This document shows positions 1 to 64,000 of a stretch of DNA of 64,000 nucleotides, one piece after another. Position numbers and translations under genes: made by a program. The notes under the pieces were generated by a model. That model made no database searches. It saw nothing but the letters and a program-made list of their open reading frames with translations, and had not been told where the DNA came from. This stretch comes from an uncultured Clostridia bacterium. GTDB taxonomy: Bacteria; Bacillota; Clostridia; UBA1381. Position 1 is the first letter of the stretch. Every line of letters begins with the position of its first letter. The stretch is taken from positions 39,593 through 103,592 of the forward strand of contig CANPXG010000002.1 in assembly GCA_947585795.1 (NCBI GenBank), written 5' to 3'.

Positions 1-46
1 TGCTCCCGCCCTACGGGAAGGGTGGAAGATTGCGCGGCGGCGGGCT

Positions 47-166
47 GAGGTGAACCACACGTTTGCGTGTGGTAGGCGTGTTGCGGAGCAACAAACGCCG
101 TAGTGAGGTGAACCACACGTTTGCGTGTGGTAGGCGTGTTGCGGAGCAACAAACGCCGTAGTGAGG
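47..166. repeat. Tandem hairpin-modular repeat: two 58-bp copies plus the start of a third (GAGGTGAAC-hairpin-GTAGGC-hairpin-GCCGTAG)
   Basis: Identical 58-bp units start at 47 and 105; each contains CCACAC-gtttgc-GTGTGG and GGCGTGTTGC-ggag-CAACAAACGCC stems; same framework as the element at 29637-29773. Confidence 0.85.
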
Positions 167-354
167 CAGCCCGCCCTACGGGCGAGGGACGTCGAGGGCG
201 CCGTCCCGTACGGGTAAGGAGTGGCAAAGTGCACAAAAATTGGGGGATTTTTTGTGTAGAACGGAGAAAAAATAAATTGTCTATTTTGTTGAGAATTTTC
301 TTGATTTGTAGTAAAATAGAACTAATAAGAAACTATAGAGAAGGAGATTATATT

Positions 355-3300
355 ATGAGGAGAAGAATTTTGAGCGTACTGCTCAGCCTCGCAATGGTCG
401 GCACTATCTGCACGGCGGTTGCAGTGCCGGCAAGCGCGGACGGGGCGAAAACGCCGCAGTATCAGACTACCGCGCGTGAAATGGAAAAGCTTAACCGCGG
501 TCTTGTTGCGGTTAAAGCGACAAGCGGCGTGTATCTGTCGTGGCGTGTTCTCGGTTCGGAGAGCTTGGCGACTACCGCTTATGATATTTACAAAAAGGGA
601 ACAAGTACAAAAATAGCTACTGTAGAAGGCGGCAAGGCTACGAATTATACTGACTCAAGCGGCACGGCAAGCAGCGAATATCAAGTTGTGGTATCGGGAC
701 AGCAGCCGGTTGATGACGAATGGGTAACGCCATGGACGGGTTACTATTCCCGCAGCGGTAACCAAGCGGGATATAAGGATTTGCTTTTTGAAGCACCTGC
801 GGGCGGAAGCGACTATACATATACAGCTGATGATATGAGCGTGGGTGACCTTGACGGCGACGGAGAATATGAGCTTGTCGTCAAATGGAATCCGACAAAC
901 GCGCAGGATAATTCCAAGTCAGGCAAAACGGGAGATGTAATGTTTGACGCTTATGAGATAAACGGTGACGGAACGCCGATGTGGCGTATAAATCTCGGTC
1001 CGAATATCCGCGCAGGTCAGCATTATACACAGTTCCTCGTTTATGACTTCGACGGCGACGGCAAGGCGGAAATGATGTGTAAAACCGCACCGGGCTCGAA
1101 GGATGCCGGCGGCAATTATGTCAATCAATTCGGCGTTACGGACACAATTCGAGGTGACGATAACACAAAGGTATACAGAAACAGCAGCGGTTATGTTCTC
1201 GACGGTCCCGAATATCTGACGGTGTTCGACGGCGAAACGGGTACTGCTATGCAGACCGTAAATTACGATCCGCCGAGAACAATAAAAAGCCAAACAAGCA
1301 GCGGTTGGGGCGACACATACGGCAACCGATCCGAACGTTATCTCGCCGGTGTTGCATATCTTAACGGCGAAACGCCGAGCGCGCTTTTCTGCCGAGGATA
1401 TTACACATTCGCGTATGTTGCGGCGTATAATTGGGACGGAACAAATCTTACGGAACAATGGATAAGTAAAAACGAAAAAAACAGCAGCTGGGTTGAGGAC
1501 GGAAAAGGCAATAAAACCAAAGAATCAAAGTCGGGCTATACACTTTATGGTCAGGGCGCGCACAGCGTGTCGGTAGCCGATGTTGATAACGACGGCAAAG
1601 ATGAGCTTATATTCGGTGCGGCTGTTCTTGATGACGACGGCACGGTGCTTTATTCCGACGGACGCGGTCACGGTGACGCGGAGCATGTTTCCGACTTTGA
1701 CAACGACGGTAAACAGGAAGTCTTTATGGTTCACGAGGCAGGTAAGGACAACGATAATTTAATACCATATGCGGTTGACATAAAGAGATATAACGACAGC
1801 ACAAAGGTAATGGACGATGTAATGAAGCAGTCGTCAACAGGCGATATAGGCAGAGGCGTTATGGATAATGTTGACGATACATTCGCTTCACAAAATCCCG
1901 ATTCGCTCGCTCTGTTCTGGTCTACCGCCAACGGCGATACTGCGCTGACATATAACATAAACGGCGTACAAAAGGGAGTAAGTACAGATTCAAATAAAAA
2001 TAAATTCTACAATTTCCTGATTTACTGGGACGGTGATTTGGGACGTGAACTGCTTGATAATAATCTGCTTGCGAAATACAGCGCGACAAGCGGTATAACG
2101 AGAATACTGTTTACGGGTGACAACTATATTCCAGATATAGCCAGTAACGACGTAAACAAAAAAACACCCGGACTTGTCGCGGATATTTTCGGCGACTGGC
2201 GTGAGGAAATGGTGTTCCGTCTTGCAAACGGCACGGGTGCACGTATTTATACATCATGTGTACCTACCAATTACCGTCTTACAACGCTTATGCATGACAG
2301 TCAGTACCGTTGTGCTATTGCTTGGCAAAACGTAGGCTACAACCAGCCGCCGCACACGAGCTACTACATAGGTTCGGCGTCACTTGCGACAGATGCAAGC
2401 GGCAACAAGCTCAATTACCTCGCTCCGGCAATTCCGTTTACGAAGGTTAAGTACGCGAATACGGAAATAACAACTCCCGTAACAGGAATATCGCTTTCAC
2501 CGAGCACATTAAGGCTCGAAAAGGGCAAATCGCAGCTTATCGAGGCGATTATTACGCCGGATAATGCAGACAATAAAACGGTAACATGGGAAACATCGGA
2601 CGAAAGTAAGGTGACCGTTACAAACGGTTTGGTTACCGCTGTCGGTAAGGAGGGCAGTGCGACTATTACGGCGACGGCGAAGGACACGACGAATGGCACA
2701 TACTCAGCGAAGTGTCAGGTTGAGGTTTACGCCACAGACGTGACGGGTATTCAGATTACGGATCCGACCGACAACATGTTTAACATGACGACAGGCGACG
2801 AGAAAACGTTTACAGCGAAGGTGGAGCCGGATAATGCGTCGGAAAAGGGCGTAGAGTGGCGCTCAACAAATCCGGTCGTTGCGACCGTTGACGCGAACGG
2901 CAAGGTCACGGCTGTAGGTATGGGACTTGCGACGATTTACGCGAAAACCGTTGACGGCGGCTTTGAGGACGCGATTGCGGTAAACGTTCTGCCGCAGGCA
3001 ACGACTGATAAATCGGGCGATGATGTGTTCACGCTTCAAACCGACGCTGCGTCGGGCACGTTTAACGCAACAAAAACCGGTGCGAAGCTGACGCAGGAAA
3101 ATAATACTAACGAGGCGACGTTCTATAAGACCGTCAATGAAGTCGACGGCAATAATAAGGCTAAGCTTAGCTTCCACTATGTCACCGGCGGTACGCAAAT
3201 TGCCAATAAACAATGGAACTGGAAAAATCATGAGTTTTCAATGTATGTGAAGCTGCTGGGCAAGAACGGCGAAAATATATTGACGTTCCATCAGCCGTGG

Positions 3301-5481
3301 ACAAAAGTGTCGGGAGATACTGTAGGAGCCGGCGACCTGACTACGCAGGCGAACGGCGAATCGAGCGCGCAGGCGTTCCCGACCGGCTGGAGCACGGTTG
3401 AAGAAGGCAAAGGCAATATCAGCGGAAGCGCGAAAACGTGGGATGTGGAAATTGAATTTGACTATGCGAACAACAAGGCTAATGCTTATATATGCGGATA
3501 TAAGAAAGATGACCAGGGAGTACAATATGTTAATGGTCAGTATACAAAGTCGTTTGATTTGCAGGACGGTGTACAGCTCAGCAAGGTAGAATTCTCGTCG
3601 AAGAAAGAAAACGGCTGTCAAGGCATATATTGGACGCCGGAGGTATCAAACTTCTCGTATGAGGAGATCGCGCCGTCGCAGGAAGGAAGCGCGAATGTGC
3701 TGTACCGTAGAGGTGAAAAGACCGGTATTCCGTGGTCGGAAAGTGATATAGCGGCGGCTACGGGTGGATTTACTCCAACAGGTGAAACGCTGGAGTTTGA
3801 CGCGACAAATAAGCGTATCTTGTTTAATCCTACAACGCCGACTGCGTCGTACAGTGCGACAAAGACGTTTGATTTGGCAAATGACGCGCTTGTTGAGTAT
3901 GACCTTGATTGGTATATCCAAAGCGAAGTAGGAAGCAACGCAAACAATTATGAGTACGTTCAGATAGGCGACAATATTCGGTTTGCATGGAAAACGGGTT
4001 ATAAGATTTTCCTGAGCAAAGACGGCGGCACGACATGGGGCAGTGATGCGCTGTTTTCCGGCGCGAACAGGACTCCCTATGTGAAGAATATTCATCTTGT
4101 GTATGACAAGGTAACATCAACAGTAAAGAGCCTGTCGTTTGACGGCAAGGTGCTGATGTCGAACGAAAAGCTTGAAAATGACACGATGAATAAGGTTACG
4201 TTCGGATTTGTCAAGGACGGCAACACACAAGGTTGGGAGTACCCGTGCGGACTTGATAATATATCCGTTTCGCAGTTCAGCCCGACGGCGGAGGCGACAT
4301 TCCACGTTCAGTTTGTTGACGAGGACGGCAATATACTTGATGAGCAGGACGTTAAGGTCGGCGAGTATGCGAGTGCGGACGATGTGACGAAGCCGGGTAG
4401 GACTGTGGAGTGGACACCCGATCCCACGACAACACCGATCGTGGATGATACCGTGTTTAGAGGCACGTTTACGCCGGTCGGGGTGGATACGTATACCGTG
4501 ACGCTCAACGCCAACGGCGGTAAGTTTGACGGTGACGCGGCGACCAAGGAGCTTACGTTTACGCCCGGTGCGGCGCTGTCGCTTGCCGATCATGCACCTA
4601 CAAGAGATTATTACACGTTTGGCGGCTGGTACGCAAATGTGGAGTGCACCGGTGATGCGGTTGAGGCGGTTCCTGCCGATACGGAAAGTGATGTGACGTA
4701 TTACGCGAAGTGGACACCTATGACGTATACGGTAACGCTTGACACGCAGGGCGGTACTCTTGCCGACGGTGCGGATATAACGTCGTACACGTATGGTGAA
4801 GAGGTAACGCTCCCCGACAGCAGTCAAATCACAAATGGTGACAAAGTATTCTTCGGTTGGTATGAGAACGCTCAATGTGAGGGAGCATCCGTTGAGAAGA
4901 TAGAAAAGGGTTCATACGGTAACAAGACGTACTACGCGAAATGGGCAGAAGCGGGTAAGTATAAGATAACGTATAACCTGCTCGGCGGTACGTTGGCGGA
5001 CGGTGCGGCGGAGGAGTACACCAAAGGTACTCCCGTAACGCTGCCGGAACCGACGTGGAACGGATATACATTCGGCGGTTGGTATACAGCCGAAGATTAC
5101 AGCGGTAACGCGGTTGAGAGCATTACGGCGGAAGATGAGGGTAATAAGACGTATTACGCAAAGTGGACGTCAACATCTCCCGCTGTCGAGTACGCGTCCA
5201 CAGCCCAAGACGGTAAGACCGTTACGGCGTATGTCGCGGCGGAGAAAAATACCGATATGATAATCGGTGCGCTGTACAATGGTACGCAGCTCGTCGAGGT
5301 CAAGACGGCGGCTGTTTCGGAGAATGATATTACGGCGAATTTGGTTTATGTAAACAACAAGCTCATGTTTACAAATGATGTGAGCAAGTATGACCTTAAA
5401 TTATTCCTTTGGAACGGTTTGGGTGTGAACGGCTTAAAGCCGCTTGCGGCAGTGCCGTCTGTGAAGGCTAAGGAACAGTAA
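355..5481 (+). CDS. Secreted rhamnogalacturonan lyase (PL11-like) with Big2-type Ig-like domains and InlB/Flg_new-type repeats
   Basis: Signal peptide MRRRILSVLLSLAMVGTICTAVAVPASA from ATG 355 behind GAAGGAG RBS; FG-GAP-like DLDGDGEYELVVKW and DFDGDGKAEMMCKTAPG; NYRLTTLMHDSQYRCAIAWQNVGYNQPPHTSYYIG typical of PL11; repeated GGWY..TYYAKW motifs. Confidence 0.88.
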   Translation: MRRRILSVLLSLAMVGTICTAVAVPASADGAKTPQYQTTAREMEKLNRGLVAVKATSGVYLSWRVLGSESLATTAYDIYKKGTSTKIATVEGGKATNYTDSSGTASSEYQVVVSGQQPVDDEWVTPWTGYYSRSGNQAGYKDLLFEAPAGGSDYTYTADDMSVGDLDGDGEYELVVKWNPTNAQDNSKSGKTGDVMFDAYEINGDGTPMWRINLGPNIRAGQHYTQFLVYDFDGDGKAEMMCKTAPGSKDAGGNYVNQFGVTDTIRGDDNTKVYRNSSGYVLDGPEYLTVFDGETGTAMQTVNYDPPRTIKSQTSSGWGDTYGNRSERYLAGVAYLNGETPSALFCRGYYTFAYVAAYNWDGTNLTEQWISKNEKNSSWVEDGKGNKTKESKSGYTLYGQGAHSVSVADVDNDGKDELIFGAAVLDDDGTVLYSDGRGHGDAEHVSDFDNDGKQEVFMVHEAGKDNDNLIPYAVDIKRYNDSTKVMDDVMKQSSTGDIGRGVMDNVDDTFASQNPDSLALFWSTANGDTALTYNINGVQKGVSTDSNKNKFYNFLIYWDGDLGRELLDNNLLAKYSATSGITRILFTGDNYIPDIASNDVNKKTPGLVADIFGDWREEMVFRLANGTGARIYTSCVPTNYRLTTLMHDSQYRCAIAWQNVGYNQPPHTSYYIGSASLATDASGNKLNYLAPAIPFTKVKYANTEITTPVTGISLSPSTLRLEKGKSQLIEAIITPDNADNKTVTWETSDESKVTVTNGLVTAVGKEGSATITATAKDTTNGTYSAKCQVEVYATDVTGIQITDPTDNMFNMTTGDEKTFTAKVEPDNASEKGVEWRSTNPVVATVDANGKVTAVGMGLATIYAKTVDGGFEDAIAVNVLPQATTDKSGDDVFTLQTDAASGTFNATKTGAKLTQENNTNEATFYKTVNEVDGNNKAKLSFHYVTGGTQIANKQWNWKNHEFSMYVKLLGKNGENILTFHQPWTKVSGDTVGAGDLTTQANGESSAQAFPTGWSTVEEGKGNISGSAKTWDVEIEFDYANNKANAYICGYKKDDQGVQYVNGQYTKSFDLQDGVQLSKVEFSSKKENGCQGIYWTPEVSNFSYEEIAPSQEGSANVLYRRGEKTGIPWSESDIAAATGGFTPTGETLEFDATNKRILFNPTTPTASYSATKTFDLANDALVEYDLDWYIQSEVGSNANNYEYVQIGDNIRFAWKTGYKIFLSKDGGTTWGSDALFSGANRTPYVKNIHLVYDKVTSTVKSLSFDGKVLMSNEKLENDTMNKVTFGFVKDGNTQGWEYPCGLDNISVSQFSPTAEATFHVQFVDEDGNILDEQDVKVGEYASADDVTKPGRTVEWTPDPTTTPIVDDTVFRGTFTPVGVDTYTVTLNANGGKFDGDAATKELTFTPGAALSLADHAPTRDYYTFGGWYANVECTGDAVEAVPADTESDVTYYAKWTPMTYTVTLDTQGGTLADGADITSYTYGEEVTLPDSSQITNGDKVFFGWYENAQCEGASVEKIEKGSYGNKTYYAKWAEAGKYKITYNLLGGTLADGAAEEYTKGTPVTLPEPTWNGYTFGGWYTAEDYSGNAVESITAEDEGNKTYYAKWTSTSPAVEYASTAQDGKTVTAYVAAEKNTDMIIGALYNGTQLVEVKTAAVSENDITANLVYVNNKLMFTNDVSKYDLKLFLWNGLGVNGLKPLAAVPSVKAKEQ

Positions 5482-5492
5482 AATCGGAATTT

Positions 5493-5526
5493 AAAAAAGG
5501 CAATCCGAGGGGATTGCCTTTTTTGT
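5493..5526 (+). terminator. Intrinsic terminator, likely bidirectional
   Basis: AAAAAAGGCAATCC-gagg-GGATTGCCTTTTTT between convergent genes. Confidence 0.85.
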
Positions 5527-5539
5527 GCGGTGAAAACGG

Positions 5540-6319
5540 TTATTTTCTTTTCGGTAAATAGATGAGTAAAGCGGCGGAGATGAGTATCAGGGCGGCGGAG
5601 GCGAGTTGTGATATTCCGATGATTCCCGGTATCGCGTACAGTATGTACGACGTGTCGCGCATGCCCTCAAGTACGAGCCGCCCGAGTGAGTACCAAAGCA
5701 GGTAGAGGCAGAATACTTGTCCGTCCGCGCGCTTTTTCTTGCGGAAAATCAAGAGTACGATAAGTCCGAGCGCGTTCCACGCCGCTTCGTAGAGAAACAG
5801 CGGGTGCACGGGCGGTGCGCCGTTTATCGACATTCCGAAAAGTCCCGTCGTGGCGCGTCCGTATACCTCCGCGTTCGTGAAGTTGCCGAAGCGTCCGATG
5901 ATTTGCCCGATGAGAAGTCCCGGCGCGCATACGTCGATCATTTTGAGTAAGCTGATTTTTTTTACGCGGCAGTATATTACGGTGGATATAAACGCGCCGA
6001 TAATTCCGCCGTAGATCGCCAAACCGCCGTTCCATATTTTGAACATGTCCGCAAATGTGTCAAATTCGTCGAGGGCGAAGAGTACGTAGTATATCCTCGC
6101 GCCGATAATTCCCGCGACAAGTCCGATGAGTGCAACGTCCCACACGTTGTCCTTGCTTACGCCGCGCTTTTCGCACGTCGAGCAGACGAATAAAAGTCCG
6201 AGTAAAAATCCCGAAAGTATGATGAGCGCGTACCAGTATATACCTTTCGAGCCTATTGAAAACGCGATAGGGTCAATGTTTAGCGTTATTCCGATGCTTG
6301 GAAATGCTATTTTGTTCAT
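5540..6319 (-). CDS. lgt: Prolipoprotein diacylglyceryl transferase
   Basis: GLVAGIIGARIYYVLF, IIGRFGNFTNAEVYG, HPLFLYEAAWN motifs. Confidence 0.93.
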   Translation of the reverse strand: MNKIAFPSIGITLNIDPIAFSIGSKGIYWYALIILSGFLLGLLFVCSTCEKRGVSKDNVWDVALIGLVAGIIGARIYYVLFALDEFDTFADMFKIWNGGLAIYGGIIGAFISTVIYCRVKKISLLKMIDVCAPGLLIGQIIGRFGNFTNAEVYGRATTGLFGMSINGAPPVHPLFLYEAAWNALGLIVLLIFRKKKRADGQVFCLYLLWYSLGRLVLEGMRDTSYILYAIPGIIGISQLASAALILISAALLIYLPKRK

Positions 6320-6411
6320 TTATGTGCCTCCTTGTAAAATTTCTCCAAAAATTGAGTATTTTTATTGAAATTATTTTGTAATATAATAGCAAAGAAATTT
6401 TAATATAAGTA

Positions 6412-6440
6412 TTCACAAATTGAAATATTTGTGATATAAT
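6412..6440 (+). promoter_or_regulatory. Candidate sigma-A promoter of dcw cluster
   Basis: TTCACA-N17-TATAAT; spacer carries CACAAAT-N6-ATTTGTG inverted repeat. Confidence 0.45.
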
Positions 6441-6626
6441 AGTAATAACCACGATATATAGTGGTTAATGGCGTAAATTTACAACAATATATATGTACAC
6501 GTCATAAATTTGCCACAATAATTATATCCTATTTGCCTTAAATTTACAAGTAAAAGCGTAAAATAAGGTGAAAAGAACGCTCTTTTATAAAAAAAGCTAT
6601 TGCATTTTTCATCATTTTAATGTAAA

Positions 6627-6684
6627 ATGGAGTTAATGGGAGTGAATTGGAGGGATTTGGTTAAAAAATCCCGACATGGGAGTG
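6627..6684 (+). promoter_or_regulatory. MraZ-box-like array: TGG-starting repeats in 10-bp phase
   Basis: TGG at 6628, 6638 (TGGG from 6637), 6648, 6658 and 6678 (TGGG from 6677), just upstream of the mraZ RBS. Confidence 0.7.
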
Positions 6685-6722
6685 CTCCGCCACTGAAATG
6701 ATGCGAAAGGCAGGTGACATAT

Positions 6723-7166
6723 ATGGTAAACTTTGTTGACGAGTATCCACGTCAGCTTGACGAGCGCGGAAGAATTATTTTGCCCGCCAAGGTGAGGGAG
6801 GCTATGTCGGGTATCGTGTATGTCACGCGTTCGATGTCGGATAAGTGCCTGTACTTGTATCCGAAGGAGGAGTGGGAAAGAATTTCCGAGAAAATCAACC
6901 GTTTGCCAACCGCCACCGATAGGAACGCGGCGGCTTTCGCGCGTTTGTTTTTCGGTAAAGCGACCTGCTCCGACGTGGACAAGCAGGGCAGAGTGCCCGT
7001 GTCGAAGCGTCTTATCGAGTACGCGGGACTTAAAAAGGACGTTGTGCTCGTAGGCGCGAATACGCGGCTCGAGCTTTGGGACAACGAGGAGTGGGAGAAC
7101 TATCAGCGCGGTGTTTCCGACGACATTATGATAGAAGGTATTTCGGAATACGGACTTAATATATGA
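6723..7166 (+). CDS. mraZ: Transcriptional regulator MraZ
   Basis: VNFVDEYPRQLDERGRIILPAKVRE, ARLFFGKATCSDVDKQGRVPVSKRLIEYAGL. Confidence 0.92.
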   Translation: MVNFVDEYPRQLDERGRIILPAKVREAMSGIVYVTRSMSDKCLYLYPKEEWERISEKINRLPTATDRNAAAFARLFFGKATCSDVDKQGRVPVSKRLIEYAGLKKDVVLVGANTRLELWDNEEWENYQRGVSDDIMIEGISEYGLNI

Positions 7167-7181
7167 TGAGAGGAATACGCG

Positions 7182-8114
7182 ATGGAGTTTAAGCACGTTT
7201 CGGTACTGCTTGAGGAGAGCATTGAAGCGCTGAACTTAAAAATGGGCGGCGTGTATGTTGACGCGACGCTGGGCGGCGGAGGACATTCCTTCGGGATATT
7301 GTCCGCGTGCGGCGGCTGCACGGTCATAGGTATAGACCGTGACGCGGAGGCGATAGAGGCGGCGAAAAAACGCCTTGAGCCGTTTTCGCAAAGAGTTACG
7401 ACGGTAAACCGTAATTTCAGTGAGATCAAGGACATACTTTTGTCGCTGGGAGTAAGCGAAATAGACGGCGCGGTCATGGACCTCGGCGTAAGCTCGTACC
7501 AGCTCGACAACGCCGACAGAGGCTTTAGCTACATGAAAGACGCGCCTCTTGATATGAGAATGAGTCAGACCTCGCCAAAAACGGCGCGGGAGATAGTAAA
7601 CTCGTACTCATGTGAGGAATTGACGCGGATATTTTATGAGTACGGCGAGGAAAAGTGGTCAAAGCGGATAGCGGAGTTTATCTGTGAGCGCCGCGCGGTA
7701 AAGCCATTGGAAACAACGTTCGAGCTTGTGGACGCGATAAAGGCGGCGATACCGAAAAAGGCGCGCTCGGACGGCGGTCACCCCGCAAAGCGCGTGTTTC
7801 AGGCGATACGTATCGAAGTGAACGACGAGCTTTCCGTATTGGAAAATTCGGTGAGGGATTTTGTGTCGGTGCTGAAAACAGGCGGCAGGATAGCCGTTAT
7901 AACGTTTCACTCTCTCGAGGACAGGATAGTTAAAAGAACGTTTAAGGAACTGGAAAAGGGCTGTATTTGCCCGAAAGAGTTTCCCGTGTGTATGTGCGGG
8001 AGAAAAAGCGAAATAAAAATTATTTCAAAAAAGCCCATCCTCCCGACAGGGGAGGAGGCGCGGGAAAATCCCCGCAGTAAAAGCGCGAAGCTCCGCGTAG
8101 CTGAGAAACTTTAA
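7182..8114 (+). CDS. rsmH: 16S rRNA (cytosine1402-N4)-methyltransferase
   Basis: [58 protein letters not shown]. Confidence 0.96.
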
Positions 8115-8126
8115 GGAGAGGTTATT

Positions 8127-8624
8127 GTGGATCACGGAAATTTGGCGTACAGGCTGCCGGAAGAGTATGAGGAGCCTGTAAGAAGAAGAAAACCACAAGT
8201 AAATAGAGCAAGGAACAGAAGGAATCGTGAAGAAATGCTAATCAGGAGTAAAAATATGCGCAGAATATGCGCGATAGTGGTAGTAGCATTGTCGGCAGGA
8301 TTTATGATTTCCCAATTTGTGACAGTAAACGAAAACGCTCAGGCAATAGCTTCTCTGCAAAAGCAGCTTACCGAGATGGAGTCGGCGACAAGTCAGATGG
8401 TATTCGACATGGAACAGAGCGTCGATCTCGCGGAGATAGAAAAAGAGGCAACGACAAGACTCGGTATGCAAAGACCTGAGAAGTATCAGACTGTATACGT
8501 AAACGTCAAGCAGGACGATATGACGGAAAAGACCGCGGGCGAGGTCGAGGGACTCGGTAACAGCATAATGTCCGCGCTTAAAAAGATAGGCGGTCATATT
8601 GTGGAATTTTTCAGCATAAAATAA
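8127..8624 (+). CDS. ftsL: FtsL-like cell division protein
   Basis: Position between rsmH and PBP; one TM segment followed by coiled coil; GTG start after RBS. Confidence 0.65.
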   Translation: MDHGNLAYRLPEEYEEPVRRRKPQVNRARNRRNREEMLIRSKNMRRICAIVVVALSAGFMISQFVTVNENAQAIASLQKQLTEMESATSQMVFDMEQSVDLAEIEKEATTRLGMQRPEKYQTVYVNVKQDDMTEKTAGEVEGLGNSIMSALKKIGGHIVEFFSIK

Positions 8625-8673
8625 AGTCTGTAGGGTCCTGTAGTTATTTAAGAGGAATTGAGAAAGAAATTAA

Positions 8674-10956
8674 ATGAAGCCATCATTAAATGAAATAAGA
8701 AAAAAGACGCTTATAATGATGCTTATAGTGACCGGCGTGCTGGTGCTTTTGATAGCGAGAGTCGCGTACTGGCAGATAATCAGGGGCGAGGAGCTTTCAA
8801 GCAAGGCTAAGGCGCAGCAGCAGGGGAGCAGCATTATAACGGCGTCGAGAGGAAGTATATACGACCGTAACGGTAAGGTGCTCGCGGAGAGCGCGTCGGT
8901 GAATACGCTTATTTGTAATCCGGAGGATATTAAAGAGGACGGTGACGCGGCGGTTATAGCGTCGAGGTTGTCGCCCATTCTTGACATGGATCAGGCGAAG
9001 ATCACGGAGCTTATAACAAAGGATGCGCGTTATCAGGTGATAAAGAAGCGTCTTACCACCGAGCAAGCCGACAGCGTAAAGCAGCTGCTCGATCCCGAAA
9101 ATGACGCGGCGACCGCGAAGGCGTTTACGGGTATTTATTTTGAGGATGACTCGAAAAGGTACTATCCGTTTAACGTCGCGCCGCATACTCTCGGTTTCAC
9201 CGGTTACGATAATAACGGTATACAGGGTATAGAGCTTACGTTTGACGATGAGCTTATGGGACGTAACGGCAGCGTGGAAACAAATCAGAACGCCGACGGC
9301 AGCACGCTCAAGGAAGAACAGGCGGAGTACATAAACGGTGCGCAAAAGGGTGACGATATTGTTCTTACGATAGATGAAACGATACAGCATTTTTTGGAAA
9401 ACCACCTCCAGGAGGCGGTGAGCGAGGATAAGCTCAAAGAGGGTGCGGCGGGTATAGTGATGAACCCGAAAACGGGGGAAATACTGGCTATGTCCACGAA
9501 GCCCGACTTTGACGTGAACGATCCTTACAATATAGAACAGTTTCAAAAGTACGCGATAGATTTTAAACTTGACGAGGAAAGTGACGATGAGGATGAGGAT
9601 GAGGACGGTGAGGCTACGCCCAAGCCGACCATGGATCCGAAAAATCCGAGCGATGAATATATAGCGGCGATGCGTAATAAAATGTGGCGCAATAAGGCTT
9701 TGTCGGACACGTATGAGCCAGGCTCCACGTTTAAGATAATCACGGCTGCCGCGGCTTTGGAGGAGCATGCCGTAGATCTTGACACGGCGTTTTACTGCCC
9801 CGGCTTCAAGGTGGTGGCGGACAGAAAGATAAGCTGCGCCAACAAAAACGGACACGGCGCTCAGACGTTTGTCGAGGGCGTAAGAAATTCGTGTAACCCC
9901 GTGTTTATGGACGTGGGTGAAAGACTTGGCAGCGACAAGTTTATGGAGTATTTTACCGCATTCGGTCTTACCGAAAAGACGGGTATAGAGCTTGTGGGTG
10001 AGTCATCGAGTATATATTACCATAACGGTATGAGTGAGGTAGACCTTGCGACAAGCTCGTTTGGTCAGGGCTTTCAGGTGACGCCGATACAGCTTATTAC
10101 GGCTGTGTCCGCCGTAATAAACGGCGGCGTGCGTATGAAGCCGCAGATAGTGAAGGAAATCAGGAACAGCGGCGGCGTTATAAAAACGTACGAGCCGGAA
10201 ACGGTGACGCGCGTGATTTCAGAGGACACGTCGCAGAAAATGCGTGAGATATTGGAGTCGGTAGTGGCGCTGCCGGAGGCAACGGGTAAAAACGCGTATG
10301 TGAAGGGCTGCCGCATCGGCGGTAAGACGGGTACGTCGGAGAAGGGTAACCGTAACGAGGAAAAGCGTATCGCGTCGTTTATAGGTTTCGCGCCCGCGAA
10401 CGATCCCGAGATAGTGTGCCTTATAATGCTTGACGAGCCGCAGGTCGACAATAAGTACGGCGGTACCATCGCCGCGCCTGTAGTGGGTGAGCTTATTGAG
10501 GATATACTCAATTATCTCGGTGTTGAGAAACAGTATACGGCGGACGAGGAGCCGGACGTGAAGGTCGAGGTTCCCGATGTGCGTACGATGGATGTTTCGG
10601 CGGCGAAGAGCGCCGTGACGGAGAAAAATTTGTATGTGACGGTAAAAGGCGACGGTGACACCGTCGTAGACCAGCTCCCGAAGCCCGGTATAATGCTCGG
10701 TGAGGAGTCTACCGTAATTCTTTATACGGAGCAGCAGGAAAAGACGCAGGAGGTTACCGTGCCCGATCTTGACGGTATGTCGGTAAGCTCCGCGAGGGAT
10801 ACTCTCGAGATGCGCGGACTTAACTTTGAGGTCGTCGGCGCGGGACACAGCGAGGTTGGCGGCTCGTATGCCGTGAGCCAAAGCATAGAGGCGGGAGAAA
10901 CAGTGCCGCCGGCCACGGTGATAGGAGTGGAATTCCGTCAAGTGACTTCAGATTAA
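8674..10956 (+). CDS. Class B penicillin-binding protein (SpoVD/PBP2B type) with PASTA domains
   Basis: GSIYDRNGKVLAES, YEPGSTFKIITAAAAL (SxxK), GGKTGTSEK (KTG), C-terminal PASTA repeats (VPDVRTMDVSAAKSAV, VPDLDGMSVSSARDTL). Confidence 0.93.
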   Translation: MKPSLNEIRKKTLIMMLIVTGVLVLLIARVAYWQIIRGEELSSKAKAQQQGSSIITASRGSIYDRNGKVLAESASVNTLICNPEDIKEDGDAAVIASRLSPILDMDQAKITELITKDARYQVIKKRLTTEQADSVKQLLDPENDAATAKAFTGIYFEDDSKRYYPFNVAPHTLGFTGYDNNGIQGIELTFDDELMGRNGSVETNQNADGSTLKEEQAEYINGAQKGDDIVLTIDETIQHFLENHLQEAVSEDKLKEGAAGIVMNPKTGEILAMSTKPDFDVNDPYNIEQFQKYAIDFKLDEESDDEDEDEDGEATPKPTMDPKNPSDEYIAAMRNKMWRNKALSDTYEPGSTFKIITAAAALEEHAVDLDTAFYCPGFKVVADRKISCANKNGHGAQTFVEGVRNSCNPVFMDVGERLGSDKFMEYFTAFGLTEKTGIELVGESSSIYYHNGMSEVDLATSSFGQGFQVTPIQLITAVSAVINGGVRMKPQIVKEIRNSGGVIKTYEPETVTRVISEDTSQKMREILESVVALPEATGKNAYVKGCRIGGKTGTSEKGNRNEEKRIASFIGFAPANDPEIVCLIMLDEPQVDNKYGGTIAAPVVGELIEDILNYLGVEKQYTADEEPDVKVEVPDVRTMDVSAAKSAVTEKNLYVTVKGDGDTVVDQLPKPGIMLGEESTVILYTEQQEKTQEVTVPDLDGMSVSSARDTLEMRGLNFEVVGAGHSEVGGSYAVSQSIEAGETVPPATVIGVEFRQVTSD

Positions 10957-10978
10957 ATTGTTAGGGGGAAAGAGAAAT

Positions 10979-12415
10979 ATGTTAGCGAGTGAACTTATTG
11001 GCGAAAAATGGCTCGAAGAGCATGATGATATAGATATATCGGGTATCGCGTATGATTCGCGCAACGTCCTTCCCGGAAATTTGTTCGTGTGTATAAAGGG
11101 TTACGAAACGGACGGACATAAATTCGCGAAAATGGCGGAGGAAAACGGTGCGGCGCTGATAGTGGCACAGAATAAAATCGACGTTAACGTGCCGGTGTGG
11201 TACGTTGAAAATTCAAGGACAGCCATAGCGGATATAGCGGCGCGCTATTACGGACATCCCTCGAATAAATTTAAGCTGATAGGCGTTACGGGTACGAACG
11301 GTAAAACGACGATAACGTACCTTATAAAGAGTATTATAGAAGCTGCAGGAATGACGATAGGCGTGATCGGCACAAATCAGAATATAATAGGCGACAAGGT
11401 GCTCGTAACTCAGAGTACCACGCCGACAACGCCGAACGCGCTCGAGCTTCAGCAGCTTTTCGCGGAAATGGTAGACGGTGACGCGCAGTGCGTTGTTATG
11501 GAGGTGTCGAGCCACGCGCTCGAGCTTGAGAGAGTACACGGCTGTCACTTCGACGTGGGTGTGTTCACGAACCTTACGCGCGATCATCTCGACTTCCACG
11601 GTACTATGGAAAATTATCTTAACGCGAAGGCGAAGCTGTTCGATATAAGCGATAAGGGCGTTGTGAATTTTGACGACGAGGGCGGTAAGAAGATAGTAAG
11701 CAGCGCGAAGTGCGATATACTTACCGTCGGTATGAACGACGGGTGTGAGCTTAAAGCTCAAAATATAGCGATAACGGCAAGAGGCTCCGATTTTGAGGCT
11801 TCGTACAAGGGTAAGACGTATCCCGTCCATATAGCCATTCCCGGCAAGTTCAGCGTGTATAACGCGATATGCGCCATGGGCGCGGCTATCGAGCTCGGTA
11901 TCGATATGGAAACAATAATAAAGGGACTTAAAAACGCGTCCGGTGTTCTCGGTCGCGTTGAGGTGGTCCCCACCGATACGGATTACACCGTTATCATAGA
12001 CTACGCGCACACTCCCGACGGGTTGGAGAATATTATTTCCACCGTCAAGGAATTTGCGAAGGGGAAGGTAATTACTCTGTTCGGCTGCGGCGGTGACAGA
12101 GATAACACAAAACGCGCCGTTATGGGTGAAATAGCGGGCAGACTGTCCGATTTCAGCATAATAACGTCGGACAATCCGCGTACGGAGGATCCGCTTAAGA
12201 TAGTAAAGCAGATAGAGGAAGGCATGAAGCGCACGGACGGCAAGTACATTGCCATAACGGACAGACGAGAGGCGATAGCCTACGCGCTCGACAACGCCGA
12301 GAAGGATGACGTGATCATACTGGCGGGTAAGGGACAGGAAACTTATCAGATAATAGGTAAGGAAAAGCATGACTTCGACGAGCGCGTTGAGGTGTATAAG
12401 CACCTTAATAAGTAA
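10979..12415 (+). CDS. murE: UDP-MurNAc-tripeptide synthetase
   Basis: GVTGTNGKTTITYLIKSI, STTPTTPNALELQ, TSDNPRTEDP (meso-DAP type motif); start at 10979 behind AGGGGGAAAG. Confidence 0.95.
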   Translation: MLASELIGEKWLEEHDDIDISGIAYDSRNVLPGNLFVCIKGYETDGHKFAKMAEENGAALIVAQNKIDVNVPVWYVENSRTAIADIAARYYGHPSNKFKLIGVTGTNGKTTITYLIKSIIEAAGMTIGVIGTNQNIIGDKVLVTQSTTPTTPNALELQQLFAEMVDGDAQCVVMEVSSHALELERVHGCHFDVGVFTNLTRDHLDFHGTMENYLNAKAKLFDISDKGVVNFDDEGGKKIVSSAKCDILTVGMNDGCELKAQNIAITARGSDFEASYKGKTYPVHIAIPGKFSVYNAICAMGAAIELGIDMETIIKGLKNASGVLGRVEVVPTDTDYTVIIDYAHTPDGLENIISTVKEFAKGKVITLFGCGGDRDNTKRAVMGEIAGRLSDFSIITSDNPRTEDPLKIVKQIEEGMKRTDGKYIAITDRREAIAYALDNAEKDDVIILAGKGQETYQIIGKEKHDFDERVEVYKHLNK

Positions 12416-12420
12416 TTTAA

Positions 12421-12453
12421 AAGGGCGGGGGAAGTATTACCGCCCTTATTTTT
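12421..12453 (+). terminator. Terminator-like hairpin between murE and murF
   Basis: AAGGGCGG-gggaagtatta-CCGCCCTT-ATTTTT. Confidence 0.7.
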
Positions 12454-12484
12454 AAGCATATGACAAAAAGAGAGGTAAAGCTGT

Positions 12485-13855
12485 ATGCAGGTATTAACGA
12501 TAGGCGATATATTAAACGCGACGGGCGGTAAGCTTTTGAGTGGAGAAAAGGATACCGTTATACGCGATATAACGACGGATTCGAGAAAACCGGCACCGGG
12601 CGCGCTGTTTGTGCCGATAATCGGTGAAAAGTTTGACGGTCACGAGTTTATACAGGCGGCGTTCGACCAAGGCGTGGAAGCGTCGCTTACGCAAAAGGAC
12701 ACGGATCTGCTCGTCGGTAAAACGATAATAAAGGTGGACGATACCTTTAAGGCTTTGGGCGACATTGCGAGATATTACAAGCAAAAGTACAACGTGCCCA
12801 CCGTCGCCGTCACGGGCAGCGTCGGTAAGACGACAACGAAGGATATGCTTGCGGCGGCGCTCTCGGGTAAGTATAAAACGCTTAAGACAGAGCATAGCTT
12901 TAATAACGAGATAGGACTTCCTCTTACCGTGTTCAGACTTGAAAAGGAACACGAGGCAATAGTTTTGGAAATGGGTATGAACCACTTCGGGGAGATCGAG
13001 CGCCTTGCGTCGATAGGCAGACCTGACGTGGCTGTAATAACGAATATAGGTCAGTCGCACATAGAGCATCTTGGTTCGCGCGAGGGTATATTCAAGGCGA
13101 AAATGGAAATCACGAAGCTGTTTACCGAAAAAAACACGCTTATCGTGAACGGCGACGATGATTTTCTGTCGAAAATAAAAGGGACCGTGCCATTCAAGGT
13201 CGTGTACTACGGTATAAAGAACCCCGAAAACGACGTGTACGCGAAGGATATACGCGCTATGGGACTTCAGGGTATAGAATTTACCGCAGTCATAGGCGGC
13301 GAAGAGTACAGCGTGCGCGTAAACGTTCCCGGTGAGCATAACGTGTATAACGCGCTTGCGGCTATATGCGTGGGACGCGCGTTTGATGTGCCAACAGACA
13401 AAATCATAGAGGGCATAAGGAGCTTCGAGCTTACGGAAATGCGTATGGCTGTCGAGGAGTACGAGGGTATAACGATAATAAACGACTGCTTCAACGCGTC
13501 GCCCGACTCGATAAAGGCGGCTTTAAGGGTGCTGGGAAGCGTGCAGGGCAAAAGGCGCGTGGCGGTGCTCGGCGACATTCTCGAAATGGGTGAGTACGCC
13601 GAAAAGGCGCATTACGACTTGGGAAAAGCCGTATGCGAAAACGGCGTGGATATGCTTATAACAGCGGGTGAGAATATGAAATTGCTCGCGAAGGGAGCAG
13701 CCGACAGCGGTATGAAAAACATTGTAAGCTTTGACAAAACTCTTGAAGCGTGCGCTTTCGTCAAGGAGGAAATCAAAAGCGGCGACGCTGTTCTCATAAA
13801 AGCGTCGCACGGTATGCGCTTTGAGCAAATTTACGACGCGATCAAGGGGAATTAA
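12485..13855 (+). CDS. murF: UDP-MurNAc-tripeptide--D-Ala-D-Ala ligase
   Basis: VTGSVGKTTTKDMLAAAL, INDCFNASPDSIKAAL, VAVLGDILEMGEYAEKAH. Confidence 0.95.
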   Translation: MQVLTIGDILNATGGKLLSGEKDTVIRDITTDSRKPAPGALFVPIIGEKFDGHEFIQAAFDQGVEASLTQKDTDLLVGKTIIKVDDTFKALGDIARYYKQKYNVPTVAVTGSVGKTTTKDMLAAALSGKYKTLKTEHSFNNEIGLPLTVFRLEKEHEAIVLEMGMNHFGEIERLASIGRPDVAVITNIGQSHIEHLGSREGIFKAKMEITKLFTEKNTLIVNGDDDFLSKIKGTVPFKVVYYGIKNPENDVYAKDIRAMGLQGIEFTAVIGGEEYSVRVNVPGEHNVYNALAAICVGRAFDVPTDKIIEGIRSFELTEMRMAVEEYEGITIINDCFNASPDSIKAALRVLGSVQGKRRVAVLGDILEMGEYAEKAHYDLGKAVCENGVDMLITAGENMKLLAKGAADSGMKNIVSFDKTLEACAFVKEEIKSGDAVLIKASHGMRFEQIYDAIKGN

Positions 13856-13875
13856 TAGAAAAGGGATTGATATAA

Positions 13876-14901
13876 ATGGAAATTTTAAAGGAAATGCTGA
13901 TGTCGTCACTGCTCGCGTTCGCGGTCGCGCTCGCGGTAACGCTCGCCTTCGGACCTGTGTTTATACCGTGGCTGCGCAAGCTGAAATTCGGTCAGGAAAT
14001 ACGCGACGAGGGACCTAAGTGGCACCAAAAAAAATCCGGCACGCCGACGATGGGCGGAATAATGTTTATAACGGGTATCGCCGCCGCTATCATCGTGACG
14101 AGTATCGTCTTCGCGGTCAAAGGTAACCTTGACAAGACGTTCGGAAGATGTATACTTCTGTTCTTAATAGCATTGGGCTTCGGTATGATAGGCTTTATAG
14201 ACGACTATATCAAGGTCGTCAAAAAGCGTAATCTCGGTCTTACAGCCGCGCAGAAATTCATTTTGCAGTTGATTTTGGCGGCGGTATACGTGATAGTGCT
14301 CTACCTTATGGGCGCTTTGGACACGGCGATAAAAATCCCGTTTACCGATATGGAATGGACTATGCCGATATGGCTGTATATACCGTTTGTGATGTTCGTG
14401 GTCGTGGGCGTTGTAAACGCGGTAAATCTCACGGACGGACTTGACGGTCTTGCGTCGAGCGTCACGGCGGCGGTGAGCGTATTTTTCGCGCTGGCTTCGT
14501 ATATCGCCTTCAGCGAGTACGGCGTTACGGTATTTTCAATGGCGATTTTCGGCGGACTTTTGGGATTTTTGTGCTACAACAGGTACCCCGCGAAGGTGTT
14601 TATGGGCGATACCGGCTCGCTCTTTTTGGGAGCGTCGGTCGCGCTTATGGCGATAGATTTGAGAATACCGATATTACTGATAATCGTGGGCTTTGTGTAT
14701 TTTATGGAAACGCTGTCGGTGATCATGCAGACCGCGTATTTCAAGTACACAAAGAAAAAGTACGGTGAGGGACGGAGAATATTTAAGATGAGCCCGCTGC
14801 ACCACCATTTTGAGATGTGCGGCTGGAAGGAGAAGAAAATAGTAGGCGTGTTTACGCTTGTAACGGTTATTCTCTGCGTTATAGCGTGGTTTGGCTTATA
14901 A
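13876..14901 (+). CDS. mraY: Phospho-MurNAc-pentapeptide transferase
   Basis: EGPKWHQKKSGTPTMGG, NLTDGLDGLAS, MGDTGSLFLG, SPLHHHFEMCGW. Confidence 0.97.
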   Translation: MEILKEMLMSSLLAFAVALAVTLAFGPVFIPWLRKLKFGQEIRDEGPKWHQKKSGTPTMGGIMFITGIAAAIIVTSIVFAVKGNLDKTFGRCILLFLIALGFGMIGFIDDYIKVVKKRNLGLTAAQKFILQLILAAVYVIVLYLMGALDTAIKIPFTDMEWTMPIWLYIPFVMFVVVGVVNAVNLTDGLDGLASSVTAAVSVFFALASYIAFSEYGVTVFSMAIFGGLLGFLCYNRYPAKVFMGDTGSLFLGASVALMAIDLRIPILLIIVGFVYFMETLSVIMQTAYFKYTKKKYGEGRRIFKMSPLHHHFEMCGWKEKKIVGVFTLVTVILCVIAWFGL

Positions 14902-14931
14902 TTTCACCTTATTGAAAAGGAGAGTTGTATA

Positions 14932-16113
14932 ATGGCTGCGACAGCGTATCCGAACAGGAGAGTAAAACAGAATAGAAAAAACGCGCCGCGCAAAATCGTC
15001 GGTAAACCGGTGCGTCCCGTCACCGCGACGTATATAGACTATACGTTTTTGTTTATAGTCGTTCTTTTGCTCGCCTCGGGACTTGTAATGCTGCTGTCGG
15101 CATCCGCGCCGAGCGCGAACAGGATCTACGGGAACTCGTACTACTTTTTCCTGAAACAGCTCGGCTGCGCGATGATCGGGCTTATCGGTATGTGGTTCGT
15201 GTCAAAAATAAACTACAACGTGTATAAAAAGCTCGCGCCGAAGATGATGCTCGTGTGCGTGATACTGCTTGTATGCGTGCTTATACCGGGAATAGGTGTG
15301 TCGCATAACGGTTCAAGACGCTGGCTCAACACGCCGTTTATCGAGATACAGCCGTCGGAGTTCGTGAAGCCGGTCATAGCGATGTATTTCGCGCGGCTCA
15401 TAGACGACGGTAAGTACGATTTGAAAAAAATTAAGGGTAATTTGCCCTACATAGGCGTTATGGCGATAGTGCTCGCGCTCATGCTCATGGAAACGCATCT
15501 AAGCGGCGCGATAGTTATCGCGGGTATAGGCGTGAGCGTGATGATAGCGGGCGGTACGCCGATCAAGCCGGTACTTATAGGAGTTATAATACTGTTCCCG
15601 ATCGCGATTTTCGCGGTGTATAACATGAGTGACGTGCGGTGGGCGAGAGTGACGAGCTTCCTAAATCCGTTCCGTGACATCAGGAACGAGAGCTATCAGG
15701 TCGCGCAGGGACTTTACGCGATAGGCTCAGGCGGTATTTTCGGCGTGGGCTTGGGACGAAGTGTGCAAAAATATTATTTGCCCGAGCCGTACAATGATTT
15801 TATATTCACGATAGTGTGTGAGGAGCTTGGACTTGTCGGCGCGGCGGTCGTGATACTGCTGTTTGCCGCGCTTATCATAAGAGCCGTGAGGATAGCGATG
15901 AACGCGCCCGACACGTACAGCGCGCTTGTCGCGATAGGTATAGCGGCGCATATGGCGATACAGACGATACTGAATATCGCCGTCGCGACTTCGACAGTGC
16001 CGAATACGGGCGTGTCGCTGCCGTTCTTCAGTTACGGCGGTACGGCGATAATAACGTTGCTTATGGAAATGGGCGTGCTTTTAAATATTTCCAAGTATTC
16101 GGTTAAAAATTAG
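14932..16113 (+). CDS. ftsW: FtsW/SpoVE family lipid II polymerase (SEDS)
   Basis: SEDS multi-TM pattern; NGSRRWLN, QPSEFVKPV, LPEPYNDFIFTIVCEELGLVG, LPFFSYGGTAI. Confidence 0.92.
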   Translation: MAATAYPNRRVKQNRKNAPRKIVGKPVRPVTATYIDYTFLFIVVLLLASGLVMLLSASAPSANRIYGNSYYFFLKQLGCAMIGLIGMWFVSKINYNVYKKLAPKMMLVCVILLVCVLIPGIGVSHNGSRRWLNTPFIEIQPSEFVKPVIAMYFARLIDDGKYDLKKIKGNLPYIGVMAIVLALMLMETHLSGAIVIAGIGVSVMIAGGTPIKPVLIGVIILFPIAIFAVYNMSDVRWARVTSFLNPFRDIRNESYQVAQGLYAIGSGGIFGVGLGRSVQKYYLPEPYNDFIFTIVCEELGLVGAAVVILLFAALIIRAVRIAMNAPDTYSALVAIGIAAHMAIQTILNIAVATSTVPNTGVSLPFFSYGGTAIITLLMEMGVLLNISKYSVKN

Positions 16114-16145
16114 CCGTTTTGCGGGAGAAAAGGGTGGATCGATTT

Positions 16146-17252
16146 ATGAGAGTTATATTTGCCGGCGGCGGTACGGGCGGACATATAAATCCCGCCATAT
16201 CCATAGCCGATCACGCCGCGTCGAAGGACAGTGAGTTTGAGGCGGTTTTTATCGGTACGAAAAGCGGTATGGAAACGAAGCTTGTCCCGAAAGCGGGGTA
16301 TGAGCTTAGGTTTATAGATATAGCGGGCTTTGACAGGAAGCATCTTTTGAAGAATATATCAGTCCTAAGAAAGCTCAGCAAAGCAAAGAATGACTGTAAG
16401 AAAATAATCAGGGAGTTTAAGCCCGACTGTATAGTGTGCACCGGCGGCTACGTCAGCGGACCTGTCGCTATAGCGTCGAAAAAAACGGGAGTGCCGTCGC
16501 TCATACATGAGCAGAACGTGTATCCCGGGCTTACGGTGCGCGGTGCGGAAAAGTACGTGGATTATCTCGCTTTGAGCTTCGAGGAAACGGTAAATCATAT
16601 AAAGCACAAGGATAAGTGCGTCGTCACCGGTAATCCCGTGCGCGCGGAGATACTTAGCGCCGATTACGGCGCGTCGCGCGAAAAGCTGGGAATAAAGAAG
16701 CCGTTCGTGCTTATTTTCGGCGGCAGTCTTGGCGCGGACAAAATTAACGACACCGTCGTGGATATGCTTGAGAGGATAATAAGCGGCGGTAAGATAGAGC
16801 TGCTTTTCGGTACGGGTGACCGTAATTATGAAAAAATTATGGGTGAGATAAAAAGACGCGGTATAACGCTTACGGACGACGTAAAAATTGTGCCGTATAT
16901 AGATAATATGGCGGAATGTATGGCGGCGGCAGACCTTGTGGTGTCGCGCGCGGGCGCGATAACCGTGAGTGAGATAGCCGCACTCGCGAAGCCGTCGATA
17001 CTTATACCGTCACCGAACGTGGTGAGGAACCATCAGGAGCAGAACGCGCGCGCGTTCGAGAAAGAGGGCGCGGCGTCGGTACTCGTCGAGGAGGAGCTTA
17101 CGGCGGACGTACTGTACGAGAGGGTAATGTCGCTCGCGGGCGATAAGGACGCGCTCGGTAAAATGTCGGCGAACCTTAAAAAACTTGCAAAAACCGACGC
17201 GCTCGAAAAAATTTACGAGCTTATGGTAAAAATGTCTGAAAAAAGGAGATAA
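16146..17252 (+). CDS. murG: UDP-GlcNAc--undecaprenyl-PP-MurNAc-pentapeptide GlcNAc transferase
   Basis: MRVIFAGGGTGGHINPAISIA, IHEQNVYPGLT, VVSRAGAITVSEIAALAKPSILIPSP. Confidence 0.95.
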   Translation: MRVIFAGGGTGGHINPAISIADHAASKDSEFEAVFIGTKSGMETKLVPKAGYELRFIDIAGFDRKHLLKNISVLRKLSKAKNDCKKIIREFKPDCIVCTGGYVSGPVAIASKKTGVPSLIHEQNVYPGLTVRGAEKYVDYLALSFEETVNHIKHKDKCVVTGNPVRAEILSADYGASREKLGIKKPFVLIFGGSLGADKINDTVVDMLERIISGGKIELLFGTGDRNYEKIMGEIKRRGITLTDDVKIVPYIDNMAECMAAADLVVSRAGAITVSEIAALAKPSILIPSPNVVRNHQEQNARAFEKEGAASVLVEEELTADVLYERVMSLAGDKDALGKMSANLKKLAKTDALEKIYELMVKMSEKRR

Positions 17253-17255
17253 CAC

Positions 17256-18482
17256 ATGAAAATATCAACGGTAAAGGGTACTAACGATTACTTGCCCGAG
17301 GAGGCGCGGCTTCGCGATCATCTGCAGAATAAGATACTCACCGCCTATACGGACGCGGGCTTTGAGCGTATAATGACTCCCGCGATAGAGGACGCGGAAA
17401 ATCTTGACAAAAGCGACGGCGGTGAAAATCTTAACCTCATATTCAAGATACTTAAGCGCGGCGATAAGCTTACGAAAGCGTTGGAGCAGGGCGGTGACCT
17501 TTGCGATATGGGACTTAGGTACGATCTTACGCTGCCGCTGTCGAGATATTACGCAAATAACCGCGAAAAGCTGATACTTCCGGCGAAATGTATACAGATA
17601 GACAGAGTGTACCGCGCGGAAAGACCGCAGAAGGGCAGACTGCGCGAGTTTGTGCAGTGCGACATAGACATAATAGGCTCGTCGTCGCCGAGTGCGGAAA
17701 CGGAGCTTATACACACGACCGCGAAAGCGCTTTTGTCGATAGGCATAAAGGACTTCACGGTAAAAATAAACGACAGAAACATCTTAAAGGCTGTGCTTAA
17801 GAGTGCGGGATTTAAGGAAGAGGACACCGACAGCGTTTGCATAACCTTTGACAAGCTCGACAAAATAGGCGCGGACGGAGTGATCAAGGAGCTTACGGAC
17901 AAGGGCTTTGACGCGTCCGCCGTAAATAATTTCAAGGACATGATCTCAAAGCCGATGACGCTCGAAAGCGTGAAGGGCTTGTCGGACGGTGCCGCCGAAA
18001 ACGTGGAAGAAATAATAAATAACGTAAAAGAGCTTTCAAACGGTGAATACAATATACTGTTCGACATATCGCTCGTGCGCGGTCAGGGTTACTACACCGG
18101 TACCGTGTTCGAGGTGGTGAGCGATAAATTCAAGGGCTCGATAGCCGGCGGCGGCAGGTACGATAACCTCATCGGTAAATTTACGGGTGAAAACGTGGCG
18201 GCGGTAGGTTTTTCGATAGGCTTTGAAAGAATTTTCGCCATGCTTACAGAAGCGTCCTACGCTATACCCGACGCGAAGAGGAAAATCGCGCTCTTCCATG
18301 ACAGAGCTGATACGGTAAAGGCAATAAGAGCTGCGGAGGAGCTTCGCGCCGAGTATGACGTTGTACTTTACGAAAAGCCCAAAAAACTTTCAAAATTTCT
18401 TGATAAGCTGCAATCGAAGTCGTATTACGGCTTCTGCTTCCTTGACGACAGTATTGAGATCAGGGAGCTTAAAAACAGCTGA
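17256..18482 (+). CDS. Histidyl-tRNA synthetase family protein (HisS or HisZ-like paralogue) with short C-terminus
   Basis: LRYDLTLPLSRYYA, QIDRVYRAERPQKGRLREFVQCDIDIIG (motif 2), LVRGQGYYTGTVFEV, GGGRYDNLIGKF, VGFSIGFERI. Confidence 0.82.
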   Translation: MKISTVKGTNDYLPEEARLRDHLQNKILTAYTDAGFERIMTPAIEDAENLDKSDGGENLNLIFKILKRGDKLTKALEQGGDLCDMGLRYDLTLPLSRYYANNREKLILPAKCIQIDRVYRAERPQKGRLREFVQCDIDIIGSSSPSAETELIHTTAKALLSIGIKDFTVKINDRNILKAVLKSAGFKEEDTDSVCITFDKLDKIGADGVIKELTDKGFDASAVNNFKDMISKPMTLESVKGLSDGAAENVEEIINNVKELSNGEYNILFDISLVRGQGYYTGTVFEVVSDKFKGSIAGGGRYDNLIGKFTGENVAAVGFSIGFERIFAMLTEASYAIPDAKRKIALFHDRADTVKAIRAAEELRAEYDVVLYEKPKKLSKFLDKLQSKSYYGFCFLDDSIEIRELKNS

Positions 18483-18631
18483 TCACTCCTTTTCTTCAAA
18501 ATCGGACGGCGGCATTTTACATGCAGCCGTTCGACCTTTTTTTATTATAAAAACGCGTCTTGTAAAAATACGCCGAAAATGGTATACTTAAAATATACAA
18601 ATAAATTTTAACGGAAAGGCTGTGATGTACT

Positions 18632-19729
18632 TTGGAACTTGGATTTTACATGCCCACAAAAGTAATCGTGGGTGCTGACTGCGTCAGGAGGAACGCGGAT
18701 ATATTCGGTATTGGCAAGAAAGCGCTTATAGTCACCGGTGCTTCCTCCGCGAAGAAGAACGGAGCGCTTGACGATGCGGTGCACGCCCTTAAGGCGAAGA
18801 ATGTTCAATACGCCGTTTTCGATAAGGTGATGAGCAATCCGACTATAAACTGCGTGTACGAGGGCGCGGAAGCGGCTATGGAGGAGGAAGCCGACTTCAT
18901 CGTGGCGATAGGCGGAGGCTCGCCCATGGACGCTGCGAAGGCTATAGCGCTGCTCGCCGTTACCGATATAGACAAAAAAGAGCTGCTTACAGCCGACATA
19001 GGCTCGAGGGCGCTGCCGATGATACATATACCGACCACCGCCGGTACCGGCTCCGAGGTCACGCCGTACTCGATACTTACGAACCACGAGAAAAAGACAA
19101 AGGCGAGTATCGGCGCGCCGTGCCTGTTCCCGTCCTACGCTTTGCTTGACGCGAAATATACCGATCATTTGGGCAAACGCACGACGGTCAACACAGCGAT
19201 CGACGCTCTTTCACATTCCGTGGAGGGTATGATGTCGGCGCGCGCGAATATAATGGCTGACGCTATAGCGCGCGAGGGTATAAGAATTATTTCCTCGTTA
19301 TTTGACAAACTGATACAGGGCTATCTCACGCGTCCCGACAGGGAACAGCTGCTTTACGCGTCAATGCTCGGCGGCGTGGTAATTTCACAGACAAAGACGA
19401 CAGCCGTACATTCAATGGGGTACTCGCTCACGTATTTCCACGGTATCGACCACGGCAGAGCGAACGGACTTCTTCTCGGTGAGTTTACGGAGTACACGGA
19501 AAGGTACGCGCCGTCAAAGGTACGGGATATTTTGAGCTGTATGAATATGACATCCGTAGGGGAGTTTAAGGCGAAGCTGTCGAGAATTTTGGGTGCGAAG
19601 GAAAAATTTGAACCGGAGGAGCTTGAAATGTACGCCGATATTGCCGACGCGGCGGGCGGTACGCGTAACAGCTTCCACCGTCCCGAAAGAGATGAAATAC
19701 TGGGAATATACAGAAAATCGCTGCTGTAG
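18632..19729 (+). CDS. Iron-containing alcohol dehydrogenase family protein
   Basis: FYMPTKVIVGADC, AIGGGSPMDAAKAIAL, TTAGTGSEVTPYSI, HSMGYSLTYFHGIDHGRANGLLL; TTG start. Confidence 0.9.
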   Translation: MELGFYMPTKVIVGADCVRRNADIFGIGKKALIVTGASSAKKNGALDDAVHALKAKNVQYAVFDKVMSNPTINCVYEGAEAAMEEEADFIVAIGGGSPMDAAKAIALLAVTDIDKKELLTADIGSRALPMIHIPTTAGTGSEVTPYSILTNHEKKTKASIGAPCLFPSYALLDAKYTDHLGKRTTVNTAIDALSHSVEGMMSARANIMADAIAREGIRIISSLFDKLIQGYLTRPDREQLLYASMLGGVVISQTKTTAVHSMGYSLTYFHGIDHGRANGLLLGEFTEYTERYAPSKVRDILSCMNMTSVGEFKAKLSRILGAKEKFEPEELEMYADIADAAGGTRNSFHRPERDEILGIYRKSLL

Positions 19730-19855
19730 GGTATTTGGTATAATTTCACAAAAAATATGTACCATTTTGTATGGACGACATTGTTATTTTTTGTTTACTT
19801 TATATAAGTTTTGTGATAAAATAACAGTAAGATAGGTAGAGAAAGGAGCAATATT

Positions 19856-22195
19856 ATGGAAAAAACGTACTTCCCGAACGAACAATTGAATAAAATACCG
19901 TGCGGAATTATCGTTTTTGAAAATACTGCTCCTTGGAGGATAGTATACGCGAATGAGCAGTATTACGCCCATTTCTCGAACGGTAACAGTGAAACGCTGA
20001 ACATTTTGGAAACAGACCTGCCGCAGCTTTCGGGTATCGAGAAGAAGCTTGGAGAAAAGGACGGCACGAAGATATACTACAGGTGCAACACCGGTAAAAA
20101 ATTACCGCGCACGGTCATTATGACTGTCCGCCGATACGACGAGCGCTCGTATATCGCCGTGTTGGAGGATATAACGAAGGAATTTAACCTTCTCGAAAGA
20201 TTAAAGCGCGAGAAGGAAAAATTTGCGATGGTCCTCTGTGACGATCAGAACATGGTTTTTGAGGACGATGTGCAAAAAAACGTGTCCGTTTTGTATATGC
20301 AGCAGGAAGATGGTGAGATCAAGACGATAAAAACGAAGGGAATATACGAGCAGCTTGCGGAAAGTATGGTTCATCCGCACGAAAAACCGTTTTTTATCGA
20401 AAATATATACAACGAAAAGGAAAAAATGCTGTCCGCGCGTATGAAAATAAACGGCGCGAAGGACTGGAAATGGTACCGTATATACAGGCGGTTCGAGTAT
20501 GACGACGAAGGTAAGATCATGCGCGTGTACGGCGTTATACGCGACGTGGACGACGAAAAGAAGCGCGAGGAGGAATACAGAAAAAAGATCGAGATAGATC
20601 CCGTGCTCAAAATTTACACGAGAAATGCCGGCGTAAACAAAATCAACAGCTATATCCGCAACAACCCCAAGCGCAGCGACTACGCCCTGCTCATTATGGA
20701 CATCGACGATTTTAAAAATATAAACGACACGTACGGTCACATGTACGGCGACGTTGTGATAGAGATGACCGCAGGCGCGATAAAGGAAGCGGTCGGTGAC
20801 GCGGGCTTTGCCGGACGTTACGGCGGCGACGAGTTTTTTGCGTTCGTACATTCCGCAAGCCGCAGCGAGATACGCGCCGTGGCGGAGGAGATTTTAAATA
20901 AGGTGAAGGATTTCCACCTGTCCGACGATACGCGTATAACGCTCAGTATAGGCGTTGCGTCGGGCGATATGCTTGCGGATACCGATGCGGGTTATGCCGG
21001 ACTTTTGGAGAAGGCGGATAAGGCGCTTTACCATGTGAAAGAGAACGGTAAGGCGAATTGGTGCGAGTACAACGAAAATATGTCGAACAATAACGGCCGC
21101 GGTCTTGACTATGAGGAGGATGAGGCGGAGGAAAGCGCAGAGATGCTGGATTCCAAGGACATGATGAAGGCGTTTCTGGAGCTGTCCGCCGGTGCGAAAA
21201 CGAGCGACGAGGCGGTATACAACATAATGAAGCATATCATAGACAGGTTCCGCTTCGACTGGATGCAGATAATGCAGGTAAACAGCAGGGAGGACCTTAT
21301 AACGATAAGGTACGAGTGGTGCCGTACTCCGGATTTTCGTAACAATGCCGGTAAAAGCGGTTATTACGTGCACTCCGATATAATGAATTTCAGGCATTAC
21401 TTCGAGAATTTTCCGATATTCAGAGTGCTGCCCGAAAATATCGGCGGCTTTTCGCCGAAGTTCCAGCGTGAGTTTGAAAAGAATATGCGCTACAACGTGG
21501 TGTATATTTCAAATACGACGACAGATGAGAATTTTTATATGTTCGTGTGTACCCGTTTTGACAAGAACGACGTTTGGACGGATGAGGAAACGCAGGAGCT
21601 TAACATGGCGACAAAGATAATGACCATGTATATCGCTCAGACGGGCAGGGAGTCCGAGAATGAGAAGAAGCTTCAGCATATGGTTGACTATGACAGAAAG
21701 ACCGACCTCTACTCCATATCGCAGCTTTACGTCCAAATGGGACGTTTGAGGAAGATCGCGCGCGAAAACGGTGAGGACGTTGTGCTGGCGCACTGTGATA
21801 TAGGTAATTTTGTTAAGTTCAACCGCGACTTCGGTATCGAGGCGGGTGACGATATACTCTTAAGCTACGGCAAGCATATTAAGGATAATTTTTACAACGG
21901 ACGCGTCAGCGCGTCGCATATTGACGGAACGGATATTTTCTACGTCGCTTTCAGAGTTAAGAAGGGCGATATGAGTATCATTGAAAAGTACCATAACGAA
22001 AATATATACTTCTGTAATATGTGCAACGAAAAGTATAAGGGTGCGGAGCTTGTCATAAGAACGGGCGTGTACCTACTAAAGGATAACGAGGACGGCGGCT
22101 ACGGCTTTGACTGCGCCATGCTCGCGAAAAAATACGTAAAAGACCGAAATCGCAGCTTTTACGTCATGTACGATGATCAAATGGATGATTTGTAA
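19856..22195 (+). CDS. PAS-containing diguanylate cyclase with a second degenerate GGDEF-like domain
   Basis: PAS-like N-terminus; DIDDFKNINDTYGHMYGD...GRYGGDEFFAFV...YHVKENGKANWCEY; later CDIGNFVKFNRDFGIEAGDDILLSYGKHI...SHIDGTDIFYVAF. Confidence 0.87.
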   Translation: MEKTYFPNEQLNKIPCGIIVFENTAPWRIVYANEQYYAHFSNGNSETLNILETDLPQLSGIEKKLGEKDGTKIYYRCNTGKKLPRTVIMTVRRYDERSYIAVLEDITKEFNLLERLKREKEKFAMVLCDDQNMVFEDDVQKNVSVLYMQQEDGEIKTIKTKGIYEQLAESMVHPHEKPFFIENIYNEKEKMLSARMKINGAKDWKWYRIYRRFEYDDEGKIMRVYGVIRDVDDEKKREEEYRKKIEIDPVLKIYTRNAGVNKINSYIRNNPKRSDYALLIMDIDDFKNINDTYGHMYGDVVIEMTAGAIKEAVGDAGFAGRYGGDEFFAFVHSASRSEIRAVAEEILNKVKDFHLSDDTRITLSIGVASGDMLADTDAGYAGLLEKADKALYHVKENGKANWCEYNENMSNNNGRGLDYEEDEAEESAEMLDSKDMMKAFLELSAGAKTSDEAVYNIMKHIIDRFRFDWMQIMQVNSREDLITIRYEWCRTPDFRNNAGKSGYYVHSDIMNFRHYFENFPIFRVLPENIGGFSPKFQREFEKNMRYNVVYISNTTTDENFYMFVCTRFDKNDVWTDEETQELNMATKIMTMYIAQTGRESENEKKLQHMVDYDRKTDLYSISQLYVQMGRLRKIARENGEDVVLAHCDIGNFVKFNRDFGIEAGDDILLSYGKHIKDNFYNGRVSASHIDGTDIFYVAFRVKKGDMSIIEKYHNENIYFCNMCNEKYKGAELVIRTGVYLLKDNEDGGYGFDCAMLAKKYVKDRNRSFYVMYDDQMDDL

Positions 22196-22201
22196 AATCT
22201 T

Positions 22202-22239
22202 GACCCCTCGCTTACGGGTAAGCGGGGGGATTTTTTTTC
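22202..22239 (+). terminator. Intrinsic terminator
   Basis: CCCCTCGCTTAC-ggg-TAAGCGGGGGG followed by ATTTTTTTT. Confidence 0.85.
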
Positions 22240-22240
22240 T

Positions 22241-22306
22241 TTTACAAGAATTTCAGGAGAATTTTACAAATGTGTGATATTAGATTTTACATTGCGGTGA
22301 TAGAAT
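22241..22306 (+). promoter_or_regulatory. Candidate Pho boxes and -10 region upstream of pstS
   Basis: TTTACA at 22241, 22263 and 22286, the first two 22 bp (2x11) apart; TAGAAT at 22301. Confidence 0.5.
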
Positions 22307-22391
22307 TATTTTAGCGAGGTAAATCGACGATTTGTTTACCCGCAAAAAATAACCGCGTAAACGGATAAAAAGAAACGGAGGAATTAAAATG

Positions 22392-23213
22392 ATGAACGTA
22401 AAAGGACTGATAAGCGCGATCACCGTAATAGCGGCGGCGGTCGTGTCGCTCGCGTCATGCGGAGGGAAAACGACACAGCAGGGTACGGTAAACATGAACG
22501 GCTCGACATCAATGCAGAAAATGGTGGAGGCGGAGTGTGAGGTGTTTAACGAAACGTATCCAAACATTACGGCTTCGGGACAGTTTACGGGCAGCGGCGC
22601 GGGACTTGAAGCCGTCGCGGCGGGCAGCGCGGATGTAGGTAACGCGTCGCGCGCGTTAAAGGATGAGGAAAAAGCAAAGGGACTTGTTGAAAATATCATC
22701 GCGCTGGACGGAATAGCGGTCGTGACAAATAAAAATGTCGCGGTAGACAATTTGACAACGGAGCAGCTTGCAGCCATTTATACCGGAGCCGTATCGGATT
22801 GGGGCGCTTACGGCGGTGAGAGTGGACAGGTCGTCGTAATAGGACGCGAAGCGGGCTCCGGTACACGTGACGCGTTTGAAGAAATTCTTGACATAGCCGA
22901 TAAGGGCGCTTACGCGCAGGAGCTTGACTCTACCGGCGCGGTACTGACGACGGTCGCGTCAACGCCGAACGCGATTGGGTACGTTTCGCTCGACGCGCTT
23001 GACGACAGCGTAAACGCCGTTAAAATTAACGGAGTGGAGGCGACGGCGGATAACATTAAAAGCGGCGCGTACTCTTTGCAGCGTCCGTTCGTGATGGCGA
23101 CGCGCGGCGAAATTTCAGAGCAGAGCGACGCTGTCAAGACTTGGTTCAACTTTTTAAACTCACCCGAGGGACAGGAAGTTATAGCGAACGTGGGACTTAT
23201 ATCCGTGAAATAA
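22392..23213 (+). CDS. pstS: Phosphate ABC transporter substrate-binding lipoprotein
   Basis: Lipobox VSLASCGG; NGSTSMQKMVEAE, GSGAGLEAVAAGSADVGNASR, GREAGSGTRDAFEE. Confidence 0.93.
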   Translation: MNVKGLISAITVIAAAVVSLASCGGKTTQQGTVNMNGSTSMQKMVEAECEVFNETYPNITASGQFTGSGAGLEAVAAGSADVGNASRALKDEEKAKGLVENIIALDGIAVVTNKNVAVDNLTTEQLAAIYTGAVSDWGAYGGESGQVVVIGREAGSGTRDAFEEILDIADKGAYAQELDSTGAVLTTVASTPNAIGYVSLDALDDSVNAVKINGVEATADNIKSGAYSLQRPFVMATRGEISEQSDAVKTWFNFLNSPEGQEVIANVGLISVK

Positions 23214-23225
23214 CGAGGGACTATT

Positions 23226-24125
23226 ATGACGAAAAGTAAAAATAAAACGGAGCGAATAATGTCGGTGGTATTCTTCGTCTGCGGAGGCGGCGCTATAGCG
23301 GCTGTGCTTGCGATAACGGTATACATGATAGCCTGCGGCTTTCCCGCGCTCACAAAAATAGGCGTTTTGGATATGCTGTTCGGCACTGTGTGGGCACCGA
23401 CAGCCGCCGAACCAAAATTCGGAATACTCTACATAATCTTAACGTCGATAGTCGGAACCATGCTCGCGATCGTGATCGGCGTGCCGATAGCGGTACTTAC
23501 GGCGGTGTTCCTGTCGGAAACAGCGCCGAAGCCGATGACGCGGATAGTAAAGCCCGCCGTGGAGCTTTTGGCGGGAATACCTTCGGTAGTGTACGGACTG
23601 CTCGGAATACTCATAGTAAAGCCCGTAATTTATCACATTGAAGCCGCGATTTACGCGGGTGACGCCACGCACCAAATGACGGGCGGCGCTAATCTTATCT
23701 CAGCCGTGCTTGTGCTTGCGATAATGATTTTACCCACAGTTGTGAACGTGTCCGAAACATCTTTGCGCGCCGTGCCGCAGCATCTTCGCAATTCCTCTTA
23801 CGCGCTCGGTGCGACAAGGGTGGGCACGGTATTCAAGGTGACATTGCCGGCGGCGAGATCGGGTATAATATCGGCTGTGGTACTGGGCGTGGGACGCGCA
23901 ATAGGCGAGGCTATGGCTATAACCATGGTGGCGGGCAACAGCGTCAATTTACCGCTGCCGTTTAACTCGGTAAGGTTTTTGACGACGGGTATCGTATCGG
24001 AAATGTCCTATTCCTCGGGACTTCACCGCGAGGCGTTGTTCACGATAGGACTTGTACTGTTCGCGTTCATAATGGTGATAAACATCGTGCTGAACACGAC
24101 GCTTAAAAAGGCGGGTGAAGAGTAA
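23226..24125 (+). CDS. pstC: Phosphate ABC transporter permease
   Basis: Follows pstS; VELLAGIPSVVYGLLG; SSYALGATRVGTVFKVTLPAARSGI. Confidence 0.93.
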   Translation: MTKSKNKTERIMSVVFFVCGGGAIAAVLAITVYMIACGFPALTKIGVLDMLFGTVWAPTAAEPKFGILYIILTSIVGTMLAIVIGVPIAVLTAVFLSETAPKPMTRIVKPAVELLAGIPSVVYGLLGILIVKPVIYHIEAAIYAGDATHQMTGGANLISAVLVLAIMILPTVVNVSETSLRAVPQHLRNSSYALGATRVGTVFKVTLPAARSGIISAVVLGVGRAIGEAMAITMVAGNSVNLPLPFNSVRFLTTGIVSEMSYSSGLHREALFTIGLVLFAFIMVINIVLNTTLKKAGEE

Positions 24126-25000
24126 TGGAAAGCCTTTACGTAAAGAAAAAACGCCCGTCCGACGCGATACTTTCGGGACTTATATACTTTTCCGGCATAC
24201 TTACCACCGCACTTTTGGCGGGAATCATAATTTACATCGCGGTAAACGGAATAGGCAGTATCGACCCGACATTTCTGACCACGATAAAAAGCGTCGCGAA
24301 GGGCACATTCGGTATATTGGGCTATATGGTAAACACACTTTACATAATTGTGATCACTCTTTTAATTGCCACGCCCGTAGGTATCGGCGCGGCAGTATAT
24401 CTCACCGAGTACGCGAAAAGAGGCAGACTTGTATCGTTTATAGAATTTGCGACGGAAACGCTGTCCGGTATACCGTCGATAATATTCGGACTTTTCGGTA
24501 TGGCGTTTTTCGGGCAAACGTGTCACATGGGTTTTTCCGTGCTATGCGGTTCACTTACCCTGACGCTTATGATTTTGCCGATAATAATACGTACCACACA
24601 GGAGTCATTGAAAACGGTACCGGAAAGCTACCGCCTCGGCGCGCTCGGTATGGGCGCTGAAAAGTGGCGTATCATACGAACTATCGTAATACCGTCGTCA
24701 CTTCAAGGCATAGTCACCGCCGTAATACTTGCGGTGGGAAGAATTGTCGGCGAGAGCGCGGCGCTCCTGTTTACTGCGGGCAGCAGCTACCTGCTTCCGA
24801 AATCAGCAGCGGGGATATTCCCGCACATCATGGAATCGGGCGGCACGCTCACTATCGGACTGTATCTTGAAATGTCCGAGGGCAATAAGGCGAACGCGTT
24901 CGGTATCGCGCTTGTGCTCATCGTGCTCGTGCTCGCGATCAACGCGCTTACCAAGCTTGTAACGGGACGTATAGCGAAAAAACAAGGAAAACAAAACTGA
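24125..25000 (+). CDS. pstA: Phosphate ABC transporter permease
   Basis: TAATG overlap with pst[43 protein letters not shown]. Confidence 0.93.
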
Positions 25001-25013
25001 AAGGAACGGGACT

Positions 25014-25790
25014 ATGAACGAAACAAAAAAACCGCCCGAAGTAAAAATGACGGCAAACGATTTGAACTTGTACTACGGTACGCACCACGCCTTAAAGGAC
25101 GTGACGCTGCCGATATACAAAAACAAAATTACGGCGCTTATAGGACCGTCGGGCTGCGGCAAATCAACATTTTTAAAAACGCTGAACCGTATGAATGACT
25201 TGGTGGAAAACGTGAAGATAGAGGGAGAAATACTTTTGGACGGCGAGGACATCTACGACAGGCGCGTAGACGTTACAACGCTCCGCAAACGCGTCGGCAT
25301 GGTGTTCCAGCAGCCAAACCCATTCCCGATGAGCGTGTATGACAACATTGCCTACGGTCCGCGTATACACGGGATAAAAAACCGCGCGAGGCTCGACGAG
25401 ATAGTTGAAAAAAGTCTTAAACAAGCGGCAATATGGGACGAATTAAAGGACAGACTGAAAAAGAGCGCGCTTGGACTTTCCGGCGGTCAGCAGCAAAGAC
25501 TTTGTATCGCCCGCGCGCTCGCGGTAGAACCGGAGGTACTGCTGATGGACGAACCCACCTCCGCGCTCGATCCCATATCGACGCTTAAAATCGAAGATTT
25601 AATGGACGAATTAAAGAAAAAGTATACCGTTGCCATTGTCACGCACAATATGCAGCAGGCATCGAGAATATCGGACTGCACCGCGTTTTTTCTTGTGGGG
25701 GAAATGATAGAGTTCGCAACGACGCAAGACCTCTTTTCCGCGCCGCGCGACAAAAGAACGGAGGACTACATAACCGGACGTTTCGGGTAA
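25014..25790 (+). CDS. pstB: Phosphate ABC transporter ATP-binding protein
   Basis: [63 protein letters not shown]. Confidence 0.97.
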
Positions 25791-25841
25791 TTCCGATACA
25801 AATCTCGTGCCGTTAAATCAGTTATAGAAAGGAATCGTAAA

Positions 25842-26477
25842 ATGAGAAACAGATTTGACCGCCAGCTCACACAGCTCAATTCCGAGCTTACCGAAATGGG
25901 TATGTATATCGAGGAAGCGATAGCGGGCGCGGTGGAAGTGGTTATCCACGGCGATATAAACACGGCGAAAACAATAATGGAGTCGGACGAGGACATCGAC
26001 CACAAGGAGCGCGATATTGAAAGCCTTTGCATGAAAATGCTTCTGCAGCAGCAGCCTGTGGCGCGTGACCTGCGCAAAATATCGTCCGCGCTGAAAATGA
26101 TTACCGATATGGAACGTATCGGCGATCAAGCCGCCGACATATGTGAAATTGTCGTGAAGGGAAGTGTAAGCGGTGACACGATCCCCGCCCGTATACGTTC
26201 TATGGCGGAGGACGCTATTTACATGGTTACCGCGGCGGTAGAGGCGTATGTCAAGAACGACCTCGACCTTGCCAAAACCGTTATCGCATATGACGAGAAG
26301 GTGGACGCGTCGTTTAGCTGCGTGAAGAAAAACCTGATAGACATGATCAAAGAGAACGGCGACGCGAGCGCGATCGACGCGCTGATGATAGCCAAGTACA
26401 TTGAGAAGATAGGCGATCATGCGGTAAATATTGCAGGATGGGTATCATACTCGATAACGGGTGAGCATATAAAATAA
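25842..26477 (+). CDS. phoU: Phosphate uptake regulator
   Basis: RNRFDRQLTQLNSEL, ERDIESLCMKMLLQQQPVARDLRKISSALKMITDMERIGDQAADI. Confidence 0.95.
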   Translation: MRNRFDRQLTQLNSELTEMGMYIEEAIAGAVEVVIHGDINTAKTIMESDEDIDHKERDIESLCMKMLLQQQPVARDLRKISSALKMITDMERIGDQAADICEIVVKGSVSGDTIPARIRSMAEDAIYMVTAAVEAYVKNDLDLAKTVIAYDEKVDASFSCVKKNLIDMIKENGDASAIDALMIAKYIEKIGDHAVNIAGWVSYSITGEHIK

Positions 26478-26506
26478 AAATACGGCGGTGCGCACCGCCG
26501 TATTTT
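26477..26506. terminator. Perfect 30-bp palindromic bidirectional terminator
   Basis: AAAATACGGCGGTGCGCACCGCCGTATTTT flush between convergent stop codons. Confidence 0.9.
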
Positions 26507-27585
26507 CATATCTTCGTTATATCCCTGTCGAGGTCGGGGAGGTTTACGAGCCCGATCGTCCTTATTTGCTCAAGCTCCTTCGCGTTCATGGGCTTCGCGT
26601 TCACGTCCCTTTCGGGCATTTCAACCTTTATCATGTCCCTTTTGATAAGACCGCTTATCGGCTCGACGTTATTTTTAATGAGCTCGTCCGCTGCGAACCT
26701 CGCTATGACGCTGCCGCCGATGTCGTTCGTGTGCGTGTAGTCGCGGTCGTCACCGTCACAGCGGAAATAATCCCACGCGCGCGCCGCACCCGCCGCTTCA
26801 AAAAACTCCGTCGTGCGCGTCCACAAATCAATAAACGGCACGTTCATCTCCTCACATACTTTTTTTACCGCGTTTCTGTAATCGCCGAGAAGGTTCAAAA
26901 GCGTGCCGTCCTCGGTGAATAAGATCCTGTTTATCGGCGACACGAGTATCGGCACAGCGCCTTTTTCGCGGGCGAAATTTACATAGTACTTTAAATTCTC
27001 GGTGTAACCGCCGTACGCGTCAAACGATTCTATCTTTTGGTCGTTGTGACCGAACTCCACAATGAGGAAATCACCCGCTTTTATCTTATCCTTGAACGCG
27101 GTGAAGTTTATATTTTTAAAATCCTCCGTAGTCGAACCCGACTGCGCCTGATTTTCCACCGCTATACCCGTGTTAAGAAGCTCGGGGAACATCTGCCCCC
27201 AGCCGCAGTACGTGGACGTTGGGTCGTACGGATACTCCGACGGCTGATCCGTCACGGTGGAGTCGCCCGCGATGTATATTACCGGCACGGTCACGGGACT
27301 TACCGCCGACACAGCCGACAGATCTCCGTCGCACAGTATGTAAATTTCCACGCCCTCGAACCGTCTTTCGCCCTCGTCGCGCTTTTGACAGTCGCACACG
27401 CTCACGTTAAACGTAAAATCCCTTTTTTCGCCGCTTTTCATCTTCACGTCGCGCGCCATTACCCTGCGCGACTGTGAATATATCGTGAACGTAATATCCT
27501 CGTGCGCCGTCACCATCACCGTCACCTCGTACGTGCCGTTGGGCGCGGGAGTCAGTATGCGCATAGGCTCTTTTTCGTATTTCAT
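26506..27585 (-). CDS. SGNH/GDSL esterase, CE12 rhamnogalacturonan acetylesterase-like
   Basis: IYIAGDSTVTDQ, GWGQMFPELL, NQAQSGSTTEDF, VEFGHNDQK, DYTHTNDIGGSVIA. Confidence 0.85.
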   Translation of the reverse strand: MKYEKEPMRILTPAPNGTYEVTVMVTAHEDITFTIYSQSRRVMARDVKMKSGEKRDFTFNVSVCDCQKRDEGERRFEGVEIYILCDGDLSAVSAVSPVTVPVIYIAGDSTVTDQPSEYPYDPTSTYCGWGQMFPELLNTGIAVENQAQSGSTTEDFKNINFTAFKDKIKAGDFLIVEFGHNDQKIESFDAYGGYTENLKYYVNFAREKGAVPILVSPINRILFTEDGTLLNLLGDYRNAVKKVCEEMNVPFIDLWTRTTEFFEAAGAARAWDYFRCDGDDRDYTHTNDIGGSVIARFAADELIKNNVEPISGLIKRDMIKVEMPERDVNAKPMNAKELEQIRTIGLVNLPDLDRDITKI

Positions 27586-27602
27586 GCTATAATATCCTTT
27601 CG

Positions 27603-29564
27603 TTAATATTGCTTTACCTTACCCGACTTGTACGCGTCAACGAGCGCCTTTAGGTCGAGTATTTTTTTCGACTGCGCCCTGCCCTCGTCGGTGTCCTCGA
27701 CGAGCAGACGCTTCGGTGCGAGGTCGATAACGTCGAGGGTGGAGTGAATATCCTTTTCCTCCTTTATCGCGCTTTCCACCGACTCAAACGCGTCGTGCTC
27801 ACTTAAAAGCAGACCGTGCGAGTTAAACAGCAGCGTGTACCCCGCGATACCGGTTACCGACTGATACGCTCTCGACAGCCCTCCGTCTATGACGAGCAGC
27901 TTACCGCCCGCCTTCACCGGTTTTTCACCCTTTTTTATCTTCACCGGCACGTGACCGTTTATAATATGCGAGAACTCGTCGGGATCGATACCGAACTCAC
28001 GCAGTATCATACCGCACACCTCCTCGCTTTCGGCGAGGCGGTAATAATCGTCCTTTATCTCCGTCCACGTACTCTCGTCCTCGATAAAGTAACGCTCAAA
28101 CGTCGTCATTTTATTCTTACCGTACACCGGCGAGAAACAGCCGCACCACAAGAACCACAAAAAGTCCTTGCCGTACTCCCTCTCGGGACTGCCCGGACGC
28201 GCAAAGTAACCGTCACGCGCAAGACGGTCAGCCTTATCCATAAGCGACTTACCGCTTACCTTTTCACCCGCGAGTTTCACCGTCTTAAACGAACCGTCAC
28301 CGTTCATCGGAATACAGCCGTGATACAGCAAATTATTATTATGCGTCGTATACATACTGCCCTTTTTATACAAAAACCGTACATGACGCTGCAGCTTTTC
28401 ACTGCGCAGAAACGACATACGCAAAAGCTCCATAAGCTCACTTTCCTCCGCCGTAAGCTCAAACGGATTTTCGGGATCGACGGTGGGGAAGTTACTGTCC
28501 TTAAGCTTATACGTCTTACCCTCAAGCGTGATCGTACCGTCACTGTAATTTATCTTATCGAGCATAAGATGACTTTCCATCATAAACTCCGGACGCCGCT
28601 TTATGATCTGACCCTCCAGCTTAAACTCTATCACCGACACCGCCTTATGTACCTTCGCCCAAAAATCCACGTCATGCTTCGATATTGCGACCATGTTCGG
28701 GTTACGCGGAATAAAACACTCACACGGATCGTCCGCGTACGTTTCAAGCGCGAACACCGTCAGCGGACGCAAATTTATACCGTAACCGTCCTCCAAACAG
28801 TCAAAGTTCGAGTACTTTGTCGATATCGACAACACATTCGCGATACACGCAAGACTGCCCGCCGCCGCACCCATCCACTGCACGTCGTGGTTACCCCACT
28901 GTATATCGAGCGAATGATAATTAAGCAGCGTGTCGAGGATAATATCCGCACGCGGACCACGGTCGAATATATCACCTATAATATGCAGCTTACCTATCGC
29001 AAGCGTCTGTATCAGCGTGGACATTTCCACGATAAAATCGTCCGCCTGACCAAGCTCCACTATCGTCGAGATCGTTTCATTGTAATACTCCGTCTTATCC
29101 GAACCGTAATCGGTATTCGCGTGTATAAGCTCATCGATCGTCGAACCGAACGCCGCCGGCAAAAACGAACGCACCGTCGCGCGCGTGTACTTGGCGGCGA
29201 CGACGCGGCATATCTCGATAAGCCGATACAGCGTGATACGGTACCAGTCGTCGAGATCATCCGCCTCACGCTTAATAATTTCCAATTTCTGCGCGGGATA
29301 ATATATAAGCGTCGCGAGCGTCTGCCTGTCGTGCTCCGACAGCGTGCGCCCGTATATCGAGGTTATCTTGTCCTTAATAACGCCCGACGCGTTTTTCAAA
29401 ATATGCAGAAACGACTCGTACTCGCCGTGAATATCGCTCATAAAATGCTCCGTGAGCTTCGGGAGCTTTTGGCGCGACTGTAAGCGGATGATTTCTCTTG
29501 ACGCGTCCTTGACGGTCGGGTACTGCTGTGCGAGCAGGTTTAGGTAATCTATATCGTAATTCAC
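27603..29564 (-). CDS. fbp: Fructose-1,6-bisphosphatase class III
   Basis: HFMSDIHGEYESFLHILKNASG, IIGDIFDRGPRADIILDTLL, WGNHDVQWMGAAAG; GTG start at 29564 preceded by GAAAGGGGG, inside the longer ORF. Confidence 0.93.
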   Translation of the reverse strand: MNYDIDYLNLLAQQYPTVKDASREIIRLQSRQKLPKLTEHFMSDIHGEYESFLHILKNASGVIKDKITSIYGRTLSEHDRQTLATLIYYPAQKLEIIKREADDLDDWYRITLYRLIEICRVVAAKYTRATVRSFLPAAFGSTIDELIHANTDYGSDKTEYYNETISTIVELGQADDFIVEMSTLIQTLAIGKLHIIGDIFDRGPRADIILDTLLNYHSLDIQWGNHDVQWMGAAAGSLACIANVLSISTKYSNFDCLEDGYGINLRPLTVFALETYADDPCECFIPRNPNMVAISKHDVDFWAKVHKAVSVIEFKLEGQIIKRRPEFMMESHLMLDKINYSDGTITLEGKTYKLKDSNFPTVDPENPFELTAEESELMELLRMSFLRSEKLQRHVRFLYKKGSMYTTHNNNLLYHGCIPMNGDGSFKTVKLAGEKVSGKSLMDKADRLARDGYFARPGSPEREYGKDFLWFLWCGCFSPVYGKNKMTTFERYFIEDESTWTEIKDDYYRLAESEEVCGMILREFGIDPDEFSHIINGHVPVKIKKGEKPVKAGGKLLVIDGGLSRAYQSVTGIAGYTLLFNSHGLLLSEHDAFESVESAIKEEKDIHSTLDVIDLAPKRLLVEDTDEGRAQSKKILDLKALVDAYKSGKVKQY

Positions 29565-29636
29565 ATTCCGTCCCCCTTTCGATATATCGGTTATACATAT
29601 TATATACCCCTTCCGCCCAAATTTCAACCCCCACGC

Positions 29637-29773
29637 CTTATAGCCTCCCTTGTCAAAGTCCTTATAGCCTCCCTTGTCAAAGGGAGGTGAACGACGCTTC
29701 AGCGTCGTAGGCATAGAGCTTTGCTCGTATGCCGTAGCAAAAGGGACCGCCGAAGGCGGTGGAGGGATTCCCC
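29637..29773. repeat. Interspersed palindromic element with the same hairpin/linker framework as 47-166
   Basis: 22-bp direct duplication CTTATAGCCTCCCTTGTCAAAG at 29637 and 29661; GAGGTGAAC-CGACGC/GCGTCG-GTAGGC-hairpin-GCCGTAG; GGACCGCCGAAGGCGGTGGAGGGATTCCCC end. Confidence 0.8.
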
Positions 29774-29894
29774 ATATACAAAATTGAAAAAAATATTTTT
29801 TTCTATTGCATTTTTTTTGGTAATGTTATATAATATTCTTATCTAATACCATAGGGTAAAAATAATAAAACAAAGAGAGAGAGGGAAAATATTT

Positions 29895-32800
29895 ATGAAA
29901 AAAACAAAGAAACTGCTGTCATTGCTCACCGCGGTGGCGCTGACGGCATCGTCCTTCGCGGCGCTGACTGTTCCGGCGAGCGCGGCGGAAAAGTATAAGC
30001 TTGACTTAACGGGCGCAACGGCGGGACAGATCACCATGAAAGCACCGGACGGCGCTAATGATGAAACAGTAGCGACGTACAGCGTAGCTGACTTCGGTGA
30101 AGCAGCAACCGCAACAACCAAGCAGGTTACACAGCTTGATGGTTGGGGTTATAAGCATTACGGCTTGTCAAACAATATTACAGATGGTCATCAGGCGCTT
30201 GCCGGAATTAACGTTGAAGATAATTATGTATATGTTACCACGGTAGGTAATAAAGGAACTAACGCTGCCCTGTCATTTATTCCCAAGAATGTTGAAAATT
30301 TGTCGTTGGCTACCAGTGGCGTTTTGGAATACAAATTTGACGCGGCTTCGGTATTAACAGGCGGTAGCAATGTTGGTACGTTTACATACGGTTTTACATC
30401 CGCGGATGATGGAACTACTGTAACAGACGTAGGCTCAACTCAATTAAGTTCGGACATAACAACAAAAACTGCGATGATAATGGTGTACGACCTTGACAAC
30501 AGTCAATACCATATATTCAAAGACGGCATAAGAGTTGCGACAGGCAGTGTTACAACTCCGATAACCGGTATTTTTGTTCAGGCAAAGAGCGAAGCATATG
30601 CTGAGGGAAGAATAGGAGATCTTGTTCTTTCGGAGGAGGAAGCTGCTCCCGCTACAGGTACGGTAACATTTAAGAAAGAAGGCGGTACGGAGGATTATAA
30701 ATCATATACGGCGCTTGACGGCGCAACAATTCCCGTTCCTACGCCTGATGTTGTTGAGGGAAAGACATTTACAGGCTGGGTTAAGAACAGCGAGGGTGAA
30801 GCTCAAAAGCTTGAAAACGTTACGGCGGCGGCAGGCTCGAATGATGTTTATGTTGCTACCTATAAAGAAGGTTCAGACCGTTCCAATATAACAATAAAAT
30901 CTACTGCATTTACAAAAGTCGAGCTTACTCAAACTGCAAAAGCAGAGGATTTGGAAGACAGTACATTAACGCAAGCTGCCATTACCGGCTATACAGATGC
31001 CACAGGTACTTTCTCAGCGAATCAGATCGTAAGAGGCACGTATTCATATAAGCTTACAAAGACAGGTTACACGTCAAAGGAAGGCACCATTGAGCTTGGC
31101 ACTACGACAACTGAGAAGACAGATACGTTAGAGCTTGATGATGAACATACGAAATATGCTTACTTTGAAACAGACTGGATAAATGGTACAGGTTCTATAA
31201 GCTGTAATGCTGTCGACAGAACAGTTAACACAAATCTTGCGGCTGCCGATGTCGTTCTGCCGGCTACAGGTGGCAATGTTGATATATTTACAGTTCACGT
31301 AACAGCTAAGTATACTAAAGGTACAAGGGCTAATTCTGTCGGAACATGGATACTTAAGACAGAAAAAAGCGGATCCGCCGGATTGCTGGGACTTCAATGG
31401 ACACAGGGGGATGGTGCATACGCGTTCACAGACTGGAAAGGTAACGAGAACCCACAGGATGCTGCAGATGCGATAGACAAGGCTACTAACAAAATTAAGA
31501 TTCTTGAGGATGCTGCTATAGATACGCAAATAAATATTGATTTTGTCGTAAATCCTACAGCTAAATCCATAACCGTAAATTACAATGGTGATACAATAGG
31601 CTCGCTCCCGATTCCGGAAGCTAACGACGGCTTCACAGCGTTACAATCTATGACTTTGGGTTCATATCGCGAGGTTACATCTGTTACAATAGATGAATTG
31701 TCTGTTGAGAAGCCGGATCCCAACTTCCTTGCTATCAACGGCGATACAAAGTTTGCAAAAATTGCCGGTCAAACAGTGACGAGAGAATATACAAAATCCG
31801 AAACGGTCGTAAACGAAGAAGAAGAATTTACGTGGACAGTTAAGGATACACAAGGTCAGGATGTTACCGGTGTTACTATTGAGGACGGTGTACTGAGTGT
31901 AACTGAGGCAGCTACACCGGGCGATGTTGTAATTACTTGCACAAGCACTACAAATGACAAAAAGACAGCTACACTTACTGTAACTATAGCCGATTTCCAA
32001 AAGCCTGTAATTGAGGCGGACGGACCTATGGCGTACGTTAATAAAGCAAACGCTAAAGGTCAGTATAGTGTAGTATCTGCTGTTGACTCATTTGGAACAG
32101 AATACAAAGACTTATTTGACGCGAAGTGGACATCGTCTACTCCGGCGGTTGCGACTATTGATGAAGAAACGGGCGAGCTTACAGTTGTAGGCAAGGGTGA
32201 AACAACAATTACAGTTTCTATCACAAACGGCACAATCAATGGCGAACCTAATGTTGCGACAGCTGAGATCCCCGTAGTTGTTGGAGATTTCTATATAACC
32301 GGCGATGTTGAGGGTAGCGCGGCTTCTACTGAGGTTGATTTAAAGGATATAGCTGTTGCGGATAAGTATCTTGTAACAACGGCGGACGCTAGCGGTAATC
32401 AAGTTAAGCAGACAGAAATAGACTTGAATGCAACTAAGACGATTGCTGCGGATGCAGGTGTTAAGATTACAGCTACGTATGCAGATGGAACCTTGACAGA
32501 TGTTTCAGCGCCGGTAGATGTTGCGGTAGGAACTGAAATCGACTTAACTCCGGCTGACGCGAATACAAAGGTATTCTTCTGGAAGAGCCTTGCTTCAATG
32601 GAGCCGGCTAAGACAAAGACGGAAAAGGTTTATGACGGCACAAAGATAAACATCGACACAACAGACGCGGCTAAGTACGAGGTAGCTCCGATATTTGAGG
32701 CTGACACGATAGGCGCGGGCGATGAAAGATATACATTTGCTATACCGGCTGACACATACAACTTTACTGTTACTATGAGTGGCAGAAGAGCAGACATATA

Positions 32801-33752
32801 TTCAAACGATCAGCTTCTTATAAACAACATGCTCCAGTATGGATCAAAAGCTACAGACGTTGTAAATGATATAGTTGTATCTGAGGGCTATGCAAAGATG
32901 CACACAATGGACTATGAGAAAAATGCAACAGCTGTAACAAGTGTTGTAGAAGCGATTGAAGTTGTTAAGAGCCCGTCAATTGTAACAAGAAAGACAAAGA
33001 TGTACGTGCTCGGTGATTCACTTGTAGCTAAGTATTACAACGGTGGCAGTGCTGAAAATAATCTCCAGCAGACAGGTTGGGGACAGGTTCTTCAGGACTA
33101 CATAACCGATGACATTGAAGTTGTTAACCTTGCAAACTCTGGTGTAACGGCTCCCGGACTTTACGGCAGTGCGTTTACGCAGATTCAGCAGAGCGCTAAG
33201 GACGGCGACTACTTCGTGCTTGAAAGTGGATATAACGACAAGACGTATGAAACAGAGGATAAGATGAAGACTGCTGTAAGAAATATGGTAGATGAATCGC
33301 TTGCAAAGAATATGAAGCTGATTCTTGTTTCGCCTAACGCTTCACAGCATGACTACAGTGCAAGCGTAGCTTGGACATCCTACATGAAGCAGGTTGCTGA
33401 CGAATATATGGGTGCGGGCGAAAAACATAGCGATAACGTAGACTATATTGACCTTTCAGCTATCAGCTATAAGTTCCTCCATGACAAGTACGGAGATCCA
33501 TACGGTGCTGACGGCGATCCGACTGTAGATAAGGCGCAGTTGAACGATTTGTCAAAGATATACAACGTATCAGACGTACTGCACTCGACATACAACGCGG
33601 CTAACTGCTGGGCAGCTGTAATTGCTCAAAATATCAAGGCAATTTGGGGCGACCACATGGTTAAGGTAGATCATACCTACACATTTAAGGATGGCAATAA
33701 TGAGGACATCACAGTAGGTGTAGGCAAAATGCCGACACTTGACGGCGAATAA
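29895..33752 (+). CDS. Large secreted modular protein with Big2-like domains and C-terminal SGNH esterase (CE12-like)
   Basis: Signal peptide KKTKKLLSLLTAVALTASSFAALTVPASA; DAKWTSSTPAVATIDEETGELTVVGKGETTITVSI; C-terminal MYVLGDSLVAKYY, QQTGWGQVLQDY, NLANSGVTAPGLYG, LESGYND. Confidence 0.82.
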   Translation: MKKTKKLLSLLTAVALTASSFAALTVPASAAEKYKLDLTGATAGQITMKAPDGANDETVATYSVADFGEAATATTKQVTQLDGWGYKHYGLSNNITDGHQALAGINVEDNYVYVTTVGNKGTNAALSFIPKNVENLSLATSGVLEYKFDAASVLTGGSNVGTFTYGFTSADDGTTVTDVGSTQLSSDITTKTAMIMVYDLDNSQYHIFKDGIRVATGSVTTPITGIFVQAKSEAYAEGRIGDLVLSEEEAAPATGTVTFKKEGGTEDYKSYTALDGATIPVPTPDVVEGKTFTGWVKNSEGEAQKLENVTAAAGSNDVYVATYKEGSDRSNITIKSTAFTKVELTQTAKAEDLEDSTLTQAAITGYTDATGTFSANQIVRGTYSYKLTKTGYTSKEGTIELGTTTTEKTDTLELDDEHTKYAYFETDWINGTGSISCNAVDRTVNTNLAAADVVLPATGGNVDIFTVHVTAKYTKGTRANSVGTWILKTEKSGSAGLLGLQWTQGDGAYAFTDWKGNENPQDAADAIDKATNKIKILEDAAIDTQINIDFVVNPTAKSITVNYNGDTIGSLPIPEANDGFTALQSMTLGSYREVTSVTIDELSVEKPDPNFLAINGDTKFAKIAGQTVTREYTKSETVVNEEEEFTWTVKDTQGQDVTGVTIEDGVLSVTEAATPGDVVITCTSTTNDKKTATLTVTIADFQKPVIEADGPMAYVNKANAKGQYSVVSAVDSFGTEYKDLFDAKWTSSTPAVATIDEETGELTVVGKGETTITVSITNGTINGEPNVATAEIPVVVGDFYITGDVEGSAASTEVDLKDIAVADKYLVTTADASGNQVKQTEIDLNATKTIAADAGVKITATYADGTLTDVSAPVDVAVGTEIDLTPADANTKVFFWKSLASMEPAKTKTEKVYDGTKINIDTTDAAKYEVAPIFEADTIGAGDERYTFAIPADTYNFTVTMSGRRADIYSNDQLLINNMLQYGSKATDVVNDIVVSEGYAKMHTMDYEKNATAVTSVVEAIEVVKSPSIVTRKTKMYVLGDSLVAKYYNGGSAENNLQQTGWGQVLQDYITDDIEVVNLANSGVTAPGLYGSAFTQIQQSAKDGDYFVLESGYNDKTYETEDKMKTAVRNMVDESLAKNMKLILVSPNASQHDYSASVAWTSYMKQVADEYMGAGEKHSDNVDYIDLSAISYKFLHDKYGDPYGADGDPTVDKAQLNDLSKIYNVSDVLHSTYNAANCWAAVIAQNIKAIWGDHMVKVDHTYTFKDGNNEDITVGVGKMPTLDGE

Positions 33753-33765
33753 ACCCAAAACAAAA

Positions 33766-33791
33766 ACACACCCTTCGGGGTGTGTTTTTTT
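33766..33791 (+). terminator. UUCG-tetraloop intrinsic terminator
   Basis: ACACACCC-TTCG-GGGTGTGT-TTTTTT after the stop codon of the upstream gene. Confidence 0.85.
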
Positions 33792-34041
33792 ATGTTTTTT
33801 TGTGTGTTTTTTTGCGCGTTTTTGTGTGTTTTTTTGCGCGTTTTTGTGTGTTTTTGCGTGTTTTTTGCGTGCTTTTTGCGTGTTTTTTTGCGTGTTTTGT
33901 GTGCTTTTTGCGTGTTTTTATGTGTTTTTTATGTGTTTTTATGTGTGTTTTTATGTGTTTTGTTGCGCGTTTTTGTGTGTTTTGTTGCGCGTTTTTGCGC
34001 GTTTTTTGCGTATTTTTTGCGCGTTTTTGTGTGTTTTTTTT
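33780..34041 (+). repeat. Phased T-tract array: 24 units of (G/A)YGYG-T4-8, mean about 10.9 bp
   Basis: Hand-parsed units of 9-13 bp totalling 262 bp, beginning at the terminator 3' stem. Confidence 0.85.
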
Positions 34042-34078
34042 GTATTCCCAATCCCTCTCGTGCCGCACAAAACCTATT

Positions 34079-34705
34079 CTATTTCCCGCTTTTGCACACC
34101 TCGCCAACGGGACAAATACCGCATTTAGGGTTCCGCGCCGTGCAGCACGCCCTCCCGTGCGCCACAAATTGGTGACACAATCGCACCCCGCGCTCAGGCG
34201 GCACGATCTTTCTCAAATCGGCTTCCACTTTCGTGGGATCGTCGTTCGACGTAAGCCCTATGCGCTTCGCGATACGCTTGCAGTGCGTGTCAACGACTAT
34301 GGCGGGCTTGCCAAAAATGTCGCCGAGCACGAGGTTGGCGGTCTTTCTGCCCGTGCCGGCAAGGCTTGTCAGGTCCTCCATCGTGTCGGGCACCTCGCCG
34401 CCGTACACCGCCAAAATGCGTCGGCAGCACTCGATGATGTTGCGCGCCTTGTTGCGGTAAAAGCCGCACGACTTGATGTCCTCGCAAAGCTCGTCGTAAT
34501 CGGCGTTCGCAAAGTCCTCCGCCGTTTTGTATTTCTTGAACAAGTCCTTCGTCACGATGTTTACGCGCGCGTCGGTACACTGCGCCGAAAGCTGTGTCGC
34601 GATGAGCATTTGAAGCGGCGTTTCGTATTCGAGCGTGCATTTCACGTTCGGGTAAGCCGCGTCCAAAAGCGGTATTAATTTCGCTATGCGCTCCTTTTTT
34701 GTCAT
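34079..34705 (-). CDS. nth: Endonuclease III
   Basis: LIATQLSAQCTDARVN, LTSLAGTGRKTANLVLGDIFGKPAIVVDTHCKRIAKRIGL, C-X6-C-X2-C-X5-C cluster at C-terminus. Confidence 0.95.
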   Translation of the reverse strand: MTKKERIAKLIPLLDAAYPNVKCTLEYETPLQMLIATQLSAQCTDARVNIVTKDLFKKYKTAEDFANADYDELCEDIKSCGFYRNKARNIIECCRRILAVYGGEVPDTMEDLTSLAGTGRKTANLVLGDIFGKPAIVVDTHCKRIAKRIGLTSNDDPTKVEADLRKIVPPERGVRLCHQFVAHGRACCTARNPKCGICPVGEVCKSGK

Positions 34706-34855
34706 TTTTGCGCCCCCTTTTTGCGTTTCTTACGCGTTATTTTATCATAATTTGTCTGTCGCGTCAATTGGCGGAATTGATTTTTTATGGCAGATATGGT
34801 ATAATTGTTTTGCAATTGAACGAAGTAATAAATCGGAATGTGAGATGAAAAAATA

Positions 34856-35557
34856 ATGAGAAAAGTAATCGGTGTAATGCCGCTTTATGACGATGAAAAA
34901 AAGAGCTACTGGATGTTGCCGGGATATATGAAAATGTTGGAGGAAGAAAACGCTATACCATTAATACTGCCTCTTACTTCGAAAACAAGGGAGTTAGATT
35001 ATTTTCTTGAAATATGCGGTGGATTTCTGCTGACCGGCGGACATGATGTATCTCCGTCCGTTTATCATGATGAGCGCAAGCCGTGGTGTGGTTCATGCTG
35101 CAAATTACGAGATGAAATGGAACAATATATCTTAACGAGTGCCGTAGAAATGGATAAATCTGTACTGGGTATTTGCCGAGGTATCCAGTTTATGAATGCC
35201 CTCTATGGCGGGACTTTATACCAAGATTTAGCAGCAGAGAATGGCAGCTGTGTCAACCATCACATGAAGCCGCCGTACAACAGGATCGCACATCAAGTCA
35301 CAATATTAACTGACACGCCACTCTATGATATTTTGGGCGAGGAGCAAATGGGAGTAAACAGCTATCACCATCAAGCTATCAGAAAACTGTCGCCTGTTTT
35401 TAAGGCGATGGCAATATCGGAAGATGGCTTGATTGAAAGTATATATATGCCATCTCATAAGTTTATAGTGGGTGTTCAATGGCATCCTGAATTTTCCTAT
35501 GAGGTTGATGAAAACAGTAGAAGGCTGATAAATGCTTTCGCAGCGTCAATTTTATAA
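34856..35557 (+). CDS. Gamma-glutamyl-gamma-aminobutyrate hydrolase family (class I glutamine amidotransferase-like)
   Basis: GGFLLTGGHDVSPSVY, VLGICRGIQFMNALYGGTLYQDL, VGVQWHPEF. Confidence 0.88.
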   Translation: MRKVIGVMPLYDDEKKSYWMLPGYMKMLEEENAIPLILPLTSKTRELDYFLEICGGFLLTGGHDVSPSVYHDERKPWCGSCCKLRDEMEQYILTSAVEMDKSVLGICRGIQFMNALYGGTLYQDLAAENGSCVNHHMKPPYNRIAHQVTILTDTPLYDILGEEQMGVNSYHHQAIRKLSPVFKAMAISEDGLIESIYMPSHKFIVGVQWHPEFSYEVDENSRRLINAFAASIL

Positions 35558-35708
35558 ATTCCCGTTTGTCAGGCAGAAAAAATACCGCAATCGAGAGCAA
35601 TCGAAAAATATGTTTCTAAACGTGCCGCTGTATTGATTTTTGGACAGAAATGAAATATAATATAAGTTAGGTTAAAAACGGATCGATTAAATAAGAAAGG
35701 ATGATATT

Positions 35709-38700
35709 ATGAACAAAAAATTTATCGCGTTTCTCGCGGCTTTGTCAATCACGGCGTCATGCACTACCGCGTTCGCACAGTACGAGCAGTACACGGGCGC
35801 GGAGGCTGACGGTATGACGCTCGGTCACTACACCGACGAGTTTAAGGCTGCTGACAGAGAAGAAACCGAAAAGCTTTACGAGAGCCGTCCGAAGAACGAA
35901 AGACGGTTCGAGTACCTGACGCGCGGACTTACCGCCGTTCCCGGAGACGGCGGAACACTCGTAAGCTGGCGTTTCCTCGGCACGGACTCGAACAGCCTGT
36001 GCTACAATCTCTACAGAAACGGCGAAAAGCTGAATAACGAGCCGTTAAACGCGTCGAGCTACTTTGACATCGGCGCACCGTCGGGCGCGAAGTACGAGCT
36101 GCGTGAGGTCGCCAATGGCGCGGAAAACGGTGTTACGACGGAAACTACCGCGTGGGATAAGAATTACATATCCTTTAAAATCGAGGAGCGCGCCGGTTAC
36201 AACATCGACGACGGCTCGGTAGCCGACCTTGACGGCGACGGTGAGTTTGAGATCATTCTCCGCCGTATCCCGAGTATGGACACGACTAAGGAGCGCACGG
36301 CGTACCCGCTTATCGAGGCGTATAAAACGGACGGTACGCATATGTGGACAATTGACATCGGTCCCAACGAAATCAACGAGCACGACATAAACGTCATGGC
36401 ATACGATTTCAACGGCGACGGCAAGTCCGAGGTCGTTATGCGCTCGTTTGAGGGCACGATTGACGGCGCGGGCAACGAGATAGGCGACACGAACGGCGAC
36501 AAAATAACCGATTACACGAAAGACGCGAACAATCTCGCTATTTTCCAGGACAGACAGTATGTTGTTTCAACTCCCGAGTTCCTGTCGGTATACGACGGCA
36601 CGACGGGCGCGGAGCTTGACAGAACCGACCTGCTGCCCGTAAAAGAACCGCTTTCGGAGTGGTCGTACAACTACACCGACACCGGCAGACTCACAAAACG
36701 CGCGAGCCATTACCTGTTTGGTCTGGCGTACCTCGACGGGGTCACGCCGAGCGTCGTAATGGTACGCGGCGCGTGGGATAACGTGCGCGCGGCGGCGTGG
36801 CACCTCGACGAAAACGGTAAGTTCGTCGTTGACTGGCAGTGCCTAACGCCCAACAAAGCCGACGACGACAGTATTTGGGGCGCGTGGAACCACAATATGG
36901 CAGTAGCCGATGTTGACTTTGACGGTAAGGATGAAATTCTTTCCGGTCCGGCTGCTATAGACCACGACGGTACGCAGATGTATGCGACAAAGGCTTACGA
37001 TAATGACGGCAAGGCGCAGAAGCTCCTTCACGGCGACGCATTCGACGTTGCGAAGATGGATCCCGATTTTGACGGCTACCTCGTTTGGGCTTGCCACGAG
37101 AACCACCCGCTTATGGCGAACACCGATTTGCACGACGCGCGTACCGGTCAGGTCGCGTGGGGTTACGGCAAGAACAAGGACACCGGCAGAAGCCGCGCGG
37201 GCGACATCGACCCGACGCACAAGGGCTACGAGGTATGGGCGTCCACGGCGCAGAACCCGTCCACGTTTAAGGACGAGAGAATAACAGACAGCGTGTGGAA
37301 CGAAATTTCGTTCAGAAATCCCGACGGCTCGGAGGCGACGGTAAATTGTCTGCCCGTTAACTTCAAGGTTTACTGGGACGGTGATTTGCTGAGCGAGTTC
37401 CTTGACGACATAACGGTTTCAAAGTGGAACTGGGAGGATAAGACGGTAGACATTCTCATGACTGCCGACGGCTGCGCGTCGAACAGCGGCACAAAAGCCG
37501 TACCGTGCGCGGCGGCGGATATTTTCGGCGACTGGCGCGACGAGATAATCTTCAAGACGAAGGACGAAAAAGAGATAAGAATTTACTCGACCGCCATTCC
37601 CACGTCGTACAAAATCCCGACGCTTATGCACGATTCCTTCTACAGAGCGTCGATCGCAATGCAGAACAACCACTACAACCAGCCCGCGAACGTCAGCTAC
37701 TACCTCGGCGCGGAAACGACCGAAGTACCCGTATTCGAGGGCTACGTTATAAAGGACGGCGAAAAGCTTACAAACCCCGATTTGACGGGCACGCATCAGA
37801 CGTACAAGATAACCGGCACAAAACCGAGCACGTTCAGCATGAAGCTGCTCGCCGACAGCCCGAACGCAATCGTCGGCAACGACATCGTTAAGATAGATCC
37901 CGAGGACGATAAGGTCGCGCCTACGATAATTGACGGCAGAACGCTTGTACCCGTACGCTTTATCGCGGAAAACCTTGGCATGACCGTGGGCTGGAACGGC
38001 GACACGCGCGAGGTGACTTTCGCCGGTAACGGTTACAACGTAAAAATGACGCTCGACAAGGCGGAATACACTGTAAACGACAAGCCGTACACGCTCGACG
38101 TTCCCGCCGCCTCTATAAACGACAGGACAATGATACCGCTGCGCGCTATGGCTGAGGCGGTCGGTATGCAGGTCGAGTGGGACGGCGACAGAAAGCTCAT
38201 CTATCTCGGCAAGCACGCGTTCTACGATAAGGACGAGTCCGACAGATACGTCGAGGGTATGAAAACGGGCGTACTCCCCGCGCCCGAGGCAGCACCCGAG
38301 CCCGAGGCAACTCCCGATCCCGCGCTTACGGCGGAACACACGGAGTACACCGACGGCGACGGCAACACGTGGAACATCTACGTTGACGAGGATTTTGAAA
38401 GCTACAGCGCGGGCGACGCCGCGGGCTGGGCAGGCACAAAGCCGGCTCCGCTTGACAGTATCGGGGTAACGAAAAGCGGCACCGGTAATGTCATGGCAAT
38501 ATCGGGCGCGTCAAAGGGTAACAGAAACGCCGTCTACACGGCTCCGTTCGCGATGAAGGACAACGCGCTTATCGAATTTGACTGGCTCCCGGGCGAGTGC
38601 ACCGGCGGTACATCTTACGGCGAGATACGCCTTGCGGACGACAGCGGCAAGGTATTCCTTGGCATACGCACCGTTGTCGGCACGGGACTTGAATACTCCA

Positions 38701-38972
38701 CAGGCGGCTCGATCTCAAACGGCGGACTTGAAACGGAAGGCTGGAAGAGCACGGGCGTAACGGCGCTTGACAAGTTATGTCATGTGAGCGTCACAGCCGA
38801 CTTCGCGGCGAAAAAGTGCACGCTCACGATCAACGGCAAGAAGGTCGACGATATGGAATTTTACAACGCCGAGAATTTTGGCGCGATAGAGGTTCTTGCG
38901 GTAAGACAGGAAAAGAACTTTGAATGGGCGACCGAAATCGATGATCTGAAAATCGGTACTTTGAAGAAGTGA
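35709..38972 (+). CDS. Secreted PL11 rhamnogalacturonan lyase with copper-amine-oxidase N-terminal-like domain and C-terminal carbohydrate-binding-like region
   Basis: [73 protein letters not shown]-terminal concanavalin-like region. Confidence 0.9.
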
Positions 38973-39016
38973 AAAACCAAATGTGCCCGTTTTTGACAAA
39001 AAATACGTCAAAAGGG

Positions 39017-39045
39017 TTGCACTTTGGCAAAATAAATTATATAAT
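39017..39045 (+). promoter_or_regulatory. Candidate glyA promoter
   Basis: TTGCAC-N17-TATAAT, preceded by TTTTGAC-N9-GTCAAAA inverted repeat. Confidence 0.6.
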
Positions 39046-39084
39046 AGCTCCTATAAGAACATTTTCAGAAAGGAATTAATTAAC

Positions 39085-40326
39085 ATGGAAAAATATGAGA
39101 AGATGAAGTCCTTCGATCCGGAGGTTTACGCGGCTATTCAGGACGAAACCAACCGTCAAAACAATAAAATCGAGCTCATCGCGTCGGAGAACTTTGTTTC
39201 GGAGCGCATCATGGAGGCTAACGGCTCACCGCTTACAAATAAGTACGCGGAGGGTTACCCCGGTAAGCGCTATTACGGCGGCTGCGAGCACGTGGACGTT
39301 GTGGAAAACCTTGCGATCGAACGCGCAAAGAAGCTGTTCGGCGCGGGCTACGCGAACGTGCAGGCGCACAGCGGCGCGCAGGCAAATATGGCTGTGTTCT
39401 TCGCACTGCTTACACCGGGCGACACGGTTCTTTCGATGAGCCTTGCGCACGGCGGTCATCTGAGCCACGGTTCGCCGGTAAATATGTCGGGTAAGTATTT
39501 TAACATCGTACCATACGGCGTTACGGAGGACACGAACACGATAGACTATGATGAGGTTCGCAAACTTGCTCTGGAGCATAAGCCCAAGCTCATTCTTGCG
39601 GGCGCGAGCGCGTACCCAAGAGTTATCGACTTTGAGAAGTTTGCCGAAATCGCGAAGGAGGTCGGCGCGTACTTCATGGTCGACATGGCGCACATCGCAG
39701 GTCTTGTCGCGGCGGGCGAGCATCCCTCGCCGATGCCGTACGCGGACGTCGTTACAACGACCACGCACAAGACGCTAAGAGGTCCCAGAGGCGGTCTTAT
39801 CCTCACGAACGATGAGGAGCTTGCGAAGAAAATCAACAAGGCTATATTCCCGGGTATTCAGGGCGGTCCCCTGATGCACACGATCGCGGCAAAGGCGGTA
39901 TGCTTTAAGGAGGCGCTTGAGCCGAGCTTTAAGGAATACGCGAAGCAGGTCGTAAAGAACGCGGCGGTACTCGCGAAAACGCTTCAGGACGAAGGATTTA
40001 AGCTTGTTTCGGGCGGTACGGACAACCACCTCATGCTCTTGGATCTCACCGACACCGGCGTTACCGGTAAGGACGCGGAGCATATGCTCGACGAGGTCGG
40101 CATTACCGTCAACAAGAACGCTATCCCGTTCGACACTAAAAGTCCGTTCATCACAAGCGGTCTTAGAATAGGCACTCCCGCGTCAACGTCGCGCGGCTTT
40201 AAAGAGGACGATATGGTCGAGATAGGTAAGCTTATCGCCATGACCATAAAGGACTTCGAGGGTACAAAGGATGAGGTACGCGCAAGAGTTAAGGCTCTCT
40301 GCGATAAATACCCGCTGTATAAGTAA
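39085..40326 (+). CDS. glyA: Serine hydroxymethyltransferase
   Basis: [60 protein letters not shown] 39085 behind GAAAGGA. Confidence 0.97.
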
Positions 40327-40337
40327 TAAGCGAAGGG

Positions 40338-40380
40338 GACGGGTTTTGAAAATTTTTTCAAAATCCGTCCTTTTTTTCTT
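40338..40380 (+). terminator. Intrinsic terminator after glyA
   Basis: GGACGGGTTTTGAAAA-TTTTTTCAAAATCCGTCC-TTTTTTT. Confidence 0.85.
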
Positions 40381-40420
40381 GACAAACATATTTTTTTATG
40401 GTATTATATAAAAGCTGTAT

Positions 40421-40495
40421 GGCTCGTTGGTCAAGCGGTTAAGACTCCGGCCTCTCACGCCGGCAACGCGGGTTCGATTCCCGCACGAGTCACCA
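40421..40495 (+). tRNA. tRNA-Glu (CTC), CCA encoded
   Basis: GGCTCGT/ACGAGTC acceptor stem; CCGGC-CTCTCAC-GCCGG anticodon arm; GTTCGATTC T-loop; promoter TTGACA (40379)-N17-TATTAT. Confidence 0.95.
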
Positions 40496-40498
40496 TTA

Positions 40499-40527
40499 CC
40501 GTATGAATTGTATTCATACGGTTTTTT
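40499..40527 (+). terminator. Terminator after tRNA-Glu
   Basis: CCGTATGAAT-tgt-ATTCATACGG-TTTTTTG. Confidence 0.8.
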
Positions 40528-40555
40528 GTTAATTTGTAATCGCGAGGTTAAAAAA

Positions 40556-40960
40556 ATGGAGATAATAAAATACTACGGCACGGACGAGGCACGGACGGAT
40601 TTTTTGGCGCGGGGCGGCGAGCCGATGATGGCAGTTATATCGCACGACGGAACGCGGGCGGTGGTGTCGCTTTTGGACGAGGGCGCGGAGCATCATATTT
40701 TGCTTGCGAGGGCGCTCGATGCTTACAATATCGACGAATATTTTAGGATAATTTTCGACGAAGAAGGCGCGGACTGGACGTTTGTCTGCCCGCCGACCTA
40801 CAAGGGTATACGGAACAAGGAAAAGCGCATTGAGCGATTTTATAGGGACGGCATTGACATTATAACGGCGTTTCTTAAGGAAATTGGCTATGATGTGCCG
40901 ATTGAAATCCCAAAGCGCTACAGGCGGCATTTGGAATATATGACGAATGACAAGTATTGA
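40556..40960 (+). CDS. Hypothetical protein
   Basis: Continuous 134-aa reading frame MEIIKYYGTDEARTDF from an ATG after CGAGG; no family recognised. Confidence 0.6.
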   Translation: MEIIKYYGTDEARTDFLARGGEPMMAVISHDGTRAVVSLLDEGAEHHILLARALDAYNIDEYFRIIFDEEGADWTFVCPPTYKGIRNKEKRIERFYRDGIDIITAFLKEIGYDVPIEIPKRYRRHLEYMTNDKY

Positions 40961-40973
40961 TTTTGAGCACAAA

Positions 40974-40996
40974 AAACACACCCCGAAGGGTGTGCC
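40974..40996 (-). terminator. UUCG-tetraloop terminator of the downstream Nmad-like unit
   Basis: Minus strand CACACCC-TTCG-GGGTGTG-TTTTTT. Confidence 0.85.
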
Positions 40997-40997
40997 G

Positions 40998-41807
40998 CTA
41001 ACTTAATATTTTACTAACCCATTCAAGGAGCTTATCGGATTCGTTTACGATAAGCTCTTGCCATATTCCGCCGTAAAACAACCTGCCGTTTTCAGCCGAG
41101 TTTTTTCTGTTCCCGTACACCTTGTCGGGAGCAAGGAAATCATAATAATTCCACACGGCGCGCGACTTGTTTTCCATTGTAAGTACGCGGTCTTTGCGGT
41201 AGTCGAGCGTGCCGAAGGCGGGCATTTTAGGATTTAAGCTAAGCTTTTCGGCAGGTATGTACAAGGCATTTGTTTTATGTCGGGTATGCTCGGCGCTCGC
41301 ATGAGGGTGCCACGGATATTTTTCGATTTCCGCTTTATCGGTAATTATTTTCCCGACCTGCATATACCCGTAAACGGCGTGTAAGTCGGCGTAATCGTAA
41401 AAGCTGCCGCCGTGCCGGCGCGTAATAAATTTATAGCCGTTTTCCGTTTCTCTTACGCGCCTGAACCAACCGAAAAACAAAAATATGTCGCCGACGTCTA
41501 CGCCGGCGTTTTTAAGTTCACCTTGAGCTGCACCGATCTGACCGAACGCCGGCTTCCAATCCGAAACGGCGTTTTTTCTTATTCCTTCTCTTATATCAGG
41601 ATCAAGGTGACAGTATTCGGCGGAAAAATTCGGATTTATACTTTTTATTATGTCGTAATACGATTTGCCGCCGTACTGCAGGTCGCTGAATTTAACATCG
41701 TCATTCGACGGAATGGGCAACGACAGCATTGTACCGTTTGGAAGTATCGGGCTTGCGCATCCGCCGTTCGCTTTGTCAAAGCCTTTGCGTGACAGTATTA
41801 CCTTCAT
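40998..41807 (-). CDS. Nmad3-like (nucleotide modification associated domain 3) protein
   Basis: MKVILSRKGFDKANGGCASPILPNGTMLSLPIPS resembles Nmad3 N-terminus; ATG 41807 overlaps upstream stop (ATGA). Confidence 0.6.
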   Translation of the reverse strand: MKVILSRKGFDKANGGCASPILPNGTMLSLPIPSNDDVKFSDLQYGGKSYYDIIKSINPNFSAEYCHLDPDIREGIRKNAVSDWKPAFGQIGAAQGELKNAGVDVGDIFLFFGWFRRVRETENGYKFITRRHGGSFYDYADLHAVYGYMQVGKIITDKAEIEKYPWHPHASAEHTRHKTNALYIPAEKLSLNPKMPAFGTLDYRKDRVLTMENKSRAVWNYYDFLAPDKVYGNRKNSAENGRLFYGGIWQELIVNESDKLLEWVSKILS

Positions 41808-42526
41808 TTTCTCACTCTTCCGCATGAAAAACAGGTCTTTACCTCTTCCTCCGAATTTTCATCCTCGTCGGGAATGTATGAACCGTTGATCGTTCTCGTA
41901 CTTATTATATTATAAGAGGGCTCCGCATCGGGGCGGGGGATCCATTTCAATTCAAACGCTTTTTCGGCAAATTCGGGAAAATCCTCGTCTACAATATAGC
42001 CTCTGTAATGCTTGTCAATCCCGCATTTGCCGCTATTCGTATGAAATACAGACGGGAAACAGGGCTCTATCGGATTTCCGTTTTCTCCGCATTTATCGCC
42101 CCAGTATGTAAAATTGGAGGAAAGCAACACATACTTTCCGCCGATGTCCTTTTCCCGATCATCCTTACCGTGCGGATTATACTCGGTTGCCGTAAGAACG
42201 CCGTTTTTTAATTCGTATGCTTTGCCGTCGATTCTGCTGCGGTACTTATCGTCTTTATAATATTCCGTCATTTCCATTACGTCTGTTATTCTTGCAAGGT
42301 AAACAGGTGAGTAAGCCGTTTTACCGTATCTGTCCGCGAAACTTTTTCCACACACGCCGAGCACCCATACGTCGTTTCCGGCTTTAAAATGCTTTGCCGC
42401 GCTCAATCTCATTCCACCTTTTTTACCGCCCTTGCAGCACGCAAGCGTAAGCAGACCATCCGCCACGCACGGAGCAAATCCCGAATCGTTTGTCATCGCG
42501 TAAACGTATAACACTGTCTTTCCCAT
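41804..42526 (-). CDS. Nmad2-like (nucleotide modification associated domain 2) protein
   Basis: LYVYAMTNDSGFAPCVADGLLTLACCKGGKKGGMRLSAAKHFKAGNDVWVLGVCG resembles the Nmad2 GFAP..LA.CK....D.W..G pattern; C-terminal CFSCG. Confidence 0.55.
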   Translation of the reverse strand: MGKTVLYVYAMTNDSGFAPCVADGLLTLACCKGGKKGGMRLSAAKHFKAGNDVWVLGVCGKSFADRYGKTAYSPVYLARITDVMEMTEYYKDDKYRSRIDGKAYELKNGVLTATEYNPHGKDDREKDIGGKYVLLSSNFTYWGDKCGENGNPIEPCFPSVFHTNSGKCGIDKHYRGYIVDEDFPEFAEKAFELKWIPRPDAEPSYNIISTRTINGSYIPDEDENSEEEVKTCFSCGRVRK

Positions 42527-42544
42527 AAAATCACCGCCTATTAC

Positions 42545-42573
42545 AGTTTACCATTTTATTATTTCACTGTCAA
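42545..42573 (-). promoter_or_regulatory. Promoter of the Nmad-like two-gene unit
   Basis: Minus strand TTGACA-N17-TAAACT with TG upstream of -10. Confidence 0.6.
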
Positions 42574-42661
42574 ATCCTCCGTGAGGAAACGCGCGTGCAC
42601 GCTGTCCCATAAGAGGTGCACATTCACTGTACAAAAATCCGTACAGTAAACACACAAAAAC

Positions 42662-42680
42662 ACACCCCGAAGGGTGTGCA
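42662..42680 (-). terminator. UUCG-tetraloop terminator after DtxR/MntR-like gene
   Basis: Minus strand CACACCC-TTCG-GGGTGTG-TTTTTGTGTGTTT. Confidence 0.75.
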
Positions 42681-42690
42681 GAAAAACACT

Positions 42691-43083
42691 TTACTTTTCC
42701 ATATAGATCTTCATCTTTTCCACCGTATTCTGACTTATATTATGCTCGATCCGACAAGCCTCCTTTTCCGCCTCCGCGTCACCAAGACGCAGCACCTTCA
42801 CAAGGAACTTCTTGATCATACAATGACGCGTATGCGCCGTTTCACCCATTTCGCGCCCGCGCTCCGTGAGCACAATATCGCCGTAAGGCTCATGTATGAC
42901 GAGCCCCTGTTTTTTCAGCGTATTCACGGCTCTGTTCACACTTGGCTTCGAGATGCCGAGGCGCACCGCTATATCGGTTATTCTGACATTGGGCTTCGTC
43001 TTTGAAATTTCATAAACCGCCTCCAGATAATCCGCAAGCGCACTTGATATGGATATATTATCGCCGGTCACCATCATCTGCAA
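42691..43083 (-). CDS. DtxR/MntR family metal-dependent transcriptional regulator
   Basis: SSALADYLEAVYEISKTKPNVRITDIAVRLGISKPSVNRAVNTLKKQGLVIHEPYGDIVLTERG. Confidence 0.88.
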   Translation of the reverse strand: MQMMVTGDNISISSALADYLEAVYEISKTKPNVRITDIAVRLGISKPSVNRAVNTLKKQGLVIHEPYGDIVLTERGREMGETAHTRHCMIKKFLVKVLRLGDAEAEKEACRIEHNISQNTVEKMKIYMEK

Positions 43084-43102
43084 CTACCTCCGATAAAAAA
43101 AT

Positions 43103-43138
43103 AAAGAGGGTATAGGAGCGAACTCCTAAACCCTCTTT
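43103..43138 (-). terminator. Strong terminator hairpin in the leader of the DtxR/MntR-like gene
   Basis: Minus strand AAAGAGGGTTTAGGAG-TTCG-CTCCTATACCCTCTTT-ATTTTTTT; lies downstream of TTGCAA-N17-TATAAT (43194-43166) and upstream of the RBS. Confidence 0.8.
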
Positions 43139-43264
43139 GGCTTAAAATCATCTTCACTGCATACAATTATAACTCATTTCAAATAAATTTGCAATAGGTA
43201 AAATCAAAAAAATTTAATTTTTACCCTCACACGCCCCCAAAACCGCGCAATAAGCATTTTCCCG

Positions 43265-45844
43265 TCACCCGCGCTTTTTTAATATACGCGCCGTGACCGC
43301 CTTTTGCGCCTCCACTATCACAAGCGGCATGACTGACAGCGCGGCGACTGTGAGCCAGCACACAAAGTCAAGCGGCACCACGCCGAATATTTGAGCAAGT
43401 CGCGGCACGGATATGACCGACACCTCCAATACGATTCCGGCGACAAGCGAAAACACGAGGTACGGATTTTTAAACAGTCCCGCCTTGATCACGGAATGTT
43501 CGCTGCGCATATTGAACGCGTGGACGAGCTCAGACATACTGAGCACCGCGAACGCCATCGTCCTGCCCGCCATAAGACCGCCGAACAGGTTCGCGCCCAC
43601 GGAGAAGGCGAGAAGAGCGAGCGCGCCTATCATCATACCCTCAAATATGATCGAAGCCCAAAGACCGTCCGCGAACAGACCTTTTTTCGGCGAACGCGGC
43701 TTTTTCTCCATTATATCGCTTTCGGGCGCGTCGAGCCCGAGCGCTATCGCGGGGAGGGAGTCTGTGACGAGATTTACCCACAGAAGCTGTATCGCCGTAA
43801 GCGGCGACGACCACCCGAACACTATGCCCATAAACACCGTAAGTATTTCACCTATATTGCTTGAAAGCAGGAACTGCACCGCCTTTTTGATGTTCGCGAA
43901 AATACTTCTGCCCTCGTGCACCGCGTACACGATAGTCGCGAAGTTGTCGTCGGTAAGTATCATATCGGACGCGGACTTGGCTACGTCCGTACCCGTTATA
44001 CCCATGCTGCAGCCTATATCGGCGGCGGAAAGCGCGGGCGCGTCGTTTACACCGTCACCGGTCATGGCGACGATTTCACCGTTCGCCTTCAAAGCCTTTA
44101 TGATTTTCATTTTATGCGACGGCGTGACGCGCGCGAACACGCTGTATCCGTTTATGATTTTTGCAAGCTCCTCATCCGATATCTTATCAAGCTCACCGCC
44201 GGTCATGACCTGCGACTTACTGCTTGCGATACCGATACGCTTCGCCACGGAAAGCGCCGTGCCCGCGTGGTCGCCCGTTATCATCACGGGGCGTATACCC
44301 GCCTTTTTGCACCGCGCCACGGACGCGGCGGCTTCCTTCCTCGGCGGGTCCTCTATGCCGATAAGACCGATAAACGTCATATTTTCCTCGTTTATCGGCG
44401 CTTTTAAGTAATCGTCACGGTACGCGACGGCTATCACGCGCAGACCTTCGTTTGTCATTTTGGCATTTTCGGCGAGTATCTTCCTCCTGCCGCTGCTCGA
44501 AAGCGGGAGCGTTTTCTGACCGTTGTAATTATTTTTGCAAAGCGGCAGCACGAATTCCACCGCGCCCTTGACGATCGTTTTATAGCCCTTTATGTCCCTG
44601 TGCATCGTCGTCATGCGCTTTCTCGAGGAGTCGAACGGTATCTCGTCTATCCGCCTGTACTTCTTGTCAAGCGCCGATTTGTCGAAACCGTGCTGCTTCG
44701 CGGCGGCGATAAGCGCGCCTTCGGTGGGATCTCTGTGCTCATCCTCACTGTCGCAGCACATCATGCAAAGACGGTACAGCATTTTTTCGTCACAGGTATA
44801 CGACGACGTGACGGTCATTTTATTGCGCGTCAGCGTCCCCGTCTTGTCCGAGCATATCACGGACGCGCTGCCCAGTGTTTCCACCGATGGAAGATTACGC
44901 ACTATCGCGTTACGCTTTGACATGCGCATAACGCCTATCGCGAGCATTATCGTCACTATGGCGGGCAATCCTTCGGGTATCGCCGCCACGGCGAGCGAAA
45001 CGGCTGTCATAAACATATCGAACGGCGGCAGACGGCGCACAAGCCCCATTATAAACACCGCAAGACATATCGCGAGCGCCGCGATACCGAGCGTCTTTCC
45101 CGTATCGGCGAGCTTTTTCTGAAGCGGTGTCTGCTCCGCCTCGTCCGTAAGCAGCATATCCGCGATATGTCCCACCTCCGTGTTCATTCCCGTGGCGGTC
45201 ACTATCGCGCTGCCCTTGCCGCCGGTGACCGACGTGGACGCAAAAAGGAAATTCTTTCTGTCGCCGAGAGGTGAAAATTCATCGGGCATGTACGAAGCGT
45301 CCTTTTCAACGTTCATACTTTCACCCGTAAGCGAGGATTCGTCTACGGTGAGGTTGTTCGACGTTATAAGGCGGCAGTCCGCCGCGGCGAGGTCGCCGGC
45401 TGAAAGTATCAGTATGTCGCCCGGCACAACGTCGGACGCGTTTACCGTGAGCACGTTTGAGCTTCGCATAACGCGCGCGTGCGGCGACGACAGCTTCTTT
45501 AGCGCTTCGAGGCTCTTCTCCGCGCGTTTTTCCTGAATAACGCCCAAAAGCGCGTTTAAAACAACTATGGCGAGGATAATGACGGGCTCCGTAATGTCCG
45601 CGTCACCCTGCATAAGCGACGTGATGAACGACACCGCGGCGGCGGCTAAAAGTATCAAAATCATAAAGTCGTTAAACTGCTCAAAAAACCTTACGATCAC
45701 GCTCTTCCTTTTCTTGCGGCGAAGCTCGTTTTTACCGTACACCCCAAGCCGCCTTTTCGCTTCCTCCGTCGTAAGACCTGTTTTAACATCCGTACCGAGC
45801 AGCGAGGCGGTTTCCTTGACTGTTTTGTTATGGTAGACTTCCAT
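43265..45844 (-). CDS. Calcium-type P-type ATPase (cation-translocating)
   Basis: ICSDKTGTLTRNKMTV, MTGDGVNDAPALSAADIGCSMGITGTDVAKSASDMILTDDNFATIV. Confidence 0.94.
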   Translation of the reverse strand: MEVYHNKTVKETASLLGTDVKTGLTTEEAKRRLGVYGKNELRRKKRKSVIVRFFEQFNDFMILILLAAAAVSFITSLMQGDADITEPVIILAIVVLNALLGVIQEKRAEKSLEALKKLSSPHARVMRSSNVLTVNASDVVPGDILILSAGDLAAADCRLITSNNLTVDESSLTGESMNVEKDASYMPDEFSPLGDRKNFLFASTSVTGGKGSAIVTATGMNTEVGHIADMLLTDEAEQTPLQKKLADTGKTLGIAALAICLAVFIMGLVRRLPPFDMFMTAVSLAVAAIPEGLPAIVTIMLAIGVMRMSKRNAIVRNLPSVETLGSASVICSDKTGTLTRNKMTVTSSYTCDEKMLYRLCMMCCDSEDEHRDPTEGALIAAAKQHGFDKSALDKKYRRIDEIPFDSSRKRMTTMHRDIKGYKTIVKGAVEFVLPLCKNNYNGQKTLPLSSSGRRKILAENAKMTNEGLRVIAVAYRDDYLKAPINEENMTFIGLIGIEDPPRKEAAASVARCKKAGIRPVMITGDHAGTALSVAKRIGIASSKSQVMTGGELDKISDEELAKIINGYSVFARVTPSHKMKIIKALKANGEIVAMTGDGVNDAPALSAADIGCSMGITGTDVAKSASDMILTDDNFATIVYAVHEGRSIFANIKKAVQFLLSSNIGEILTVFMGIVFGWSSPLTAIQLLWVNLVTDSLPAIALGLDAPESDIMEKKPRSPKKGLFADGLWASIIFEGMMIGALALLAFSVGANLFGGLMAGRTMAFAVLSMSELVHAFNMRSEHSVIKAGLFKNPYLVFSLVAGIVLEVSVISVPRLAQIFGVVPLDFVCWLTVAALSVMPLVIVEAQKAVTARILKKRG

Positions 45845-45991
45845 ACGTTATCCCTCCTTGGTTTTGTATATAATTATTCTGTATAAAAACGCTTTATTAC
45901 TGACTTGTCTTTAAAATGTAATCAAAATGTTTTAGTGTCCCCGCCGATTTTGTGATAAAATAAAATAAATAAAAAAGGAGGGACAGTAAAA

Positions 45992-46519
45992 ATGGCGCGA
46001 GAAGCGAGAAAAATAAGCAAAAGCGGCAACTATTACATAGTGCTCAGAGGCGAGGAGCTTTTTGTCACCGAGGACGACAAGAAACAGTTCGTGCAAATAC
46101 TGGAAAAGAATTTTGCGACGGGTATAGTCCACGGATATTACATATCAAAAAACGAGATACGCCTTGCCGTAAAAGAGGGAACAAAGGGAATTTCAATGAC
46201 CATGAAGCCCGTGACGACGAGCTACGCGAGATATTTTAACCGCGTCCATAACAGACAAGGCAAGCTGTTTTCGGGACGTTTTATAAGCGAGCCGCTTGAA
46301 ACGGAAGAGGAAATAGAGGAATGTATAAAAACACTCAAATCGAAAAAAACTGTTAGAAGAACAGCGGCGGCAAGGGACACAAAACGCGCCGCCGAAAAGA
46401 CGGAAAAAAAGACCAAACAAGTTAAAAAATCGGCTCCGAAAAAAGAAACGGTGAAAAAAGAGGAGAAAGCAAAGCCCAAGAGCGAAACGCAAAAGAACCT
46501 CCCTTCATGGCTTTTATAA
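45992..46519 (+). CDS. RAYT/IS200-like (Y1 transposase-related) protein lacking the HUH motif, with Lys/Glu-rich C-terminal tail
   Basis: MAREARKISKSGNYYIVLRGEELFVTEDDKKQFVQIL...MKPVTTSYARYFNRVHNRQGKLFSGRFISEPL matches the Y1_Tnp fold; expected NHxH replaced by NEIR; strong AAGGAGGGA RBS. Confidence 0.75.
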   Translation: MAREARKISKSGNYYIVLRGEELFVTEDDKKQFVQILEKNFATGIVHGYYISKNEIRLAVKEGTKGISMTMKPVTTSYARYFNRVHNRQGKLFSGRFISEPLETEEEIEECIKTLKSKKTVRRTAAARDTKRAAEKTEKKTKQVKKSAPKKETVKKEEKAKPKSETQKNLPSWLL

Positions 46520-46595
46520 TTGCGATAAAGTAATAAAAGGGAAGCGGCGCGAATATAATGGTAACATAAATTACCGTTAAAGGAGGCGCGGCTTC

Positions 46596-47348
46596 ATGGG
46601 CGTTGTCGTGGTAAAGCTTAAGCATTTGATAATAGCCGCGCTTATTATCGCGGCTGTGCCGATCATATGTATAAACGCGCCGAGGGCGGTGAGCGTTTTC
46701 CGAGTGAACGGGCGAGAGGTGCCGATTTACAGCGTGGAACGCGCGGACAATAAAATAGCCGTGACGTTCGACTGCGCGTGGAACGACGATGATATAGACG
46801 ACATCCTTGACACGCTGGACAAGTATAACTGCAAGGCGACGTTCTTCGTCGTCGGCACGTGGGCAAAAAAGTACCCCGACGCGCTCAGGAAGATAAGCGA
46901 GCGCGGACACGAGATAGGGAACCACTCGTATGACCACGCCGACTATACAAAGCTGTCAGCGGGCGAAATAACGGACGATTTGGATAAATGCGACGCTGTA
47001 ATAGCCGAGGTGACGGGGGAGAAGCCGTACCTTATGCGCGCTCCGTCCGGCGGCTATAACGATACCGTTGTTAAAGCCGTGGAAAACAGCGGCAGAACGT
47101 ATATACAGTGGTCGGTGGACTCCATAGACTACGGCGGAGCGTCCGAGCAGGCGATATACGACAGGAGCGTGAAGAAAACGTCGGCGGGAGATATAATCCT
47201 TCTGCATAACGGCACGGAAAACACCGCGAAGGTCTTGCCGAAGATACTCGAAGCGCTTGAGTGCCAATACGAATTTGCCACAGTATCGGAGCTTATATAC
47301 CGTGAAAATTATATAATCGACAATACGGGCAGACAATTTACAAAATAA
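46596..47348 (+). CDS. Polysaccharide deacetylase (NodB domain)
   Basis: KIAVTFDCAWNDDDIDDILDTLDKYNCKATFFVVGTWAKKYPDALRKISERGHEIGNHSYDHADYTKLS; APSGGYND. Confidence 0.93.
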   Translation: MGVVVVKLKHLIIAALIIAAVPIICINAPRAVSVFRVNGREVPIYSVERADNKIAVTFDCAWNDDDIDDILDTLDKYNCKATFFVVGTWAKKYPDALRKISERGHEIGNHSYDHADYTKLSAGEITDDLDKCDAVIAEVTGEKPYLMRAPSGGYNDTVVKAVENSGRTYIQWSVDSIDYGGASEQAIYDRSVKKTSAGDIILLHNGTENTAKVLPKILEALECQYEFATVSELIYRENYIIDNTGRQFTK

Positions 47349-47467
47349 ATGTTTACAAATCCGTCTTTTGATATTATAATATAGGTTGTTATGAGAAAAA
47401 AGGCGGATTTTTTGGTGTTTTGAAACATTTTGCCGATATTTGATAACATATTAGTGACAGAAAGGCT

Positions 47468-48421
47468 ATGGAAAATACTATGGAAAAAGACTTTGAATAT
47501 AACAGTCCGCTTGTCTACCAGCGCGCGGATCCTTATATTTACTTGCATACGGACGGGTATTACTACTTCACCGGCACCATGCCGCAGTACGATTGTATCG
47601 AGATACGCCGCGCGAGGAGCTTGAACGAGCTTCTGACCGCCGACTCCTACGTTGTTTGGTACAAGCACTCCACGGGCGAGATGGGCTCTCACATATGGGC
47701 GCCGGAGCTTCATTATATCGACAATGTGTGGTATATATACTTTACCGCCGGCGACTCCGTGGACGTGTGGGACATACGCCCATACGTGCTCATGTGCCGC
47801 GACGTGAACCCGATAACGGGCAAGTGGGTGGAGGTCGGCAGAGTGAACGTGGGCGTGGAAAGCTTTTCGCTCGACATGACGAGCTTTGTGCATAAGGGCA
47901 AGCAGTACGCGCTCTGGGCGCAGAAGGTGGTTGAAAACGGACCGTCGAATATTTATATAGCGCGCATGAAAAATCCGTGGACGCTCGCGACGCGCCCGAT
48001 GCTCCTCACCACACCGGAATACTTTTGGGAGAAGCAGGGCTTCGAGGTGAACGAAGGACCGGCAGTCCTCATCCGCAACGGCAAAATCATCGTGACCTAC
48101 TCCGCCTCCGACACCGGCCGCCACTACTGTATGGGGATGTTGTGGGCGGATGCGGAGAGCGATCTTTTGGAGAGGATCTCTTGGCACAAGAGTGACAGAC
48201 CGGTGTTTATGAGCTGCGAGGAAACGGCGCAGTACGGTCCGGGACATAATTCCTTCACAACAGACAGGGGTAGAGATGTGCTCGTGTACCACAGCCGAGG
48301 CTACAAGGAAACGCCCGGAGATCCGCTTCACGACAACAACCGTCACGCCCGCGCGAAGGTTTTTGACTATGACGAAAACGGACTTCCGGTGTTCGGAAAA
48401 CCGGTAAAAAAGAATATATAA
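47468..48421 (+). CDS. Glycoside hydrolase family 43-like protein
   Basis: SPLVYQRADPYIYLHTDGYYYFTGTMPQYDCIEIRRA, HIWAPELHYIDNVWYIYFTAGD, FEVNEGPAVLIRNGKIIVTYSAS, GPGHNSF. Confidence 0.9.
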   Translation: MENTMEKDFEYNSPLVYQRADPYIYLHTDGYYYFTGTMPQYDCIEIRRARSLNELLTADSYVVWYKHSTGEMGSHIWAPELHYIDNVWYIYFTAGDSVDVWDIRPYVLMCRDVNPITGKWVEVGRVNVGVESFSLDMTSFVHKGKQYALWAQKVVENGPSNIYIARMKNPWTLATRPMLLTTPEYFWEKQGFEVNEGPAVLIRNGKIIVTYSASDTGRHYCMGMLWADAESDLLERISWHKSDRPVFMSCEETAQYGPGHNSFTTDRGRDVLVYHSRGYKETPGDPLHDNNRHARAKVFDYDENGLPVFGKPVKKNI

Positions 48422-48433
48422 ACGCGTAAAAAA

Positions 48434-48476
48434 CGGACATATCAGGGCTTTTTTCACCCTATATGTCCGCTTTTTT
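48434..48476 (+). terminator. Intrinsic terminator after GH43
   Basis: CGGACATAT-c-AGGG-loop-CCCT-ATATGTCCG-CTTTTTT. Confidence 0.8.
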
Positions 48477-48942
48477 CACTTATTTTCGCTTATTTTTACC
48501 CCGTTTTCGCCCGCTTTTTCGCCTATTTTAGCTTATTTTTACCCTGTTATCGTCCGTTTTTTACCTGCTTTTGCACCGTTTTTACCCTGTTATCGTCCGT
48601 TTTTTTCACCTGTTTTGGCTTATTTTTACCGCGTTTTCGCCCGTTTTTTCACCTGTTTTGCGCTGTTTTTACCGTGTTAGCGTTCGTTTTTTCGCCTGTT
48701 TTCGCTGATTTTTGCCGCTTTTTCGTCCGTTTTTTCGCCTGTTTTGCGCTGTTTTTACCGCTGTTTCGTCCGTTTTTTACCTGCTTTTGCACCGTTTTTA
48801 CCGTGTTATCGTCCGTTTTTTCACTTGTTTTCGCTGATTTTTACCTCGTTTTCGCCCGCGTTTTCGCCTGTTTTGGCTTATTTTTACCTCGTTATCGTTC
48901 GTTTTTTACCTGCTTTTGCACTGTTTTTGACCGTTTTTGCAC
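48468..48942 (+). repeat. Eleven degenerate ~43-bp tandem repeats carrying phased T-tracts
   Basis: Unit starts at 48468, 48512, 48555, 48598, 48642, 48685, 48728, 48771, 48814, 48857, 48900; consensus near CGTTTTTTCRCCTGTTTTGCGCTGTTTTTACCGYGTTWTCGTC. Confidence 0.9.
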
Positions 48943-48974
48943 CTATTTTTAATGTAATTTCACCTTATTTTGAA

Positions 48975-50321
48975 TTAATTTTCCTCTTTTTTGTCTTTTG
49001 GGAACGTGACGTACATGGTCGTGCCCTCGCCGACCTTGCTTTTCACTCTTATTTCCGCGTTGTGGCAGGCGCAGACGTGTTTGACTATGGAAAGTCCAAG
49101 ACCGGTGCCGCCGACCTTTTTCGAGTGGCTTTTATCCACTCTGTAAAAGCGCTCGAAGATCCTTTCGGTTTCGTCCTCGGGTATGCCGATACCGGTATCC
49201 TTTACGGAAAATTCCACGCCGTTTCCGGTTTCGCCGACGAACACGGTTATTTTGCCGCCATCCTTGTTGTATTTCACGGCGTTGTCGAGTAGATTATAGA
49301 CAAGCTCGCCGATAAGCGTCGGATTGCCCTTTATGAGCGCGGGAGCCTTGCTGTAAAATATCTGTATACCGCGCTCCCTCGCCGCCTTCTCTATCACGCG
49401 TATCGCATCCTCGGTTATACGCGACAGATCCACCGTTTCCGCGTCCTCTATGCCGCCGATCTCGTCCAAGCTCGAAAGATTTATTATGTCGTCTATAAGC
49501 GTCAGGAGCCTGTCGGACTCCTTTTCTATCTTTTTGCTGAACTCGCTTATATCCTCGCTCTTAGCCATGCCGTTATTTATCATTTGCGCGTAGCCGGAAA
49601 TCGCAGTGAGAGGCGTTTTAAGCTCGTGCGACACGTTCGCGGTAAATTCGCGGCGTATCTTCTCCGTCCTCGCTCTTTCCTCGTTCTCGTTCGCTATACG
49701 CTCCAAAAACGGCTTCAGCTCGTCGTATATCTTGGTTTCTCGTATATTGTTTATATCAATACTGTTTATGGGTTCCATTATGTTGCGCGTAAGACGTTTC
49801 GATATATAGAACGCCGCCGCGATCACCGCGAGAAGTATCGCCGCGACTATGGGCACAATACCCATCGTCATACCGCGCACGACGTTTGTCGGCTGCGCCA
49901 GACGCAGGACGTTTCCGTCACTCATTTTCACGGCGTAATAATATATCCGTCCGCCCGTCGTGCTCGATTTTCTGCTTCCCTCGCCGAAGCCTTTTTCAAA
50001 CGCTTCGACTATCTCAGGTCTTTCCATATGGTTATCCATGCTTGGCGCGTCCCCGGTATTGTCATAGAGCACGCTGCCGCCGCCGTCGACGAGCGTCACG
50101 CGCAGATCCGCCGCGCCGTCGTACGCGTTATGGAGTATACCGAGAACGCTGTCCTCGCTGTATTTCTCGAGGCATGAAGCCATCAAATCCGCGCGGGAGC
50201 GTATGTCCTCGTGCTCCTTTAGCGAAAACTGAGCGTAATACGCCACAAAGACAAGCAGCGTAGTTACAAGAACTGCGGATATGGTGAATATCCGCAGTGT
50301 ATTATTTATAACCTTTCTCAT
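48975..50321 (-). CDS. phoR: Sensor histidine kinase (PhoR-like)
   Basis: EFTANVSHELKTPLTAISGYAQMI, NLLDNAVKYNKDGG, VKDTGIGIPEDETERIFERFYRVDKSHSKKVGGTGLGLSIVKHV; follows PhoP-like regulator. Confidence 0.88.
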   Translation of the reverse strand: MRKVINNTLRIFTISAVLVTTLLVFVAYYAQFSLKEHEDIRSRADLMASCLEKYSEDSVLGILHNAYDGAADLRVTLVDGGGSVLYDNTGDAPSMDNHMERPEIVEAFEKGFGEGSRKSSTTGGRIYYYAVKMSDGNVLRLAQPTNVVRGMTMGIVPIVAAILLAVIAAAFYISKRLTRNIMEPINSIDINNIRETKIYDELKPFLERIANENEERARTEKIRREFTANVSHELKTPLTAISGYAQMINNGMAKSEDISEFSKKIEKESDRLLTLIDDIINLSSLDEIGGIEDAETVDLSRITEDAIRVIEKAARERGIQIFYSKAPALIKGNPTLIGELVYNLLDNAVKYNKDGGKITVFVGETGNGVEFSVKDTGIGIPEDETERIFERFYRVDKSHSKKVGGTGLGLSIVKHVCACHNAEIRVKSKVGEGTTMYVTFPKDKKEEN

Positions 50322-50983
50322 ATTTTATATCCCACATTCCTTATGGTTTCTATACATTTACCCTTAGCGCCGAGCTTATGGCGCAGGCTGCCTATATGAA
50401 CATCGAGCGTTCTGCTTTCGCCCTCAAAGTGGTAGCCCCATATTTTTTCGAGCAGTACCTCTCTCGGCACGACAGTGCCCTTATGCGTCATAAGGTACTT
50501 TAAAAGCTCAAACTCCTTGTACGTTACCGTCACGTCCTCGCCGTCCGCGCTTACGCTGCGGCTGCTGTTGTCGAGAACGATGCCCTTGTAGTCTATAACG
50601 TCGGGACTTTGCCCCGCGCTGCGGCGGAGCACCGCCTTTATTCTCGAGATAAGCTCCATAACTCCGAAGGGCTTCGTGACATAATCGTCCGCGCCGTTTT
50701 CAAAGCCCTTTACCTTATCGCTTTCCGTGCCCTTCGCCGTGAGCATTATCACAGGCAGATTCTTTGTGCGCGCGTTTTTTCTTATATCGCGCAAAATGTC
50801 TATACCGTCCTTGTCGGGGAGCATTATATCGAGCAGCACCATTGACGGCAGCGACGTTTTCAGCCGTTTTTCAAACGACGACGCGCTTTCAAAGCTCTCC
50901 GCGTCAAATCCCGCCGACTTTACGGCGTAGGTTATAAGCTCTCTTATGCTTTCATCATCTTCAACACAGTATATTTTGTTCAT
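50318..50983 (-). CDS. phoP: OmpR/PhoB family response regulator (PhoP-like)
   Basis: IYCVEDDESIRELITYAV, VLLDIMLPDKDGIDILRDIR, TLDVHIGSLRHKLG. Confidence 0.9.
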   Translation of the reverse strand: MNKIYCVEDDESIRELITYAVKSAGFDAESFESASSFEKRLKTSLPSMVLLDIMLPDKDGIDILRDIRKNARTKNLPVIMLTAKGTESDKVKGFENGADDYVTKPFGVMELISRIKAVLRRSAGQSPDVIDYKGIVLDNSSRSVSADGEDVTVTYKEFELLKYLMTHKGTVVPREVLLEKIWGYHFEGESRTLDVHIGSLRHKLGAKGKCIETIRNVGYKI

Positions 50984-51006
50984 ACATATCATCTCCCCGC
51001 AAAGCG

Positions 51007-52788
51007 TTAAGCTTCAGCCTGCGCTCCGCCCGACGTTGAAAACGGCAGCGCGTACTTCTTGCTGAACGAAACGTACATTTCCTTGTACTCGTCCCTGTCG
51101 CGCCTCATACTCATTATGTTATGAACGTCGTAATTCTCATCGTGCAGCTCGATAATAGCCGCCGCGACGTTTGCGCAGTGGTCTGATATTTTCTCAAGCG
51201 ATGTGATGTAGTCGGTGAACACAAAGCCCTGGTTGACACTGCACCTGCCCTCCTGCATACGGCGTATATGACGGTTTTTGAGGTCGTTGCGCAGACGGTC
51301 TATTACGTCCTCAAGCGGCTCGACCTTGTTGGCAAGCTTTACGTCGTCATCGGAGAACGCGTTTATGGTGAGGTCGATTATCTCGCCGACGGCGCTGACC
51401 ATAATGGTTATCTCCTGCCTTGCCTTCTCGGAGAAATGAACGTCCTTATCGCGCTTTTCACGCGCGGTAAACACGAGGTCGGAGGTGTAGTCCGTCATTT
51501 TCTCAAAGTCCGATATGGAGTGGAGAAGTATCGACACCTTTTGCGCGTCCGTTTTACTGAGGTCTTGCGCGGACAGCCTTACAAGATACGCGCCGAGCGC
51601 GTCCTCGTACTCGTCCGCCATGTTTTCGTTTTCTATAACGAGCTTATCGTTCTTTTCGGAATACTTAGCCACACAGTCCTGCGCCAAAGTGAAGCTGTCC
51701 TTCACTATATACGCCATATTCGTCGCGAGCGCCATACATTGCTCCACCGCGAACGACGGTGTTTGCAGAAATCTTTCGTCGAGCACCGCAAACGCGCTCT
51801 TTTCAGCGCCCTCTTTTATCGTGAGGCGTACCAGCTTCTCGATAAGACCTGTAAACGGAAGCAGGACGATCGTCGAAACGACGTTAAAGAGAGTGTGTAT
51901 AACGGCTATATCGAGCGTGTTTATGGGCGAGTCCATAAACGCGAAGCCGATAAGGGCGTTGAGCGAGTAGAACACGATGAGGAACAGTATCGCGCTTATG
52001 ATCTTTATGTATAAATTCGCCACGGCGGCGCGTTTCGCGTTTTTATTCGTGCCTATGCAAGACACGAGCGCCGTGATACTCGCGCCGATATTTTGACCGA
52101 GCAAAATAGGTATCGCCGTGCCGAACGTGATCTGTCCCGTCGCACTCAGCGCCTGCAGCACGCCGACCGACGCGGACGACGACTGTATTATCGCCGTAAG
52201 CAGCGCGCCGACAGCCATACCGAGTATCGGGTTCGAGAACATAAGCAAAAGGCTTGTGAACATGGGGGAGTCGCCAAGTCCCGCGACGGAGGACGACATA
52301 GTCGTCATACCGAACATGAGAACGGAAAAGCCCACGAGTATATTACCGATATTCTTATGCTTGTCGCTCTTCGCCGCCATAAGCAGCACGATACCGGCGA
52401 GCGCGAGTATGGGAGTAAAGTTTTCGGGCTTGACGATATTCGCGATAAGGCTGTCGCCGTGCACGCCTGACAAGCTGAGTATCCACGCCGTCACCGTCGT
52501 ACCGATATTCGCACCCATCATGACGCTCAGCGACTGCGTGAGCTTCATAATACCGGAGTTTACGAAACCGACCACCATAACCGTCGTCGCGCCCGACGAC
52601 TGTATCACGGCGGTCACGACCGCGCCCAAAAGCACGCCCATGATCTTGTTTGACGTAAGCTTCTCAAGTATCACCTCGAGTTTGCCGCCGCCAAGCTTTT
52701 TCAGCGCGTCGCCCATTACGTTCATTCCGTAAAGGAACATCGCAAGACCGCCGCACATTTGGAATATCTGAAATATGTTCATAAGCAC
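51007..52788 (-). CDS. Na/Pi cotransporter family protein with C-terminal PhoU domain
   Basis: GLAMFLYGMNVMGDALKKLGGGKLEVILEKLT, GAVVTAVIQSSGATTVMVVGFVNSG, ALLTAIIQSSSASVGVLQAL. Confidence 0.93.
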   Translation of the reverse strand: MLMNIFQIFQMCGGLAMFLYGMNVMGDALKKLGGGKLEVILEKLTSNKIMGVLLGAVVTAVIQSSGATTVMVVGFVNSGIMKLTQSLSVMMGANIGTTVTAWILSLSGVHGDSLIANIVKPENFTPILALAGIVLLMAAKSDKHKNIGNILVGFSVLMFGMTTMSSSVAGLGDSPMFTSLLLMFSNPILGMAVGALLTAIIQSSSASVGVLQALSATGQITFGTAIPILLGQNIGASITALVSCIGTNKNAKRAAVANLYIKIISAILFLIVFYSLNALIGFAFMDSPINTLDIAVIHTLFNVVSTIVLLPFTGLIEKLVRLTIKEGAEKSAFAVLDERFLQTPSFAVEQCMALATNMAYIVKDSFTLAQDCVAKYSEKNDKLVIENENMADEYEDALGAYLVRLSAQDLSKTDAQKVSILLHSISDFEKMTDYTSDLVFTAREKRDKDVHFSEKARQEITIMVSAVGEIIDLTINAFSDDDVKLANKVEPLEDVIDRLRNDLKNRHIRRMQEGRCSVNQGFVFTDYITSLEKISDHCANVAAAIIELHDENYDVHNIMSMRRDRDEYKEMYVSFSKKYALPFSTSGGAQAEA

Positions 52789-52807
52789 ACCTCTTTTGTA
52801 GCTCTAA

Positions 52808-52879
52808 TGTAAAACCTATGTTAAAATTATACAATATCAATGTAAAATCGAATTTAAGCCTATCTTAAATTTATGTAAA
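52808..52879 (-). promoter_or_regulatory. Pho box array and promoter upstream of the Na/Pi transporter-phoP-phoR operon
   Basis: TGTWAA (minus TTWACA) at 52808, 52819, 52841, 52874 and near-match TCTTAA at 52863, all in exact 11-bp phase; minus-strand TATAAT at 52827-52832. Confidence 0.75.
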
Positions 52880-53025
52880 ATCTTTCGGGAAGCTCCACCC
52901 GTCGATACGTTTCGCGTGCTCCCGATATTTATTTTAACATATTTCGCGCGTTTTGCAAACATTAAATTGACATATTTTCGTTTGTAATATATAATTAGTG
53001 AATAAATAAGGGAAAAAGAAAGGAA

Positions 53026-53961
53026 ATGAATGATATGAAAACCGCGAACGCGCCATTGTTTACCGATCCGATACATAACGGTGCCGCCGATCCCGTGGTC
53101 GTGTACAACGAGGAAACGGGTACGCACTATATGTTTTACACCGCACGCCGCGCCGACGCCGACGAGGAGGGCGTTATGTGGGTGCACGGCTCCGATATAG
53201 GCATAGCCGAAAGCCGCGATAACGGAAACTCGTGGGAGTACGTCGGGATATGTAAGGGGCTTGAGTACGGTGAGGGTAAAAATACTTATTGGGCACCCGA
53301 AATCATACGTCACGGCGGTATATATCATATGTATGTGAGCTACGTGCCCGGTATTCCCGCCGACTGGAACGCGCCGAGATATATTTTGTATTATACGTCA
53401 AAGGACCTTATAAATTGGGAGTTTAAGAAAAAGCTTGAGCTTAACTCGGACAGAGTTATAGATGCGTGTATTTTCCGTATGAGTGACGGAGTGTTCCGTA
53501 TGTGGTACAAGGATGAGCAGCGCGGTTCGCATACGTATTACGCGGACAGTGCGGACTTGGTGAATTGGGAAGTGAAAGGGTGCGCGGCGGACGATGTGCC
53601 GCATGAGGGCGCGAATGTGTTTGAGTTTGGCGGTAGGTATTGGCTTATAACGGATTGCTGGAACGGTCTTGACGTGTATTTTTCGTCGGATCTTACGAGG
53701 TGGACGAAGCAGAAGGAGCGTATACTTGAAAAGGGCGGTACGCGTAAGGATGACGGTGTTATGGCGAATCACGCCGATGTGTACGTAAGCGGCGGTAAGG
53801 CGTATATTTTTTATTTTACGCATCCCGAGAGGAAGGGTAATATGCTCGATGATACAAAGGCGGCGGAGCGTCGCTCGTCGATACAGGCGGCTGTGCTTGA
53901 GGTGAGGGACGGCGTGCTTGTGTGTGACAGGGACAAGGAGATAACGATAGAGTTGAGGTGA
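53026..53961 (+). CDS. GH43-superfamily five-bladed beta-propeller glycosidase-like protein
   Basis: HNGAADPVVVYNEETGTHYMFYTARRA, NTYWAPEIIRHGGIYHMYVSYVPG, YILYYTSKDLINWEF, RVIDACIFRMSDGVFRMWYKDE. Confidence 0.8.
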   Translation: MNDMKTANAPLFTDPIHNGAADPVVVYNEETGTHYMFYTARRADADEEGVMWVHGSDIGIAESRDNGNSWEYVGICKGLEYGEGKNTYWAPEIIRHGGIYHMYVSYVPGIPADWNAPRYILYYTSKDLINWEFKKKLELNSDRVIDACIFRMSDGVFRMWYKDEQRGSHTYYADSADLVNWEVKGCAADDVPHEGANVFEFGGRYWLITDCWNGLDVYFSSDLTRWTKQKERILEKGGTRKDDGVMANHADVYVSGGKAYIFYFTHPERKGNMLDDTKAAERRSSIQAAVLEVRDGVLVCDRDKEITIELR

Positions 53962-53988
53962 AAAAAGGGACGGTAATCGTCCTTTTTT
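53962..53988. terminator. Bidirectional terminator
   Basis: AAAAAAGGGACG-gtaat-CGTCCTTTTTTT between convergent genes. Confidence 0.75.
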
Positions 53989-55934
53989 TAGAATATGTTT
54001 ATAATGTCCGCGCCCTTTTTTACGAAGGCGATAAATTCGTTGATTTTTGCGCCGAGCGTGTAGGTTTTGCCGCCGCGGTAGGTTTCTTTTGTTCTTGTGA
54101 AGATCCAGTCGCCGTCGGGGAGGTAAACGGTTTTTTCGGTTTGGGCGCGGTGTACGATCGGGGCGAAGAGAATGTCGTCGCCGAACATGTACTGTTCGCC
54201 GGCAGTGTAACATTCCTCGTCGTCGGGGTAGTCGAAGAACATCGGGCGCATGACGGGCGCGCCGGTTTTTGAGGCAATCTCCATGTGTTTTTCCACGTAG
54301 GGGCGAAGATTTTCGCGTAGGAGCGTTAGGTCTTTTAAGATTTTAAACACGTCGCCGCCGAAGCTCCAAAGCTCGTTGCCGCCGCCGGTAGGCTCGATTA
54401 TGCCGCGAGTCCGATCCTGACCGGCGCGGTTGCCGTGCAGTCTTGTCACGGGGCAGAACACGCCGTATTGGAACCAGCGCACGATAAGCTCGCGAAAGTA
54501 TTCGCTTGACGCGTCGCCGCCGTAAAAACCGCCTATGTCGGTCGTCCACCACGGTATGGCGCACATCGCCATGTTAAGTCCCGATTTTACCTGCGCCGCA
54601 AGGCTTTCAAACGTGGAGGGAATGTCGCCCGACCATACGAGCGTGCCGAATTTTTGCGCGCCCGTGTAAGCGCAGCGCGCGAGCGTCACGATATCATCTC
54701 TGCCCATTTCCTTAAAGCCGTCATAAGCGAGCTTTGAATAGTAGTACGGGTAGAGGAGAGCGACCTCGTCGCCTCTGCCGGCTGACATGACGAGGTTATC
54801 AAAATGCTCGGGGTGGATCTCCGGCTCCGCCTCGTCGAACCAGAGCGCGTCAACGCCGTTGTCTATGTAATTTTCCTTGAGCTTTTTCCATACGAATTTG
54901 CGCGTTTCGGGATTTGTCGCGTCGATAAGCGCTTGCGGTCCGTAGAAATCAAAGAGCTTATTCGTTCCGCTTGCCGTTCGTATAAGCATGTTGTTATCAA
55001 GCATTTTTCGGTAATTTTCACTGTTTTCGTTTATGGTAGGCCACATGGAAACGACGAGCTTTATACCCATTTCGTGCAGCTCGTCCGCCATTTTTTTGGG
55101 AGATTGCCAGTACTTCGGATCAAATTTGTAATCGCCCTGCTCGGTCCAGTGGAAGTAGTCTATCACGATAACGGATAGCGGTATGCCGAGCTCCTTACAG
55201 CGTTTCGCGACGCTTATGACCTCGTCCTGCGTTTCGTATCTCAGGCGGCTTTGCCAAAATCCCGTCGCCCAGTGCGGCATTTTCGGCGCGTGCCCGGTGA
55301 GGTCAGCAAGTGAGGAGGATACCTCGCGCGGAGTGCCGCCTATCACGACGTAATCTATCTGCCGTGCACAGTCGCTCGTCCATCTCGTGCGGTTATGCGC
55401 AAGCTCGCAGCGTCCCGTTGAGGGCATGTTCCATAAAAAGCCGTAACCGAGTGAGGAGTACACGAACGGGATCGTACATTTCGCGTTCACGTGTCTTAAA
55501 TCGACGGTGCATCCCTTTAGGTCAAAGCAGCCGTTCGCCTCGTGACCGAGCCCGTAAAAATGCTCGCCCTCGTTTGGCTCGAATGTGACGCGCGCCTTCC
55601 AAAGACCGCTTGACACGCTGCGGTAATTTCTTATCTGCGCGCCGAATGTCAGTTCGGGCTTTTCTTCAAGTATCTTTTTGCCGTTTCTGTAAAAAACGAC
55701 CTTGCCGCTATTGTAAATTTTAACGCTCATTTCACCCGTTTCAAGGACGGCGTAGTCGTCCTCCGCGCGCGCCGCCGCCTCGGTCTTTTGCGGCATGAGC
55801 GTCCAATTTTGCTCGTCTATGCGGCAATTGGGTGACGCTTGAAAGCGTATACAGTTTTTGCCGCAAGCGGATATTTTGACCGTTTCGCCTTGGCGTGTGA
55901 AATAAATTTGGTTGTCCTCAATAATAAAGCTCAT
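53988..55934 (-). CDS. Glycoside hydrolase family 31 (alpha-xylosidase/alpha-glucosidase type)
   Basis: HFYGLGHEANG, VIVIDYFHWTEQGDYKFDPKYWQSPKKMADELHEMGIKLVVSMWP, VDALWFDEAEPEIHP, MAMCAIPWWTTDIGGFYGG. Confidence 0.93.
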   Translation of the reverse strand: MSFIIEDNQIYFTRQGETVKISACGKNCIRFQASPNCRIDEQNWTLMPQKTEAAARAEDDYAVLETGEMSVKIYNSGKVVFYRNGKKILEEKPELTFGAQIRNYRSVSSGLWKARVTFEPNEGEHFYGLGHEANGCFDLKGCTVDLRHVNAKCTIPFVYSSLGYGFLWNMPSTGRCELAHNRTRWTSDCARQIDYVVIGGTPREVSSSLADLTGHAPKMPHWATGFWQSRLRYETQDEVISVAKRCKELGIPLSVIVIDYFHWTEQGDYKFDPKYWQSPKKMADELHEMGIKLVVSMWPTINENSENYRKMLDNNMLIRTASGTNKLFDFYGPQALIDATNPETRKFVWKKLKENYIDNGVDALWFDEAEPEIHPEHFDNLVMSAGRGDEVALLYPYYYSKLAYDGFKEMGRDDIVTLARCAYTGAQKFGTLVWSGDIPSTFESLAAQVKSGLNMAMCAIPWWTTDIGGFYGGDASSEYFRELIVRWFQYGVFCPVTRLHGNRAGQDRTRGIIEPTGGGNELWSFGGDVFKILKDLTLLRENLRPYVEKHMEIASKTGAPVMRPMFFDYPDDEECYTAGEQYMFGDDILFAPIVHRAQTEKTVYLPDGDWIFTRTKETYRGGKTYTLGAKINEFIAFVKKGADIINIF

Positions 55935-55948
55935 AAAAAATTTCTCCT

Positions 55949-56803
55949 TTATTTTTGCGTTTTCGCATACACGTTTTCGCCGTCGCTCGTTATGACGACA
56001 TCTCCGTTTAAGTCCGTGCGGTATATTTCGCTGCCGACATCCGAAAGACGGCTTAACACGTTTTCGCTCGGGTGACCGTAGGTGTTGTCCTTACCGACGC
56101 TGATAACGCTTATCTGCGGCATGACCTCTCTTAAAAACGGATAAGAGCTTGACGTGTAAGAACCGTGGTGACCGACTTTAAGCACCGTTGACCTTAAATC
56201 CGCGCCGCTTTGGAGGATAGATTCCTCCTCTTCTCTCTCCGCGTCGCCCGTGAAAAGGAACGACGTTTTACCGTAAGTCACCTTGAGCACGATTGACGTG
56301 TTATTGACGTTGTCGGTATCCTCGCTCAAAGGTCCCAGCACGTCTACGCGTCCGTTTCCCATAAAAAACGTTTCGCCCGCCGAAGGACAGCGCGGCTCGA
56401 TACCCTGCGCCTGAGCTTTTCTTTTGAAATTTTTGTACGCCTTGCTGTCCGCCTCCGTCAGAGGAGCTAAAATACAGTCCGCGTCCGCGACAGAAAGCGC
56501 GCCCGACAAGCCTCCGACGTGGTCCTCGTGCGCGTGAGTGCACACCACGTAATCAAGGCGCGACACGCCGAGCTTTTTAAGGTACGCGGCTATTTTTCTG
56601 CTGTCGTCTGAGTTGCCGCCGTCTATGAGCATCGTTTCACCGTCGCACTCGACCAAAGCGGCGTCCGCCTGACCGACATCTATATAATGCACGGCGAACT
56701 GAGGATCTTCCGGTATTTCCGGCTCGTATACGTCAGGTATGTAACAGCCCGACATGACGAGGGAAAGCACAGCCGCCGTCAAAAAACTTAAAATCTTCTT
56801 CAC
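55949..56803 (-). CDS. Secreted ComEC/Rec2-type metallo-beta-lactamase-fold lipoprotein
   Basis: Lipobox SLVMSGC; VHYIDVGQADAALVECDGETMLIDGG, DYVVCTHAHEDHVGGLSG, FTGDAEREEEES, VLKVGHHGSYTSSSYPFL; GTG 56803 behind AAAGGAGG. Confidence 0.88.
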   Translation of the reverse strand: MKKILSFLTAAVLSLVMSGCYIPDVYEPEIPEDPQFAVHYIDVGQADAALVECDGETMLIDGGNSDDSRKIAAYLKKLGVSRLDYVVCTHAHEDHVGGLSGALSVADADCILAPLTEADSKAYKNFKRKAQAQGIEPRCPSAGETFFMGNGRVDVLGPLSEDTDNVNNTSIVLKVTYGKTSFLFTGDAEREEEESILQSGADLRSTVLKVGHHGSYTSSSYPFLREVMPQISVISVGKDNTYGHPSENVLSRLSDVGSEIYRTDLNGDVVITSDGENVYAKTQK

Positions 56804-56918
56804 TTGGGAAACTCCTCCTTTCATTCGATTATACATTACAAAAACGAAATCCGCAAGAGGTTTTGAGCATTATTTTCAGCCGCGTGAAGATCCGCGCCGC
56901 GCGCGTGATTTTTTTATG

Positions 56919-56947
56919 TTGACAAGGGAAGGGAATACTGGTATAAT
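56919..56947 (+). promoter_or_regulatory. Consensus sigma-A promoter upstream of trpE
   Basis: TTGACA-N17-TATAAT with TGG immediately before -10. Confidence 0.85.
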
Positions 56948-56973
56948 ACTCTTATTAGATTAGAGCAGACGAG

Positions 56974-57047
56974 ATGAGATCAGTTAAAAAAATGAAATTC
57001 TATGTCTTTTTCTAATGCGAAAAAGGCTTTATTTTTTGATTTTTTAA
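56974..57047 (+). promoter_or_regulatory. Candidate leader-peptide attenuator (MRSVKKMKFYVFF* plus intrinsic terminator)
   Basis: Mini-ORF 56974-57015; hairpin GTCTTTTTC-taatgc-GAAAAAGGC at 57004-57027 followed by TTTATTTTTTGATTTTTT. Confidence 0.55.
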
Positions 57048-57087
57048 ACAAAAATAAGGCGAATTTGGTAATGAAAGGCGGAAAAAT

Positions 57088-58560
57088 ATGTTTAATTTAA
57101 GCGTGAAAGAGGTGCAGGAGCTGTCAAAGGAGTACAACATGATACCCCTGACAACGGAGTGTTACGCCGATATGGACACGCCGATAAGCGTTTTTAAGCG
57201 TATGCAGACGGAAAAGGACTGCTTTTTACTTGAAAGTATCGGACAAAATCACGTCACCGCGCGCTATTCCTTTATAGGCAGGAAGCCGTTTCTGACGTTT
57301 AAAAGCCTCGGCAGCGACATAACCGTGACCGACAGCGAGGGCAAAACAAAAACGTACACGGGCAAACCGATGGAGGAGCTTGAGAAAACGGTGTCGGCGT
57401 ACAAAGCGCCCAAGCTCGACGATATACCGTCGTTTAACGGCGGCGCGGTCGGCTTTTTCGCGTACGATATCATACGTCAGTACGAGGAGCTTCCCAATAG
57501 CAACCCCGACGAGCTCGGTATACCCGATATGCAGTTTATGCTGACGGACGAGATAATCGCGTTCGATCACATACGTCAAAAAATAGTTATCATTGTCAAT
57601 ATACACGCCGACGGCGACATAGAAACGCAGTACAAAAAAGCCGCCGATAGACTGCTTGAAATACGGCGTGAAATGGAGGATTTGTCGCCGCTTGCGGAAA
57701 AGGAGGGGCGCGTACAGATTTCGACCTCAAAGCCTGTGTCGAACATGACGAAGGAACAGTTTTGCAAAAACGTCGAGAAGGCGAAGGAGTATATCAAAAA
57801 CGGCGACATATTCCAAGTCGTGCCGTCGCAGCGGTTCACGGTCGAAACGAACGTAAGCCCGTTTAACGTTTACCGCGCCCTGCGCCTTATAAATCCCTCG
57901 CCGTATATGTATTACCTAAACTTCGGCGGCTACAGCATAGTCGGCGCGTCGCCCGAAATGCTTGTGAGAGTCGAGGACGGCGTGGTCCACACAGGACCTA
58001 TCGCGGGAACGCGTCCGCGCGGTAAGACGATAGAGGAGGATATGGCGCTTGAAAAGGAGCTTCTTGCCGATGAGAAGGAGATCGCGGAGCACACCATGCT
58101 CGTTGACCTCGGACGAAACGATATAGGCAGAGTGAGCGAGTTCGGCTCCGTAAAGGTTGCGCGGTTCAAGTACGTCGAGCGTTTTTCGCACGTTATGCAC
58201 ATAATATCCGACGTTGAGGGTAAGCTTAGAAGCGACAAAACGTGCTTTGACGCGCTCGCGGCGACGCTTCCCGCGGGAACGCTTTCCGGCGCGCCGAAGA
58301 TCCGCGCTATGGAGATCATAGACGAGCTTGAAAACACCAAGCGCTCAACATACGGCGGAGCTATAGGATATATCAGCTTCAACGGCAGCTTCGACAGCTG
58401 TATTACGATACGCACAGGCGTTTTTAAGGACGGCAAAGCCTATATACAGGCGGGCGGCGGCGTTGTCTATGATTCCGTGCCGGAAAAAGAATACCAAGAG
58501 TCCGTGAACAAAGCGTCCGCGGTGCTCAGAGCCATAGAGGAAGCGGGGAATATAGTATGA
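57088..58560 (+). CDS. trpE: Anthranilate synthase component I
   Basis: CFLLESIGQNHVTARYSFIG, GDIFQVVPSQRF, NPSPYMYYLNFGGYSIVGASPEMLVRV, AGTRPRGKT, LSGAPKIRAMEIIDELE. Confidence 0.93.
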   Translation: MFNLSVKEVQELSKEYNMIPLTTECYADMDTPISVFKRMQTEKDCFLLESIGQNHVTARYSFIGRKPFLTFKSLGSDITVTDSEGKTKTYTGKPMEELEKTVSAYKAPKLDDIPSFNGGAVGFFAYDIIRQYEELPNSNPDELGIPDMQFMLTDEIIAFDHIRQKIVIIVNIHADGDIETQYKKAADRLLEIRREMEDLSPLAEKEGRVQISTSKPVSNMTKEQFCKNVEKAKEYIKNGDIFQVVPSQRFTVETNVSPFNVYRALRLINPSPYMYYLNFGGYSIVGASPEMLVRVEDGVVHTGPIAGTRPRGKTIEEDMALEKELLADEKEIAEHTMLVDLGRNDIGRVSEFGSVKVARFKYVERFSHVMHIISDVEGKLRSDKTCFDALAATLPAGTLSGAPKIRAMEIIDELENTKRSTYGGAIGYISFNGSFDSCITIRTGVFKDGKAYIQAGGGVVYDSVPEKEYQESVNKASAVLRAIEEAGNIV

Positions 58561-59123
58561 TTATAATGATCGACAATTATGATTCTTTCACGTATAACCT
58601 GTACCAGTACATCGGTGAGCTTGAGCCCGATATTGAGGTGTACAGGAACGATAAAATAAGCGTTGACGAGGTTATGGCGAAGGACCCCGACCATATAATT
58701 TTGTCGCCCGGTCCCGGCTACCCGAAGGACGCGGGTATTTGCATTGATTTGATCAAAGCGGCGGGGGATGTGCCGATTTTGGGCGTGTGCCTCGGTCATC
58801 AGGCGATAGGTGAGGCGTTTGGCGCCAAGATCGTGCACGCGCCGAGGATAATGCACGGTAAGAGCGACACGGTAACGGTCGACGAAAAATGTCCCGTGTT
58901 TAAGGGGCTCGGTAAAAACGTCGAGGTGGGAAGGTACCATTCGCTTGCGGTGGATGAAAAAAGTCTGCCATATGTCCTTAAGGTCACGGCGCGAAGCGGC
59001 GACGGGTGTATTATGGCGCTGTCGCATCGGGAAAGACCGGTGTACGGAATACAGTTCCACCCCGAGTCGGTGCTTACGCCGCGCGGTATGGAAATAATAG
59101 AGAATTTTTTGCAAATCAAGTAG
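58557..59123 (+). CDS. trpG: Anthranilate/aminodeoxychorismate synthase glutamine amidotransferase
   Basis: MIDNYDSFTYNLYQYIGEL, LSPGPGYPKDAG, ILGVCLGHQAIGEAFG, YGIQFHPESVLTPRG; ATGA overlap with trpE. Confidence 0.95.
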   Translation: MIIMIDNYDSFTYNLYQYIGELEPDIEVYRNDKISVDEVMAKDPDHIILSPGPGYPKDAGICIDLIKAAGDVPILGVCLGHQAIGEAFGAKIVHAPRIMHGKSDTVTVDEKCPVFKGLGKNVEVGRYHSLAVDEKSLPYVLKVTARSGDGCIMALSHRERPVYGIQFHPESVLTPRGMEIIENFLQIK

Positions 59124-59247
59124 CGTAAAACCGCCGCGCCGGCGTTTCGCGGCGAGTAAAATAATTTGTAAAACATTTAAAAAAGTGTTGACAATGCGGT
59201 GTGTTTTTGGTATAATGGACTTCGTCAGTTAAGTGACGGGCACACGC

Positions 59248-59336
59248 GGAGAGATGTCTGAGTGGTTGAAAGAGCCGGTCTTGAAAACCGGTGACGGTTC
59301 CGCCGTCCGTGGGTTCGAATCCCACTCTCTCCTCCA
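59248..59336 (+). tRNA. tRNA-Ser (TGA), CCA encoded
   Basis: GGAGAGA/TCTCTCC acceptor; CCGGT-CTTGAAA-ACCGG anticodon arm; long variable arm; TTGACA-N17-TATAAT at 59188-59216. Confidence 0.93.
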
Positions 59337-59424
59337 TTAACAGCTTAATATCAGGTACTGCATACAAGTCGGATTGCTATATTAGAACGGCGGCAATTTA
59401 GGTTGGTTGTATGCGTTTCTTTGT

Positions 59425-59515
59425 GGAGAAGTACTCAAGAGGCCGAAGAGGCGCCCCTGCTAAGGGTGTAGGTCGGGTAACCGGCGCGAGGGTTCAAATC
59501 CCTCCTTCTCCGCCA
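59425..59515 (+). tRNA. tRNA-Ser (GCT), CCA encoded
   Basis: GGAGAAG/CTTCTCC acceptor; loop CTGCTAA; long variable arm; GGTTCAAATCC. Confidence 0.93.
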
Positions 59516-59521
59516 GAATGG

Positions 59522-59553
59522 AAACAAACCGCATGGTTATGCGGTTTGTTTTT
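59522..59553 (+). terminator. Terminator after tRNA-Ser pair
   Basis: AACAAACCGCAT-ggtt-ATGCGGTTTGTT-TTTT. Confidence 0.85.
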
Positions 59554-59589
59554 TGTATATTTATGAAAAAGTCACTGAATTTTATGTTT

Positions 59590-59817
59590 TTATTCGCTTT
59601 TTGTATCATTATCCGTAATAAATGTCATAATATCCGATACTTCACATTTAAAAATATTGCACAGAGAGTTTATTGTATACGTCGAAACCGATTCGTCGTT
59701 CATAAGTCGTTTAATTGTTTTACTGTCAAGATTGTATTCGGCGCACTTGTTTCTTAGGTAATATGTGCTGATATTTTTCTCTTTTATCAACTTTCTGAAA
59801 GGGGCAAAGGAAATCAC
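59590..59817 (-). CDS. Small Xre/Cro-CI family HTH regulator
   Basis: FRKLIKEKNISTYYLRNKCAEYNLDSKTIKRLMNDESVSTYTINSLCNIFKCEVSDIMTFI; GTG start after AGAGGTG. Confidence 0.75.
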   Translation of the reverse strand: MISFAPFRKLIKEKNISTYYLRNKCAEYNLDSKTIKRLMNDESVSTYTINSLCNIFKCEVSDIMTFITDNDTKSE

Positions 59818-59866
59818 AAAAAACACCTCTTGACTTTTTATATATTATCTCATATAATAATAATAG

Positions 59867-59894
59867 ATAATATGAGGAATATTCCTCATATTAT
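59867..59894. promoter_or_regulatory. Perfect 28-bp palindrome, operator candidate
   Basis: ATAATATGAGGAAT|ATTCCTCATATTAT between the HTH gene and the divergent lipoprotein gene. Confidence 0.6.
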
Positions 59895-60071
59895 GTCAGG
59901 TATATTTTTCCGTAGAATTTTCAACCGGAAACATGCAAAGGGGATGGTAAGGCAGAAATACAACGAAAAACACAGCCGTTTCGGCAAACAAAGTATGATT
60001 ATTCGTAAAAAGCGTAAGGCGGATAATCAAGAAAGGTATCAAAAACAAATAAACAAAAAAGGAGAAAGATT

Positions 60072-60815
60072 ATGAAAAAACTATTTTTAACACTACTTAT
60101 CGTCACGCTGGCGGCGGCGACCTTTACGGGCTGCGGTCAATCTTCCGGTAACAATGACGCTTCAACCGAGGTGACTTCGTCAGAAGCTCCTCAAACGCCG
60201 GCTCCCGCTGAAAGTAAAAGCAAGAGCAAAATCGATGTAAAGAATTTGACGGCGACTTCTGTTCCTATCGGTATATCCGAAACGGCTGTTAAGGTGGGTA
60301 ACAACCTGTCAGGTCTTAATGTAAGCTTTAAAATTACAAATAACAATGATGAATACGAGGATACTGTCGTATCTGTATCTGTAGAGGTTTTAAATTCCTC
60401 CGGAACTAAAATCGCACAGGATACTTACAAAACGGACAGGGCTTTGAGCAAGGGCGAAACGTATGTATGTAACGATGATATATACTTATACAAAGGTGAT
60501 TTATCGCAGGAGGAAACATACACCTTAAAGGTGGTTGGCATTGAGATAGAGGACAGTGCTGTGGCAGAGCAAAAAACAGAGTTTACCAGAGCCCTCCGCG
60601 ATTTGGATAGTCAGATCGCTAACGGTGAGTACAACACAGCTCAAATAACATGGGACGAAATTAAGGAAACATATGGCGATAATTTCTCCCAAGAAATAAA
60701 AAAGGCTGAAGCGGCAATAAAAGATGAAGGACTTGATCCCGACAATTTATCGGCAGGACCGAAGAGCGATACTGCGACGGAAACCTCCTCATCTCCGGCT
60801 CCGAATAACGGTTAA
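60072..60815 (+). CDS. Lipoprotein of unknown function
   Basis: Lipobox LAAATFTGCGQ; GGAG RBS; FxLYD-like beta-sandwich pattern is only suggestive. Confidence 0.75.
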   Translation: MKKLFLTLLIVTLAAATFTGCGQSSGNNDASTEVTSSEAPQTPAPAESKSKSKIDVKNLTATSVPIGISETAVKVGNNLSGLNVSFKITNNNDEYEDTVVSVSVEVLNSSGTKIAQDTYKTDRALSKGETYVCNDDIYLYKGDLSQEETYTLKVVGIEIEDSAVAEQKTEFTRALRDLDSQIANGEYNTAQITWDEIKETYGDNFSQEIKKAEAAIKDEGLDPDNLSAGPKSDTATETSSSPAPNNG

Positions 60816-60871
60816 TACATAACAAAATATATACGGGGTAAAAAAATTCGATCGATATTGCGAAATAGTCA

Positions 60872-60910
60872 TAAAGAGCCATGGAACGGGGATGTTCTAT
60901 GGCTCTTTTT
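60872..60910. terminator. Bidirectional terminator
   Basis: AAAGAGCCATGGAAC-ggggat-GTTCTATGGCTCTTT. Confidence 0.85.
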
Positions 60911-63128
60911 ATTCAACGTATTGCGCGGCGCAGTAGGGTGAGTTGGCGATGTTCCACACAAACAGCTTTGTTTCGTCGGCGCTTTCCGATTTTTCGTATT
61001 CTATTTCCACGTCTTTACTTTGCGTTACGGTTTCGGGGTGGTTTTTCAGCCCGATAAGCGCGCCGCTTTCATCGTACTCCGCAACCCAAATATTTACGCT
61101 TTCGTTCACTGGTCTTTTGAGAACGTTTATACGCAGCTTTATGATTCCGTTTTCGTATCTTACGTTTCCTATTTCCAAAATATTCGTCATTTGCGGCACC
61201 GGCACGGGCGTTGCTGTCGGCTCCGCCGTCGGCACGGGTGTTACCGTGGGTGTGGGTGACGGAGCTGCGGTCGGAGTTGGTGTTACCGTGGGCGTGGGTG
61301 ACGGTGTCACAGTTGGAGTTGGAGTTAAGGTCGGTGTTGGCGAAGGTGTCACGGTTGGAGTGGGGGTTGGTGTTACCGTAGGTGTTGGAGCCGGAGTAGG
61401 AGTGGGTGACGGAGTGGGAGTGGGTGACGGAGTAGGCGTTGGTGACGGTGAGGGGGCGGGTGTTTCGCCCGGCAGCAGAACCATGTCCGGATACAACGAA
61501 AAATTATTTAGCTTTTCCTCGCGTATTCGCTTTAAAATCGCGTAACGGTTGGGACAAAGTATCTGCAGCGCGCGCTGACGGTCTTGGTTACCGTAGCACG
61601 TGAAATAAAATCTGCAAAATTCCGCAAAATCCTCCGCCAGATATGTAGGGCTTGAGTTCGCGCCGTAGCTTGAGATAGAGAATATGTCCTTATAGCGCGC
61701 CTTGTCCCATTCACTGTTTTCGGTGTTACCGGTGCCGCCGTCATATGACCAAAAGTACCCTCTTTTGCCGCACCGCGCGTCGAGGCTGTGTCCCATCTCG
61801 TGTATTATGCTGTCAAGTATGGACTGCTCGCTGTTGGGGTGGTTCAGTTCGATATACAAATGCTCTCCCGCGCTGTAGTACGCGTTAAGAGATGAGTACT
61901 CCGACATCAGCGTTTTAATATCCTTTCGGTATATGTACGGAATACAGCCCACTATTTTCTCAAAACGCTCGGCATCCGTTTCGGGGACGTTGTTATTTGG
62001 ATTTACTTCAACCCACATTTCCAAGCTTTGCTTGGTATAACCGTCCGCCTCCGTGATAATCAAATTATAAACGTTAAATTCTTTTGTGTTGTTTTTGCTC
62101 CACGAGTACCAGCTCGGGTGCCCGTATTTGGTCGTCTGCTCTCCGCGTTCAACGGTCACGCCCTGCGTTCCCGGCAAATCCTGCGACACGTGGTAGCTCG
62201 ACTGCAAATTCTTTGTCACGTAGCCGCCGCTTAGGGAAAGATACGAGGCAAGTGAGCTGCGCAGTTGGCTTTCCGAGAGCAGCTTCCCGTTTTTGCAAAG
62301 TGCGTCGATACGACCGCGCGGCGATAAATTTTCAGCCACAGCAGTTCCGTTGCGCTCGAACGCGTCGCCCGCCACACTCTCGTACACGCGCACGATGCGC
62401 TCCCGCTGTTCGCTCGAAAGGGAAGCCCACGCGTCGGACGTGGAAATCTTGTAAAGCGGACTTTCGTCCTTCAGAGGCGTAAACGTAATCGTCGCCTTAT
62501 GCTCCTCGTCGGCGGCGATAATATTTCCGTCCTCCGAAACGCCGATATACATGTCATTTTCAAGACTTTTAAGATAATACGACGGATTTTCCTCGCTGTA
62601 GCCGGCGCTCTTTAATTTCATCCAGTGCTGAGTGTTGTCGTTCATGCCGTAATATTCCGTTGGGTGATTCACGTCCGTGTTTCCGAACTTGTACTGTGAA
62701 GCCGTAAGATTTTCGCCCGTTTTTGCCGACGCGATCCTTAGAGTATAGTCGTTCCACACCTCAACGTTTTCATAAACGTAATCATATTCCTCGTAATAGT
62801 CGTCCCATACCTCGACAAGCTTACGTTCAATGCGCGGTTGATTGGAGCTTCGAACCTCGAACGCGTAGCTGCCGTCAGCCATGTCGCGCGGCAGGAATTG
62901 GTCGCTCATGTCTTGTACGTCCGAATTGTCAATAATAATTTGTCCGTCCTTTTCGCACAGCTTCTGACCGTCGGCGTAGATTTGCTGATATATTCCGGCG
63001 AAGCCGCCGTAAATGACGTCCTCGTTCGCGGCAAGCGCCGTCATAAGCGGCAGCAGGAGGGACAGAGCCGCGATCATGCCGAGCGCGCGCTCAAAAAAAG
63101 CACGTCTTTTTACCGAAAATACACGCAT
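60909..63128 (-). CDS. Secreted zincin-like metalloprotease with Pro/Thr/Ser-rich repeat linker
   Basis: Signal peptide; [20 protein letters not shown] (HExxH) and [14 protein letters not shown]; ([11 protein letters not shown])n linker; C-terminal [12 protein letters not shown] domain. Confidence 0.8.
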
Positions 63129-63239
63129 GCTTCACCGCCCCTTTCCGCGCCTGTCACACCTTTTGACGAATTACACTCTATATTATCATAATATCACATT
63201 TTATAAGTCTTTTCAATAAATACGTCTAATTGTTGTCAA

Positions 63240-63272
63240 TAAAAAATCCCCGCCGTGGGGCGGGGATTTTGA
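63240..63272 (-). terminator. Intrinsic terminator of pfkA
   Basis: AAAAATCCCCGCC-gtg-GGGCGGGGATTTT. Confidence 0.8.
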
Positions 63273-63286
63273 AATAAATGTCAAAA

Positions 63287-64000
63287 TTATTTGTCTATAA
63301 ACAGATGTCTTGGCAGACCGTCTACCATAAACGGTGAAAGCTCGCCTATGATAAGCGGACGCGCGTACTCGTCGAACTCCTTCGTAACGTTTGTGCCGTC
63401 GTCGCATATCCACTCGTCGGGAACGCACTTTTCGACGTTCGCGATCAAGTTTACGTCGTAGGACGATGTTTTGAGCTGGTACGGAGCGTTTGAGATTCTT
63501 TCAAATATGATCATCTTGCCCGTTTCGCCGTTAAGCGCCGCCACAACAGCGTCCGCGCCCGCGGTAAACGCCTCGGTGATGTCGCGTCTTGAAACGAGGT
63601 GCGACGCGCAGCGCTGGAGCGTTGAGAACACGATACCGCGCGACTTTATACCGGTGTTTTCCGCAAGGAAATCCGAAAGGTAGAGCGCAGTACCGCCGAG
63701 CGTCTTATGACCGAACGAGTCCTCGAACACCGTCGTCTTGTTCGCCTCGCAGACGTACCTGCCGTCGGCTGTCTTGATACCCTCCGACACCGCCACTATC
63801 GCGGTATTTTTAAACTTTTTGATCTCCATTACGCGGCGTAAAAACTTATCGTGGTCAAACGTCACCTCGGGCAGATAAATCAGGTCCGGACCGTTGCAGT
63901 CCTCGGAGCAGGAGAGCGACGAAGCCGCCGTGAGCCAGCCCGCGTTTCTGCCCATTATCTCAACCACCGTGATAGAGTCGGTGGGGTAGGTGTTCGCGTC
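63287..64000 (-). CDS. pfkA: 6-phosphofructokinase, partial (N-terminal part beyond window)
   Basis: DANTYPTDSITVVEIMGRNAGWLTAASSLS and IGELSPFMVDGLPRHLF; frame open to the window edge. Confidence 0.85.
   Translation of the reverse strand, partial: DANTYPTDSITVVEIMGRNAGWLTAASSLSCSEDCNGPDLIYLPEVTFDHDKFLRRVMEIKKFKNTAIVAVSEGIKTADGRYVCEANKTTVFEDSFGHKTLGGTALYLSDFLAENTGIKSRGIVFSTLQRCASHLVSRRDITEAFTAGADAVVAALNGETGKMIIFERISNAPYQLKTSSYDVNLIANVEKCVPDEWICDDGTNVTKEFDEYARPLIIGELSPFMVDGLPRHLFIDK

Follow-up and report, generated by a model that had tools for sequence, protein, structure and literature searches.

Introduction

Phased A-tract clusters, in which A/T tracts recur about every 11 bp, curvature is predicted and a role in nucleoid packing has been suggested, are a general and mostly weak signal in bacterial chromosomes (Tolstorukov et al., 2005, as cited in PMC4132750; Mrazek and co-workers, PMC3431218). 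In E. coli such clusters are about 100 bp long and lie in both coding and intergenic DNA (PMC4132750). Phased A-tracts are also found upstream of single promoters: tandem phased A-tract repeats precede the Mannheimia leukotoxin promoter, where copy number varies within the species, two quoted serotypes carry 2-3 units and the repeats have an enhancer role (PMC2697988), and phased A-tracts lie upstream of Clostridium perfringens plc (as cited in PMC4132750). In Caenorhabditis, PATCs are long non-coding arrays of helix-phased A- and T-tracts spread genome-wide (PMC7725773).

Here we describe arrays from a 64,000-nucleotide stretch of DNA of an uncultured, gut-type Clostridia bacterium (the window) and from the metagenome bin that contains it (G000). 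They share the ~11-bp phasing and predicted curvature of the bacterial clusters; unlike those of E. coli, however, they are 100-600 bp long with up to ~50 tracts, largely intergenic, built of tandem repeats, apparently recent and confined to one lineage. Worm PATCs are the nearest in architecture; they differ in belonging to eukaryotic chromatin and in protecting from germline silencing. The Mannheimia and plc repeats resemble our arrays in their 10-bp units with A-tracts in helical phase, but are enhancers of a few units at single promoters, whereas our arrays have dozens of units at many loci and often lie elsewhere than upstream of a promoter. Bacterial minisatellites (VNTRs) share the tandem duplication, variable length and intergenic placement, yet the periods of our arrays are locked to helical turns, with a common lattice at unrelated loci. 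Among the open papers that we searched, we found none describing a bacterium in which long, young arrays locked to helical turns number in the dozens.

Results

A phased T-tract array between convergent genes

The window features needed below are as follows.

29895..33752, + strand: SGNH/GDSL hydrolase-domain protein (PF00657), 1285 aa, upstream neighbour of the focal array
33762..33789, both strands: intrinsic terminator hairpin, ACACACCC-TTCG-GGGTGTGT, preceded by A5 and followed by T5
33785..34041, + strand: focal phased T-tract array, 24 T4-8 runs with GTGTG/GCGCG/ATGTG-type linkers, lattice ~10.8 bp
34034..34078, + strand: right flank of the focal array, a T-tail copy plus spacer TATTCCCAATCCCTCTCGTG...
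34079..34705, - strand: endonuclease III, nth (PF00730, PF10576)
48449..48992, + strand: second phased array, 43 T4+ runs, mean period 10.74 bp
6560..6669, no strand assigned: weak third phased A/T-tract array, 9 tracts, period 10.25 bp, in the gap before 6633-7510

The first-pass annotation had read the focal locus as 24 phased T-tract units growing out of a terminator tail between convergent genes. We found exactly 24 runs of at least four Ts (33785-34041; lengths 4-8), with starts 10-12 bp apart (mean 10.83 bp) and a centre spacing of 10.85 bp, and the gene strands confirm the convergent gap, with the SGNH/GDSL gene on the plus strand and the endonuclease III gene on the minus strand. TRF called the array at 33780-34043 (periods 10, 22 and 32; best score 224), and the chain of 24 T-runs compares with a mean longest chain of 2.8, never exceeding 10, when the array itself was shuffled 2000 times under a second-order Markov model. 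Its internal repeats of 22, 129 and 151 bp correspond to 2, 12 and 14 turns. The adjoining hairpin AAAAACACACCC-TTCG-GGGTGTGTTTTT (33762-33789) scores as a terminator in both orientations, and its 3' arm and T-tail match the repeat unit of the array, GTGTG-T5-7 being a copy of that arm plus tail. Several relatives carry nth's own terminator within ~40 bp; none lies between nth and the focal array here. An Rfam search returned no known structured RNA (best match isrK, 20.4 bits vs. a gathering score of 50).

Z-DNA-forming repeats are expected to contain an alternating purine-pyrimidine run of ~12 bp or more. The longest alternating pyrimidine-purine run in the focal array is 9 nt and most are 7 (another site in the window has 16), and we therefore rejected the possible Z-DNA propensity that had been suggested for its linkers.

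The second array, which the same annotation had cited as an independent case, is likewise a genuine phased T-tract array. It lies 3' of a hairpin that follows a GH43 gene, is followed by a histidine kinase gene on the minus strand, and contains repeats of 43, 86 and 129 bp and a T6-ACC / T4-G dimer motif. The window also holds repeats of other kinds: a perfect 58-bp tandem repeat at 46-166 (2.1 copies, TGAGGTGAACCACACGTTTGCGTGTGG...) that is off the helical lattice, and 42-bp and 18/36-bp repeats at 61237-61462 (GGTGTTACCGTGGGTGTG...) within a long minus-strand gene, which are probably coding repeats because their periods are multiples of 3.

Array tracts occupy a rigid helical lattice

Tract positions follow a rigid lattice of ~10.76 bp, one helical turn, and not a random walk. 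The variance of the distance between tracts k apart, relative to independent spacings, fell to 0.49, 0.28, 0.21 and 0.16 for k=2, 4, 6 and 8, vs. 0.86, 0.67, 0.56 and 0.49 (k=8 ± 0.14) when the order of spacings was permuted and 0.48, 0.24, 0.15 and 0.12 in a simulated lattice with jitter. Best periods in 29 arrays had a median of 10.78 bp (IQR 10.70-10.82), and intergenic DNA showed a Fourier peak at 10.75 bp (10.86 vs. 4.82 in block shuffles that preserve every tract and linker length). As in phased A-tract clusters, A/T tracts thus stand at helical-repeat spacing.

The tandem repeats within arrays obey the same register. TRF periods in arrays were 11, 21-23, 43, 65, 85-87, 108, 129 and 139 bp, with 43 bp the commonest; in units of 10.76-bp turns they gather tightly around integers (R=0.96, n=35), mostly even ones (22, 43, 65, 86, 108 and 129 bp), whereas repeats outside arrays show no whole-turn clustering (R=0.08, n=58). 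Local repeats within arrays reach 100% identity. Array sequences differ among loci, and between G000 and its sister genome G015 at shared sites, and the lattice stays. We rejected coding repeats for amphipathic helices as an account of the arrays: tract spacings of 10, 11 and 12 bp do not keep to multiples of 3, and periods divisible by 3 make up 7/35 in arrays vs. 40/58 elsewhere. A related layout is seen on contig C37 of G000 (L042:7800-8980), where a gap of ~1.2 kb consists of roughly 85-bp repeats (TATGCGTTATATACACAC...) in helical phase; the G015 gap measures 127 bp.

Arrays are numerous in one genome and rare in its relatives

The annotation had taken two arrays in 64 kb as a sign of a recurrent process, and the wider genome agrees. 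The source bin (2.54 Mb, 130 contigs, 86.5% complete) contains 66 matches, overlaps counted, to a pattern of five T4 blocks every 11 bp, whereas counts in 60 relatives, including 15 from its own genus, run from 0 to 8 per genome. In a set of 392 class genomes the runners-up reach ~15, and in these the matches listed fall in AT-rich sequence or homopolymers. We then applied a detector of A/T tracts (4 bp or longer, 9-13 bp apart), counting arrays of at least eight tracts, to 777 kb of G000 comprising stretches around pattern matches plus 400 kb of other contigs. It returned 36 arrays in this ~0.78 Mb and none in second-order Markov sequences. The whole genome perhaps holds 60-70, a figure that is only a guess because one set of stretches was picked for pattern matches and the other for having no strict matches.

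The genus relatives and about 390 genomes of the class are almost without such arrays. The closest relative compared, G015 (same genus, YvcK 94% identical), has 1.7 long arrays (at least 20 tracts) per Mb, fewer and shorter than in G000, and sampled stretches of G005, G001 and G014 contained no arrays of at least 20 tracts. G033, which belongs to another genus of the same family, has at least two short arrays of this type, with TTTTTCGCACC and TTTTTGTGTGG units (C9:14590-14680 and C32:1652-1731; L086 and L087), and so the process may have begun on more than one occasion.

Arrays occupy every type of gap

That arrays should be enriched at terminators and in convergent gaps was a further expectation of the first-pass annotation, and the genome scan did not support it as a general rule. 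Pooling both G000 sample sets and typing gaps of at least 100 bp with a simple codon-usage gene caller written for this analysis, we found arrays in 6/26 convergent, 13/130 tandem and 9/65 divergent gaps. Hairpins of 7 bp or more were found close to an edge in 6/36 arrays vs. 37/156 stop-codon ends of array-free gaps; two more arrays, at window position 48446 and at L047, have longer-loop hairpins that the scan missed. In tandem gaps the sense strand carries A-tracts in 11/13 cases (one-sided binomial p=0.011), the reverse of what U-tract terminator function needs, and the RNA of these arrays consequently lacks U-runs. Two divergent gaps have a strong promoter match between the array and the far gene, and there the array would be transcribed as a leader. 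The strand of the T-runs showed no consistent agreement with GC or GC3 skew, and orientation by replication strand was rejected.

These counts bear on the possibility that the arrays are terminator-associated elements, for example redundant U-tract terminators between convergent genes. Both window arrays and those at L038, L043 and L047 adjoin terminator-like hairpins, and DNA curvature has been described at prokaryotic transcription-termination regions (as cited in PMC4132750). However, most arrays have no edge hairpin, most lie in tandem or divergent gaps, and the sense strand of tandem genes has A-tracts; the hairpin plus U-tract that would mark an intrinsic terminator at each copy is present at the focal array and not in the arrays overall. 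We consider this explanation very improbable and rejected a terminator-linked origin as a general rule, given 6/36 edge hairpins and the occupation of all gap types. Because of the gap types, hairpin counts and tandem strand bias, the link to terminators and convergent gaps is a property of the two window arrays.

Empty sites and local seeds

Comparison with G015 supports growth of the focal array from the terminator tail, as had been proposed. The SGNH homologue of G015 ends with the same terminator (L252 from 16853), and the DNA directly after it aligns with G000 34034..34078 at a local score of 41 (maximum of 33 in 2000 shuffles; 0/4692 sampled G015 windows reach 41). The T-tail followed by TAT occurs once in G015 and at both array ends in G000. 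The G015 site is empty, and the array unit repeats the terminator's 3' arm and tail. The G015 site is a homologous 3' end and not a case of strict synteny, because the SGNH homologue is only 43% identical and the next gene there is a tRNA, not nth. The nth locus of G015 is identical, in the stretch compared, to that of the rabbit-gut bin Lapin-008__bin58.

Other sites point the same way, including arrays that arose within operons, as between yvcK and whiA. The yvcK-whiA spacing is 17 bp in G015 and mostly 24-72 bp in other readable relatives, and in G000 it holds an array of ~300 bp with a TGAAAATAAG duplication at the array edge. In several relatives RNase R (rnr) ends in a short Lys-rich tail of AAA codons directly followed by rlmL; in G000 this tail has turned into a ~340-bp array that lengthens the Lys-rich protein end and runs past the stop. 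The array over the RNase R 3' end (L031:9517-9855, contig C1 of G000) encodes a long Lys/Asn/Gly-rich C-terminal tail. Seeds elsewhere in G000 include a Lys-codon tail, the end of yvcK and A-rich leaders. In further gaps G015 has short or different phased arrays at G000 array sites. The queA-side gap holds a T-tract array in G000 (L040) and a GC-rich tandem repeat in G015 (L212, C7, about 8526-9025). As in minisatellites, local sequence has been tandemly duplicated, with empty sites in G015. Given the empty sites, the turn-length repeats and the rigid lattice, the arrays are young local tandem expansions of the nearest A/T tract (a terminator tail, Lys codons or a leader) in helical register.

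An assembly artefact of the metagenome bin might be suspected, as G000 is a bin of 130 contigs. Yet the arrays are embedded in contigs as long as 118 kb, with ordinary genes on either side, their units are diverged and non-identical, and the sister genome, although assembled separately, carries arrays in some of these gaps too, which leaves this explanation a negligible probability.

A dimer motif in about half of the arrays

The dimer T6-ACC-n3-T4-G-n5 is common to roughly half of the arrays; the focal array is not among them. With overlaps counted, the motif occurs 32 times in G000 and never reversed, vs. counts of 0-2 per genome in 291 others of the class, and 43-bp identity across loci of motif-type arrays is 0.740 vs. 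0.693 for reversed controls. Curvature alone does not explain the motif. A sequence-specific protein could bind the 21.5-bp dimer in register, making the arrays iteron-like binding platforms, and both the near-exclusivity of the motif and the cross-locus identity favour this. On the other hand, iteron-like platforms would carry one motif in all arrays, and here the same lattice is kept without it in the focal array and in roughly half of the remaining ones; no candidate protein was found; and a dispersed common ancestor could yield the same dimer. We regard such platforms as doubtful.

Predicted curvature and the duplication mechanism

In a wedge model, the predicted minimum ratio of end-to-end distance to contour length was 0.19-0.71 in arrays vs. 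a mean of 0.935 in random 150-bp pieces. Strong bending is expected of AnTn and not of TnAn junctions. AATT and TTAA occur at 11.5 vs. 7.7 per kb in arrays and at 9.6 vs. 7.7 in array-free gaps, and in T-only arrays, at the level of ATTT and TTTA, the direction is reversed. AnTm junctions are thus not clearly favoured over TnAm, which counts against a curvature reading. Mixed arrays support a shared phase of pure A- and T-tracts, in a test that includes AnTm composites and chain selection; a stricter test of pure A-tracts in T-only arrays had only six cases (p about 0.07). We found one HU gene in G000, as in most relatives, with no extra copy, and no special architectural protein. In the literature, a period a little longer than 10.5 bp is taken to suit DNA that is plectonemic and negatively supercoiled (PMC4132750).

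For the focal array we give about an even chance to a recent tandem expansion of the SGNH terminator's T-tail whose phase has been kept as curved DNA. Slipped-strand or unequal tandem duplication would supply the copies, only those keeping A/T tracts on one helix face would persist, and the arrays would act as long, intrinsically curved DNA. The predicted curvature would most likely be read by general architectural proteins of the HU type or by negative supercoiling, through plectoneme placement and nucleoid folding, rather than serve as extra terminators, and the strand choice in tandem gaps may keep U-runs out of most co-transcripts.

The same lattice would arise without selection if the duplication mechanism itself favoured whole turns. 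Arrays could then be neutral satellites grown through a lineage-specific defect or a polymerase or repair habit with a helix-set duplication step, such as slippage while the DNA is wrapped by protein, and the lattice and 43-bp modules would be a functionless mutational footprint. The arrays are young, variable in length and different between sister genomes; every gap type is filled and even a coding tail has been invaded; and duplication has been recent, as seen from local repeats that reach 100% identity, all of which favours neutral growth. Against it, other tandem repeats of the same genomes have no turn preference, the lattice persists where array units have diverged, and the sense strands of tandem gaps are biased to A-tracts. 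We consider neutral growth possible, if somewhat unlikely. Although the data do not separate selection for curved DNA from turn-counting duplication, we lean to curved DNA because of the polarity in tandem gaps and the lack of turn preference in other repeats.

Discussion

For two decades, arguments over what helically phased A-tracts do in bacteria have relied on weak genome-wide averages. The lineage described here has dozens of arrays that are strong, discrete and young, and the sites are empty in close relatives. The way arrays grow, selection (whether off-phase duplications are lost) and effect, be it on the nucleoid, supercoiling or expression, therefore each become testable at single loci. 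The even-turn lengths (43, 86 and 129 bp) at unrelated loci are a clue to duplication of wrapped DNA or to a protein footprint. A bolder reading, to which we assign a low probability, is that the lineage is building a chromosome-folding code of curved four-turn (43-bp) modules, grown from any A/T seed and set in register by an architectural protein; by analogy, it would resemble worm PATCs or nucleosome-positioning DNA, and would be arising now. If that were true, the code could be caught in the act by comparing sister species.
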